DNA of 46,376 bases, from contig JAFTZU010000145.1 of the NCBI GenBank assembly GCA_017461005.1, positions 1-46,376 of the forward strand, written 5' to 3'. Shown here piece by piece: positions 1 to 46,376 of the stretch. The DNA is from Clostridia bacterium. GTDB lineage: Bacteria; Bacillota; Clostridia; Oscillospirales; Acutalibacteraceae. Numbering within the stretch: position 1 is the first letter of the stretch; the number at the start of each line of letters is the position of its first letter. The position numbers and the translations under genes were made by a program. The notes under the pieces were generated by a model, which made no database searches, had not been told where the DNA came from, and worked only from the letters and a program-made list of their open reading frames with translations.

Positions 1-1
1 C

Positions 2-598
2 ATGTGCAAGGCGATGGACAAGCGGATGCGGATGGAGAACATCCACCTCTGCGAGAAGACCGGCGGCAAGTCCGGGGACTTCTCCTACGGTCCGCAGCAG
101 CCCGTCATCTCCGTCTGCGGCATCAAGAACAGCGGCAAGACTACGGTGCTGGAGAAACTCATTCCCGAGCTGATCTCCCGCGGAGTCAAACTCGCCGTTT
201 TCAAGAACGGCGGCCACTTCAAGCCCGATATGCCGGGTACTGACACCTACCGGTTCCTGGAAGTGGGCGCCGCCGGGACCCTCTTCTTTGACGACAGTCA
301 GTATCAGGTTTCTCGCAAGCTTCTGCCGCCGTACGAGGAACTCTTCACCCAGTTCCCGGAGGCAGACCTGCTACTGGTCGAAGGCCTGCGGGGAACGGAA
401 CTCCCGAAACTCGAGATCATCAAACCGGATGACGAGCGGTCGCCCGCGCTGAGCGAGGAGAAGGTACTGGGGTATATCGCCAAAGACGCAGCTTACACGT
501 CTTCGAAACCGGTGTTCGACCGGGAAGACATCAAGGGCATCGCCGACTTCATTCTGGAACTGTACGAGAGCGGCGCTCTGACGGGGGCAGTCGTATGA
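2..598 (+). CDS. MoaC-MobB fusion protein, 5' truncated by window edge
   Basis: Only the C-terminal 198 residues are inside the window. The first ~27 residues match the end of MoaC (cyclic pyranopterin monophosphate synthase): MCKAMDK, then EKTGGKSGDF, the conserved Lys/Gly-rich end of that enzyme. A short linker follows, then a MobB domain beginning PVISVCG with the P-loop GIKNSGKTT at visible residues 40-48. MobB is a GTP-binding partner of MobA in making the guanine dinucleotide form of the molybdenum cofactor. The reading frame is open to the window edge, so the ATG at position 2 is an internal Met, not the start. The stop overlaps the moaA start as ATGA, so the genes are translationally coupled. 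I infer a bifunctional protein; the MoaC catalytic half is mostly outside the window. Confidence 0.85.
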   Translation: MCKAMDKRMRMENIHLCEKTGGKSGDFSYGPQQPVISVCGIKNSGKTTVLEKLIPELISRGVKLAVFKNGGHFKPDMPGTDTYRFLEVGAAGTLFFDDSQYQVSRKLLPPYEELFTQFPEADLLLVEGLRGTELPKLEIIKPDDERSPALSEEKVLGYIAKDAAYTSSKPVFDREDIKGIADFILELYESGALTGAVV

Positions 599-1575
599 AA
601 GACCGGTACGGACGCGTCATCGACTACCTGAGAGTCTCCGTCACCGACCGCTGCAACTTCCGCTGTGTCTACTGCATGCCGCCCGACGGCATCCCGTCCG
701 TCTCCCACGACGACATCCTGCGTTACGAGGAACTGCTCCGGCTCATCCGCATCTTTGCGGAACTGGGCATCAAACACATCCGCCTGACCGGGGGAGAACC
801 TACGGTCCGACGGGGCCTCGTGAAGCTCGTCCGGGAGATCCACGACATGCCCGGCATCGAGACCATTTCGATGACGACGAACGGTCTCCTGCTGCCGACG
901 CTGCTGGACGACCTGAAAGACGCGGGCCTCACCAGTGTGAACATCAGCCTCGACACGCTGAAGGAAGAGCGCTTCGACGAGATCACCCGCACCACCGGGA
1001 ACCTGCCGAAGGTCCTCGATGCCATCCGCCTCGCGGAGGAAGAGGGGCTCAACACCAAGGTCAACTGCGTGGCCATGCGGGGCGTCAACGACGACGAACT
1101 GGCGGACATCGCTGCTATGGCGAAGGACCGGAACATCGGTGTGCGCTTCATCGAATACATGCCCATAGGCAAACACGACTACGAGCAGGCCATCTACAAG
1201 GACGAACTGCTCGACTTGCTGCGGAGCTCCCTCGGCGAGCTGGCGGAGGACCCGTCGCCCCGGGGAAACGGCCCCGCGGTCTACTATAAACCCGAAGGGT
1301 TCCAAGGCTCCGTCGGTGTCATTTCGGCGATGAGCCACGCGTTCTGCGACACCTGCAACCGGGTCCGGATGACCCCGGAAGGGTTCCTGAAACTCTGCCT
1401 GCAGTATGACGTGGGGGTCAACCTCAGAAGCCCCGTCCGGCAGGACCTGACCGATGACCAGATCAAACAGCTGATCCTGGCATCGCTGGACCGGAAACCG
1501 GAGCACCACACGTTCCTCGACTACGCGGAAAAACAGGATATCGATACAAGAGATATGTCTCTGATCGGAGGTTAA
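595..1575 (+). CDS. moaA: GTP 3',8-cyclase MoaA
   Basis: A radical SAM enzyme that, with MoaC, converts GTP to cyclic pyranopterin monophosphate, the first step of molybdopterin synthesis. The N-terminal cluster motif CNFRCVYC gives Cys20, Cys24 and Cys27. LTGGEPTVR follows as the SAM-binding GGE motif. The C-terminal second 4Fe-4S cluster is visible as CDTCNRVRMTPEGFLKLC (CX2CX13C). The protein ends in Gly-Gly (SLIGG), which MoaA needs for activity. Its 326 residues are the usual length. The ATG overlaps the upstream stop by 4 bp, and the next gene starts 5 bp after its stop. Confidence 0.97.
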   Translation: MKDRYGRVIDYLRVSVTDRCNFRCVYCMPPDGIPSVSHDDILRYEELLRLIRIFAELGIKHIRLTGGEPTVRRGLVKLVREIHDMPGIETISMTTNGLLLPTLLDDLKDAGLTSVNISLDTLKEERFDEITRTTGNLPKVLDAIRLAEEEGLNTKVNCVAMRGVNDDELADIAAMAKDRNIGVRFIEYMPIGKHDYEQAIYKDELLDLLRSSLGELAEDPSPRGNGPAVYYKPEGFQGSVGVISAMSHAFCDTCNRVRMTPEGFLKLCLQYDVGVNLRSPVRQDLTDDQIKQLILASLDRKPEHHTFLDYAEKQDIDTRDMSLIGG

Positions 1576-1579
1576 TGAT

Positions 1580-2089
1580 ATGAGCGACGAAAGACGCATT
1601 TTCAAAGCGGCCATCATCACGGCCAGCGACAAAGGTTCCAAAGGCGAGCGCGAAGACCTGAGCGGTCCCGCCATCCAGGAGATCATCGAGCCGGAAGGCT
1701 ACGAGGTCACCGTATACAAAGTGCTCCCGGACGATCAGGAGACGCTGGAGAACGAGATGAAGCGCATCGCCGACGAAGGCCTTGCCGACATCATCTTCAC
1801 GACCGGCGGCACCGGCTTCTCCATGAGAGATGTCACCCCGGAAGCCACCATCGCGGTCAGCGACCGTCTGGTCCCGGGCATCCCCGAGGCCATGCGCGCC
1901 TACTCCATGACCATCACCCCGAAGGGCATGCTCTCGAGAGCCGCGGCCGGCATCCGGAAACAGACGCTCATCGTCAACATGCCCGGCAGCCCGAAGGCCG
2001 TCAAAGAGAGCCTCGAATACATCATCGGCCCGCTGCGCCACGGGCTGGAGATCCTCCTCGGTGAGGCCTCCGAATGCGCAAGAAAGTGA
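1580..2089 (+). CDS. mogA: MogA/MoaB family molybdopterin adenylyltransferase
   Basis: Catalyses adenylylation of molybdopterin before metal insertion by MoeA. The family signatures TTGGTGFSMRDVTPEAT (about residues 75-91) and NMPGSPKA (near 135) are both present, and the 169-residue length is normal for MogA/MoaB. A GGAGG sequence in the end of moaA lies about 8 nt before the ATG. The MogA and MoaB branches of this family are hard to separate by eye, so the symbol is tentative. The gene is flanked by moaA and moeA in one operon. Confidence 0.9.
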   Translation: MSDERRIFKAAIITASDKGSKGEREDLSGPAIQEIIEPEGYEVTVYKVLPDDQETLENEMKRIADEGLADIIFTTGGTGFSMRDVTPEATIAVSDRLVPGIPEAMRAYSMTITPKGMLSRAAAGIRKQTLIVNMPGSPKAVKESLEYIIGPLRHGLEILLGEASECARK

Positions 2090-2100
2090 ACGAATAAACC

Positions 2101-3303
2101 ATGCTGAACGTTGTAACACGAGAAGAAGCGGTCCGCATCATTCTCGAAAAGATCCCTGAGGCGGCAGACGTCGAGACCGTCGGCCTGCCGGATGCCCTCG
2201 GGAAAGTCGTCGCGGAGGACATCCTGAGCCCCGAAGACCTGCCGGCCTATGCCCGTTCCACCGTGGACGGGTTTGCCGTTCGTGCCGCTGACACCTACGG
2301 CTGCTCCGAGGCGCTGCCCGCCATGGTCACCTATGCCGGGAAAGTCCTGATGGGGGAGGACGAGAAACGCGTCCTGCCGAAGGGCTCCTGCATGCAGGTC
2401 CCGACCGGCGGCCAGGTCCCCGAAGGGGCAGACGCGGTCGTCATGGTCGAGCACTCCGAAGACCTCGGCGATGAATTCCGCTACATGCTGAAACCGGTCG
2501 CCCCCGGGGAGAACGTCAACGCAAAGGGGGATGACATCGCCCTCGGCGGTGTCGCGGTCCCGAAGGGCACGCTCATCGAGCCCCGCCATACGGCAGTGCT
2601 CGCGGCCCTTGGCATCTCCGAACTGAACGTCCGGAAGCCTCTGACCGTCGGCATCCTTTCCACCGGCGATGAACTGGTGGACTACACCGAGACCCCGAAG
2701 GGGACGGAGATCCGCAACATCAACTCGGTGACCCTCGCCGCCGCTGTGCAGGCGCTGGGGTGCATCGCGAAAACCTATCCCATCGTGCCGGACGAAGAGG
2801 TCGCTCTGAGAGCCGCCATCGACACCGTCCGGAAGGAATGTGACTTCCTCATCATCTCCGGCGGTTCGTCGGTCGGGGAGCGGGACAACGTCAACCGGGT
2901 CCTGGCCTCCTTTGGCGAGGTCTACTTCCACGGCGTCGCCCTGAAACCGGGCAAGCCCACCATGTTTGCCATGCTCGACGGCGATGTGCCGGCCTTCGGC
3001 CTTCCGGGCCATCCGGCCGCCGCGTTCTATACGTTCCATCTGTTCGCGAAACCCGCCATCCTGAAACGCCGCGGCGCCATCGCTGTGCCCCGCTATGTGG
3101 AGGCCGAACTCTCTCAGAAAGTGCCGTCGAACCACGGCCGGGAAGAGATCCTGGGCGTCGCTCTGGAGAACGGCAAAGCCGTTCCGCTGCCGGCGAAGTC
3201 CGGCGTCGTCTCCGTCCTCTCGAAAGCGGACGGGACCATCACCATCCCCCGGGACCTCGAAGGCCTCGAACGGGGTGCGAAAGTGAAGGTGTTACTGTTT
3301 TGA
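2101..3303 (+). CDS. moeA: molybdopterin molybdenumtransferase MoeA
   Basis: Inserts molybdate (or tungstate) into adenylylated molybdopterin. Typical MoeA motifs run in order: STVDGFAVRAADTYG in domain I, PTGGQVPEGADAVVMVEHSE in domain II, then the MogA-like domain III with LSTGDELV, ISGGSSVGERDNV and GLPGHPAAAFYTF, and a C-terminal beta-barrel domain IV. The 400-residue length is standard. The stop overlaps the TTG start of a second MoeA, so the two are probably made together. Two MoeA copies in one operon may divide molybdenum and tungsten between them; that is an inference. Confidence 0.95.
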   Translation: MLNVVTREEAVRIILEKIPEAADVETVGLPDALGKVVAEDILSPEDLPAYARSTVDGFAVRAADTYGCSEALPAMVTYAGKVLMGEDEKRVLPKGSCMQVPTGGQVPEGADAVVMVEHSEDLGDEFRYMLKPVAPGENVNAKGDDIALGGVAVPKGTLIEPRHTAVLAALGISELNVRKPLTVGILSTGDELVDYTETPKGTEIRNINSVTLAAAVQALGCIAKTYPIVPDEEVALRAAIDTVRKECDFLIISGGSSVGERDNVNRVLASFGEVYFHGVALKPGKPTMFAMLDGDVPAFGLPGHPAAAFYTFHLFAKPAILKRRGAIAVPRYVEAELSQKVPSNHGREEILGVALENGKAVPLPAKSGVVSVLSKADGTITIPRDLEGLERGAKVKVLLF

Positions 3304-5210
3304 AAAAGTATGAGTTTCTGACCAATATCTCGCTGGATGAAGCCCGGCAGAAAATGATCGACGCGGTCCGCGCCGCTGACATCCCGGTGGCCACCGAAAT
3401 GGTCAAAGTCCGGGAGGCCAACAACTGTGTGACCGCCCGTGCCCACTACGCGGTCCGCTCCTCGCCCCACTATGTGGCGAGCGCCATGGACGGCATCGCC
3501 GTGCTGGCTTCGAAGACCGTCGGCGCCACCGAAGGCAACCCGGTCCGCCTGACCGCGGACGAGTACATCGTCGTCGACACCGGCGACCCGCTGCCCGAGA
3601 ACACTGACGCCGTCGTCATGATCGAGAACGTCGTCGAGGCAGAGGACGGAGACGTCCTTCTGTACTCCGCCTGCGTCCCCTGGGACAACGTCCGTCAGGT
3701 CGGCGAGGACATCTGCATGGGCGATATGATCGTCCCGTCCTACACCGTCATGACCCCCGCCCTCATCGGTGCCTTCATGGCCGCCGGTGTCTACGAGGTG
3801 GAAGTCGTCAAGCGCCCGGTCTTCGGCATCATCCCCACCGGCGATGAGATCGTCGACGGCGACGCAGACTTAAAGCCCGGCGACATCCCGGAATTCAACT
3901 CCGCCATCTTCTCCGCCATGCTCTCCGACTGGGGCGCGGACGCCATCGTCTATCCCGTCGTCAAGGATAAAGTCGACCTCCTCGAAGCGGCGGTCACCAA
4001 GGCGGCTGAAGAGTGCGACGCGGTCCTGACCATTGCGGGTTCCTCCGCCGGCCGGGACGACTACACGTCCACCATCCTCACGAACCTCGGTGAACTGCTG
4101 GTCCACGGCATCGCCATCAAACCCGGCAAGCCCGCCGTCCTCGGCATGATCGGAAAGAAGCCCTTCTGCGGCATGCCCGGTTACCCGGTCTCCGGCATCA
4201 TCGTCATGGAGGAGATCGTCAAGTATGTCTGCGCGCTCCTGACCCACAGAGAACCGGAACGGGACGAGACGGTACAGGCACAGGTCTCCCGCAAACTGAC
4301 CTCGTCCCTGAAGTATGAAGAATTCCTCCGCTGCCGCGTCGCGGAAGTGGACGGCAAGAATATCGCGGTGCCCATGCCGAGAGGCGCGGGCGTCGTTACA
4401 GGCTTTGCCAAGGCCGGCGGCCTCTTCGTCGTCGACCAGAACAGTGAAGGCCTCGAGGCCGGCGCCACCGTCGACGTTGCTCTGCAGAGAGACAAAGTCG
4501 AACTGGAGAACAGCCTTTCCATCACCGGGTCCCACGACCCGCTGATCGACGAGGCGGCAGACCTGCTCATCCGACAGGACCCCCGGACCTATGTCGTCTC
4601 CTCCCACGTCGGCTCCATGGGCGCCATCATGGCTCTGAGAGCAGGGGAGACCGCCCTCGGCGGCATCCACCTGCTGGACGCGGAGTCCGGAGAATATAAC
4701 AAAGCCTATGTCCGCCAGTACTTCCCGAACGGCGGGGTCACCCTCATCCGCTGCGTCATCCGTCAGCAGGGCCTCATGGTCAAGAAGGGGAACCCGGAGA
4801 TTATCCACTCCGTGAAGGACCTCATCGGGAAACGGTACGTCAACCGCCAGAAGGGCGCCGGCACCCGCATCCTCCTCGACTACCTGCTCGAAAAGGAGGG
4901 CATGACGCCGGACGACATCTATGGCTACACCCGCGAAGAGTACACCCACACCGCCGTTGCTGCAGCCGTCGCAGACGGCGGCGCCGACGCCGGCATGGGC
5001 ATCTACTCCGCCGCGAAGACCTACGGTCTCGATTTCGTCCCGCTGTGGGATGAAGAGTACGACTTCCTCGTCCGGGACTCCGCACTGGAGACCCCGGAAG
5101 TGCAACGCTTCCTCGCCGTCCTGAAGAGCGACGAGTTCGCTGCCCGCCTCACCGAAATGGGCGGCTACACCCTCGAAGCCCCCGGCGAAGTCATCCCGGT
5201 GTTTGCATAA
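3300..5210 (+). CDS. MoeA paralogue fused to a C-terminal PBP-like domain
   Basis: Residues 1-~400 form a second MoeA (AMDGIAVLA, VDTGDPLPENTDAVVMIENV, IPTGDEIVDG, AGSSAGRDDYTS, GMPGYPVSGIIVMEE). Residues ~410-636 form a periplasmic-binding-like fold of the PBP_like type (starts near SLSITGSHDPLIDEAADLL, contains VNRQKGAGTRILLDYLL). It has no signal peptide, so the domain acts in the cytoplasm, possibly as a molybdate or tungstate sensor feeding the transferase; this role is inferred. The start is TTG, chosen because it overlaps the previous stop as TTGA and is preceded by a GAAGGTG ribosome-binding site. It is the last gene of the Moco operon, followed by a strong bidirectional terminator. 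Confidence 0.9.
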   Translation: MKKYEFLTNISLDEARQKMIDAVRAADIPVATEMVKVREANNCVTARAHYAVRSSPHYVASAMDGIAVLASKTVGATEGNPVRLTADEYIVVDTGDPLPENTDAVVMIENVVEAEDGDVLLYSACVPWDNVRQVGEDICMGDMIVPSYTVMTPALIGAFMAAGVYEVEVVKRPVFGIIPTGDEIVDGDADLKPGDIPEFNSAIFSAMLSDWGADAIVYPVVKDKVDLLEAAVTKAAEECDAVLTIAGSSAGRDDYTSTILTNLGELLVHGIAIKPGKPAVLGMIGKKPFCGMPGYPVSGIIVMEEIVKYVCALLTHREPERDETVQAQVSRKLTSSLKYEEFLRCRVAEVDGKNIAVPMPRGAGVVTGFAKAGGLFVVDQNSEGLEAGATVDVALQRDKVELENSLSITGSHDPLIDEAADLLIRQDPRTYVVSSHVGSMGAIMALRAGETALGGIHLLDAESGEYNKAYVRQYFPNGGVTLIRCVIRQQGLMVKKGNPEIIHSVKDLIGKRYVNRQKGAGTRILLDYLLEKEGMTPDDIYGYTREEYTHTAVAAAVADGGADAGMGIYSAAKTYGLDFVPLWDEEYDFLVRDSALETPEVQRFLAVLKSDEFAARLTEMGGYTLEAPGEVIPVFA

Positions 5211-5244
5211 CAAAAGTTCGGTCCTGATGAAAGGAAATAAAAAA

Positions 5245-5271
5245 GACTCTCGAGCAATCGAGAGTCTTTTT
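5245..5271. terminator. bidirectional intrinsic terminator
   Basis: A perfect 9-bp stem GACTCTCGA/TCGAGAGTC with a GCAA loop is flanked by six A on the left and five T on the right, so it can stop transcription from both sides. It separates the Moco operon from the convergent DUF1015 gene. Confidence 0.92.
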
Positions 5272-5287
5272 GTGTTTGGTGATGTGT

Positions 5288-6529
5288 TTAGTCCAGTTCG
5301 TGGATGAACAGGCCGGAGAGGAGCTTCGGCTCGAACCAGGTGGACTTGGGCGGCATGAGGGCGCCGGCGTCGGCGATGGCCATGAGCTGTTCGATGCTCG
5401 TGGGGTGCATCGCGAACGCGATGTCCATGTCAGAGTTGGCTCTCCGCTCGAGTTCCCTGAGACCACGGATGCCGCCGACGAAGTCGATGCGGGAGTCCGT
5501 ACGGGGGTCGGTGATCTCCAGGACCGGGGAGATGAGGTTGTTCTGCAGGACCGAGACGTCGAGGGAGTCGACCGGGTCCCGTTTGTCGAAGGTGCCGTTG
5601 CGGGCGATGAGCCGATACCACTTCCGGTCGAAGTACATGCCGATGTGCCAGGGGCGTTCCGGATGGAAGGGACCGTCCATCTCCTCCATGTAGAAGTCGA
5701 TGCCGATGTCGGCGAACAGTTCGGTGTTCGACTTGCCCTCCGGGATCTTCGCGACACGGTTGTAGTCCATGATCTCGAGGTCGGAGGAGGGGAAGGCGAC
5801 GGCGAGGAAGAAGTTGAACTCCTCGTCTCCGGTGTAGTCCGGGTTCTCCTTGCGCTTGTTTTCACCCACGCGGACCGCGGATGCACAGCGGTGGTGTCCG
5901 TCGGCGATGTAGAGGGACTCGACATCCTCGAACAGCGTGCTGAGCTTTTCGGTGACCTCCGGGTCGCAGACGACCCAGCAGCGGGTGTGGACGTCGTCTT
6001 CGGTCGTGAAGTCGTAGACCGGAGCCTCGGCCTCTTTCAGCCCTTTGATGATGGCGGTGATGTCCTCGTTCTCCCGATAGGTGAGGAAGATGGGACCGGT
6101 GTTGGCGTTGCAGGCCGAGACGTGTTTGATGCGGTCGACCTCTTTGGCAGCCAGGGTATTCTCATGTTTCTTGATGACGGAGTTCAGATAGTCGTCGATG
6201 GACGCACAGCCGACGAGACCGGTCTGGGTGCGGCCGCGCCAGGTCTGCTCCATGATATAGAAGCCAGGTGTGTCGTCCTGCAGGAACACACCGTCCGCCT
6301 TCATGTGGCGGAGCTTCGAGGCGGCGCGCTCGTAAACAGCGTCGTCATACTTGTAGGTGCTTCTCGGCAGGTCGATCTCAGCTTTGTCGACGTGCAGGAA
6401 CGAATAGGGTTTGTCCTTGACGTATTCACGGGCTTCTTCACCGCTGTAGACATCATAGGGGAGCGCAGCGACTTTGTCGGCCAGCTCGGCGGTGGGGCGG
6501 ACGGCCCGGAACGGACGGAAGGTAGACAT
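5288..6529 (-). CDS. DUF1015 family protein
   Basis: A cytosolic protein of the DUF1015 family: N-terminal FRPFRAVRP and ALPYDVYSGEEAREYVKDKPYSFLHVDKAEIDLP, the central IADGHHRCASA motif, and C-terminal MPPKSTWFEPKLLSGLFIHEL. The family is known from genomic neighbourhoods with serine-biosynthesis genes, but no such gene is visible here and I do not assign a reaction. The start is ATG at 6529 because GAGGAG lies 7 nt upstream. An upstream in-frame ATG at 6544 would overlap that ribosome-binding site. It is monocistronic, with its own sigma-A-type promoter diverging from fruR. Confidence 0.88.
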   Translation of the reverse strand: MSTFRPFRAVRPTAELADKVAALPYDVYSGEEAREYVKDKPYSFLHVDKAEIDLPRSTYKYDDAVYERAASKLRHMKADGVFLQDDTPGFYIMEQTWRGRTQTGLVGCASIDDYLNSVIKKHENTLAAKEVDRIKHVSACNANTGPIFLTYRENEDITAIIKGLKEAEAPVYDFTTEDDVHTRCWVVCDPEVTEKLSTLFEDVESLYIADGHHRCASAVRVGENKRKENPDYTGDEEFNFFLAVAFPSSDLEIMDYNRVAKIPEGKSNTELFADIGIDFYMEEMDGPFHPERPWHIGMYFDRKWYRLIARNGTFDKRDPVDSLDVSVLQNNLISPVLEITDPRTDSRIDFVGGIRGLRELERRANSDMDIAFAMHPTSIEQLMAIADAGALMPPKSTWFEPKLLSGLFIHELD

Positions 6530-6587
6530 GGATTCTCCTCGCAATCTTCCTGATAGATAGTATATTGATACATTAAAATTCCGCTAG

Positions 6588-6616
6588 ATTATACCAAAGG
6601 ACCTTCAAAACGGCAA
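6588..6616 (-). promoter_or_regulatory. promoter of the DUF1015 gene
   Basis: Read on the minus strand: TTGCCG, a 17-bp spacer, then a perfect TATAAT. It lies about 60 bp upstream of the chosen ATG. Confidence 0.65.
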
Positions 6617-6658
6617 TAGGGAGCAGATAAAATGACTGTTTCACTGAACGGGAAAGAA

Positions 6659-6680
6659 AATCGGTCAAAACCGGTCAAAT
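6659..6680. promoter_or_regulatory. upstream operator-like site O2 of the fructose operon
   Basis: Contains ATCGGTCAAAACCGGTCAAA, sharing the 14-base core AATCGGTCAAAACCG with the perfect palindrome at 6753. The right arm is degenerate. Its position 94 bp upstream of the second site, close to nine helical turns, would suit a repressor bridging both. Confidence 0.5.
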
Positions 6681-6752
6681 ACAGGGCGAAAACTTGGGGA
6701 ATATCACAAGAAAGCGGGCTCACAATGGTTACTTTTGAACGAACTTTGTCGA

Positions 6753-6770
6753 AATCGGTCAAAACCGATT
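6753..6770. promoter_or_regulatory. operator-like palindrome O1 overlapping the fruR -35
   Basis: A perfect inverted repeat AATCGGT-CAAA-ACCGATT that ends on the first bases of the -35 element. The adjacent gene encodes a DeoR-family repressor, so autoregulation of fruR-fruK-fruA-HPr through this site is the natural inference. Confidence 0.6.
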
Positions 6771-6797
6771 GTATCTTGTTCGGCAAAAGCTTATAAT
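6769..6797 (+). promoter_or_regulatory. promoter of the fruR-fruK-fruA-HPr operon
   Basis: TTGTAT, a 17-bp spacer, then a perfect TATAAT at 6792-6797, 27 bp before the fruR ATG. The -35 overlaps the palindromic operator, which fits repression by occlusion. Confidence 0.75.
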
Positions 6798-6824
6798 GTA
6801 AGCAGAAGAAAGAGGTGACACAAG

Positions 6825-7580
6825 ATGTCAATGCTGACCCAGCAGCGCCATGAAGCCATCCTTCATCAGCTGCAGGAGAAAGGTGCCGTCTCGGTCACCG
6901 AACTGACCGAGCAGCTGAATACCTCCGAGAGCACCATCCGGAGAGACCTTCTGGCCCTCGACCGCATGGGAAAACTCCACCGGGTCCACGGCGGTGCCAC
7001 ACAGACGAACCGTCAGTTCCTCCTCAGCGAGGACGACATCGATGAGAAGATCTCGAAGAACATCGACGAGAAGCGGCTCATCGCCCGCTATGCTGCGGAG
7101 CAGGTCCAGCCCGGAGACTTCGTGTTCCTCGACGCCGGCACCACCACGCTGCTCATGCTCGACTACCTCAAACCGGAGGACGCGACCTTCGTCACGAACG
7201 GGATCGTCCACGCGAGGGAACTTGCCAGACGCGGGTTCCGCGCCATCATCCTCGGCGGCGAGCTGAAAGCCGTCACGGAAGCGGTCGTCGGACTGGCTGC
7301 CGCACAGAACCTGAACCAGTACAACTTTTCCAAAGCGTTCATCGGAACGAACGGTGTCTCCGCCAAGTACGGGTACACGACCCCGGACACCGATGAAGCC
7401 TTCCTGAAGTCCGCCGCCATCGACCGGAGCTTCGTCTCCTACGTCCTGGCTGACTCGAGCAAGTTCGGAAAAGTCTCCACCGTCACATTCGGAACGCTCA
7501 ACAGTTCCGCCATCATAACTGACCATTTACCCGACCAGCGCTACGCCGAACAGACGGTCGTCAAGGTGGTAGGGGAGTAA
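6825..7580 (+). CDS. fruR: DeoR-family fructose operon repressor
   Basis: A transcription regulator of 251 residues. The N-terminal DeoR helix-turn-helix reads RHEAILHQLQEKGAVSVTELTEQLNTSESTIRRDL, with GKLHRVHGGA after it. The C-terminal DeoRC sugar-phosphate sensor carries DAGTTTLLM, VTNGI and IGTNGVS. Family members of this operon type respond to fructose 1-phosphate. It is first in the fru operon, 15 bp before fruK, and an AGAGGTG ribosome-binding site precedes the first ATG. Two matching operator-like sites lie upstream. The assignment rests on the family and the operon; ligand specificity is inferred. Confidence 0.92.
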   Translation: MSMLTQQRHEAILHQLQEKGAVSVTELTEQLNTSESTIRRDLLALDRMGKLHRVHGGATQTNRQFLLSEDDIDEKISKNIDEKRLIARYAAEQVQPGDFVFLDAGTTTLLMLDYLKPEDATFVTNGIVHARELARRGFRAIILGGELKAVTEAVVGLAAAQNLNQYNFSKAFIGTNGVSAKYGYTTPDTDEAFLKSAAIDRSFVSYVLADSSKFGKVSTVTFGTLNSSAIITDHLPDQRYAEQTVVKVVGE

Positions 7581-7595
7581 AGGAGGTCCTGCACT

Positions 7596-8513
7596 ATGGT
7601 ATACACGGTCACTCTGAACCCGGCGCTCGACTACGTCATGCGTTGCGACTATGTCGGGTCGGAGGACATCAACCGGGCGAAGTCCGCGGAGATCTTACTC
7701 GGCGGCAAGGGCATCAACGTGTCCGTCGTCCTGTCCCGTCTCGGCATCCCCACGAAGGCCATCGCCCTCGCAGCGGGGTTCACCGGACATGAGCTCGAAC
7801 GCCTCGTCCAGGCGGAGGGCATCGAGACCGAGTTCGTCTACCTCGAACACGGCACCACCCGCATCAACGTCAAACTTTTCGCACAGGAGCAGTTCGATGT
7901 GAACGCTCCCGGCCCGGAGGTCACCGACAGGGACATCGAAGCCCTGTTCGCGGTCCTCGACAAGCTCGAGGAAGGCGATGTACTGGTCCTCGCCGGCGCG
8001 GTCCCCGGAAGCTGCCCCGAAGACATTTACGAACGCATCCTGAAGCGCCTCGACGGCCGCGGCATCAAGTTCGTCGTCGACACCACGGGCGAAGGCCTCC
8101 TGAAGGTCCTGCCCTACAAGCCGTTCCTCATCAAGCCGAACCACCACGAGATCTCCGAACTCTTCCACGACGACGTCAAGTCCACCGATGTCGAGAAGAT
8201 CGAGAAGTACGCCCGGAAGCTCCAGGAAATGGGCGCGGTCAACGTGCTCGTCTCCCGCGGCAGCAAGGGCGCCACTCTGGTCGACGAGACCGGCGCGGTC
8301 AACTCGGAGGGCATCGCAAAGGGCAACGCCATCAACAACGTCGGCTGCGGCGATTCGATGGTCGCAGGCTTCGTGGCCGGCTATGAAACGAAACACGACT
8401 ACCGCTATGCTCTGAAACTCGGTTCTGCTGCCGGCGGCGCTTCCGCCTTCAACGACGGCCTCGCACCCGGAGAGCAGATCTGGGAAGTCTATCACAACTG
8501 CTTTGAAGACTGA
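7596..8513 (+). CDS. fruK: 1-phosphofructokinase FruK
   Basis: Phosphorylates fructose 1-phosphate to fructose 1,6-bisphosphate with ATP. It is a PfkB/ribokinase-family protein of 305 residues. The start MVYTVTLNPALDYVM is typical of FruK, GGKGINVS is the N-terminal PfkB signature, and NNVGCGDSMVAGF near residue 250 is the C-terminal signature with the catalytic Asp. A strong AAAGGAGG lies 8 nt before the ATG. It takes its substrate directly from the FruA transporter encoded next. Confidence 0.96.
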   Translation: MVYTVTLNPALDYVMRCDYVGSEDINRAKSAEILLGGKGINVSVVLSRLGIPTKAIALAAGFTGHELERLVQAEGIETEFVYLEHGTTRINVKLFAQEQFDVNAPGPEVTDRDIEALFAVLDKLEEGDVLVLAGAVPGSCPEDIYERILKRLDGRGIKFVVDTTGEGLLKVLPYKPFLIKPNHHEISELFHDDVKSTDVEKIEKYARKLQEMGAVNVLVSRGSKGATLVDETGAVNSEGIAKGNAINNVGCGDSMVAGFVAGYETKHDYRYALKLGSAAGGASAFNDGLAPGEQIWEVYHNCFED

Positions 8514-8573
8514 TCTTTTTGCAGTTGTTAGAAATAATTACGGAATCTATTTTTGAGAAAGAGGGTACCTACT

Positions 8574-10622
8574 ATGAGGATCAGAGATCTACTCAAAGTG
8601 GAAGCCATCGAGCTCGGCGTAAGCGCAGCGAACAAAGAAGCTGCCATCGACAAACTCGTGTCTCTCCACGACAAAGTGGGCAATCTGGCTGACGTGGCCG
8701 GCTACAAAGCTGCCATCCTGAAACGTGAGTCCGAGAGCACCACTGCCATCGGCGAAGGCCTTGCTGTCCCGCATGCCAAGACCGCCGCTGCCAAGCATCC
8801 CGGCCTTGCCGCTATCACCATCCCGGACGGTGTTGATTATGACGCTCCCGACGGACAGCCGGCAACGCTCGCATTCATGATCGCCGCTCCGGAAGGCGCC
8901 GGCGACGCTCACTTGGAGATCCTCTCCAGACTGATGGTCATGCTGATGGATCCGGACTTCGGCGCAGCTCTTCGTGCCGCCAAGACTCCGGAGGAATTCC
9001 TTGAGATCATCAACAAGCAGGAAGACGCCAAGTATCCGGAAGAAGAACCGGCACCGAAGAAAAAGGTCGCCGCTGTTGCTGCTACCGCAGCCGCCGGTGC
9101 TGCTGCCACTGCTGCCGCAGCCGGCCCCCGCGTCGTCGCCGTTACCGCCTGCCCGACCGGTATCGCCCATACCTACATGGCAGCGGAAGCCCTCGAGAAG
9201 AAGGGCGAAGAGATGGGCATCCCGATCAAAGTCGAGACCAACGGCTCCGGCGGTGCCAAAAACGTCCTGACCGCAGAAGAGATCGCCGGTGCTGACGGCG
9301 TCATCATCGCGGCAGACAAGAATGTCGAAATGGCCCGTTTCGATGGCAAGCACCTTGTCAAAGTCCCGGTCGCCGACGGCATCCACAAAGCAGAAGAACT
9401 CATCACCAAGGCCACCAGCGGCGAAGCTCCCGTCTACAAAGCAGAAGCGGGCGCCACGACCGAAGAGGCCGCGTCTGACGACGAGAGCACCTGGAGAAAG
9501 GTCTACAAACACCTGATGAACGGTGTTTCCCACATGCTTCCCTTCGTCGTCGGCGGCGGTATCCTCATCGCCCTGTCCTTCCTGGCCGATACCATCTACT
9601 GCGCACAGAACGGCCTCGCTTACGGCTCCGACTTCGGTGGCATGACCGCTATTTCCAGCTGGTTCAACGCCATCGGTAACGCAGCCTTCGGCTTCATGCT
9701 TCCCGTTCTTGCCGGCTTCATCGCCATGTCCATCGCCGACCGTCCCGGCCTCGCTGTCGGTTTCGTCGGTGGTTACCTCGCCAAGATCGGCGCCACCTGG
9801 GCTGCTCCCGCAGGACAGGACGTCTCCGCCGGTTTCCTCGGCGCCCTTCTCGCCGGTTTCGTCGCCGGCTTCATCGTCAACTGGCTGAAGAAGGCTACGT
9901 CCAAGTTCCCGGCCTCCCTTGACGGTATCCGCCCGATGCTCATCTATCCGCTGATCGGTGCGGCGCTCATCGCCGTCGTCATGTGTACGGTCGACCCGGT
10001 CATGATCGCGATCAACAACGGCATCTCCACCTTCCTGAACTTCCTGTACAGCAAGAACCTCATCGTTCTGCTCGGTCTCCTGCTCGGCCTCATGATGGCC
10101 ACCGACATGGGCGGCCCGATCAACAAGGCTGCTTACCTCTTCGGTGTTGGCATGCTGTCCCTTGGCACGGACGCCGGTTACCTGATGATGGCCTGCGTCA
10201 TGATCGGCGGCATGGTTCCCCCGATCGCCATTGCTATGGCCTGCCAGTTCTTCCCGCAGAAGTTCACGAAACAGGAACGCTCCACCGCTGCGACCAACTA
10301 TGTCATGGGTCTCTCCTTCATCACCGAAGGTGCCATCCCGTTCGCAGCTTCTGACCCCGCGCACGTCATTCCTGCCATGATGGTCGGCTCCGGTGTCGCC
10401 GGTGCCCTCTCCGCACTCTTCAAGTGCACGCTCATGGCTCCCCACGGCGGTATCTTCGTCTTCGCCACGGTCGGCAGATGGTACTTCTACCTCATTGCCC
10501 TCGCAGCCGGTGCTCTTGCCGGTATGGCGATGCTCGGCCTCCTGAAGAAGGACATCGTCTCCAAGGAAGAGATCGAAGCGGAAAAAGCTGCCCGCAAGGC
10601 AGAAAAAGCGAAAAAGGCGTAA
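8574..10622 (+). CDS. fruA: PTS fructose transporter subunit EIIABC
   Basis: Imports fructose and phosphorylates it to fructose 1-phosphate. The domains run A-B-C. EIIA (residues 1-~145) has its phosphorylated His67 in GLAVPHAKT. An Ala-rich linker (about 160-188) follows. EIIB has Cys193 in VTACPTGIAHTYMA. EIIC (from about 310) has multiple membrane segments, starting MNGVSHMLPFVVGGGILIALSF and including FITEGAIPFAA. The tail is charged (KAEKAKKA). ATG at 8574 was chosen over a TTG at 8553 because AAAGAGGG lies 8 nt before it. Length is 682 residues. An HPr gene follows in the same operon. Confidence 0.96.
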   Translation: MRIRDLLKVEAIELGVSAANKEAAIDKLVSLHDKVGNLADVAGYKAAILKRESESTTAIGEGLAVPHAKTAAAKHPGLAAITIPDGVDYDAPDGQPATLAFMIAAPEGAGDAHLEILSRLMVMLMDPDFGAALRAAKTPEEFLEIINKQEDAKYPEEEPAPKKKVAAVAATAAAGAAATAAAAGPRVVAVTACPTGIAHTYMAAEALEKKGEEMGIPIKVETNGSGGAKNVLTAEEIAGADGVIIAADKNVEMARFDGKHLVKVPVADGIHKAEELITKATSGEAPVYKAEAGATTEEAASDDESTWRKVYKHLMNGVSHMLPFVVGGGILIALSFLADTIYCAQNGLAYGSDFGGMTAISSWFNAIGNAAFGFMLPVLAGFIAMSIADRPGLAVGFVGGYLAKIGATWAAPAGQDVSAGFLGALLAGFVAGFIVNWLKKATSKFPASLDGIRPMLIYPLIGAALIAVVMCTVDPVMIAINNGISTFLNFLYSKNLIVLLGLLLGLMMATDMGGPINKAAYLFGVGMLSLGTDAGYLMMACVMIGGMVPPIAIAMACQFFPQKFTKQERSTAATNYVMGLSFITEGAIPFAASDPAHVIPAMMVGSGVAGALSALFKCTLMAPHGGIFVFATVGRWYFYLIALAAGALAGMAMLGLLKKDIVSKEEIEAEKAARKAEKAKKA

Positions 10623-10660
10623 ATCGCCACGGAATCACTACATAAAAGGAGAAATGCAAC

Positions 10661-10930
10661 ATGGTATCTCAGACTGTTAAAGTTATCAACAAAGAAGGCT
10701 TCCACATGCGCCCCGCGAACTACTTCATCAAAGAGATGAGCGCGTTCCAGAGCACCGTCACCTTCAACTTCAACGGCAAGGATGTCAACGGTAAATCCAT
10801 CATGAACATCATGGCCGCCTGCATCAAGTTCGGTGCCGAACTTGAGATCAAGTGCGAAGGCCCCGATGAAGAGGCCGCTCTTGCAAAGGCCGTCGAACTC
10901 GTCGAGTCCGGTCTGGGCGACGCAGAATAA
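10661..10930 (+). CDS. HPr family phosphocarrier protein (fru operon copy)
   Basis: An 89-residue HPr. His15 sits in GFHMRPA (canonical is GLHARPA, so residue 16 is Met rather than Ala). Ser46, the HPr kinase site, lies in GKSIMNIM. It should relay phosphate from Enzyme I to the neighbouring FruA. It is the last gene of the fru operon, preceded by AAAGGAG and followed by a strong terminator. A second HPr with the standard motif lies at 31009, so this copy may be dedicated to fructose or induced with the operon; that is inferred. Confidence 0.92.
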   Translation: MVSQTVKVINKEGFHMRPANYFIKEMSAFQSTVTFNFNGKDVNGKSIMNIMAACIKFGAELEIKCEGPDEEAALAKAVELVESGLGDAE

Positions 10931-10944
10931 GTCTTGACAAGCCG

Positions 10945-10975
10945 GAAGGCCCCCGAAACGGGGGCCTTCTTTTTT
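10945..10975 (+). terminator. intrinsic terminator of the fru operon
   Basis: An 11-bp stem GAAGGCCCCCG/CGGGGGCCTTC with a three-base AAA loop, followed by six T. Confidence 0.95.
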
Positions 10976-11066
10976 ACTCTTATAATTAAAAGTTGTACAT
11001 AGAATGCGGGCAAAAAAACTAGGAACATTGTCTAAACTGTGCATTTCCTTTTTGTGAATATTGCTC

Positions 11067-11072
11067 TATAAT
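11067..11072 (+). promoter_or_regulatory. -10 element upstream of phoH
   Basis: A perfect TATAAT 30 bp before the phoH ATG, just after the fru terminator. At a 17-bp spacing the -35 would be TTTCCT, which is weak, so only the -10 is called with any confidence. Confidence 0.5.
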
Positions 11073-11101
11073 GGTTGCAAAATGACGAAAGGAGTTCTCG
11101 T

Positions 11102-12094
11102 ATGGCAGAGAGACGCATCCCGTTCGAAGAAGTCGACCTCATCTCCGGACTGTTCGGCAGTTTTGACAGCAACATCCGGATCCTGGAGGACGAATATCAT
11201 GTGACTGCGGTGAATCGCGGCGGTGAGCTCAAGCTGACCGGTGACGATGAAGCGAAGGTCGAGGCGGCAGCCCGTGCCGTACAGGGGATGCTGGTCCTTT
11301 TGAAGAAGGGCGAACAGCTGAACGAGCAGAACATCCACTACGTCATTTCCATGGTGAACGAAGGTGCCGACCGGAAGCTTTCGAAGCTGATGGCGGACGC
11401 CATCTGCATCACCTCCCGCGGCAAGCCCGTCAAGGCGAAGACCCTCGGTCAGGAAGCCTACGTGGAAGCCATCCGGGACAACACCGTCGTCTTTGGCATC
11501 GGACCCGCCGGTACCGGAAAAACGTACCTGGCGGTCGCCATGGCCGTCAAGGCCTTCAAAGCCAAGGAAGTCAACCGCATCATTCTGACCAGACCCGCCG
11601 TGGAAGCGGGGGAGAGCCTCGGCTTTTTGCCCGGCGACCTCCAGCAGAAGGTCGACCCCTATCTGCGACCCCTCTACGATGCCCTTTTCGATATGCTCGG
11701 CGCCGAGAGTTTTCAGAAACAGCTCGAACGCGGCAGCATCGAAGTGGCACCGCTCGCTTACATGCGCGGCAGAACTTTAGATGACAGCTTCATCATTCTC
11801 GATGAAGCCCAGAACACCACCTCCGAACAGATGAAGATGTTCCTCACCCGTCTCGGCTCGAACTCGAAGGCCGTCGTCACCGGCGACGTCACGCAGATCG
11901 ACCTGCCGGGCGGCAAGAAGTCGGGACTCAAGGAAGTCACCCGCATCTTAAAGGACATCGACGGCATCACCACCGTCTATTTCAATGACAAAGACGTCGT
12001 CCGTCACCATCTCGTCCAGGAGATCGTCAAGGCATACGACCGCTATGCCGAGCGTCAGGAAAAAGACGCTGTGAAAAAGAACCACAAGAAGTAA
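11102..12094 (+). CDS. PhoH family ATPase
   Basis: A P-loop ATPase of the PhoH/YlaK type, linked in bacteria to RNA metabolism and found next to ybeY. Walker A is GPAGTGKT at residues 134-141. SFIILDEAQNTT gives Walker B. RLGSNSKAVVTGD forms the sensor region. A small N-terminal domain precedes the ATPase core. ATG at 11102 was chosen because AAAGGAG lies 7 nt upstream, giving 330 residues. It heads a phoH-ybeY-era cluster that is conserved in Firmicutes. Confidence 0.93.
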   Translation: MAERRIPFEEVDLISGLFGSFDSNIRILEDEYHVTAVNRGGELKLTGDDEAKVEAAARAVQGMLVLLKKGEQLNEQNIHYVISMVNEGADRKLSKLMADAICITSRGKPVKAKTLGQEAYVEAIRDNTVVFGIGPAGTGKTYLAVAMAVKAFKAKEVNRIILTRPAVEAGESLGFLPGDLQQKVDPYLRPLYDALFDMLGAESFQKQLERGSIEVAPLAYMRGRTLDDSFIILDEAQNTTSEQMKMFLTRLGSNSKAVVTGDVTQIDLPGGKKSGLKEVTRILKDIDGITTVYFNDKDVVRHHLVQEIVKAYDRYAERQEKDAVKKNHKK

Positions 12095-12128
12095 ATCGCC
12101 ACACTGTACCGACAAGGAGGAATGTCCT

Positions 12129-12638
12129 GTGGCAAAGAAAGTCAAAGTCGTCATCACCAACGACCAGAAAACCGTCAAGGTCCCGAAGGGACTCCGCCTG
12201 CTCATCCGCCGCTGCTGCACCGCCGTGCTCGTCATGGAAGAATTCGCAGAAGACGCGGAAGTTTCCGTCAAGATCGTCGACAACGAGCAGATCCGTGAAC
12301 TCAACAAGACCTACCGCAACATCGACAAGGAGACCGACGTCCTGTCGTTCCCCCTCGGCGTTGACGGTGTTTACGATATGAACCTGTCCACCGGTGAAGC
12401 CCAGCTGGGCGACATCGTCCTGTCCCTCGAAAAAGCGATGGAACAGGCCGAGCGCTACGGCCACTCCCTCGACCGCGAAGTCGGCTACCTCACCGTCCAC
12501 TCCATGCTCCACCTGCTCGGGTATGACCATGAGAACGGCGGTCTCGAGATGGTCCGCATGAGAGAGAAGGAAGAGAAGGCTCTCACGGAGCTCGGCCTGC
12601 GCCGGGACGGCAACTACTATATGGAGGATGAGGCGTAA
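12129..12638 (+). CDS. ybeY: endoribonuclease YbeY (rRNA maturation factor)
   Basis: A metal-dependent RNase needed for 16S rRNA 3' maturation and ribosome quality control. The metal site HSMLHLLGYDHE (HX3HX5H type) is at about residues 127-138, and the family motif TDVLSFPL is near residue 70. The start is GTG at 12129, preceded by AAGGAGG 8 nt upstream. A nearby ATG at 12122 is out of frame. Length 169 is normal. It sits between phoH and era as in many Firmicutes. Confidence 0.95.
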   Translation: MAKKVKVVITNDQKTVKVPKGLRLLIRRCCTAVLVMEEFAEDAEVSVKIVDNEQIRELNKTYRNIDKETDVLSFPLGVDGVYDMNLSTGEAQLGDIVLSLEKAMEQAERYGHSLDREVGYLTVHSMLHLLGYDHENGGLEMVRMREKEEKALTELGLRRDGNYYMEDEA

Positions 12639-12653
12639 ATCGCCCGCACATAC

Positions 12654-13559
12654 ATGGAGACAAAAACTGCGTTCGTTGCGATCGTCGGCTGTCCCAACGT
12701 GGGCAAGTCCTCGCTCCTGAACAAAATGCTCGGGCAGAAGGTGGCCATCGTGTCCGCCAAGCCCCAGACTACGCGCACCCGCATCATGGGCGTCCTCACC
12801 GAGGATGAGACCCAGCTCGTGTTCACCGATACCCCCGGCTACCACCGCCCGAAGAACAAACTCGGCGAGAAGATGGTGAAGGCGGTCATCGACGGCATCG
12901 ACGGGGTCGACGCGGCGCTCCTGGTCGTCGAACCGGAAAAGGAAGACGACGAGGTCCTGCGTCCCGCCGAGGCAGAACTGCTGAAGAAGATCAAGCGGGA
13001 AAAGATCCCCTGCGTGCTGGTCATCAACAAGATCGACACCGTCGCCGAGAAGGAACAGCTGGCGGTCCGCATCGCGGAACTCATGCAGCTCCACGACTTC
13101 GAAGCCATCGTCCCCACGTCTGCCGTGAAGGGGGAAGGGGTCGACGAGGTCATCGCGGAACTGAGCAAACTCGCCCAGGAGTCCCCGCACTTCTTCTCGG
13201 ACGACGCGCTCACCGACCAGCCTGAGAGAGTCATCGCCGCGGAGATCATCCGCGAAAAGATGCTCCGGCTCCTCGACCGGGAAGTGCCCCACGGAATCGC
13301 GGTCAGCATCGAGCAGATGCACGAGCGGGAAGACGGCAGCGGCATCGTCGACATCGACGCCACCATCTACTGCGAGAAGGAGAGCCACAAGGGCATCGTC
13401 ATCGGCAAGAAGGGCGCCATGCTCAAGAAGATCTCCACCTACGCCCGCGAAGACATGGAGAAGTTCTTCGACTGCCACATCAACCTGCAGTGCTGGGTGA
13501 AGGTCAAGGAGGGCTGGAGAGACCGCGAAGGACTCATCCACAACTTCGGACTGGATTAA
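12654..13559 (+). CDS. era: GTPase Era
   Basis: An essential GTPase that binds the 3' end of 16S rRNA during 30S assembly. G1 is GCPNVGKSS (residues 12-20), G3 is FTDTPGYH, G4 is INKID, and G5 is TSAVKGEGV. The C-terminal KH domain has IVIGKKGAMLKKI. The 301 residues are full length. The ATG lies 15 bp after ybeY and has no good ribosome-binding site close by (the nearest purine-rich stretch is in the ybeY end), so translational coupling to ybeY is likely. A terminator follows. Confidence 0.96.
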   Translation: METKTAFVAIVGCPNVGKSSLLNKMLGQKVAIVSAKPQTTRTRIMGVLTEDETQLVFTDTPGYHRPKNKLGEKMVKAVIDGIDGVDAALLVVEPEKEDDEVLRPAEAELLKKIKREKIPCVLVINKIDTVAEKEQLAVRIAELMQLHDFEAIVPTSAVKGEGVDEVIAELSKLAQESPHFFSDDALTDQPERVIAAEIIREKMLRLLDREVPHGIAVSIEQMHEREDGSGIVDIDATIYCEKESHKGIVIGKKGAMLKKISTYAREDMEKFFDCHINLQCWVKVKEGWRDREGLIHNFGLD

Positions 13560-13570
13560 CAGAATACACA

Positions 13571-13610
13571 AAAGCCTGCGTCAGACGGTTTGTCTTCTGC
13601 AGGCTTTTTT
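13571..13610 (+). terminator. intrinsic terminator after era
   Basis: Stem AAAGCCTGC/GCAGGCTTT with an inner AGAC/GTCT helix, ending in six T. The recO promoter begins inside this structure. Confidence 0.88.
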
Positions 13611-13618
13611 AATATAAT
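13590..13618 (+). promoter_or_regulatory. recO promoter nested in the era terminator
   Basis: TTGTCT, 17-bp spacer, perfect TATAAT at 13613-13618. The -35 lies in the terminator loop and the -10 directly follows its T-run. Confidence 0.7.
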
Positions 13619-13637
13619 AGCTATCAGTGATAAAATA

Positions 13638-13772
13638 AGAAATTCGCGTGGGAAAAGTTCGCCGCAGCAAGAATTGAGCTTTGCGGGGTACGCCGAAGGC
13701 GTTATTGATTCCCCCGTACAGCCTCCGCAACGCGACCTTCGCAGCAAGGCGAAGCTTTTCCAGCGAATTTCT
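13638..13772. repeat. 135-bp inverted-repeat element (MITE-like or structured RNA)
   Basis: The ends pair perfectly over 10 bp (AGAAATTCGC at 13638-13647 with GCGAATTTCT at 13763-13772). Pairing continues inward with GGAAAAG/CTTTTCC and TTCGCC/GGCGAA, about 23 pairs in all with small bulges. The interior has TTGCGG/CCGCAA (13681-13686 with 13725-13730) and a tight hairpin ACGCC-GAA-GGCGT (13690-13702). It lies between the recO promoter and the recO ribosome-binding site, so it would be in the recO leader. From memory, similar small intergenic elements, often mis-called as short proteins on the opposite strand, recur in Oscillospirales genomes; I cannot confirm copy number from one window. Confidence 0.65.
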
Positions 13773-13800
13773 CAACCATTAAGGAGAGGGGTGAGGCGCT

Positions 13801-14541
13801 GTGAACATAGAGACCGACGGGCTCGTCATCAAGACGCAGAAGATCGGTGAGAGCGATACGCTGATCACGGTCCTCACCTCCAAATACGGGCTCATCCGGG
13901 CCTTCGTCCGGCGCTCGACGGCCGTGAAGAGCAATATGCTCGCGACGACCCAGCTCCTCTCGTACAACGACTTCGTGTTCTACAAGGGCAAGAACTCCTA
14001 CTCCGTGAACAGTGCCACCCCGAAAGCGTCGTTCTTCAAACTGAATGAGGACATGGACGCCATGGCGATCGCCTTCTACCTCGCCGAGCTGTTCGGGGAA
14101 CTGGCGCCGGAGAACCATGAGTCGGAGGACCTTTTGAAACTGCTCCTCAACTCGCTCTACCTGATGGCGGAGAAGAAACGTCCGCCGGCGCAGGTGAAGG
14201 CCGTCGCGGAACTGCGGGCGCTCTCGAACTCCGGCTATATGCCGAACCTCGTGGCCTGTGAGCACTGCGGCACCTACGAGTCCGACCCCATGTTCTTCAA
14301 CCCGGCCTCCGGTCTCCTGTTCTGCTCGAACTGCGGCGGCCCGGCGGACGGCATGCAGCTGTCGCTGTCGGCGGTGACCGCCATGCGGTTCATCTGCTAC
14401 AGCGAGGAGAAGAAGGTCTTCAATTTCTCGCTCTCCGACGAGGCGATGCTGGAGCTCTCCCAGGCGGCGGAACAGTTCACGCTGCAGCAGACCGGCCGAA
14501 ATTTCAAAACTTTGGATTTTTATAAAAGTTTGCCTAGATAA
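13801..14541 (+). CDS. recO: DNA repair protein RecO
   Basis: A RecFOR-pathway mediator that helps load RecA on SSB-coated gaps. The N-terminal OB-fold begins MNIETDGLVIKTQKIGESDTLITVLTSKYGLIRAFVRR. A helical region follows, and a C-terminal zinc-binding knot CEHCG...CSNCGG lies at about 153-182. Length is 246 residues. The start is GTG with purine-rich sequence (AAGGAGAGGGGTGAGG) upstream. It has its own promoter, separated from the start by the inverted-repeat element. Confidence 0.93.
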   Translation: MNIETDGLVIKTQKIGESDTLITVLTSKYGLIRAFVRRSTAVKSNMLATTQLLSYNDFVFYKGKNSYSVNSATPKASFFKLNEDMDAMAIAFYLAELFGELAPENHESEDLLKLLLNSLYLMAEKKRPPAQVKAVAELRALSNSGYMPNLVACEHCGTYESDPMFFNPASGLLFCSNCGGPADGMQLSLSAVTAMRFICYSEEKKVFNFSLSDEAMLELSQAAEQFTLQQTGRNFKTLDFYKSLPR

Positions 14542-14672
14542 ATAGAGAGGCGGATCCTTTGCCGTCAGCTTTCATCCGGCGGGCGCTCAGTTCTCAAAGC
14601 GCAGGGCTGTGGGCTTCGGGGGTGGAAGCGAAGGGAAAGGGAGCCGGCTCGATCTCATAAAGGAAGAAAACG
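14542..14672. other. intergenic leader between recO and mutS2
   Basis: 131 bp, GC-rich, with no clear promoter or terminator. It holds short potential hairpins (GCGCT/AGCGC and GCTTC/GAAGC) and a perfect 10-bp palindrome GAGCCGGCTC at 14641-14650. An AAAGGAAG ribosome-binding site precedes mutS2. Likely transcribed as one unit with recO. Confidence 0.4.
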
Positions 14673-17099
14673 ATGATCACCAACAAACACTATCTGGCCC
14701 TCGATTACGACAAGGTCCTTGCCATCCTCGAGACCTTCGTGCAGTCGAACGACGCCAAAGAACTGGCGCAGGAACTGCAGCCGGAGACCTCGCTGAAGGC
14801 GGCGGAGCGGCTGCTCCAGGAGACGCTGGACGCGCACATGCTCCTCGCGAAGTACGGCGGACCCTCCTTTGGCGGGCTCGTCAATGTGAACAACAAGATG
14901 TACATCGCCGCAACGGGCGGTGTCCTGTCCATGGGCGAACTGCTGTCCGTGGGCTCGACCCTGCGCGCCATCCGGGGCCTGTCAGACTGGTACTCCTCCT
15001 GTGAGGGCGTGGACACGTCGCTGTCCCCGTACTTCTACTCGATGACCCCGCAGAAGTACCTCGAGGAGCGCATTTTCACCTCCATCCTGTCGGAGGACCG
15101 CATGGCGGACAACGCGTCGGCGGAGCTGAAAGACATCCGGCGGAAGCTGCGCCAGCAGGAGATGAAGATCCGCGACCAGCTCGACCGGATCATCCACTCG
15201 TCCCACTACTCGACCATCCTGCAGGATGCCATCGTCACCATGCGCAACGGCCGGTATGTCGTGCCCGTCAAGCGGGAGCACAAGGCGGACGTCGCGGGCA
15301 TCGTCCAGGACACCTCGGACTCCGGAGCCACCGTGTTCATCGAGCCCATGTCCGTCGTCGAGGCGAACAACGAGATCCGTGTCCTGCTCGGCAAGGAGCG
15401 GGAGGAGATCGAGAAGATCCTCGCGGACCTGTCGGACCAGGCCGGGGCGATCTACAACGAAACGAAACAGAGCTACGAGAGCGGCATCTACCTGGACCTG
15501 GTCTTCGCCAAGGCCCAGATGGCCTACTCCATGAAGGCCGCCGCTCCGCTCCTGAACGATACGGGCATCATCGAACTGCGAGAGGCCCGGCACCCGCTGA
15601 TCGACCCGCGGAAGGTCGTCAAGACGAGCATCCGTCTCGGCGACGACTTCGACACGCTGGTCATCACCGGCCCGAACACCGGCGGTAAGACCGTGTCCAT
15701 CAAGACCCTCGGCCTCATGTCCCTCATGGCGGCCTCCGGTATGATGCTCCCGGTGGCGGACCGCAGCAAGATGTGCATCTTCGAGTCGGTCTACGCGGAC
15801 ATCGGCGATGAACAGTCCATCGAGCAGTCCCTGTCCACGTTCTCGTCCCACATGACGAACATCGTGGACATCCTGAAGAACGCCAACGAGAAGTCCCTCG
15901 TCCTCATCGACGAGCTGGGTGCCGGCACCGACCCCGTCGAGGGCGCGGCCCTGGCTATGGCGGTCCTGGAGCGGCTGCACCTGCAGGGCGCGAAAATCGC
16001 CGCCACCACGCACTATGCCGAGCTGAAAGCTTACGCGCTGGAGACGAACCGTGTGGAGAACGCCTCCTGCGAATTCGATATCAACACCCTGTCGCCGACG
16101 TACCGGCTGCTCATCGGAGCGCCGGGCCGGTCCAACGCGTTCGCTATCTCCGAACGGCTGGGCCTGTCCTCGGACGTCGTCGACCGCGCGAAGGAACTGG
16201 TCTCGGAAGAGAACACCCGGTTCGAACGGGTCGTTGAGACCCTCGAGCAGAGCCGCGCCGCCCTCGACGAGGAGCGGGAAGAGGCCGACCGGATGACCCG
16301 GGAAGCCCGCGAGGCCCGGGACAAGGCAGAGGAGGTCAAGAACTCCGTCGAGGCCATGCGGGACGCCGAGCTCGACAAGGCGAGAGCCGAGGCCGAGAAG
16401 ATCCTCGACAAGGCCCGCCGGGAAGCGGCGTACTTCATGGACGACCTTGAAAAGCTGAAGAAAGAGCGCAAACGGGCCGCGGACCTTGCCCAGGTCTCGG
16501 CCGACGCGAAGCGGACCATCCGCAAACACGAAGACGCGCTTTATGACATCACACGGCCCATCGCCGCCGAAGAGGAAGACGATGACTACGAACTGCCCCG
16601 CCCGCTGGTGGTGGGGGACAGCGTCCTCGTCAAGGACCTCGGGCCCGCCATGGTCTCGGCTCTGCCGGACAAGCGGGGGCAGGTGGAAGTGACCGCCGGC
16701 ATCCTGAAGACCCGCGTGGACATCGGACGCATCCGCCTCGACGACCAGAAACGTGCGCAGAAGGCGCAGAATGCCGAACGCAAACAGGAGCGCCGCCGGA
16801 ACACGGCCCGTGGCAGCGGTGCCTCGAGTTCCTTCGAACGGAAGGCCAACGCGAAAGTGGAGACCTCCGTCGACCTGCGGGGCATGACCCAGGAAGAGGC
16901 CATCATGACCCTCGACCGGTTCCTCGACCTGCAGATCCGCTACGGCGTCGACTCCTTCACCGTCATCCACGGCAAGGGCACCGGCGTCCTGCGCAAAGCG
17001 GTCAAACGCTACCTCGACAACAATAAACGGGTGAAGTCCCACCGCCTCGGCGCCTACGGCGAGGGCGAAGACGGCGTCACCATCGTCAACCTGAAGTAA
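14673..17099 (+). CDS. mutS2: endonuclease MutS2
   Basis: A MutS-family protein of 808 residues that lacks the mismatch-recognition domain. In Firmicutes it acts on recombination intermediates and on collided ribosomes. An N-terminal core and lever region precede the ATPase, whose Walker A GPNTGGKT starts at residue 333 and Walker B is LVLIDELGAGTDP. A long charged coiled coil spans about 510-625, then a KOW-like segment. The C-terminal Smr nuclease domain (VDLRGMTQEEA at about 733, HGKGTGVLRKAV) completes it. nfo follows after 11 bp, so the two repair genes are probably co-transcribed. Confidence 0.96.
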   Translation: MITNKHYLALDYDKVLAILETFVQSNDAKELAQELQPETSLKAAERLLQETLDAHMLLAKYGGPSFGGLVNVNNKMYIAATGGVLSMGELLSVGSTLRAIRGLSDWYSSCEGVDTSLSPYFYSMTPQKYLEERIFTSILSEDRMADNASAELKDIRRKLRQQEMKIRDQLDRIIHSSHYSTILQDAIVTMRNGRYVVPVKREHKADVAGIVQDTSDSGATVFIEPMSVVEANNEIRVLLGKEREEIEKILADLSDQAGAIYNETKQSYESGIYLDLVFAKAQMAYSMKAAAPLLNDTGIIELREARHPLIDPRKVVKTSIRLGDDFDTLVITGPNTGGKTVSIKTLGLMSLMAASGMMLPVADRSKMCIFESVYADIGDEQSIEQSLSTFSSHMTNIVDILKNANEKSLVLIDELGAGTDPVEGAALAMAVLERLHLQGAKIAATTHYAELKAYALETNRVENASCEFDINTLSPTYRLLIGAPGRSNAFAISERLGLSSDVVDRAKELVSEENTRFERVVETLEQSRAALDEEREEADRMTREAREARDKAEEVKNSVEAMRDAELDKARAEAEKILDKARREAAYFMDDLEKLKKERKRAADLAQVSADAKRTIRKHEDALYDITRPIAAEEEDDDYELPRPLVVGDSVLVKDLGPAMVSALPDKRGQVEVTAGILKTRVDIGRIRLDDQKRAQKAQNAERKQERRRNTARGSGASSSFERKANAKVETSVDLRGMTQEEAIMTLDRFLDLQIRYGVDSFTVIHGKGTGVLRKAVKRYLDNNKRVKSHRLGAYGEGEDGVTIVNLK

Positions 17100-17110
17100 G
17101 GAGACCATCC

Positions 17111-17947
17111 ATGATCCACATCGGAGCCCACGTGTCCGTGGCAAAGGGCTGGGAAGCCATGGGGAAGACCACCCTCACCCTCGGAGGCGATACGTTCGCG
17201 TTCTTCCTGCGAAGCCCCAGAGGCGGTGCCGCCAAACCGGTCATGCCGGAGGACGCCGCGGCACTGCGGGCCATCATACAGGAGCACGGCTTCGGCACCA
17301 TCGTCGCCCACGCACCGTACACGATGAACCTGTGCGCCGTGAAGGAGTACGTGGTGGAGCACGCTGAAGATGTCTTTCGTGGCGATCTGCAGAACCTCGA
17401 AGACTACCTTCCGGGACAGTACATGAACTTCCACCCCGGCAGCCATGTGGGGCAGGGCGCAGAGGCCGCCATCCCGCGGATCGCGGACGCGCTGAACCGC
17501 CTCATGGACCCGGGCCAGACGACGACCGTTCTGCTGGAAACCATGGCGGGCAAGGGCAGTGAAGTCGGTCGGACCTTCGAAGAACTGCGGGCCATCCTGG
17601 ACCTCGTGAAACCGGACCTGCAGGACCGCATGGGCGTCTGCCTCGACACCTGCCACGTGTGGGACGGCGGCTACGACCTCACGGACCTGGACGCAGTCCT
17701 CGACGAGTTCGACAAAGTACTCGGTTTACATCGCCTCAAAGCCATCCACCTCAACGACTCGAAGAACCCCTGCGGCGCCCACAAGGACCGTCATGAGAAA
17801 CTGGGACAGGGCTTCATCGGGGAAGAGCGCCTGAAGTCGGTCGTGACCCACCCGAAACTGCAGGGGCTGCCCTTCATCCTGGAGACGCCCAACGAGCTTC
17901 CGGGGTACCAAAAAGAGATCGAAACCATCAAAAGCTGGTTCAGATGA
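17111..17947 (+). CDS. nfo: deoxyribonuclease IV (AP endonuclease Nfo)
   Basis: Cuts DNA 5' to abasic sites in base-excision repair. It is a TIM-barrel metalloenzyme of 278 residues. Zinc-ligand motifs of the family are visible: IGAHVSV at the N-terminus, NFHPGSHVG, LLETMAGKG, GVCLDTCHVWDGGYD, HLNDSKNPCGAHKDRH and FILETP. AAGGAGA precedes the ATG. The gene sits 11 bp after mutS2. Confidence 0.96.
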   Translation: MIHIGAHVSVAKGWEAMGKTTLTLGGDTFAFFLRSPRGGAAKPVMPEDAAALRAIIQEHGFGTIVAHAPYTMNLCAVKEYVVEHAEDVFRGDLQNLEDYLPGQYMNFHPGSHVGQGAEAAIPRIADALNRLMDPGQTTTVLLETMAGKGSEVGRTFEELRAILDLVKPDLQDRMGVCLDTCHVWDGGYDLTDLDAVLDEFDKVLGLHRLKAIHLNDSKNPCGAHKDRHEKLGQGFIGEERLKSVVTHPKLQGLPFILETPNELPGYQKEIETIKSWFR

Positions 17948-17980
17948 GTCGGCTTTTTTGCAAAGATTTTCTTATACATA

Positions 17981-18010
17981 TTGTCTTTTGACAAACAATA
18001 GGAGTACAAT
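17981..18010 (+). promoter_or_regulatory. promoter of the polysaccharide deacetylase gene
   Basis: TTGTCT, 18-bp spacer, TACAAT at 18005-18010. A small palindrome TTGTC-TTTT-GACAA overlaps the -35. No strong terminator is visible between nfo and this promoter. Confidence 0.55.
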
Positions 18011-18056
18011 AAGCGTTGGAAATTTTTTTGAGAACAATGAGGAGATGCACGAATCT

Positions 18057-19244
18057 ATGAGAATGGTTAGGTCCATCGCCAGACGAATGACAGCGGCACT
18101 TCTGCTCGTCTGTGTCTTCGCGGCGATGTATTCTCTGTCTGCATTCGCCAGCAGTGAACGTGTGGTCAAGCAGGACTCCAAAGGAAGATGGGCCTGTATG
18201 AAGAACGGCAAGGTCGAAAAGTCCTACACCGGGATCGCCCACAACAAATACGGCTGGTGGCGCATCAGGGACGGTTACGTCGATTTCGACGCCACGGGGG
18301 TCTGTTCCAACGAGTACGGCTGGTTCTATGTCAAGGACGGCAGGGTCGACTGGGAGCATGATGGCATCGAGCACAACAAGTACGGCTGGTGGCGCATCCG
18401 AGGCGGCCAGGTCGACTGGTGTGCCAACGGCGTGTTCCAGAACAAGCACGGCTGGTGGTATGTCAAGCAGGGCTGTGTCGACAAGAGCTACACGGGCCTC
18501 GCGTCCAACGGCCTCGGCAACTGGTACATCAAGAACGGCAAGGTCGACTTCGACAAGAACGGCACTTATGAGAAGGGCGGCATCGAGTACAAGATCGTCA
18601 ACGGCAAGGTCCAGAACAACGGCAAGGTCATCTACCTGACCTTCGACGACGGCCCCGCCGCTTACACCGATCAGCTGCTCGGCATCCTCGACAAGTACGG
18701 CATCAAGGCCACGTTCTTCGTCACGAACTGCTACCCGAGCTACCAGTACGACATCAAGAAAGAGTACAATGCGGGCCACGCCATCGCGGTCCACACCTAC
18801 ACCCATAATTACGGGACCATCTACCGCAGCCCCGAGGCGTTCTGGAACGACCACGAGCGTATGCAGGCGGTCGTCGAACAACAGACCGGTCACCGCTCCA
18901 CCATGATGCGTTTCCCGGGCGGTACCTCCAACACGGTCAGCCGCCGGTACTGCCGCGGTGTCATGAGCACGATCTCGAAACAGGCGGGGCAGAGGAACAT
19001 GACGTTCTACGACTGGAACGTCGACGCGGACGACGCGGGCAAGACCCGTACCTCGGATGGCGTTTTCAACAACATCACGAGCGGCGTCCGGTACCACGAC
19101 CAGTCCCTCGTTCTGTGCCACGACGTCAAACCTTACACGGTGAACGCCATGGACCGCCTCATCAAATGGTGCCTGCAGAACGGCTACACCTTCCGCACCT
19201 GCCAGCCCGGCGGGTACACGTACCACATGAGAGTGGCCAACTGA
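18057..19244 (+). CDS. secreted polysaccharide deacetylase with wall-binding-type repeats
   Basis: A signal peptide (about residues 1-28, hydrophobic core AALLLVCVFAAMYSL, cleavage near AFA) is followed by five ~22-residue aromatic repeats of the pattern N-x-Y-G-W-W-x-(I/V)-x-x-G-x-V-D (about 45-170), like clostridial cell-wall binding repeats. The NodB catalytic domain has LTFDDGP (metal Asp pair), HTYTHNY (two metal His), MRFPGG and LVLCHD. It likely removes acetyl groups from peptidoglycan or a related wall glycan outside the cell. ATG at 18057 was chosen because AGGAG at 18040-18044 directly abuts the earlier ATG at 18045. Substrate is not identifiable. Confidence 0.9.
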   Translation: MRMVRSIARRMTAALLLVCVFAAMYSLSAFASSERVVKQDSKGRWACMKNGKVEKSYTGIAHNKYGWWRIRDGYVDFDATGVCSNEYGWFYVKDGRVDWEHDGIEHNKYGWWRIRGGQVDWCANGVFQNKHGWWYVKQGCVDKSYTGLASNGLGNWYIKNGKVDFDKNGTYEKGGIEYKIVNGKVQNNGKVIYLTFDDGPAAYTDQLLGILDKYGIKATFFVTNCYPSYQYDIKKEYNAGHAIAVHTYTHNYGTIYRSPEAFWNDHERMQAVVEQQTGHRSTMMRFPGGTSNTVSRRYCRGVMSTISKQAGQRNMTFYDWNVDADDAGKTRTSDGVFNNITSGVRYHDQSLVLCHDVKPYTVNAMDRLIKWCLQNGYTFRTCQPGGYTYHMRVAN

Positions 19245-19260
19245 ATCTGAGAAAAAGAGA

Positions 19261-19290
19261 ACTCCCTGTCCGAGCGGACAGGGAGTTTTT
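19261..19290. terminator. intrinsic terminator between deacetylase and lacZ
   Basis: An 11-bp stem ACTCCCTGTCC/GGACAGGGAGT with GAGC loop, followed by TTTTT. It ends the plus-strand deacetylase transcript and lies just beyond the minus-strand lacZ stop. Confidence 0.9.
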
Positions 19291-19301
19291 GGTTATGTCG
19301 T

Positions 19302-22244
19302 TCAGCACTTGATGAGGAACTTCAGCTCGTAAGCCTGGTCCGAGGAGTACTTGAACTCGGGGGCGATCCCGGGGCCGCAGGCGCCGGTGCCGATGCCCAT
19401 CTGGAACGCGTTGATGGTCACATAGGTGCCGGTGCGGACCTCGTCCTCCCGGTGCTTCATGTGTTTCAGCGCTTCGTCCGTGTAGGGCTTGATGTTCAGC
19501 TCGAAGGGCTTCTCAACGGCTTCGAAGGTGACCGTGGTGCTGCCGTCGGAAACGGCGGCGCAGGTGCAGTCGCAGCGGTTGCCGCTCTCCTGGGGCCGGA
19601 TGTTCGGCTCGGTCATGTCGGCGACCTTGCAGGAGACCGTGCGGACCGGGAACTGGTCCTTCATGTCCGCGTAGCTCTCACCGGTGCGGGCCGTGTAGGT
19701 GACGTCGTCGAAGCTCTCGTCGAGGCGGAAGGACTTCGCGAAACGGGGCAGGGTGCCGATGCCGACGGTCTTGTGGATGCGGCTCGTGACGAGGATGCCC
19801 TCGTCGGTGCCTTCGTACAGGTCTTCCACAAGGTACTTGGCGATGCGGTTCCTCACTTCAGAAACCACCTTGTAGCCGGTGGCGGTCTTCTCGCAGGACT
19901 TGAGCGTCTCTTTCTGACCGTAGTACGGCGGCATGTTGCTGTAGATGCCGAAGAGCGAGTCGTTGTCCGTGCCGGCGCGGTAGAGGAGCGTGCCCTCTTC
20001 GGCCGTGGTCAGGGTCTTGCCGTTTGGGAGTTTCAGGGTGAAGCGGCCGTCCTCGACGGAGGCTTCCGCCGGGAAGTTCGTGGCGGTCGGAGCGGGGATG
20101 CCCGCCTGCTTCAGGATCAGGGACCCTTCGGAGACGACGGCGCCGGTCTTCCTGTCTTTGACTACGACGTCGGCGATCTGCGTGCCGTTCACATCGGCGC
20201 CCAGCGGGATGGAGACCCGGACCTTCTGGAGCGGGCCCGCCGTGACGGGGACGTCGACCTTCGTGCCGTCGTTCCAGGTGACGGTCATCTCATAGCGGTC
20301 GCCCTCGGAGAAGGCGGTCGTGTTGAACTGCTCGAATACATCGCCAAAGAGGTGGCGGAGCCGGACGGGCCGGTAGATGAACTTGATGATCTTCGCGCCG
20401 GCGGAGGGGGTACGGTCCGGATAGAACATGCCGTCGACGCAAAAGTTGCTGTCGTTGACGTACTCGCCGTGGTCGCCGCCGTAGGTGTAGCTCCCGTCTT
20501 CGTGGAGGACCGCATGGTCCACCATCTCCCAGACGCAGCCGCCCATCAGGTTGTCGTAGTTGTAGATCTCCTGCCAGTAGGCCTCCGTGTTGCCGGGGCC
20601 GACGCCCATGGCGTGGGCGTACTCGCACATGAAGTAAGGCCGGTCGTTCATCGGGGCCTGCTTGCACTTGTGCTCGCCGATGTCGTGGAGTTTGCTGACC
20701 GGCGGGTACATGTCGGACCCGACGTCGTAGGCGATCCGCGCGCAGTGGACAGCGCTCTCGTAGTGGACCGGCAGGTCGGACCTGGTTTTCAGCCAGGCAT
20801 ACATGGCGTCCGTGTTGTGGTAACCGCCGGCCTCGTTGCCGAGGGACCACAGGACGATGGACGTGTTGGCGTGGACCTTGTCCCGCTCGTACAGCCGCTG
20901 GATGCGTTCCATGTAGCGGGGCAGCCATTCGGGATCATGGGAAATGGCGTTGTAGTCGCCGGGCGCGTTCAGCTGCATGACGGACGTGCCGTGGGTCTCG
21001 AGGTCGTTCTCGTCGACGATGTAGATGCCGAGTTCGTCGGCCAGCTCGAGGAGCAGCGGATCGGAGGGGTAGTGGGACGTGCGGACCGTGTCGATGTTGT
21101 GCTCTTTGCAGAGGAGCAGGTCGCGCTCGATCTCGTCCGGGGTCATCGTGTACCCGTTCGTGCAGGACGTGTCATGGTGGTTGACGCCCTTGAACTTGAT
21201 CTTCTTCCCGTTGACGAGGAAGACGTCTTTGTCGATCGCGACGGTCTTGAAACCGATGCGCTCTTTGACGCAGGCGGTCTTCGTCTCATAGTAGATGTCA
21301 TAGAGGGTCGGGTCTTCGGCGTTCCATTCGGTGACGTCGAGGTCCTCGAAGGTGACGAAAGCCACTCCGCCAACAGCGGATGCGGTCTTTGTCTCATCGA
21401 GACCGTGCCCTTTCACCGTGAAGGTGACGTCCGTGTCGGTATATGTTTCTGCGGTCAGGGTCAGGGAATACGTGTCCCCGGTCTTTTTCGTGACCGCGTC
21501 GATGTCCCGGATGTCGGTGGGCTCGGAAACGCGGAGCAGTACATCGCGGAAGATGCCGTTGTTGCGGAACATGTCCTGATCCTCGAGGTACGTGCCGTTG
21601 CACCAGCGGTGGACGACGGCCAGCAGCTCGTTCTCGCCCTTGACCAGCTCGCCGGAGAGGTCGAACTCGGCGGTGTTGTGCGCGCCTTCGGAGTAGCCGA
21701 TGAACCTGCCGTTCAGGTAGAGGTCGAGACAGCTCGCGACACCGAGGAACGAGATGACATAGTTCTTGTCCGGGTCCTCGATGGAGATGCTGCGGCGATA
21801 TACGCCCACAAAGTTGTACTCCTCTTCGGGCTCCACGGTCCGGGGGCCGATGCCCTTGTCCGCGCCGAGGAGGTAGAAGATCTTCCCGACCTTGTCCGTT
21901 GTCGGGATGTGGGGCGGGTCGTAGGGGAACTGATACCGGATGTTGACATAGAACGGCCGGTCATAGCCCCGGAACTGCCAGCAGGAGGGGACGTCGATGG
22001 TATCGAAGGACACGGCATCGGTGTCGAACTCTGTCGGGAGCTCCGCCGGTCTCGGGTAGAACTTGAAGTCCCAGTCGCCGTTCAGGCAGAGGACCTTCTC
22101 CGACGCGTAGCGCTTCTCTTTCGGCGCGACCGCGTCGGCCTTCTTCTTGTCCGGGTAGGGGATGAAGTAGCTCCGCCCGGGGAGTTTATTGACTTCGATC
22201 GTTTTAAAGTCCCAGTAATTGGTGGTGTTCAGACGATATTTCAT
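19302..22244 (-). CDS. lacZ: GH2 beta-galactosidase
   Basis: A 980-residue glycoside hydrolase family 2 enzyme of LacZ layout. The jelly-roll sugar-binding domain has DVPSCWQFRGYDRPFYVNIRYQFP. Two Ig-like domains flank a TIM barrel with acid/base Glu471 in LGNEAGGY and nucleophile Glu541 in FMCEYAHAMG. A C-terminal beta-sandwich of Bgal_small type ends the protein. It has no signal peptide, so it acts on imported beta-galactosides such as lactose. GGAGG precedes the ATG by 7 nt, and the ATG overlaps the stop of the glycosylase gene upstream (ATGA). No dedicated lactose permease is in the window. Confidence 0.94.
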   Translation of the reverse strand: MKYRLNTTNYWDFKTIEVNKLPGRSYFIPYPDKKKADAVAPKEKRYASEKVLCLNGDWDFKFYPRPAELPTEFDTDAVSFDTIDVPSCWQFRGYDRPFYVNIRYQFPYDPPHIPTTDKVGKIFYLLGADKGIGPRTVEPEEEYNFVGVYRRSISIEDPDKNYVISFLGVASCLDLYLNGRFIGYSEGAHNTAEFDLSGELVKGENELLAVVHRWCNGTYLEDQDMFRNNGIFRDVLLRVSEPTDIRDIDAVTKKTGDTYSLTLTAETYTDTDVTFTVKGHGLDETKTASAVGGVAFVTFEDLDVTEWNAEDPTLYDIYYETKTACVKERIGFKTVAIDKDVFLVNGKKIKFKGVNHHDTSCTNGYTMTPDEIERDLLLCKEHNIDTVRTSHYPSDPLLLELADELGIYIVDENDLETHGTSVMQLNAPGDYNAISHDPEWLPRYMERIQRLYERDKVHANTSIVLWSLGNEAGGYHNTDAMYAWLKTRSDLPVHYESAVHCARIAYDVGSDMYPPVSKLHDIGEHKCKQAPMNDRPYFMCEYAHAMGVGPGNTEAYWQEIYNYDNLMGGCVWEMVDHAVLHEDGSYTYGGDHGEYVNDSNFCVDGMFYPDRTPSAGAKIIKFIYRPVRLRHLFGDVFEQFNTTAFSEGDRYEMTVTWNDGTKVDVPVTAGPLQKVRVSIPLGADVNGTQIADVVVKDRKTGAVVSEGSLILKQAGIPAPTATNFPAEASVEDGRFTLKLPNGKTLTTAEEGTLLYRAGTDNDSLFGIYSNMPPYYGQKETLKSCEKTATGYKVVSEVRNRIAKYLVEDLYEGTDEGILVTSRIHKTVGIGTLPRFAKSFRLDESFDDVTYTARTGESYADMKDQFPVRTVSCKVADMTEPNIRPQESGNRCDCTCAAVSDGSTTVTFEAVEKPFELNIKPYTDEALKHMKHREDEVRTGTYVTINAFQMGIGTGACGPGIAPEFKYSSDQAYELKFLIKC

Positions 22245-22774
22245 TGTCTGTCCTCCGTTTCCATGATTTCCAGTAGTGGCAGGTAGGGTGCCAGTGCATC
22301 GCCCCAGTCCTTACAGAGGCGTTCCAGGGAGAACGCGGCGTTGGCCGGGCTCGTGGAGGGCACCTTGATGGAGGGGTTGCCGGTGACGGGGTAGATATAC
22401 TTTTTGTAGAGGTCCGTGGACTTCGCCCCGTTCGTGAAGATGGCCTCGATGCGGCCCGTCTCCAGGATGACCGAGAGGTCGTTCGGCACGACGTCCGTGA
22501 TGGAACTGTCCGAGGACCCGGTGATGGTGCAGCTGCCGATGGTGTCCCACATGGCGATGTGGTGCCGGTGCATCATGGCGGCCTTCTCTTCGACGGTCTC
22601 CGGGACCGGCTCTCCGAGGAGCATGGGCATCACCTTCCAGTACCGGTTCTGCGGGTGGCCGTAGAAGAACGCGGCTTCCCGGGAGGCGATGGACGGGAAA
22701 CTGCCCAGCACTAAGATGCGGGAGTCCTCATCGTAGAGAGGCGGGATGTTGTGGACCTGTTTTGCCGCTTCCAT
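22241..22774 (-). CDS. hypoxanthine-DNA (deoxyinosine) glycosylase, UDG family 6
   Basis: Removes deaminated adenine (hypoxanthine) from DNA to start base-excision repair. The 177-residue protein shows the signature of the TIGR04274-type glycosylase: ILVLGSFPSIASREAAFFYGHPQNRYW, then HHIAMWDTIGSC and a late VPSTSPANA. The uracil-DNA-glycosylase fold places the catalytic pocket in the GSFPS/HPQNRYW region. It overlaps MoaE upstream and lacZ downstream by 4 bp each (ATGA), so all three are translationally coupled. AP endonuclease Nfo, encoded at 17.1 kb, would process its product. Confidence 0.9.
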   Translation of the reverse strand: MEAAKQVHNIPPLYDEDSRILVLGSFPSIASREAAFFYGHPQNRYWKVMPMLLGEPVPETVEEKAAMMHRHHIAMWDTIGSCTITGSSDSSITDVVPNDLSVILETGRIEAIFTNGAKSTDLYKKYIYPVTGNPSIKVPSTSPANAAFSLERLCKDWGDALAPYLPLLEIMETEDRQ

Positions 22775-23163
22775 CAGTGGTGTTCCTGCTCGACGACGCA
22801 GGTGTTCTTGATGGTCCCGACGAGGGACTGCAGCGCGTCGACGACGTGGGGCCGGATGTCTCCGCCGATGAGGACGTACATGATGTCGTCCCCGACGTCG
22901 AGTTCGCCCTCGGCAAGCCAGGTGCGGATGTAGTAGATGCCGGGCATTTTGTAGGTCTCTTCAATGGCGGCATCCACCTTCTCTTTGTCGTAGGAGAATG
23001 TCATGCCGGTGACTTGTGGTGCGGTCTCATCGCCGCCCCGGACCTTCGCTTTCGCGTCCTCCCGGACGACGCCGTTGTGGACGAGATACATGCCGCACTT
23101 CGCGGAGGTCTCATCTGCCTTGGCTTCCTTCAGCCACTGGTCCATCGACGGTACCTGTTTCAT
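22774..23163 (-). CDS. moaE: MoaE family protein (molybdopterin synthase large-subunit-like)
   Basis: A 129-residue protein of the compact clostridial MoaE type: MDQWLKEAKADETSAKCGMYLVHNGVVRE, VTGMTFSYD, MPGIYYIRTWLAEGELDVGDDIMYVLIGG, IRPHVVDALQSLVGTIK. MoaE with MoaD makes molybdopterin from cPMP. Aligned by eye to the E. coli enzyme, the Lys119 position is kept (TIKN) but the Lys126 position (W-K) is replaced by E-Q, and no moaD is nearby. GGGAGG lies 8 nt before the ATG. It is first in the operon with the glycosylase and lacZ, 17 kb from the main Moco operon. Function as a true synthase subunit is likely but not certain. Confidence 0.8.
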   Translation of the reverse strand: MKQVPSMDQWLKEAKADETSAKCGMYLVHNGVVREDAKAKVRGGDETAPQVTGMTFSYDKEKVDAAIEETYKMPGIYYIRTWLAEGELDVGDDIMYVLIGGDIRPHVVDALQSLVGTIKNTCVVEQEHH

Positions 23164-23194
23164 AGTCGTTCCCTCCCAGTAATAACTAAAAGTA

Positions 23195-23226
23195 TTGTAC
23201 ACGAAAACGTTGCACAATGCTATAAT
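23195..23226. promoter_or_regulatory. divergent promoter region between moaE and the YjbR-EVE gene
   Basis: On the plus strand a perfect TATAAT lies at 23221-23226 with TTGTAC 20 bp upstream. On the minus strand a TACAAT is seen at 23199-23194. Between them lies an imperfect inverted repeat, TTGTACACG-AAAA-CGTTGCACAA. A regulator bound there could control both operons. Confidence 0.5.
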
Positions 23227-23256
23227 ACTGATAACGTAATCAAAGGAGTTTTTGCC

Positions 23257-24459
23257 TTGAGCATCGAGTCTGATTTTTTCCGCAGGATGGAACCCGTCTA
23301 CGAGAACCTGGAACCCTTCGGCTTCACCTGGGACGGGGACGTCTATACCTATATCACCGAATTCCAAAACGGCGCCTTCCGGGCCGAGGTGACGGTGGCC
23401 GAACCGGAGGAGCACACGGACGGGGAACCGGACGTGTTCGTCACCGGCAGGGTCATCGACACGGACCTCGGGGAAGAGTACATGCCTCTGCGCAGCCCCA
23501 CCGCCATCGGCGCGTTCGTGGGCCAGGTGCGGGAGGACTATGCCACCATCCTGAGCGACATCGCTGAAAAGTGCTTCCGGCCGCTGCCGTTCCTCTACGA
23601 CCAGTCTAACCGCATCGCCCGCAAAGTGCGCAAAGCTTACGGTGACGGTGTGGAGCACACGTTCCCGAAGTACCCGGATATCGGGGTCTTCCGCGATGAG
23701 CCGACTCAGAAATGGTACGGCATCGTCATGGCGGTCTCGAAGGCCCGCCTCGAACGGCTGAGCGCCGAGAAACTGGCGAAGGACCGGGGCGAGAAACTGC
23801 CACCCGAAAAGAAGAAAAAGGGGAGCACGCCTCAGGACAACGACGTACATCCGGAAGACGAGATCGAGGTCCTGAACGTCAAGCTGGATCCCGTGAAGAT
23901 CCCGCTCCTCGAGCAGGCCGACGGATTCTACCCCTGCTACCACATGAACCGGAAACACTGGATCACCGTTGCACTCGACGGCTCTGTCTCAGACGACTAC
24001 ATCATGGAACTCCTCGCGGAGAGCCGAGCGTTGTCCATCCGGAAGGCGAAGTCCTCCGGGTCGTCTTCCCGACGGGTGCCCGGCGAGCCCCTCGAGTTCT
24101 TCGTCCCGGCGAACCCGAAACTCTACGACATCGAGGCGGCGTTCGCGATGTACGACGTCATCGACTGGAAACAGAGCGCGAAGTTCGAACCCGGCGACAT
24201 CGCCTATATGTATGTCGGCGCCCCGGTCTCGGCCATCCTCTACAAGTGCGAAGTCGTCGAGACCAACAGCTGGCAGTATGTCAACCACAAGGGCAAGACC
24301 TGCTGGGCGATGAAGATCCGCAAACTCGAAGAGTACGACCGCACCTGGCTGCCCTGGTCCGCCATCAAGAACACCGGACTCGGGACCGCGCAGGGAACGA
24401 AATACATCACCCCGAAACTGAAAGAGCTCATCGAAACGACACTGAAGGAACACCAATGA
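23257..24459 (+). CDS. YjbR/MmcQ-type DNA-binding protein with C-terminal EVE-like domain
   Basis: A 400-residue multidomain protein. Residues 1-~130 form an N-terminal domain I do not recognise by name. The MmcQ/YjbR fold (about 130-255) has FRDEPTQKWYGIVMAVSK and FYPCYHMNRKHWITVALDGSVSDD, split by a Lys/Glu-rich insertion. After a Ser-rich linker, residues ~285-400 resemble the PUA-like EVE domain: FFVPANPKLYDIEAAF, WKQSAKFEPGDIAYMYVGAP, AILYKCEVVETN. EVE domains in other proteins read modified bases; a similar role here is inferred. TTG at 23257 is the start because AAAGGAG precedes it. The stop overlaps sfsA as ATGA. Confidence 0.82.
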   Translation: MSIESDFFRRMEPVYENLEPFGFTWDGDVYTYITEFQNGAFRAEVTVAEPEEHTDGEPDVFVTGRVIDTDLGEEYMPLRSPTAIGAFVGQVREDYATILSDIAEKCFRPLPFLYDQSNRIARKVRKAYGDGVEHTFPKYPDIGVFRDEPTQKWYGIVMAVSKARLERLSAEKLAKDRGEKLPPEKKKKGSTPQDNDVHPEDEIEVLNVKLDPVKIPLLEQADGFYPCYHMNRKHWITVALDGSVSDDYIMELLAESRALSIRKAKSSGSSSRRVPGEPLEFFVPANPKLYDIEAAFAMYDVIDWKQSAKFEPGDIAYMYVGAPVSAILYKCEVVETNSWQYVNHKGKTCWAMKIRKLEEYDRTWLPWSAIKNTGLGTAQGTKYITPKLKELIETTLKEHQ

Positions 24460-25121
24460 AATACAACGATATCGTACGGGCGGCGTTCGTGAAGAGAACG
24501 AACCGGTTCATCGCCCACGTGCTTGTCGACGGACAGGAAGAGACCGTCCACGTGAAGAACACGGGACGGCTGCAGGAACTGTTCGTGCCCGGCGCGGAAG
24601 TCTGGCTCGAGACCTCGGACAACCCGGCAAGAAAAACGAAATACGACCTCGTCGCGGTGCGGAAAAGCAACGGCATCCTGTTCAACATCGACAGCCAGGC
24701 CTGCAACAAAGTGGCGGGCGAGTGGCTGTCGACACAGGGGTATGACTACGTGAAGCCTGAGTACAAGTTCGGCAATTCCCGCGTGGACTTTTACATGGAG
24801 AAGGCGGGGGAGAAGTACCTGCTCGAGATCAAAGGCTGCACCCTCGAAGTGGACGGCGTCGGGTACTTCCCGGATGCCCCGACGGAACGGGGCGTCAAGC
24901 ACCTGCACGAACTGGCGGGCGCCGCCGCGGAAGGCTACCACTGCGCGGTGGGTTTCGTTATCCAGATGGACGGCGTGAACGAGGTGCGCCCGAACGTGGC
25001 CACCCATCCGGAATTCGGCGATGCACTGGCGGAAGCCCGTGCCGCCGGCGTCGACGTCCTCATGCTCCGCTGCCATGTGGAACCCGATGAACTGACCATC
25101 GTGAGCGCGGAGATCGTATGA
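24456..25121 (+). CDS. sfsA: SfsA family DNA/RNA nuclease-fold protein
   Basis: A 221-residue SfsA homologue. The N-terminal OB-like part (VKRTNRFIAHVLVDGQEETVHVKNTGRLQELFVPG) is followed by a nuclease-like fold with YVKPEYKFGNSRVDFYME and LLEIKGCTLEVDGVGYFPDAPTERGVKHLHEL. SfsA was first noted in E. coli for effects on maltose metabolism and binds DNA; its biochemical role is unsettled. The ATG overlaps the previous stop by 4 bp. Confidence 0.93.
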   Translation: MKYNDIVRAAFVKRTNRFIAHVLVDGQEETVHVKNTGRLQELFVPGAEVWLETSDNPARKTKYDLVAVRKSNGILFNIDSQACNKVAGEWLSTQGYDYVKPEYKFGNSRVDFYMEKAGEKYLLEIKGCTLEVDGVGYFPDAPTERGVKHLHELAGAAAEGYHCAVGFVIQMDGVNEVRPNVATHPEFGDALAEARAAGVDVLMLRCHVEPDELTIVSAEIV

Positions 25122-25141
25122 TCGCAAAGACAGGTGACAAC

Positions 25142-25714
25142 ATGACAGAATTCGAAAAAATGGAAGCAGGTCTTGTGTACGACTGCAACGATGAAGATAT
25201 ATTGAAAGTCCAGCTGCCCTTCGTCGAGAAGCACTGGGACTTCAACCAGCTGCGGCCGACGGACTTCGAAGGCAAACAGGCGTTCATGAAAGAAGTTTTC
25301 GCCGAGTGCGGTGAGAACTGTTATATCGAACTGCCGTTCCGGGCCAACTGGGGCGGTGCGCACCTGCACCTCGGCAATGACGTGTTCATCAACTTCAACC
25401 TGACGGCGGTGGATGACGGACACATCTATATCGGAGACAAGGTCCTCATCGCGCCGAACGTGACCCTGACGACCGCCGCCCATCCGATCGACCCGGAACA
25501 GCGGGCGAAGGGCCTGCAGTTCAACAAGGACATCCACATCGGGAACAACGTGTGGATCGGCGCGGGCGCGATCATCCTGCCCGGCGTCACCATCGGTGAC
25601 AACACGGTCATCGGCGCCGGAAGCATCGTGACGAAGGACATCCCCGCGAACGTCGTCGCCGTCGGCAACCCCTGCCGTGTGATGCGGGAGATCGGGGAAG
25701 AGGAGCAGAGATAA
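25142..25714 (+). CDS. sugar O-acetyltransferase (maltose/galactoside acetyltransferase family)
   Basis: A left-handed beta-helix acetyltransferase of LacA/Maa type that moves acetyl from acetyl-CoA to a sugar hydroxyl. The N-terminal cap is MTEFEKMEAGLVYDCND. Hexapeptide repeats follow, with TTAAHPIDPEQR (catalytic His) and NNVWIGAGAIILPGVTIGDNTVIGAGSIVTKDIPANVVAVGNPCRV. The ATG at 25142 fits family N-termini and has AGGTGA 4 nt upstream. An earlier ATG at 25118 overlaps the sfsA stop and is possible. A beta-galactosidase gene lies in the neighbouring operon. Confidence 0.9.
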   Translation: MTEFEKMEAGLVYDCNDEDILKVQLPFVEKHWDFNQLRPTDFEGKQAFMKEVFAECGENCYIELPFRANWGGAHLHLGNDVFINFNLTAVDDGHIYIGDKVLIAPNVTLTTAAHPIDPEQRAKGLQFNKDIHIGNNVWIGAGAIILPGVTIGDNTVIGAGSIVTKDIPANVVAVGNPCRVMREIGEEEQR

Positions 25715-26190
25715 TGGCAGAAGAAAAAACCAATGTCATGAGGACACTGGAACAGAAAAAGGTCCCGTACACAGCACACTGCTATGTCGAGACCGGGGAG
25801 ACGAACGGCGTGAAAGTGGCCGCTCTGCTCGGCGAACCGCCGGAGCACGTATTCAAAACACTGGTCACGGTCGGGAAGACGGGGAAGAACTATGTCTTCG
25901 TCGTCCCGGTCGCGGAGGAACTGGACCTCAAGAAGGCCGCGAAAGCGGTCGGGGAGAAGTCGATCGCCATGATCAAAGCGAAGGAACTCCTGCCGCTCAC
26001 CGGCTATGTCCACGGCGGCTGTTCCCCGATCGGCATGAAGAAGTTCTTCCGGACGACCATCCACGAGTCGGCCAAAGACTGCCCGACCTTTTATGTGTCC
26101 GCCGGGAAGATCGGCTACCAGATCGAACTGGCGCCCGCCGACCTCGCCCGGGTCATCCGCTTCGATTACGCGGACCTCGTCGTGGAATAA
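25714..26190 (+). CDS. ybaK: Cys-tRNA(Pro)/Cys-tRNA(Cys) deacylase YbaK
   Basis: Hydrolyses mischarged Cys-tRNA(Pro). The 158-residue YbaK/EbsC fold is complete: TLEQKKVPYTAHCY, AALLGEPPEHVFKTLV (conserved catalytic Lys in FKTLV), VPVAEELDLKKAAKA, GYVHGGCSPIGMKK and SAGKIGYQIELAPADL. The ATG shares one base with the stop of the acetyltransferase gene (TAATG). Its 3' end overlaps the convergent merR gene by 25 bp. Confidence 0.95.
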   Translation: MAEEKTNVMRTLEQKKVPYTAHCYVETGETNGVKVAALLGEPPEHVFKTLVTVGKTGKNYVFVVPVAEELDLKKAAKAVGEKSIAMIKAKELLPLTGYVHGGCSPIGMKKFFRTTIHESAKDCPTFYVSAGKIGYQIELAPADLARVIRFDYADLVVE

Positions 26191-26927
26191 ATGTCGATCG
26201 CCTGAGAGACGAACTCCGCTGTGCCGGGACCACCCGCGGCGTCGATGTTCTCTTTGAACTCGCCGTCGGCGGCATACATCTTGCCAAGGCCACTCAGGAT
26301 CTCCGGCGTGCAGTGGTAGAAGTGCTCCGTGATGTAGTCCTGAAGCTCTTTTACCAGCGCCTGTGCTTCTTCGCTTCCCGGCGCGGTGTTGCCTGACTGC
26401 AGTGCGCCGAACTTTGCGAAGATCGCCATGAATTCTTGCGCGAAGGCCTGTTCGTCTTCCGACGTCCGCCCGGCGCTCTTGATCTCGTATTCTTTATACG
26501 CATCCGTGTCAGAGTACTGTTCTCTGGCACGTTTTGCATATTCATCGAGTTTCGATTTGTCAAATGCTTTGAAGTCCATCGTATGGCTCCTTTCTGTATG
26601 TCGTTCTGCCTGCAACTCTTCCGCCAGTCGAATGAGGCGTTCGAGTCTCTCTTTCTTCATTGTAAGAAGTTCGACCTGCTGCTGAAGGGCTTTCTCTTTG
26701 TCATGAGCGGGGCTGTCGAGGATCGCTTTGATGTCTTTGAGCGGGAACTCCAGTTCCCGGAACAGCAGGATCTCCTGCAATGTGGCGAGCTGCTCCTCTT
26801 CATACAGCCGGTACCCGGCCTCAGTCCTCTCGCTGGGGGACAGCAGCCCGATGTCATCGTAGTACTGCAACGTCCTCACACTTACGCCCGTCAGTTCACT
26901 GACCTGTTTCACCGTCATCGGCTTCAT
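26166..26927 (-). CDS. MerR family regulator with TipAS antibiotic-recognition domain
   Basis: A 253-residue transcription factor. The MerR winged helix MTVKQVSELTGVSVRTLQYYDDIGLLSPSERTEAGYRLY is followed by a dimerisation coiled coil (about 80-110). The C-terminal TipAS helical domain (about 120-250) has YAKRAREQYSDTDAYKEYE and FYHCTPEILSGLGKMYAAD. Family members bind hydrophobic compounds and activate long-spacer promoters. The ATG at 26927 has AAGGAGGTGGC upstream. A matching MerR-type promoter lies just before the gene, so autoregulation is likely. No efflux gene is adjacent. Confidence 0.92.
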   Translation of the reverse strand: MKPMTVKQVSELTGVSVRTLQYYDDIGLLSPSERTEAGYRLYEEEQLATLQEILLFRELEFPLKDIKAILDSPAHDKEKALQQQVELLTMKKERLERLIRLAEELQAERHTERSHTMDFKAFDKSKLDEYAKRAREQYSDTDAYKEYEIKSAGRTSEDEQAFAQEFMAIFAKFGALQSGNTAPGSEEAQALVKELQDYITEHFYHCTPEILSGLGKMYAADGEFKENIDAAGGPGTAEFVSQAIDIYSTTRSA

Positions 26928-26957
26928 GCCAGCCACCTCCTTCTCTGTGACAACTAT

Positions 26958-26988
26958 ACCATAAACCCTCACGCAACGTGAGAGTCAA
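26958..26988 (-). promoter_or_regulatory. MerR-type 19-bp-spacer promoter with operator
   Basis: Read on the minus strand: TTGACT, a 19-bp spacer, then TATGGT. The spacer holds the perfect palindrome CTCACG-TTG-CGTGAG. The over-long spacer with a central palindrome is the usual architecture for MerR-family control, and the gene downstream is merR itself. Confidence 0.75.
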
Positions 26989-27021
26989 GGATGATTTTGA
27001 GAAAAATGGGTAAATCGCCCC

Positions 27022-27050
27022 TTGACTTCAGGGGAGAGGGCTTATATAAT
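27022..27050 (+). promoter_or_regulatory. promoter of the ylxM-ffh-rpsP cluster
   Basis: TTGACT, 17-bp spacer, TATAAT. The leader after it (27061-27127) can form two hairpins, GTAAAG/CTTTAC and GCCGG/CCGGC, before the ylxM ribosome-binding site. Confidence 0.85.
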
Positions 27051-27127
27051 AATGGAGCTGTAAAGAGAAAAGACTTTACAGGCAGCCGGTACAGAGCCGG
27101 CAATCTCAGGATCGGAGGTCGAAGACA

Positions 27128-27493
27128 GTGACGAAGAATTTCGAGCAGATCAATCTTCTTCTGGACTTTTACGGCAGCATGCTGACCGAGCGTCAGAGAA
27201 GCTTCCTCGAGTACTACTATGAAGATGACCTGTCACTGGCAGAGATCGCCGAAAACGAAGGGATCACCCGTCAGGGTGTCCGTGACGCGATCAAGCGTGC
27301 CGAAGGTCAGCTCTACCAGATGGAGGAGCGCCTGGGGCTCGCCAAACGGTTCGCTGAAGTACAGAAAGGTCTCCGGGAGATCGACGAAGCGGCGGAGAGC
27401 ATCTACGAATGCAACATGAGAACGGGCCTGTCCCGGGAGATCAATGAGGCATGCGTCAAGATCCGGTTCCTCGCCGGTTCCCTCAGCGAATAA
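27128..27493 (+). CDS. ylxM: YlxM, SRP-associated helix-turn-helix protein
   Basis: A 121-residue UPF0122 protein with a sigma-4-like helix-turn-helix (LTERQRSFLEYYYEDDLSLAEIAENEGITRQGVRDAIKRAE). It is found directly before ffh throughout Firmicutes and is linked to the signal recognition particle. The start is GTG, preceded by CGGAGG. The C-terminal third is longer than the shortest homologues and predicted helical. ffh begins 12 bp downstream. Confidence 0.93.
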   Translation: MTKNFEQINLLLDFYGSMLTERQRSFLEYYYEDDLSLAEIAENEGITRQGVRDAIKRAEGQLYQMEERLGLAKRFAEVQKGLREIDEAAESIYECNMRTGLSREINEACVKIRFLAGSLSE

Positions 27494-27504
27494 AGGAGAA
27501 GCAC

Positions 27505-28878
27505 ATGGCATTTGAAGGACTGTCAGACAGACTTGAAGGTGCATTCAAGCGTCTGAAAAGCAAAGGTTCCCTGAATGAACAAGACGTACGTGAAGCCATG
27601 CGCGAAGTCCGCCTCGCCTTACTCGAAGCGGACGTCAGCTACAAAGTCGCGAAGGACTTCACTGCGAAAGTCACGGAACGGGCCATCGGCGCCCAGGTCA
27701 TGTCCAGCCTGACGCCTGCACAGATGGTCATCAAGATCGTCAACGAAGAACTCACGGAACTCATGGGCGGCACACAGACCCGCCTCGCGGAAGCACAGCA
27801 TCCGCCGACAGTCATCATGATGGTCGGTCTCCAGGGTTCCGGTAAAACCACACACTGTGCGAAGATCGCCAAGAAACTGAAGGGCGAAGGCCACCGGCCC
27901 CTGCTGGTCGCCTGCGACGTCTACCGTCCCGCCGCCATCTAGCAGTTACAGGTGGTCGGCCAGAACGCCGGTGTCCCGGTGTATGAAGCCGGACAGGGCG
28001 ACCCGGTCGAGATCGCGCAGAACGGCATCCGCCTGGCGAAAGACCAGGGGTATGACTACGTCTTTATCGACACCGCCGGTCGTCTCCACGTAGACGAACA
28101 GCTCATGCAGGAACTGCAGAACATCAAGTCTGCCGTCCACCCGCACGAGATCCTGCTGGTCGTCGACTCCATGACCGGTCAGGACGCCGTCAACGTGGCA
28201 TCCTCGTTCAACGACCAGGTCGGCATCGACGGCATCGTCCTCACCAAGCTGGACGGTGACACCCGTGGAGGTGCCGCACTTTCCGCAAGGGCCATTACCG
28301 GTAAGCCCATCAAATTCTCCGGTACCGGCGAGAAGCTCGACGACCTCGAGTACTTCCACCCGGACAGAATGGCTTCCCGGATCCTCGGCATGGGCGATAT
28401 GCTCTCGCTCATCGAACGGGCGGAACAGCAGTATTCCGACGAAGAAGCCGAAAAGATGGAGAAGAAACTCCGCAAGAACAAGTTCGACATGAACGACCTG
28501 CTCGACAACCTGCAGAAGGTCCGCAAGCTCGGTCCGCTGAAAGATGTCCTCGGGATGCTCCCGGGCGTCGGCAGCCAGCTGAAGGACGTGGACATCGACG
28601 AGCACCAGTTCGACCGCATCCAGGCCCTCATCCTCTCGATGACGCCGCAGGAGCGGGAAAAACCCGAGATCCTCGATGCCTCGCGCAAGCGCCGCATCGC
28701 CGCGGGTTCCGGCCAGAAGGTCGAAGACGTCAATCGCCTGCTTGCCCAGTACAAGCAGATGCAGAAAATGTTCAAACAGATGAACAGCAAAAAAGCCAGA
28801 AAACAGTTACAGAGACTGACAGCAAACGGGAATATGGACGGCCTCAAGGACCTCGATATCACCAAGCTCGGTATGTAA
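27505..28878 (+). CDS. ffh: signal recognition particle protein Ffh, interrupted by an in-frame TAG at codon 146
   Basis: The SRP GTPase that delivers nascent membrane proteins to FtsY. The frame runs from ATG 27505 (AAAGGAG upstream) to TAA 28878 with one internal stop, TAG at 27940-27942. Before it: N domain, G1 GLQGSGKTT (from residue 108), G2 DVYRPAAI. After it, in the same frame: QLQVVGQ, G3 DTAGRLH, VVDSMTGQDAV, G4 TKLDGDTRGGAA, and the Met-rich M domain (QYKQMQKMFKQM). The interrupted position is usually Lys in homologues, so a single base change (for example AAG to TAG) explains it. Nothing else looks decayed. Ffh is essential in most bacteria, so a sequencing error, mixed population or suppressor tRNA must be considered. 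Confidence 0.9.
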
Positions 28879-28904
28879 CCTGAAAAACATTGGAGGAAAA
28901 AACC

Positions 28905-29150
28905 ATGGCAGTTAAAATCAGACTTAGAAGAATGGGCGCCAAGAGACAGCCGTCCTATCGTGTTGTTGTCGCAGATTCCAGATATCCGCGTGACGGCCGT
29001 TTCATCGAGGAGATCGGTTTCTATGATCCCACCAAGAGCCCGTCTGTCATCCGCATCGACAACGAAAAAGCTCAGCAGTGGCTCAAGAACGGCGCTCAGC
29101 CGACCGATACTGTTCGGGCTCTCCTGAAGAAGTCCGGCGCGATCCAGTAA
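28905..29150 (+). CDS. rpsP: 30S ribosomal protein S16
   Basis: An 81-residue bS16, complete: [26 protein letters not shown], then [11 protein letters not shown] and [17 protein letters not shown] precedes the ATG by about 8 nt. It is in the classical order ffh-rpsP-khpA-rimM-trmD. Confidence 0.98.
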
Positions 29151-29163
29151 GCGGAGGCGCAGC

Positions 29164-29397
29164 ATGCAGGAATTACTCACCAGCATTGCCCAGGGTCTCG
29201 TCGAAGACCCGGCCAGTGTGACTGTCACTGTTGACGAGCCGAACGAGAACGGTGTCACCGTATACCATCTCCACGTGGCCGCCGACGACATGGGCAGAGT
29301 CATTGGCAAACAGGGGCGCATCGCCAAAGCGATCCGTACCGTCATGAGAGCCGCAGCCAACCGCGCTGAGACCCGCATCGCTGTCGAGATCGACTGA
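29164..29397 (+). CDS. khpA: KH domain RNA-binding protein KhpA
   Basis: A 77-residue single-KH protein with the GXXG loop in VIGKQGRIAKAIRTVMRAAA. In Firmicutes KhpA pairs with KhpB to bind RNA and influence cell elongation and division. It starts 13 bp after rpsP and is followed by a hairpin before rimM. Confidence 0.95.
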   Translation: MQELLTSIAQGLVEDPASVTVTVDEPNENGVTVYHLHVAADDMGRVIGKQGRIAKAIRTVMRAAANRAETRIAVEID

Positions 29398-29408
29398 TTG
29401 CAAACGAA

Positions 29409-29445
29409 CAGGGTATCTGCCACAAAGCAGGTACCCTTTTGTTTT
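29409..29445 (+). terminator. weak terminator or attenuator between khpA and rimM
   Basis: Stem AGGGTA-CTGC/GCAG-TACCCT with one mismatch, a CACAAA loop, then TTTTGTTTT. The imperfect T-tract suggests partial termination inside the operon. Confidence 0.6.
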
Positions 29446-29462
29446 CCCGAAGGAGGAGTCCG

Positions 29463-29996
29463 ATGAAACTTCAATACCTGGAACTCGGAAAGGTGCAGAA
29501 CACCCACGGCGTGCGGGGAGAACTGCGGGTGGAGCCCTGGTGCGACGACCCGGCACTCTTCGACGTCGTCGAGACCGTCTACCTCAAGAAGGACTGCAAA
29601 GAGCCATACCGTGTGGTCTCCTGGAGACCGCACAAACACCTCGTGCTCCTGACGCTGGCCGGCGTGGGCGATGTAGACACCGCGGCGCGGCTCAAGAACC
29701 GCATCCTCTATGTGGAGCGGGATGCCATTGCCGACACGCTTCCCGAGGGGAAACACTTCATCGCCGAAATGGTCGGATGTGAGGTCCGGAACGCGGACGA
29801 CGAGTCGGTCGTCTACGGCAAACTCACCGACGTCTTCAACCGCGGGGCGAACAATGTCTGGGAGATCCGCAACGGGGACAAGGAGTACCTGATGCCGGAC
29901 ATCCCGGGGATCGTCGTGTCCGTGGACATCGAGAAGGAAGTCGCCCTCGTGCGGCCCATTCCCGGCATCTTTGACGACGCGGAGGAAGTGCGATGA
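29463..29996 (+). CDS. rimM: ribosome maturation factor RimM
   Basis: A 177-residue 30S assembly factor that binds S19. The N-terminal RimM domain has LELGKVQNTHGVRGELRVEPWCDDP, and the C-terminal PRC-barrel domain has VYGKLTDVFNRGANNVWEIRNGDKEYLMPDIPGIVVSVD. AAGGAGGA precedes the ATG. Its stop overlaps the trmD ATG by 4 bp. Confidence 0.96.
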   Translation: MKLQYLELGKVQNTHGVRGELRVEPWCDDPALFDVVETVYLKKDCKEPYRVVSWRPHKHLVLLTLAGVGDVDTAARLKNRILYVERDAIADTLPEGKHFIAEMVGCEVRNADDESVVYGKLTDVFNRGANNVWEIRNGDKEYLMPDIPGIVVSVDIEKEVALVRPIPGIFDDAEEVR

Positions 29997-30736
29997 GGAT
30001 CGACATCATGACGCTGTTCCCGGAGATGTGCGAGGCGTTCCTCTCCGAGAGCATCATCGGCAGAGCCCGGGAAGCGGGACACGTGGACATCCGCTGTGTC
30101 AACATCCGGGACTACGCCGGCAACAAACACAACCGGGTGGACGACTACCCCTACGGCGGCGGGACCGGTATGGTCATGCAGCCGAACCCCATCTATGACT
30201 GCTACAAAGCCGTCACGGAGGACGGGGCGCGGAAGTGCCACCTCATCTACCTGACGCCCCAGGGGAAGACCCTGACTCAGCAGCGGGTCCGGGAACTCTC
30301 CGAAATGGACGACCTCGTGTTCCTGTGCGGCCACTATGAAGGGGTCGACGAACGGGTCATCGAAGAGATCGTCGACGAACAGATCTCGATCGGCGATTAT
30401 GTCCTCACCGGCGGGGAACTGCCCGCCCTCATCCTCGCGGACAGCATCTCCCGGATGCTGCCGGGCGTCCTCGCGAACGAAGACGCCTACACGGAGGAGA
30501 GCCACTACGGCCACCTCCTCGAATACCCCCAGTACACCCGTCCCGCCGAGTGGCAGGGCAGGGAAGTGCCGGACGTGCTGCTCTCCGGAGACCACGGGAA
30601 AGTGGACCGGTGGCGGCTCGAACAGGCCGTGGCCCGCACGTACGAGCGCCGGCCCGACATGCTGGAGGCCGCGGAGGCATCCGGCGAACTGACGAAAGAA
30701 GAACAGGAGATCCTCGACGCGCTCCGGTCGTCATGA
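29993..30736 (+). CDS. trmD: tRNA (guanine-N1)-methyltransferase TrmD
   Basis: Methylates G37 of tRNAs using SAM through a trefoil-knot fold. The 247-residue protein has MTLFPEMCEAFL, DDYPYGGGTGMVM, LCGHYEGVDERV, and knot motif SIGDYVLTGGELPALILAD, then YTRPAEWQGREVPDVLLSGDHGKVDRWR. It overlaps rimM as ATGA. The usual next gene, rplS (L19), is missing here; a 272-bp gap and an HPr gene follow. Confidence 0.97.
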   Translation: MRIDIMTLFPEMCEAFLSESIIGRAREAGHVDIRCVNIRDYAGNKHNRVDDYPYGGGTGMVMQPNPIYDCYKAVTEDGARKCHLIYLTPQGKTLTQQRVRELSEMDDLVFLCGHYEGVDERVIEEIVDEQISIGDYVLTGGELPALILADSISRMLPGVLANEDAYTEESHYGHLLEYPQYTRPAEWQGREVPDVLLSGDHGKVDRWRLEQAVARTYERRPDMLEAAEASGELTKEEQEILDALRSS

Positions 30737-31008
30737 CTACATTTTGTGGATCGTGTTCAGAAGGCCACTATATACAGGTCTGACAAAAACCGGAAACTGT
30801 CGTGATAGTACAAAAGAGACCCGAAAAAACTGTGAAATCTTCACAAACTAAAAATCGAAAAAGGGTCCTTGTTTGTCCGCTCGAACGAAATATCTGAAAA
30901 GCGCCCAATTTGGCGATTTTTCTCATTGACGAGGGGTACCTCCTTGCATATAATATTCAAGAAATTTGTTAAACAACTTTTCTTTTTCAATTTGTGAGGG
31001 AATTTGCT
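30737..31008. other. intergenic region between trmD and ptsH
   Basis: AT-rich and without a gene. It holds a perfect palindrome TGTGAA-ATC-TTCACA (30831-30845), a weak hairpin CGCC/GGCG followed by TTTTT at 30902-30921 that could end the trmD transcript, and the ptsH promoter at 30926-30954. Confidence 0.6.
30926..30954 (+). promoter_or_regulatory. strong promoter of ptsH
   Basis: TTGACG, 17-bp spacer, perfect TATAAT at 30949-30954; the closest match to a consensus promoter in the window. Confidence 0.85.
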
Positions 31009-31272
31009 ATGTATGTCAAAAGCGTAAAAGTTCAGAATCAGGTTGGTTTACATGCCCGTCCGGCAACGTTCTTCATCCAGAAGGCTAACGAGTTCAAGTC
31101 CAGCATCTGGGTCGAGAAAGACGAGAGACGCGTCAACGCCAAGTCCCTTCTCGGCGTTCTGTCCCTTGGCATCATGGGCGGCACCGACATCAAGATCATG
31201 GCCGGCGGCTCCGATGAAGAGGAAGCAGTCGATGCTCTGGTCGCTCTTGTCGAATCCGGCTTCGCTGAATAA
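31009..31272 (+). CDS. ptsH: phosphocarrier protein HPr
   Basis: An 87-residue HPr with His15 in VGLHARPATFF, which takes phosphate from Enzyme I, and Ser46 in NAKSLLGVLSLG, the HPr kinase site used in catabolite control. ATG 31009 was chosen because TGAGGG lies 9 nt upstream. It is monocistronic with its own strong promoter and terminator, so it is probably the general HPr, in contrast to the copy in the fru operon. No ptsI is in the window. Confidence 0.95.
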   Translation: MYVKSVKVQNQVGLHARPATFFIQKANEFKSSIWVEKDERRVNAKSLLGVLSLGIMGGTDIKIMAGGSDEEEAVDALVALVESGFAE

Positions 31273-31294
31273 TCGATCTTAAATAAAAAAACCG

Positions 31295-31322
31295 AGCACA
31301 CTGCCTTGGCGGTGTGCTTGTT
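31295..31322. terminator. terminator after ptsH
   Basis: Stem AGCACACTG/CGGTGTGCT with a CCTTGG loop, preceded by seven A and followed by an imperfect T-tract TTGTT. Confidence 0.7.
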
Positions 31323-31332
31323 CTGTTATAAT
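31306..31332 (+). promoter_or_regulatory. uvrC promoter overlapping the ptsH terminator
   Basis: Perfect TATAAT at 31327-31332 with TTGGCG 15 bp upstream, inside the terminator hairpin. The -35 spacing is short, so the -10 is the firmer part. Confidence 0.5.
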
Positions 31333-31355
31333 AGGAAAAAAGGGATGTGAAGTAC

Positions 31356-33254
31356 ATGGAGAACCCGAAGATGAAAGAACTGAGAGCGAAGGCGATGCGC
31401 CTGCCTCTGGTCCCCGGCGTCTACATCATGAAGGATGCCAGAGGGGAAGTCATCTACATCGGTAAGGCGAAAGTCCTGAAGAACCGGGTCAGTCAGTACT
31501 TCGGCTCTCAGAACAACCACTCGACGAAGGTCCGCCGCATGGTGGAGAACGTCCGGGACTTCGACTACATCCTCTGCGGCAGTGAGTTCGAAGCGCTCAT
31601 CCTCGAGTGCAGCCTCATCAAGCAGAACATGCCGAAGTACAACATCCTTCTGAAGGATGACAAGGGCTACCGGTACGTGAAGATCACGAACGAAGAGTGG
31701 CGCCGCATCAAATACGTCAAGCAGAAGCAGGAAGAGGACGCGAAGTACATCGGACCGTACCTCTCGGGGTTCGTCGTCAGCGAGTCGGTCGACGCCGCGC
31801 TCAAGATCTTCAAACTCCCGGACTGTAACCGCACGTTCCCCGGCACCGGCCCCAATGTGAGGCCCTGCCTCCGGTATTACATCGGTCAGTGCAGCGCGCC
31901 CTGCTGCGGGAAGATCTCCCTCGAGGACTACAATGTGGCCGTCGACGAAGCCATCGAGTTCCTGAAAGGGGAAGTGAAGCGCGGCGGCACGAAGGAGTAC
32001 GTCGAACTCCTCGAAGCCCGGATGGAACACTATGCCGAGAACCTCGAGTTCGAACGGGCCGCCGAGATGCGGGACCGGATCAACGCCATCCGCCGCATGT
32101 CGGAAAAACAGAAGGTCATCCTGAGCGGTTCCGACACCGAAGACGTGTTCGCGCTGGCCCGGGAAGACGACCGCATCTGTTTCAACGTCCTTCGCATCAA
32201 CGACGGACGCCTCTCGTCCAGCGAGACCTACTTCACGGAACTGGATGAGTCCCTCGAAAACACCCGCGCGGAAATGCTGAAGCGCTACTATACCTTACAC
32301 GGCGATGTACCGCCCCGGATCATCCTGGACGGCCCCGCGACGGACGACGAGCTCATCGAGCAGTGGCTCTCCGAGATGGCCGGCCGGAAGTGCCGGCTCG
32401 TCGTCCCCCAGAAAGGCCGGCAGCTCGAGCTCTCCCAGATGTCGAAGAACAACGCCTACGAGAAGCTCGCGCAGACCCACAAGCGCTCCAAAGCGGACAC
32501 CGCGGTCATCGAGCTCGGCGAGATGCTCGGCCTTTCGAGCCCGCCGGAGTTCATCGAGTCCTACGACATCTCCCATACGGCGGGCGCGGATGCCGTCGGC
32601 GGCATGGTCGTCTTCAAGAACGGCGTGCCCTACAAGGATTCCTACCGCAAGTTCACCATCAAGGAAGCGGTCGGAGGCGACGACTACGGCAGCATGGAAG
32701 AAGTGCTGGACCGCCGGTTCGCCCACTACTTCAAAGACCTCGAGGAACTGAAGGAGAAGGCGGAGGCCGAAGGGAAGGACCTCGAAGAACTGCTGCAGAA
32801 CGCCAAAGGTTTCGCACGGCTCCCGGACCTCATCCTCATGGACGGCGGTCTCGGTCAGGTCCACTCCGCGCAGAAGATCCTGCGCAAGTACGACCTCGAC
32901 ATCCCCATCTTCGGCATGGTCAAGGACTCGAAGCACCGGACCCGCGCCATCGCCCATGACGGGGGAGAGATCTCCATCTCCCAGGCCCGGAAAGTCTTTG
33001 CCCTCGTCACGGGCATCCAGGACGAGGTCCACCGCTACGCGATCGGCTTCCACCACCAGAAACATTCGAAGGGCGCCCGCAAGAGCACACTCACCGACAT
33101 CCCCGGCATCGGACCGAAAAAGGCGGAGATCCTCTGGAAGGAATTCAAGACCCTCGACGCCATGCGCCGGGCGGACATCGCGGACCTCGCGGCCGTCCCC
33201 GGCATCTCCAATACGGACGCGGTGAACATCAAAAAAGTCCTTCATTATAATTAG
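31356..33254 (+). CDS. uvrC: excinuclease ABC subunit UvrC
   Basis: The nuclease subunit of nucleotide excision repair, making both incisions around a lesion. It has a GIY-YIG domain (PLVPGVYIMKDARGEVIYIGKAKVLKNRVSQYF), a UVR helix that binds UvrB (ELLEARMEHYAENLEFERAAEMRDRI), the RNase-H-like domain (FIESYDISHTAGADAVGGMVVF, PDLILMDGGLGQV), and C-terminal helix-hairpin-helix (LTDIPGIGPKKAEILW). Length is 632 residues from ATG 31356, which has GGGA 10 nt upstream; a GTG at 31347 is too close. It ends in TAG. Confidence 0.97.
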   Translation: MENPKMKELRAKAMRLPLVPGVYIMKDARGEVIYIGKAKVLKNRVSQYFGSQNNHSTKVRRMVENVRDFDYILCGSEFEALILECSLIKQNMPKYNILLKDDKGYRYVKITNEEWRRIKYVKQKQEEDAKYIGPYLSGFVVSESVDAALKIFKLPDCNRTFPGTGPNVRPCLRYYIGQCSAPCCGKISLEDYNVAVDEAIEFLKGEVKRGGTKEYVELLEARMEHYAENLEFERAAEMRDRINAIRRMSEKQKVILSGSDTEDVFALAREDDRICFNVLRINDGRLSSSETYFTELDESLENTRAEMLKRYYTLHGDVPPRIILDGPATDDELIEQWLSEMAGRKCRLVVPQKGRQLELSQMSKNNAYEKLAQTHKRSKADTAVIELGEMLGLSSPPEFIESYDISHTAGADAVGGMVVFKNGVPYKDSYRKFTIKEAVGGDDYGSMEEVLDRRFAHYFKDLEELKEKAEAEGKDLEELLQNAKGFARLPDLILMDGGLGQVHSAQKILRKYDLDIPIFGMVKDSKHRTRAIAHDGGEISISQARKVFALVTGIQDEVHRYAIGFHHQKHSKGARKSTLTDIPGIGPKKAEILWKEFKTLDAMRRADIADLAAVPGISNTDAVNIKKVLHYN

Positions 33255-33264
33255 ATTATAATAG

Positions 33265-33294
33265 TTGACAAACAAAGTGCTCATGTGAGACAAT
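33265..33294 (+). promoter_or_regulatory. promoter of rsmD-coaD
   Basis: Perfect TTGACA at 33265-33270, 18-bp spacer, GACAAT. It lies 29 bp before the rsmD ATG. Confidence 0.7.
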
Positions 33295-33322
33295 AAACTG
33301 CATTAATAGGAGGAGTCTTCCC

Positions 33323-33871
33323 ATGAGAGTCATTTCGGGAACGGCACGCGGCATGCGGCTGACCACTCTGGAGGGGCTGGACGTCCGACCCACGACCGAC
33401 AAGGTCAAGGAGTCATTGTTCAACATCATCCAGTTCGACATCGAAGGCAGACGGGTCCTCGACCTGTTCGCGGGTTCCGGCCAGCTCGGCATCGAAGCCC
33501 TGAGCCGCGGCGCGGAACACGCCACCTTCGTGGACCGCAGTCCGAAGTCCGTCTCCGTCGTCCGAAAGAACCTCGAGCACACGAAACTGGCACCTCTTGC
33601 CACGGTTCGTCAGGAAGAGTCCAAAACATTTCTTTTGAAGACCCGGGACACCTTTGACCTCGCGTTCCTCGACCCGCCCTACGGCAACAAGCTCATCGAC
33701 GCGGTCCTGCCGGAACTGGTCGAACACATGTCGGACTACGGCATCATCGTCTGTGAGACCTCCCGGGACGAAACACTCCCCGAGTCGGTCGGGGACTTCT
33801 ATGCGACTAAGACGTACCGCTACGGAAAGATCCAGCTGACGCTCTACCGCAGGAAGGAGGACGAAACATGA
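33323..33871 (+). CDS. rsmD: 16S rRNA (guanine(966)-N(2))-methyltransferase RsmD
   Basis: Methylates G966 of 16S rRNA. It has the family N-terminus MRVISGTARGMRL, RPTTDKVKESLFNII, SAM-binding VLDLFAGSGQLGIEALSRGA, and catalytic DPPY near residue 118. Length 182 is normal. AGGAGG precedes the ATG. Its stop overlaps the coaD ATG as ATGA, the common Firmicute pairing. Confidence 0.96.
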   Translation: MRVISGTARGMRLTTLEGLDVRPTTDKVKESLFNIIQFDIEGRRVLDLFAGSGQLGIEALSRGAEHATFVDRSPKSVSVVRKNLEHTKLAPLATVRQEESKTFLLKTRDTFDLAFLDPPYGNKLIDAVLPELVEHMSDYGIIVCETSRDETLPESVGDFYATKTYRYGKIQLTLYRRKEDET

Positions 33872-34356
33872 AAACCGCCATTTGCCCCGGCAGTTTCGAC
33901 CCCGTGACCAACGGGCACATCGATGTCATCGAACGTGCGTCGAAGCTCTTCGATGAAGTCTATGTGGTCGCAATGACCAATTACCAGAAGGCCGGCTCCA
34001 TGACGTTCACCGAGGAGGAACGTGTAGACCTCCTCAAAAAGAGCACGAGCCACCTTGGGAATGTGAAAGTGGACACATTCAGCGGGCTCCTCGCCGACTA
34101 CGCGACGGCCCACGACATCCATATCATCGTCAAAGGTCTGCGGGCCGTTTCCGACTTCGAAAACGAGTTCCAGCAGTCCATCGCCAACAAACACATCAAT
34201 GAAGACCTCGAGACCGTGTTCCTCCCGTGTTCGGCAGACAACATGTACTTAAGTTCCAGCTTTGTCAAACAGCTCGGACAACTGGGCGGCGACATCTCGG
34301 ACTTTGTTCCGGAAGCGGTTTGTGAGGATATCATAAAAAGATTAAGGAAGGAATAA
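33868..34356 (+). CDS. coaD: phosphopantetheine adenylyltransferase CoaD
   Basis: Transfers AMP to 4'-phosphopantetheine in coenzyme A synthesis. The nucleotidyltransferase motif GSFDPVTNGH is at residues 8-17, KGLRAVSDFENEFQ near 90-103, and YLSSSFVKQL near 126-135 for the ISSTXXR region. The 162 residues are full length. A coiled-coil protein gene follows after 5 bp. Confidence 0.97.
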   Translation: MKTAICPGSFDPVTNGHIDVIERASKLFDEVYVVAMTNYQKAGSMTFTEEERVDLLKKSTSHLGNVKVDTFSGLLADYATAHDIHIIVKGLRAVSDFENEFQQSIANKHINEDLETVFLPCSADNMYLSSSFVKQLGQLGGDISDFVPEAVCEDIIKRLRKE

Positions 34357-34361
34357 CCATC

Positions 34362-35273
34362 ATGGCACAGATTGAAGATTATCTTGACGAAATTGAAGAA
34401 CTCCTTGAAAGTGGGAGAGGCAGTGCTTTCTCCGGAAAAACCAGTGTAGATGCGGACGCCATCAAGACCGTCATCGAAGATATGCGCCTGGATATTCCTG
34501 AAGAGATCAAGCAGGCCAAGATCCTTGCGACCGAGCGCCGCGAGATCATCAACCGCGCCAACCAGGAAGCGGACCGCATCGTGGAGGACGCCAAGTCCAG
34601 AAGCCGCGAGTACCTGACCGCTGCTGAAATGCGCGTGAAGGAACTGACCGAAAAGGCCAGCAAGAGCTCCGAGAAGGAACTCAAGGACGCCCATGCCGGT
34701 GCCCAGAAGATCCTCGAAGAGGCCCGTGCCCAGGCCGACGGTCTCATTGCCCGTGAGAACATCGTCAAAGAAGCGAAGACCACCGCTGAGACCCTCAATG
34801 CCGAAGCGGAGAAATATCTGTCCGACGCGAAGGAAGGCGCAGCCAAACTGACCGCCGAGACCGAAGAGTCCACGACCACCCTCGTCGCCGAGACCCAGGC
34901 CAAAGTCGACGCCATGCTCGCCGAAGCCAAAGCCCAGGCAGACGCCATGGTCGCCGAGGCCAACGAGAAGGCTGCCGCCATCGGCGCCGAAGCACAGCGC
35001 AACGCCGAGCGCACCATCCAGGATGCGGACTACACCGCCCAGACCAAGATGGAAGCCGCCAACAAGTGGGCCGTCGACCTCAAAGCCAGCGTCGGTTCCT
35101 ACATCACGAACCTCGTCAACGAGACCGAGTACCGTGTCGCCAAGAGCCTCAACGAAGTCCATCAGCTCCAGGCGAACATCAACCAGTCGAGCCTCGAGAA
35201 CGGCAACGCGCAGCGCAACGTCCGCAGCAGCCAGAACGCCGTCACCGCTGCTCAGCAGAAGAACAAACGCTGA
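34362..35273 (+). CDS. alanine/glutamate-rich coiled-coil protein
   Basis: A 303-residue protein with no enzyme motif. The N-terminus (IEDYLDEIEELLES...VDADAIKTVIEDMRLDIPEEIKQAKILATERREII) matches small proteins found after coaD in Clostridia, often labelled ATPase or V-type ATP synthase subunit H-like without proof. From about 60 to 230 it is almost pure charged coiled coil rich in Ala and Glu (AEAKAQADAMVAEANEKAAA). The last 70 residues are Asn/Gln-rich. No membrane segment or signal is seen. A scaffold or DivIVA-like cell-pole role is possible but unproven. It is followed by a terminator. Confidence 0.75.
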   Translation: MAQIEDYLDEIEELLESGRGSAFSGKTSVDADAIKTVIEDMRLDIPEEIKQAKILATERREIINRANQEADRIVEDAKSRSREYLTAAEMRVKELTEKASKSSEKELKDAHAGAQKILEEARAQADGLIARENIVKEAKTTAETLNAEAEKYLSDAKEGAAKLTAETEESTTTLVAETQAKVDAMLAEAKAQADAMVAEANEKAAAIGAEAQRNAERTIQDADYTAQTKMEAANKWAVDLKASVGSYITNLVNETEYRVAKSLNEVHQLQANINQSSLENGNAQRNVRSSQNAVTAAQQKNKR

Positions 35274-35288
35274 CATCATTTCGAACGT

Positions 35289-35320
35289 AAAGGAGCATTG
35301 TCCGTCAATGCTCCTTTTTT
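35289..35320 (+). terminator. intrinsic terminator after the coiled-coil gene
   Basis: A 12-bp stem AAAGGAGCATTG/CAATGCTCCTTT with a five-base loop, then T-run. The rsuA-type gene begins 23 bp later with no clear promoter, so some read-through or a hidden promoter is implied. Confidence 0.9.
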
Positions 35321-35342
35321 CTTGAAGAAGGGAGGGGGACAC

Positions 35343-36050
35343 ATGCGCCTCGACAAGCTCCTGGGGTCTCAGACCGACCTCAGCCGCAAGGAAGCGAGAC
35401 AGGTCATCAAAGACGGCCTCGTACAGGTGGGCGATTCAGTCATCCGGGACCCGGGCTTCTCCGTCGACCCGGAACAGGAGACCGTGACCGTGGCCGGAAC
35501 TCCCCTCGCTTATAAGGAATACCTTTACCTCATGCTGAACAAGCCGGAGGGCTGCATCAGCGCGACCGAAGACCACACGCAGAAGACCGTCCTCGAACTC
35601 GTGCCGCCGGAACTGTACCGGGACGGGCTCTTCCCGGCGGGACGCCTCGACGCGGACACCACCGGCTTCGTGCTCCTGACCGATGACGGGGCCTTCGCCC
35701 ATGACATCCTTTCACCGAAACACCATGTACAGAAGACGTACATCGCCACCCTGGCGGAGCCTGTGACGGAGGAGTGCCTCGAGAAAGTACGGGGAGGCAT
35801 CGAACTGAAGGACGGGACCGTGTGCCTGCCGGCCGACGTCCGCGCTCTCTCGGAGCGGGAAGCGGAACTGAAGCTCGTGGAGGGGAAGTACCACCAGGTA
35901 AAGCGGATGTTCGCGGCTGCGGGCAACCGGGTCGTCGCTCTGCGCCGGACCGCCATCGGCGATGTGCCCCTCGACCCCTCACTGGCGCCGGGAGAGTGCC
36001 GGGAACTTCGAAAAGAAGAACTTTCTGTATTGCAGAACCGTCAAAAGTAG
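35343..36050 (+). CDS. RsuA/RluB family rRNA pseudouridine synthase
   Basis: A 235-residue enzyme isomerising uridine in rRNA. The N-terminal S4 domain is MRLDKLLGSQTDLSRKEARQVIKDGLVQVG. The catalytic domain has LMLNKPEGCISATED, the catalytic Asp in FPAGRLDADTTGFVLLTDDG, KTYIATL and EGKYHQVKRMFAAAGNRV. A strong GGAGGGGG precedes the ATG. Its stop is TAG. The length fits a 16S-type RsuA, but the target base cannot be fixed from sequence. Confidence 0.93.
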   Translation: MRLDKLLGSQTDLSRKEARQVIKDGLVQVGDSVIRDPGFSVDPEQETVTVAGTPLAYKEYLYLMLNKPEGCISATEDHTQKTVLELVPPELYRDGLFPAGRLDADTTGFVLLTDDGAFAHDILSPKHHVQKTYIATLAEPVTEECLEKVRGGIELKDGTVCLPADVRALSEREAELKLVEGKYHQVKRMFAAAGNRVVALRRTAIGDVPLDPSLAPGECRELRKEELSVLQNRQK

Positions 36051-36066
36051 ATAAAATACAAATTTG

Positions 36067-36106
36067 ATGCCGTTGTGGTTTTTCACAAACGGCATTTCAT
36101 TTTTTT
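36067..36106 (+). terminator. intrinsic terminator after the pseudouridine synthase gene
   Basis: Stem ATGCCGTT-GTG/CAC-AACGGCAT with one bulged A and a T-rich loop, followed by a T-run (CATTTTTTT). Confidence 0.85.
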
Positions 36107-36138
36107 GGGATTTTTTTATAAAAACGTGAGCAAAATTG

Positions 36139-36167
36139 TTGTAATTTGAAAAACGATTGTGTATTAT
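36139..36167 (+). promoter_or_regulatory. promoter of the CdaR/PucR-type regulator
   Basis: TTGTAA, 17-bp spacer, TATTAT. It lies 63 bp before the ATG. Confidence 0.55.
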
Positions 36168-36230
36168 AGATAACGTAAGCCATCAGAAATTGTACAAAAA
36201 GTCTAAAAATACATCTTCGAGGTTTTTGAT

Positions 36231-37316
36231 ATGTCCAATCGACTTTTCCAGGGTGTCATCCACCAGATGAGAGACGCCATCGACCGCACGGTCGGCGTCA
36301 TTGACGAGTCCGGTACCGTTATTTCCTGCAGCGAACTCGAGCGCATCGGGGAGCAGAACAAGACCCTGATCACCGATATCTTCAATTCGAACGATCCCAT
36401 CATCCTCGACGGGACCACCTACCTTTCCTTCGACTCGAGACTGCGTCATGAGTACGCCATCTTCGTCGACGGGGAAGATGAACTGGCCGAAAAGTATGCC
36501 CGCATCCTGTCGGTCTCCTTCGGCAGCATCAAGCAGTTCTACGATGAAAAGTATGACCGCAGCAACTTCGTCAAGAATGTCATCCTCGACAACATCCTGC
36601 CGGGCGACATCTACATCAAGGCGAGAGAGCTCCGGTTCAATTCCGACGCCACCCGCGTCGTCCTGCTCATCCGCATCACCGGTTCCGAGGATGCCACCGT
36701 CTTCGACGTCATCCAGAACCTGTTCCCGGACCGCAACAAGGACTTCGTCATCAACATCTCCGAGACCGACATCGCCCTCGTCAAAGAGGTCAACCCGGAT
36801 GTCGATCCGAAAGACCTTGAGAATCTGGCACACTCCATCGCCGACGCCCTCAGCGCCGAGTTCTACAGCAGTGCCCAGGTCGGCATCGGTACCACCGTCG
36901 TCGGGCTCAAGGACCTGTCCCGCTCTCTGAAAGAGGCCCAGGTGGCCCTCGAAGTCGGCAAGGTCTTCGACACCGAGAAAGACATCATCAGCTATGACAA
37001 CCTCGGCATCGCCCGTCTCATCTATCAGCTGCCGACCACGCTCTGTGAGATGTTCCTCTCCGAGATCTTCAAGCGCGGCTCCATCGACAGCCTCGACCAG
37101 GAGACCCTGTTCACCATCCAGCGGTTCTTCGAGAACAACCTGAACGTCTCCGAGACCTCCCGGAAACTGTTCGTCCACCGGAACACTCTGGTCTATCGTC
37201 TGGAGAAGATCAAGAAGATCACCGGTCTGGACCTGCGCGAGTTCGATGACGCCATCGTGTTCAAAGTAGCGCTGATGGTCAAGAAATATCTCGACTCCAA
37301 CCCGACAAAATTCTAA
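36231..37316 (+). CDS. CdaR/PucR family transcriptional regulator
   Basis: A 361-residue regulator with a sugar-diacid-like sensor part at the N-terminus (VIHQMRDAIDRTVGVIDESGTVISCSE), a GGDEF-like middle region (about 130-270), and the C-terminal PucR-type helix-turn-helix: ETLFTIQRFFENNLNVSETSRKLFVHRNTLVYRLEKIKKITGLDLREFDDAIVFKVAL. Sits alone between two terminators, just before ftsE. Neither target nor ligand is apparent; members of this family sit upstream of ftsEX in some clostridia as far as I recall. Confidence 0.88.
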   Translation: MSNRLFQGVIHQMRDAIDRTVGVIDESGTVISCSELERIGEQNKTLITDIFNSNDPIILDGTTYLSFDSRLRHEYAIFVDGEDELAEKYARILSVSFGSIKQFYDEKYDRSNFVKNVILDNILPGDIYIKARELRFNSDATRVVLLIRITGSEDATVFDVIQNLFPDRNKDFVINISETDIALVKEVNPDVDPKDLENLAHSIADALSAEFYSSAQVGIGTTVVGLKDLSRSLKEAQVALEVGKVFDTEKDIISYDNLGIARLIYQLPTTLCEMFLSEIFKRGSIDSLDQETLFTIQRFFENNLNVSETSRKLFVHRNTLVYRLEKIKKITGLDLREFDDAIVFKVALMVKKYLDSNPTKF

Positions 37317-37334
37317 ACCTTTTGTGAATAGAGG

Positions 37335-37362
37335 TTACAAAAGAGTAACATTGTGTTATAAT
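37335..37362 (+). promoter_or_regulatory. promoter-like sequence immediately before a terminator hairpin
   Basis: TTACAA, 16-bp spacer, perfect TATAAT at 37357-37362. The expected start point falls at the foot of the hairpin at 37367. Confidence 0.5.
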
Positions 37363-37366
37363 GCTT

Positions 37367-37415
37367 CCTGCTCTGGAGAAAACCACGCAGTTTTCCCTCA
37401 GAGCAGGGCTTTTTT
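37367..37415 (+). terminator. long terminator hairpin after the CdaR/PucR gene
   Basis: A 9-bp perfect outer stem CCTGCTCTG/CAGAGCAGG continues into GAAAAC/GTTTTC with a small bulge and a six-base loop, followed by GCTTTTTT. Ends the regulator transcript, or terminates a ~47-nt transcript from the promoter next to it. Confidence 0.85.
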
Positions 37416-37463
37416 GAGCAACTTTCCCGGGCCGGCTTTAAGCTAGCCTTTAAGTTTTGTTTT

Positions 37464-37469
37464 TATAAT
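37464..37469 (+). promoter_or_regulatory. -10 element upstream of ftsE
   Basis: Perfect TATAAT in AT-rich sequence 40 bp before the ftsE GTG. No good -35 is seen at 16-18 bp. Confidence 0.45.
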
Positions 37470-37508
37470 ATTAAGTTAAGATATCAAACGTTTAAGGAGT
37501 ATGCCAAC

Positions 37509-38453
37509 GTGATCGAATTCAGAGATGTATCCAAGGTATACGACAACGGAACCGTGGCTCTGAAAGACGTCAACCTGCGGATCGACCGCGGCGAGTTCGT
37601 CTTCATTGTCGGCGCTTCCGGTGCCGGTAAAAGTACCTTCCTGAAAACCATCATGCGGGAAGAGGTCCCCACCAGCGGCAGCATCATGATCAACAACTAT
37701 GACCTGACCAAGATGAGCACGCGGGAGATCCCGTACTACCGCCGGACCCTGGGCATCGTGTTCCAGGACTTCCGCCTCATCCCGAAAATGTCCGTCTATG
37801 ACAACGTGGCCTTCGCCATGCGCGTCATCGGCGCCAGCGAAAAAGAGATCAAGAAACGTGTCCCGTACGTCCTGACTCTGGTCGGCCTGCAGGACAAGGC
37901 GAACAACATGCCGAACGAGATCTCCGGCGGTGAGCAGCAGCGAGTTGCTCTGGCCCGCGCGCTGGTCAACAACGCGAACACCATCATCGCCGACGAGCCC
38001 ACCGGTAACGTGGACCCGGAGATGTCCTATGAGATCGTGGAACTGCTCGACCGCATCAACGAGAACGGTACCACCATCATCATGGTCACCCATGAACACG
38101 AACTGGTCAAACAGTTCGACCACCGCATCGTCGTCATCGACAACGGCGAAGTCGTGTCCGATATGGCGAACGGCGGTGTCCTCCACTACGACAGCAAGAC
38201 CGGCTACCAGCCCGTCCCCAATGTCACGGAGATGAAGACCATCACGCTTCACAACATTTCCTTCCAGAACGAGCCGGTGACCCAGGTCATCGAACCGGAA
38301 CCCCCGGTCATCGTCGAGCCGCCGATCGAGGTCGAAGTCCCGGTCGAAGCTGCTCCGGCCGCCGAAGAACCGACCCTGTCCTTCGCGGAGGCCACTCTGA
38401 AGGAGATCGAACTCGATATCGAGGCAAAGAGAGGCGGTGACAGCAATGGCTAA
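37509..38453 (+). CDS. ftsE: cell division ATP-binding protein FtsE with C-terminal extension
   Basis: The ABC ATPase of the FtsEX complex, which drives peptidoglycan hydrolases at the septum. Walker A is GASGAGKST, the Q-loop is FQDFRLIPKMSV, the signature is ISGGEQQRVALARA, Walker B is IIADEPTGNVDP, and the H-loop is TIIMVTHEHEL. FtsE is normally about 220-230 residues; this one is 314. Beyond residue ~225 is a tail with a Pro/Glu/Val-rich stretch (EPEPPVIVEPPIEVEVPVE) and a short predicted helix. The start is GTG, preceded by AAGGAG. Its end overlaps ftsX by 8 bp. Confidence 0.95.
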   Translation: MIEFRDVSKVYDNGTVALKDVNLRIDRGEFVFIVGASGAGKSTFLKTIMREEVPTSGSIMINNYDLTKMSTREIPYYRRTLGIVFQDFRLIPKMSVYDNVAFAMRVIGASEKEIKKRVPYVLTLVGLQDKANNMPNEISGGEQQRVALARALVNNANTIIADEPTGNVDPEMSYEIVELLDRINENGTTIIMVTHEHELVKQFDHRIVVIDNGEVVSDMANGGVLHYDSKTGYQPVPNVTEMKTITLHNISFQNEPVTQVIEPEPPVIVEPPIEVEVPVEAAPAAEEPTLSFAEATLKEIELDIEAKRGGDSNG

Positions 38454-39420
38454 AGCTGAGAAAAAGCAGAAAGCCGCATCCGCCAAGGCTGCGAAGAGCC
38501 GTCGCCGTTCCTTCAACGTCGGATACCTGACCAAGGAAGGCGTCCGCAACGTCTGGTCGAACCGTCTGATGTCTGTGGCGTCCATCGCCGTCCTGACCTC
38601 CTGTCTGCTCCTCATCGGTGTCGCCGTCATGCTGTACGCGAACATCGATATGGCCCTTGACGACGTCCAGGAACAGAACATCATCATGGTGTATCTCGAC
38701 GACAACATCTCGGAAGAGGACATCAACACTGTCGGCCAGGACATCCGTATGATCTCTGACATCGAGTCCGCCGAATTCGTGTCCAAAGAAGAGGCGTACC
38801 AGTCTCAGCTGGAGAGCCTCGGCGACGACGCCAAACTCATGGAAGGCCTCGAAGAGAACCCTCTTCCGGACTCCTATGAAGTCTATCTCAAGACCCTTGA
38901 CCACTACGACAGCGTCCAGGAAAGCCTCAAATCCATCGACCACGTCGCCAGCGTCCGCGGCAACTCGGACCTTGCGGAACAGGTCCGGCAGCTTTCCCGC
39001 GCGGTCACCATCATCAGCGTCGGCATCATCATCATGCTGCTCGCCGTGTCGCTGTTCATTATCGCGAACACGGTCCGCGTCACGATGTATAACCGCCGCC
39101 TGGAGATCTCCATCATGAAGGCCGTCGGCGCCACCAACTGGTTCATCCGCTGGCCCTTCATCATCGAAGGTATCATCATCGGTATCGTCTCCGGCCTCGT
39201 GTCGGAAGGCCTCGTCTGGGCGCTGTATGAGCTGGCCCTCAAGAACATCGGGAACGTCTTCTCGATGCTGGGCGGCGCGGCCATCCCGTTCTCGGCCTAT
39301 GCGGTGAAGATGCTCGTTGCCTTCATCCTCGTCGGCATCCTCGCCGGTGCCGTCGGTTCCATCGTCTCCATGGCCCGCTACCTGAAGGAACAGGGGAGTG
39401 TGATCTCAGATGATAACTAA
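38446..39420 (+). CDS. ftsX: cell division permease FtsX
   Basis: The membrane partner of FtsE, 324 residues. The first ~25 residues are a Lys/Ala-rich cytoplasmic extension (AKAEKKQKAASAKAAKSRRR). The first membrane segment (about 43-62) is followed by a ~110-residue outer loop that in this family contacts the hydrolase. Three more membrane segments lie at about 190-210, 240-265 and 285-310, with the FtsX motif RRLEISIMKAVGATNWFIRWPF between. ATG 38446 has GGTGA upstream and overlaps ftsE. Its 3' end overlaps the M23 peptidase gene by 11 bp, so the three are a coupled unit. Confidence 0.95.
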   Translation: MAKAEKKQKAASAKAAKSRRRSFNVGYLTKEGVRNVWSNRLMSVASIAVLTSCLLLIGVAVMLYANIDMALDDVQEQNIIMVYLDDNISEEDINTVGQDIRMISDIESAEFVSKEEAYQSQLESLGDDAKLMEGLEENPLPDSYEVYLKTLDHYDSVQESLKSIDHVASVRGNSDLAEQVRQLSRAVTIISVGIIIMLLAVSLFIIANTVRVTMYNRRLEISIMKAVGATNWFIRWPFIIEGIIIGIVSGLVSEGLVWALYELALKNIGNVFSMLGGAAIPFSAYAVKMLVAFILVGILAGAVGSIVSMARYLKEQGSVISDDN

Positions 39421-40702
39421 GAAGAATCGCCTCCTGAGCCTTTTCATGGCCTTCGCCGTCATGGCGCTCCTTGCCATCCCGACCCCTGCCGGCATCCAGG
39501 CATACGCTGCCGACAGCGCCGTCAGCAAGAAGATCGCCGACCTCGACGAGAAGATCGCCGCGAGCCAGGAAAAGATCAAGGAGAACGAAGCCAAGAAAAA
39601 AGAGGCCCAGCAGAACGCGGACACCATCCAGGAAAGCGTCGACCTGCTGCAGTCTCAGATCAATGCCTATAACTCGAAGATCGACGTGCTGAACAGTCAG
39701 ATCTCCACCCTGAACAAGGACCTGACCAGCACCCAGCAGAAGATCGCGCAGACCGAGGCCGACATGGCGGTCCAGAAAGAACAGATCGCCGCCACCCAGA
39801 GCCTCTATGCCGATCGTCTCCGGGCGATGTACGTCACCGGCAATGTCTCGAACCTCGAGATCCTGCTGGAGGCGGACAACTTCCGGGACTTCCTGAACCG
39901 TCTCGAGATGCTGACCCGCATCAGCAAGCATGACAACGAGATCATCAAGACGCTCCAGGACGAGATCGCCGTCTATGAGAAGACGGAAGCCACGCTCAAG
40001 CAGAACGAGAAGAAGCTGGTCTCCGACAAGGAGCAGATCGAGAACTCCAAGTCCATGCAGCAGGAAGCGAAGTCCCAGGTGGTCAGCGCGAAGAGCGACC
40101 TCGATTCGAAGGTCAGCACGCTGCAGAACTACATCAGCGGTCTTGACGAGAACAGTGAAGAGCTGAACAACTACATCGCCAAAGCGAGAGCACAGCAGCA
40201 GGCCTACATGAACCAGGTCAACGCGAACCTCGCTGTCACGGCATCCACCGGTAACGGTGCCTACTCCGGCACGTTCATCTGGCCGGTCGCCGCCTCCGGG
40301 ACCTATGTGTCCTCCGGTTACGGCTCCCGCTGGGGCACGTTCCACTACGGCATCGACATCACCGGCGGTGGCGGGAACGCTCCCATCGTGGCCGCGGCTG
40401 CGGGCCGTGTCACCATCGCGAGCAACACCTGCTCCCACAACTACGGGAAAGACTACAACTGCGGCTGCAACGGCGGCTACGGAAACTACGTGGTCATCGA
40501 CCACGGCAACGGTCTTCTGTCCTACTACGGACACATGTCCCGTGCCATCGTCTCTGCCGGCACCTACGTCCAGCAGGGCCAGACCATCGGCTACATGGGC
40601 AGTACCGGTTATTCCACCGGCCCCCATCTCCACTTCGAAGTCCGTGTCAATGACGGTACCTCCCGTTCTGTCGCGGCTCGAAACCCGATGAACTACTTCT
40701 AA
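39410..40702 (+). CDS. secreted M23 peptidase with coiled coil (FtsEX-activated murein hydrolase)
   Basis: A signal peptide (LFMAFAVMALLAIPTPA, cleavage near AYAAD) is followed by a long EnvC/PcsB-type coiled coil (about 36-265, rich in Gln, Lys and Glu). The C-terminal LytM zinc endopeptidase domain has GSRWGTFHYGIDI (first zinc His-Asp pair) and GPHLHFEV (second). A Cys-rich insertion, CSHNYGKDYNCGCNGGYGNY, sits between the motifs. Its place directly after ftsX, with an 11-bp overlap, argues that it is the cell-wall hydrolase switched on by FtsEX, as PcsB is in streptococci. Expected location: outside the membrane at the septum. Confidence 0.93.
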   Translation: MITKKNRLLSLFMAFAVMALLAIPTPAGIQAYAADSAVSKKIADLDEKIAASQEKIKENEAKKKEAQQNADTIQESVDLLQSQINAYNSKIDVLNSQISTLNKDLTSTQQKIAQTEADMAVQKEQIAATQSLYADRLRAMYVTGNVSNLEILLEADNFRDFLNRLEMLTRISKHDNEIIKTLQDEIAVYEKTEATLKQNEKKLVSDKEQIENSKSMQQEAKSQVVSAKSDLDSKVSTLQNYISGLDENSEELNNYIAKARAQQQAYMNQVNANLAVTASTGNGAYSGTFIWPVAASGTYVSSGYGSRWGTFHYGIDITGGGGNAPIVAAAAGRVTIASNTCSHNYGKDYNCGCNGGYGNYVVIDHGNGLLSYYGHMSRAIVSAGTYVQQGQTIGYMGSTGYSTGPHLHFEVRVNDGTSRSVAARNPMNYF

Positions 40703-40712
40703 ACAAAAAAGG

Positions 40713-40750
40713 ACCGCCTCGAAGCATTGCTTCGGGGCGGTTTTCTGTTT
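40713..40750. terminator. bidirectional terminator between the M23 peptidase and gntR genes
   Basis: Stem ACCGCC-CGAAGC/GCTTCG-GGCGGT with one mismatch and an ATT loop, with AAAAAA before and TTTTCTGTTTT after. It serves both convergent genes. Confidence 0.9.
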
Positions 40751-40757
40751 TGGCGAT

Positions 40758-41477
40758 CTACCCGAGAAACGGGAACTCGAGGATGTGGGTCGGGATCGTG
40801 AAGCTGACATAGTTGGCGGCTTCCTCGATGCCTTCAAAGTACATCCAGCGGCGGAGTTCGACGACCTTTTCGGTGATGTCGATGCCGAACATCTCCTGCT
40901 CTTTCTCCGAGGGGTCGCGGACGATGACGCTCTGGTCGAACCGCCTGATGGGGTTGTCTTCGACGTTGGTCAGCAGGTTGTGGGCGAGGGAACCGTCCAG
41001 TTCGTTCTGATCGAGGAGCTCGAAGATCTGCGGCAGGTAATAGTTGTCTTCATAGCCGAGGACCGTGTTGTCCGATTTCCGGATACGGACGAGGTGTTTG
41101 ACGGTTTTACCGGGCTCCCAGCGGTCGAGGACACTGCCTTCGGGAACGATGTAATCGTCGTTCTCGATGACCTCGTTGTTGTTCTTCATTCCGACATGCT
41201 TCAGCATGAAGTTGAGGGAGAGGAAGGGCTCGAGGCCGTAGTGCTTGCTGCGTTCGCTGACGAAGGTGCCGACACCCTGTCTCTTGTAGATGGTGCCTTC
41301 ATTTTCCAGCTGCGCCAGAGCTGCCCGGACGGTGGCACGACCGACGTCCAGGGTCTCCATGAGCTCGTACTCGGTGGGAAGCTGAGAATGTGCAGGGTAC
41401 TTCCCGGAGATGATGAGCTTCATGATGTACTCTTTGACATAGATGTAAAGAGTGGGCGAATTTTCACGTTTCGCCAT
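40758..41477 (-). CDS. GntR/HutC family regulator with UTRA domain
   Basis: A 239-residue repressor type. The N-terminal winged helix has YVKEYIMKLIISGKYPAHSQLPTEYELMETLDVGRATVRAALAQLENEGTIYKRQGVGTFVSE. The UTRA ligand domain (about 85-235) has VKHLVRIRKSDNTVLGYEDNYYLP and the terminal ANYVSFTIPTHILEFPF. AAAGGAGG precedes the ATG. It is divergent from the alcohol dehydrogenase with about 500 bp between. It may regulate itself through the palindrome at 41516. Its stop is TAG. Confidence 0.93.
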   Translation of the reverse strand: MAKRENSPTLYIYVKEYIMKLIISGKYPAHSQLPTEYELMETLDVGRATVRAALAQLENEGTIYKRQGVGTFVSERSKHYGLEPFLSLNFMLKHVGMKNNNEVIENDDYIVPEGSVLDRWEPGKTVKHLVRIRKSDNTVLGYEDNYYLPQIFELLDQNELDGSLAHNLLTNVEDNPIRRFDQSVIVRDPSEKEQEMFGIDITEKVVELRRWMYFEGIEEAANYVSFTIPTHILEFPFLG

Positions 41478-41515
41478 GAGTAGAACCTCCTTTAGGATGG
41501 AATATAAACCACAAT

Positions 41516-41530
41516 TGTTCTAGCTGAACA
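41516..41530. promoter_or_regulatory. operator-like palindrome upstream of gntR
   Basis: TGTTC-TAGCT-GAACA, an inverted repeat overlapping the expected -35 of a minus-strand promoter whose -10 is TATATT (plus-strand AATATA at 41501-41506). Consistent with autoregulation by the GntR protein; not proven. Confidence 0.5.
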
Positions 41531-41639
41531 GATTATAAAAAATGTTAGTCGCAAAGTCAATACAACCGAACAAATTTATGCGTAATTTAAGAATGTATTG
41601 TTTATACGAACGTAGTAAAGGCAAATTTAACAGATGTGA

Positions 41640-41762
41640 ATAAAAGCGGACATGCCGATCATCTTCGATGCCTATATGGAACGAGAGCCGGAGAAGGTCT
41701 CGAAGCGGCGACTACGCTGCAAAATAACGCTGAGAGCTCCGTTTTGTACGGAGCTCTTTTTT
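41640..41762 (+). ncRNA. candidate structured transcript ending in a terminator
   Basis: A GC-richer island in an AT-rich gap. It contains the hairpins CATC-TTC-GATG and GCGGCG-ACTA-CGCTGC (one G-U pair), and an alternative pairing GCCG-GAGA/TCTC-CGGC that excludes the second hairpin. It ends in a perfect intrinsic terminator. I do not recognise a known riboswitch class and no clear promoter is visible upstream. No convincing protein is encoded. The start is approximate. Confidence 0.35.
41733..41762 (+). terminator. intrinsic terminator in the gntR-adh gap
   Basis: A 10-bp stem AGAGCTCCGT/ACGGAGCTCT with a TTTGT loop and a run of six T. It terminates something transcribed from the left although no gene lies there on the plus strand. 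Confidence 0.9.
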
Positions 41763-41979
41763 GATGGGATTACGGGGAAGAGTGGTTTGGAAAAGTTTAC
41801 AAAAACGGATCGCCTTCCGGGACGGCGGTTCAGCAAAACTCTGAAAATGTCGAAAGCCGTTATTTTTTTCACAAAAACACTTGGATGTCCGAACAGGTTA
41901 CGCTATAATATTCCGGAAACATGAGTCGAGACTCACCACACCCGGCTCAAATAATGAAAAAGAGAGGAACCACAAAACT
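41763..41979. other. leader and upstream region of the alcohol dehydrogenase gene
   Basis: No gene seen. The first 118 bp are T/A-rich with a loose GC hairpin (CGCC/GGCG near 41812-41828). The promoter lies at 41881-41909, and the ~65-nt leader carries AGAGAGGAA as a ribosome-binding site. Confidence 0.5.
41881..41909 (+). promoter_or_regulatory. promoter of the alcohol dehydrogenase gene
   Basis: TTGGAT, 17-bp spacer, perfect TATAAT at 41904-41909. Confidence 0.75.
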
Positions 41980-43269
41980 ATGAGACTTGAAGATGCAATC
42001 CTGAAGATCGCTGACTACGGCGAAGTCGGCCGTAACGTCAAGAAGGGGGTCGGCGTCCTCGCCGGCGGCCTGATGGACATCGCGTTCCCATTCCTGATCC
42101 CGACCCAGGACGTCATCGAGGGCCCGAAGTCCTCTGCCCGTGTCGCTGAGATCCTGAAGCGCAACGGCAGTAAGAAGACCCTCATCATCACCGACAAGAC
42201 CCTGCACGACCTCGGCATCCTCGACACCATGCTGAAGGGCATGGATGACGCCGGTTTCCCGTACGCGATCTACGACGGTGTCGAACCGAACCCCTCCATC
42301 GAGAACGTGGAAGCGGCATTCGCGATGTACCAGAGCGAAGGCTGTGACTCCCTCGTCGGTTTCGGCGGCGGCTCTTCCATGGACGCCTGTAAAGCGGTCT
42401 CCTGCCGCGTCGCCAAACCGGAGCAGACCATCAAAGAGATGGGCCGCCTCATGGGGTATTTCCCGATCAGCTTCTCTCTGGCCAACTCCAGAGTCCCGTA
42501 CATCGTTGCCGTCCCGACTACGGCCGGTACCGGTGCTGAATCCACCGTCGCAGCCGTCATTTCCGATCACGCCGCTGACAAGAAGTACACGGTCACCGAC
42601 ATCTCCATGAGACCTCGCACGGTCTTCCTGGACGCTTCTCTGGCCACCGGCCTTCCGCCCCGTGTCACCGCTGTCACCGCCATCGACGCCGTTTCCCACT
42701 GTGTCGAAGGTTACATCTCCTACGGCCACAACCCCCGCGGCGATGAGTGGGCCGTCAAAGGCGTCCGCCTCGTCAAGGACAACATCGAAGCGGTCATGGC
42801 CGACGGAAAAGACCTCGTGGCCCGTCAGAACCTCTGCACCGCGGCTTACTGCGGCGGTCAGTCCCTGAACATGGAGACCACCGGTTACATCCATCCGTTC
42901 TGCCACAAGATCGGCGCGAAGTACGGCCTCGTCCATGGCCGCTGCATCGGCGCAGTCATGCCGATCATCCTCGAGGACTACGGCGATGTCGTTGCCCCGA
43001 GACTGTCCAAACTGGCCGTTGCCGCCGGTATCGCCGACCCGAACGCTTCTCAGAGCGAGCAGGCGAAGCAGTTCATCCAGTGGGTCCGTGACTTCGACGC
43101 GAAGTACGGCATCGACCCGTACATCCCCGAGATCAGAGATGAGGATCTCGATGAGATCGCCGACTCCATCATGGTCGAGATCTTCGTGTACCCGAACAAG
43201 AAGGTCTACACCCGCGACGAGATCAAACACCTTCTGAAGGTCATCCGCGGCGACTACGCCAACGCGTAA
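41980..43269 (+). CDS. iron-containing alcohol dehydrogenase
   Basis: A group III (Fe-dependent) NAD(P)H alcohol dehydrogenase of 429 residues. The nucleotide site is GFGGGSSMDACKA, then VPTTAGTGAE. Metal-binding residues sit in DAVSHCVEGYIS and in HPFCHKIGAKYGLVHGRCIGAVMP, the family signature with two metal His. In fermenting Clostridia such enzymes reduce aldehydes to alcohols or work on butanol-type substrates; the substrate is not deducible here. ATG 41980 matches family N-termini (MRLEDAILKIADYG). Monocistronic, with its own promoter and terminator. Its GntR neighbour may regulate it. Confidence 0.93.
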   Translation: MRLEDAILKIADYGEVGRNVKKGVGVLAGGLMDIAFPFLIPTQDVIEGPKSSARVAEILKRNGSKKTLIITDKTLHDLGILDTMLKGMDDAGFPYAIYDGVEPNPSIENVEAAFAMYQSEGCDSLVGFGGGSSMDACKAVSCRVAKPEQTIKEMGRLMGYFPISFSLANSRVPYIVAVPTTAGTGAESTVAAVISDHAADKKYTVTDISMRPRTVFLDASLATGLPPRVTAVTAIDAVSHCVEGYISYGHNPRGDEWAVKGVRLVKDNIEAVMADGKDLVARQNLCTAAYCGGQSLNMETTGYIHPFCHKIGAKYGLVHGRCIGAVMPIILEDYGDVVAPRLSKLAVAAGIADPNASQSEQAKQFIQWVRDFDAKYGIDPYIPEIRDEDLDEIADSIMVEIFVYPNKKVYTRDEIKHLLKVIRGDYANA

Positions 43270-43306
43270 GTGATCGTCTGTCCGGCGATCCGCAAAACAG
43301 AAAAAG

Positions 43307-43337
43307 AACCGGAAGTGGAGTCCCACTTCCGGTTTTT
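43307..43337. terminator. bidirectional terminator between adh and the flavoprotein gene
   Basis: A 12-bp stem AACCGGAAGTGG/CCACTTCCGGTT with an AGTC loop, preceded by an A-rich run and followed by TTTTT. Confidence 0.92.
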
Positions 43338-43360
43338 GTCGTTTATGGAGTTTGTGGCGC

Positions 43361-44983
43361 TCATGCCCCGGCGTGCTCGTCGGTGAGGATGGCTTCCGCT
43401 ACGCGGATGCCGTCAACTCCGGCAGAGACGATGCCGCCGGCATATCCGGCGCCCTCGCCGCAGGGGTAGGTGCCGCCGAGGGGGTCGCCGTTGCGACTGC
43501 ACTCGTAGAAGTCGTCGCGAAGGAACCGTACGGGGGAGGAACTGCGGGTCTCAGGGAACGTGAGCACCGCTTCCGGCATGGCAAAGCCCCTGAGCTTTTT
43601 GTCCATCATCAGGAGCGCTTCGGCCATGATGTCGGTGACGCTCTTTGGCAGGACGTCGCGGATGTCCGACGGCGTGACGCCGGTGGGACAGCTCGGCCGG
43701 ACCGCACCCATTTTGGTGGACTTCCGGTCGGCGAGGAAATCTCCGACCAGCTGGGCCGGCGCGGTGTAGTCTTTGCCGCCCAGCTCGAAGGCCTTCTGTT
43801 CCATCTGCCGCTGCAGGTCGAAGCCGGACAGCGGGTGTTCGTTCGGGAAGTGCTCCGGCTCGATGCCGACGAGCAGTGCCGAGTTGGAGTTCTCCGCGTC
43901 TCTCGCGTATTCGCTCATGCCGTTGACGACGATGCCGCCCTCTTCCGATGCCGCGTTGACGACGGTGCCGCCGGGGCACATGCAGAAGGTGTACATGCCG
44001 CGGCCGTGGGGCGGGTGACAGGCCATCTTATAGTTCGCGGCGCCGAGGTTCGGGTGGCCGGCGGCTTCTCCGTACTGGGCCCGGTCGATGAATTCTCTCG
44101 GGTGCTCGATGCGGGCACCGACCGAGAAGGGCTTCTGCATCATCTGGATGCCCTTGTTGTAGAGCATGGTGACGGTGTCCCGGGCCGAGTGCCCGAGGGC
44201 CAGGACGACACAGTCGGTCTCGAGGTCGACGGAGGCGCCGGACTCTTCTTTGTAGGTGACACCGTGGATGTACTGGTTCGCGATGATGAGGTCCGTCAGC
44301 GTGCAGCCGAAGCGCACTTCGCCGCCGAGGCGGATGATCTCTTTTCGGATGTTCTTGACCACTTCGACAAGGTTGTCCGTGCCGATGTGGGGATAGTTCG
44401 TGTAGAGGATGGCCTCCGGCGCGCCGAAGCGGACGAAGTCCGACATGATCTTGTTCTGTCGGGGGTCCTTGATGCCGGTGGTCAGTTTGCCGTCCGAGAA
44501 CGTGCCGGCACCGCCTTCGCCGAACTGGATGTTCGAGGAGGTGTTGAGGTCCCGGTTTTCCCAGAAGTTCCGGACGTCTTTCGTGCGGGTGTCCGCGTCG
44601 TGGCCCCGTTCGAGGACGATGGGCTTGAGACCCGCTTCCGCCAGGGTCAGAGCACAGAACATGCCCGCCGGGCCGAAGCCGACGACGACCGGCCGGAAGT
44701 CCGAACGGCGCTTGTTCTCCACCGGAACGTAGTGGTAGAAGACCGACGGCTGGACCTTCTTTTTGTCCGAGCGCTTCATGATCTTCTTTTCGTCCGCGTT
44801 GACCTCCACGTCGATGGTGAAGACGAAGTGGACGTCCTCTTTTTTGCGGGAGTCCACGGACCGGCGGAACACCTTGAGGTAGGTGATGTCCGACGGCTGC
44901 ACTTTCATGAACTTTGCCGCTTTTAATTTCAGGTCCTCCTCGGTGTAGTCGAGGGGGAGTTTGATCTCAGATATTCTCAGCAC
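43361..44983 (-). CDS. COG2509-type FAD-dependent dehydrogenase
   Basis: A 540-residue flavoprotein of the uncharacterised COG2509 group. A small N-terminal domain (LRISEIKLPLDYTEEDLKLKAAKFMKV) precedes the Rossmann FAD site PVVVGFGPAGMFCALTLAEAGLKPIVLERG. NIQFGEGGAGTFSDGKLTTGIKDPR, CHPPHGRGMYTFCMCPGG and GDPLGGTYPCGEGAGYAGGIVSAGVDGI are family hallmarks. The start is GTG 44983, chosen because AAAGGAG lies 10 nt upstream and no ATG fits. The start overlaps the end of the HI0933-type gene by 17 bp, so the two flavoproteins form one minus-strand operon. The reaction is unknown. Confidence 0.88.
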   Translation of the reverse strand: MLRISEIKLPLDYTEEDLKLKAAKFMKVQPSDITYLKVFRRSVDSRKKEDVHFVFTIDVEVNADEKKIMKRSDKKKVQPSVFYHYVPVENKRRSDFRPVVVGFGPAGMFCALTLAEAGLKPIVLERGHDADTRTKDVRNFWENRDLNTSSNIQFGEGGAGTFSDGKLTTGIKDPRQNKIMSDFVRFGAPEAILYTNYPHIGTDNLVEVVKNIRKEIIRLGGEVRFGCTLTDLIIANQYIHGVTYKEESGASVDLETDCVVLALGHSARDTVTMLYNKGIQMMQKPFSVGARIEHPREFIDRAQYGEAAGHPNLGAANYKMACHPPHGRGMYTFCMCPGGTVVNAASEEGGIVVNGMSEYARDAENSNSALLVGIEPEHFPNEHPLSGFDLQRQMEQKAFELGGKDYTAPAQLVGDFLADRKSTKMGAVRPSCPTGVTPSDIRDVLPKSVTDIMAEALLMMDKKLRGFAMPEAVLTFPETRSSSPVRFLRDDFYECSRNGDPLGGTYPCGEGAGYAGGIVSAGVDGIRVAEAILTDEHAGA

Positions 44984-45497
44984 GCTGTGCGATCTCCTTT
45001 GCTGCGAGGATGCCGGAGCCCCACGCGAAATGCAGGTTGTAGCCGCCGCAGGCTCCGTCGACGTTGAGCAGTTCCCCGGCAAACCAGAGGTTCGGGACCT
45101 TGCTGCTCTCCAGAGTCCCTTCGACGAGTTCGTCCGCCGGGACACCGCCGCGGGTGACCTGGGCGTCCTTGAAGGACTTCGTCCCGGTGACCGTCAGCCG
45201 GTACCCCTTGACCGTCTCCGCGAGGGAGGCGAGGTCCTGGGTGCTGAGGCGATGGACGGGCGTGTCCGCGTCCATGCCGAGTTCGTTTTGCAGGAACCGG
45301 GCGAGTTTCTCCTGGAGGATGCCGGTCAGCAGGTGGAGGACCGGTTCGTCCGGGGAGCCGTGCATCATGCGGTCCTGCAGGTAGTCGAGGACGGCGAGGT
45401 CGGGCAGGTTCGGACAGAAGTCGAGGAGCGCGGTGAGGCGCTGTGTCTTGGTGAGGACCGCGGCGTCGCCGGAGAGCTGGAACGCGGGGATGCCCAT
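44967..45497 (-). CDS. HI0933-type flavoprotein, C-terminal fragment broken at its 5' side
   Basis: The C-terminal ~176 residues of an NAD(P)/FAD-dependent oxidoreductase of the HI0933/YhiN family. Visible parts are GIPAFQLSGDAAVL, LARFLQNELGMD, YRLTVTGTKSFKDAQVTRGGVPADELVEGTLES, NLWFAGELLNVDGACGGYNLHFAWGSGILAAKEIA. A full protein would be about 400 residues with an N-terminal FAD Rossmann motif, which is absent. Upstream of GIPAF the reading frame stays open but no longer resembles the family, because it runs antisense into a plus-strand cobalamin gene. The gene is therefore cut at about 45497. Confidence 0.85.
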   Translation of the reverse strand: MGIPAFQLSGDAAVLTKTQRLTALLDFCPNLPDLAVLDYLQDRMMHGSPDEPVLHLLTGILQEKLARFLQNELGMDADTPVHRLSTQDLASLAETVKGYRLTVTGTKSFKDAQVTRGGVPADELVEGTLESSKVPNLWFAGELLNVDGACGGYNLHFAWGSGILAAKEIAQRAENI

Positions 45498-45510
45498 CCA
45501 AGGAGGGACT
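45497..45510. other. sequence junction: two unrelated partial genes meet
   Basis: The HI0933-type flavoprotein (minus strand) loses homology here, and a plus-strand gene tail plus cbiB begin here. Codon use differs sharply across it: left genes favour GAC, TTC, CTC and AAG, whereas cbiB mixes GAT, TTT, CTG, TTG and AAA freely. No transposon end or repeat is visible. Confidence 0.75.
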
Positions 45511-45611
45511 ATTACGCCGGTGCGGCCAAACCGGGAGCTGGCTATGTGCTCAGTAGCGAGCTCTGGCCGGAAGCCCTGGTGATCACAGAGGAGATCGGGT
45601 TTACCAAATGA
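45501..45611 (+). CDS. 3' end of an unidentified gene preceding cbiB
   Basis: An open plus-strand frame whose last ~36 codons (RDYYAGAAKPGAGYVLS..., ending EEIGFTK) stop with TGA overlapping the cbiB ATG as ATGA, the usual sign of a coupled upstream gene. The frame is open further left, but that part is antisense to the flavoprotein, so the real gene is cut at the junction. I do not recognise the fragment. Its link to cbiB suggests a cobalamin-biosynthesis gene, which is only inferred. Confidence 0.5.
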   Translation, partial: RRDYYAGAAKPGAGYVLSSELWPEALVITEEIGFTK

Positions 45612-46376
45612 GGATACTGCTTGCCGCGATATGCGGCTTTTTTCTGGATCTGGTCTTGGGAGATCCGGCGGCTCTGACGAAGTTTCATCCGGTCGTATGG
45701 ATGGGGCGTTGTATTGACGCTTTGGAAAAACGGCTGCGCTCGCGCTTTTCCAAAACGCCAAAGGGCGAATACCGTGCCGGGATTCTGCTGGCCTTGCTTC
45801 TGCCGCTGGGCAGCCTGCTTGTCAGCTGGTGTTTGATCGTTTTGTTGGACCGGCTGTGGGCTCCTCTGGGGTTCCTGCTGCGGGTGCTGTGGTGCTGGCA
45901 AGCTCTGGCTGTCAAGGATCTGAAGGATGAAAGCATGAACGTCTACCGGACACTGCAGGACGGCAGCCTTGCAGACGCCCGTGCCGCGGTGTCCCGGATC
46001 GTCGGGCGGGATACCGCAGCGCTGGATGAAGCCGGTGTTACCCGGGCCGCGGTGGAGACCGTGGCGGAAAATTTCTCCGACGGCGTGGTGGCGCCGATGC
46101 TGTATATGTTCATCGGCGGCGCGCCGCTGGCCCTGTGCTATAAGGCCGTCAATACCATGGACAGTATGATCGGCTACAAAAACGAGCGCTATCTCTGGTT
46201 CGGCAGAGCGGCCGCCCGTCTGGATGACGCTGCCAATTTCCTGCCCTCGCGTTTGGCGGCGCTGCTTCTGATCACGGCAAGCGGTATATGTGGTTATGAC
46301 CGGGGAGGGGCCTGGCAGATCTGGCGGCGGGACCGCCGGAGGCATGCCAGCCCCAACTCCGCTCAGTGTGAGGCGG
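45608..46376 (+). CDS. cbiB: adenosylcobinamide-phosphate synthase CbiB, 3' truncated by window edge
   Basis: A membrane protein that attaches the aminopropanol phosphate arm to adenosylcobyric acid in cobalamin synthesis. The visible 256 codons start MRILLAAICGFFLDLVLGDPA and show HPVVWMGR, hydrophobic segments near 60-80 and 85-100, ETVAENFSDGVVAPMLYMFIGG, KAVNTMDSMIGYKNERYLWFGR, LDDAANFLPSRL and RRDRRRHASPNSAQCEA, all family hallmarks. A full CbiB is about 310-320 residues, so some 55-65 are missing. Also called CobD in the aerobic nomenclature. The codon use differs from the rest of the window. Confidence 0.93.
   Translation, partial: MRILLAAICGFFLDLVLGDPAALTKFHPVVWMGRCIDALEKRLRSRFSKTPKGEYRAGILLALLLPLGSLLVSWCLIVLLDRLWAPLGFLLRVLWCWQALAVKDLKDESMNVYRTLQDGSLADARAAVSRIVGRDTAALDEAGVTRAAVETVAENFSDGVVAPMLYMFIGGAPLALCYKAVNTMDSMIGYKNERYLWFGRAAARLDDAANFLPSRLAALLLITASGICGYDRGGAWQIWRRDRRRHASPNSAQCEA

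Follow-up and report, generated by a model that had tools for sequence, protein, structure and literature searches.

Ffh, the signal recognition particle (SRP) protein, is essential in most bacteria. False nonsense codons caused by consensus error are a familiar kind of fault in draft and metagenome assemblies, and UAG-CARYYA is a leaky stop read-through motif of plant viruses. Here, we analyzed an ffh gene of a Clostridia bacterium that contains a single internal TAG. The gene lies in a stretch of 46,376 nucleotides (the window), corresponding to contig C88 of a 2.12-Mb assembly that comprises 200 contigs, with a completeness of 95.33% and a contamination of 1.38%. The features of the window considered below are the following:

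27505..28878, plus strand: ffh frame (signal recognition particle protein), interrupted by one TAG; 613 bits to TIGR00959 over the full profile
27940..27942, plus strand: in-frame TAG at codon 146, where the 3 closest relatives have AAG (sequence and codon comparison)
27943..27948, plus strand: CAG TTA behind the stop, giving TAG-CAG-TTA; the 3 nearest relatives have TTG, position 27948 being a private synonymous change
27952..28878, plus strand: mechanical open reading frame with a GTG start just past the TAG, taken from the ORF list; nothing supports a separate gene

If the TAG is translated as Lys, the frame matches the Ffh profile TIGR00959 over positions 1 to 428 of 428 with 613.7 bits (curated cut-off, 473.2), and in a search of the whole genome this match carries "1 TAG". 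Thus, the cut-off is passed over the whole profile, and the departure from an uninterrupted Ffh frame is the TAG at 27940 to 27942. Loci L016, L017, and L020 align to residues 1 to 457 with 99% identity, indicating that this is no chance open frame. The stop is codon 146 counted from the ATG at 27505 and lies right behind the motif DVYRPAAI, with no further stop up to the TAA at 28876 to 28878; the bases, the frame, and the full-length profile match thus agree with the first-pass annotation, which had described an otherwise intact gene with a TAG at this place. The in-frame GTG at 27952 would allow for a split Ffh, in which the N-terminal piece would work with a second piece, started at the GTG and carrying the remaining G domain and the M domain. 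However, the interruption lies within the GTPase domain, inspection by eye shows no ribosome-binding site ahead of the GTG, and the gene is split in none of the 7 other genomes of the genus, so that the probability of such an arrangement is close to negligible.

Codon 146 was examined in 88 loci, namely, the locus under study, 7 loci of the same genus, and the best 80 of 302 relatives, and was read by motif in 86 of them (L038 and L047 failed the motif and were left out). The tally over these 86 loci, including the best 80 of 302 relatives, is AAG 54, AAA 29, CAA 2, and TAG 1, the last being that of the genome under study. The 85 rows of relatives, which correspond to approximately 79 genomes (6 of the 7 genus loci are probably duplicate records among the best 80), encode Lys in 83 cases and Gln in 2, consistent with the earlier remark that Lys is usual at this site. 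Conservation of the stop among relatives, as expected of programmed read-through, was observed in 0 of these 85 rows (again including the best 80 of 302, with L038 and L047 unread). At the level of the genus, ffh scores above the cut-off in all 8 genomes, and only the genome under study, but none of the 7 others, has a stop. The 3 nearest relatives (G001, G005, and G006) have AAG at codon 146, and hence one private A-to-T change accounts for the TAG, as anticipated by the first-pass annotation, according to which a single base change suffices.

A gap-free comparison with the same 3 relatives revealed 18 substitutions private to the ffh under study, 17 synonymous and 1 creating the stop, with 12, 21, and 7 private substitutions in G001, G005, and G006, respectively. 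Because 17 of the 18 changes are synonymous, a long-standing null allele appears unlikely; an old, decaying pseudogene was rejected on the same count. The TAG might instead be genuine and have become fixed in the strain that was sequenced, as a recent nonsense allele yielding a truncated, non-functional Ffh. The contig does read TAG, the remainder of the gene is intact, as it would be in a very recent allele, and there is no second ffh to be found in the 95%-complete assembly with TIGR00959 (E up to 0.001), a copy that the first-pass annotation had suggested looking for. The sole other match in this search reaches 211.9 bits, below the cut-off, and covers only profile positions 24 to 292; it was rejected as a second copy of ffh and is taken to be a putative FtsY. 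Since Ffh is essential in most bacteria, since the genome contains an SRP RNA and this FtsY-like NG-domain gene, so that the pathway looks to be in use, and since the nonsense change in PolC described below would need to be real too, we regard a recent null allele as unlikely, if still worth bearing in mind.

The second nonsense change is an in-frame TGA in the gene for PolC, the Gram-positive type DNA polymerase III alpha, near position 9247 of locus L164 (minus strand, G000:C127), 60 codons upstream of the normal end. The 5 relatives read at this codon (G001, G002, G003, G005, and G006) have GGA (Gly). The main match to TIGR01405 carries "1 TGA" in the genome under study and is free of stops in the other 7, among which the match of G007 stops short of the site and G004 is covered by the profile match only, outside the codon-level reading. 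In the same search, 7 weak rows below the cut-off (6 in relatives and 1 in the genome under study) also contain stops, and most of these are probably matches overrunning gene starts. Over the 862 codons compared, the private changes of this PolC comprise 38 synonymous, 2 nonsynonymous (E to Q and D to E), and 1 stop.

Further breaks were sought with a frame model seeded with profile-confirmed genes, which was run over 446,376 bases (77 candidates) and extended to 735,901 bases (53 candidates), stops with an ATG within 10 codons downstream being left out of the latter scan. Earlier frame scans, one of which mixed true with shadow frames and another of which settled on antisense shadow frames, were set aside. 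Judged by eye, ffh and PolC are the only clear interruptions of conserved genes among the 53 candidates in these 735,901 bases, with none added by the extra 290 kb of the extended scan; the other candidate rows mostly look, again by eye, like ends or junctions of genes, regions ahead of starts, or shadow frames. The first-pass annotation had proposed counting in-frame TAG codons in other core genes: the 735,901-base scan did uncover a second broken core gene, PolC, although its stop is TGA. Near position 15816 of locus L159 (plus strand, G000:C53), a TGA without an early ATG stands between stretches of 369 and 251 codons and may mark either a further broken gene or the junction of two genes.

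A direct comparison, limited to matches with 75% identity or more in which 8 or more of the 15 residues on each flank of the stop are identical, placed 248 genes of relatives on the DNA under study and returned 16 rows with 12 distinct stop sites. At least 14 of 15 residues are identical on both sides in 2 of the 12, ffh and PolC, the PolC row being no independent discovery, as the set of relatives (26 loci totaling 460,937 bases, some places being covered by more than one of G001, G005, and G006) was picked to include PolC loci. In the reverse comparison, 193 genes of the genome under study aligned on the relatives' DNA gave 3 stop sites, none of that quality. Frameshift-like splits numbered 4 on the DNA under study and 1 on that of the relatives. 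Such splits were seen in the window at 27113 to 27125 and 30979 to 30988, as well as near position 7137 of L198 and near position 6471 of L209, and may reflect indel errors, gene starts, or divergence.

Given the codon usage of the genome, 3.33% of random substitutions produce a nonsense codon, and 2 nonsense events over coding segments of 671 kb in total therefore imply approximately 60 substitutions, or about 9 × 10−5 per base, an estimate that has a very wide range with n = 2 and that we judge plausible for a draft metagenome consensus. The excess of other kinds of substitutions expected from errors is not visible in ffh and PolC, in which the private changes are nearly all synonymous; at this rate, genes of their size are expected to hold only a fraction of one error.

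The decoding machinery bears on whether the UAG could be translated. A search with RF00005 (E up to 0.01) found 41 tRNAs in the genome, and ARAGORN, applied to the 36 loci covering all of them, assigned the anticodon CTA to 0 of 41 and TCA likewise to 0 of 41; the tRNAs for Phe and Ile and the Ala-TGC tRNA are absent from this set, which is hence incomplete, such that one tRNA could have escaped. RF1 (prfA) is intact (533.9 bits, no stop). PylS does not exceed the cut-off of 178 bits in any of the 8 genus genomes, the best match reaching 34.2 bits, whereas 1 of 14 control genomes does; PylS thus gives no sign of a pyrrolysine system in any of the 8. TAG terminates uvrC and the genes called RsuA-type and gntR in the first-pass annotation (uvrC being the one name checked by profile here), and it ends 21 of the 649 coding segments in the sample, the TAG of ffh itself probably being one of the 21. 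Thus, neither the loss of RF1 nor the abandonment of TAG as a terminator, either of which would signal amber reassignment, is seen, and a suppressor tRNA and PylS likewise find no support. These results bear out the earlier view that global reassignment is unlikely, and the tRNA with a CTA anticodon, which was to be searched for, is not among the 41 of the incomplete set.

Decoding of the UAG at some level, with full-length Ffh being made, could still be envisaged, as the frame downstream of the stop has acquired only synonymous private changes and UAG CAG UUA matches the leaky UAG-CARYYA type. Against this stand the 41 tRNAs without CTA (in a set from which one could be missing), the intact RF1, the PylS scores below the cut-off in 8 of 8 genomes, the 85 of 85 relatives' rows (including the best 80 of 302) without a stop at codon 146, and the TGA, rather than TAG, in the other broken gene, and we consider read-through or suppression very improbable. 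The fit to the motif would not be surprising by chance, because its CAR is the Gln codon that follows the site in the rows read and TTA occupies the next Leu codon in 10 of the 80 loci counted, including the one under study. TAG-CAG-TTA arises from 2 private changes, at 27940 and 27948, 8 bases apart. A more specific proposal, in which a genuine UAG within UAG-CAG-UUA, read through inefficiently, would determine the output of Ffh in a lineage also reading through the UGA of PolC, is more doubtful still and hardly to be expected; if true, this bacterium would have to translate through a stop codon to produce its SRP protein.

We favor, with a probability of roughly 0.83, the explanation that the TAG is a single-base consensus fault of a fragmented draft, either a plain error or a base taken from a mixture of strains, and that codon 146 of ffh is a sense codon, for Lys, in the living organism. 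The TAG would have entered through the consensus of the 200-contig draft, and the pattern suggests the same imperfect-consensus origin for the TGA of PolC. Indeed, because 2 unrelated core genes carry one private change each, with different stop codons, nothing appears special to ffh or to UAG. Taken together, the break in PolC, the tRNA set, RF1, PylS, and the failure to find a second ffh make recoding less likely than an error or an allele private to the strain. The first-pass annotation had put sequencing or consensus error first among its explanations, and the second break, the absence of CTA from the 41 tRNAs, the intact RF1, and the PylS scores below the cut-off point in the same direction. 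More generally, when a single stop appears in an essential gene of an assembled genome, comparable breaks in the rest of that assembly should be taken into account. A narrow literature query requiring all terms at once returned nothing on this case, which does not imply its absence from print.

Compared with known systems, the locus shares with Ffh proteins of TIGR00959 a full-length match above the cut-off, accompanied elsewhere in the genome by an SRP RNA and a putative FtsY-like NG-domain gene, and differs from them by the one TAG at codon 146, present in none of the relatives read. The 6 bases behind the UAG match the plant-virus motif UAG-CARYYA, but that motif operates on eukaryotic ribosomes and in viral genes, and its context is not conserved here. 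The 2 stops, which are probably consensus faults, share with the false nonsense codons of draft and metagenome assemblies the character of isolated one-base nonsense changes in unrelated core genes whose frames are otherwise intact.
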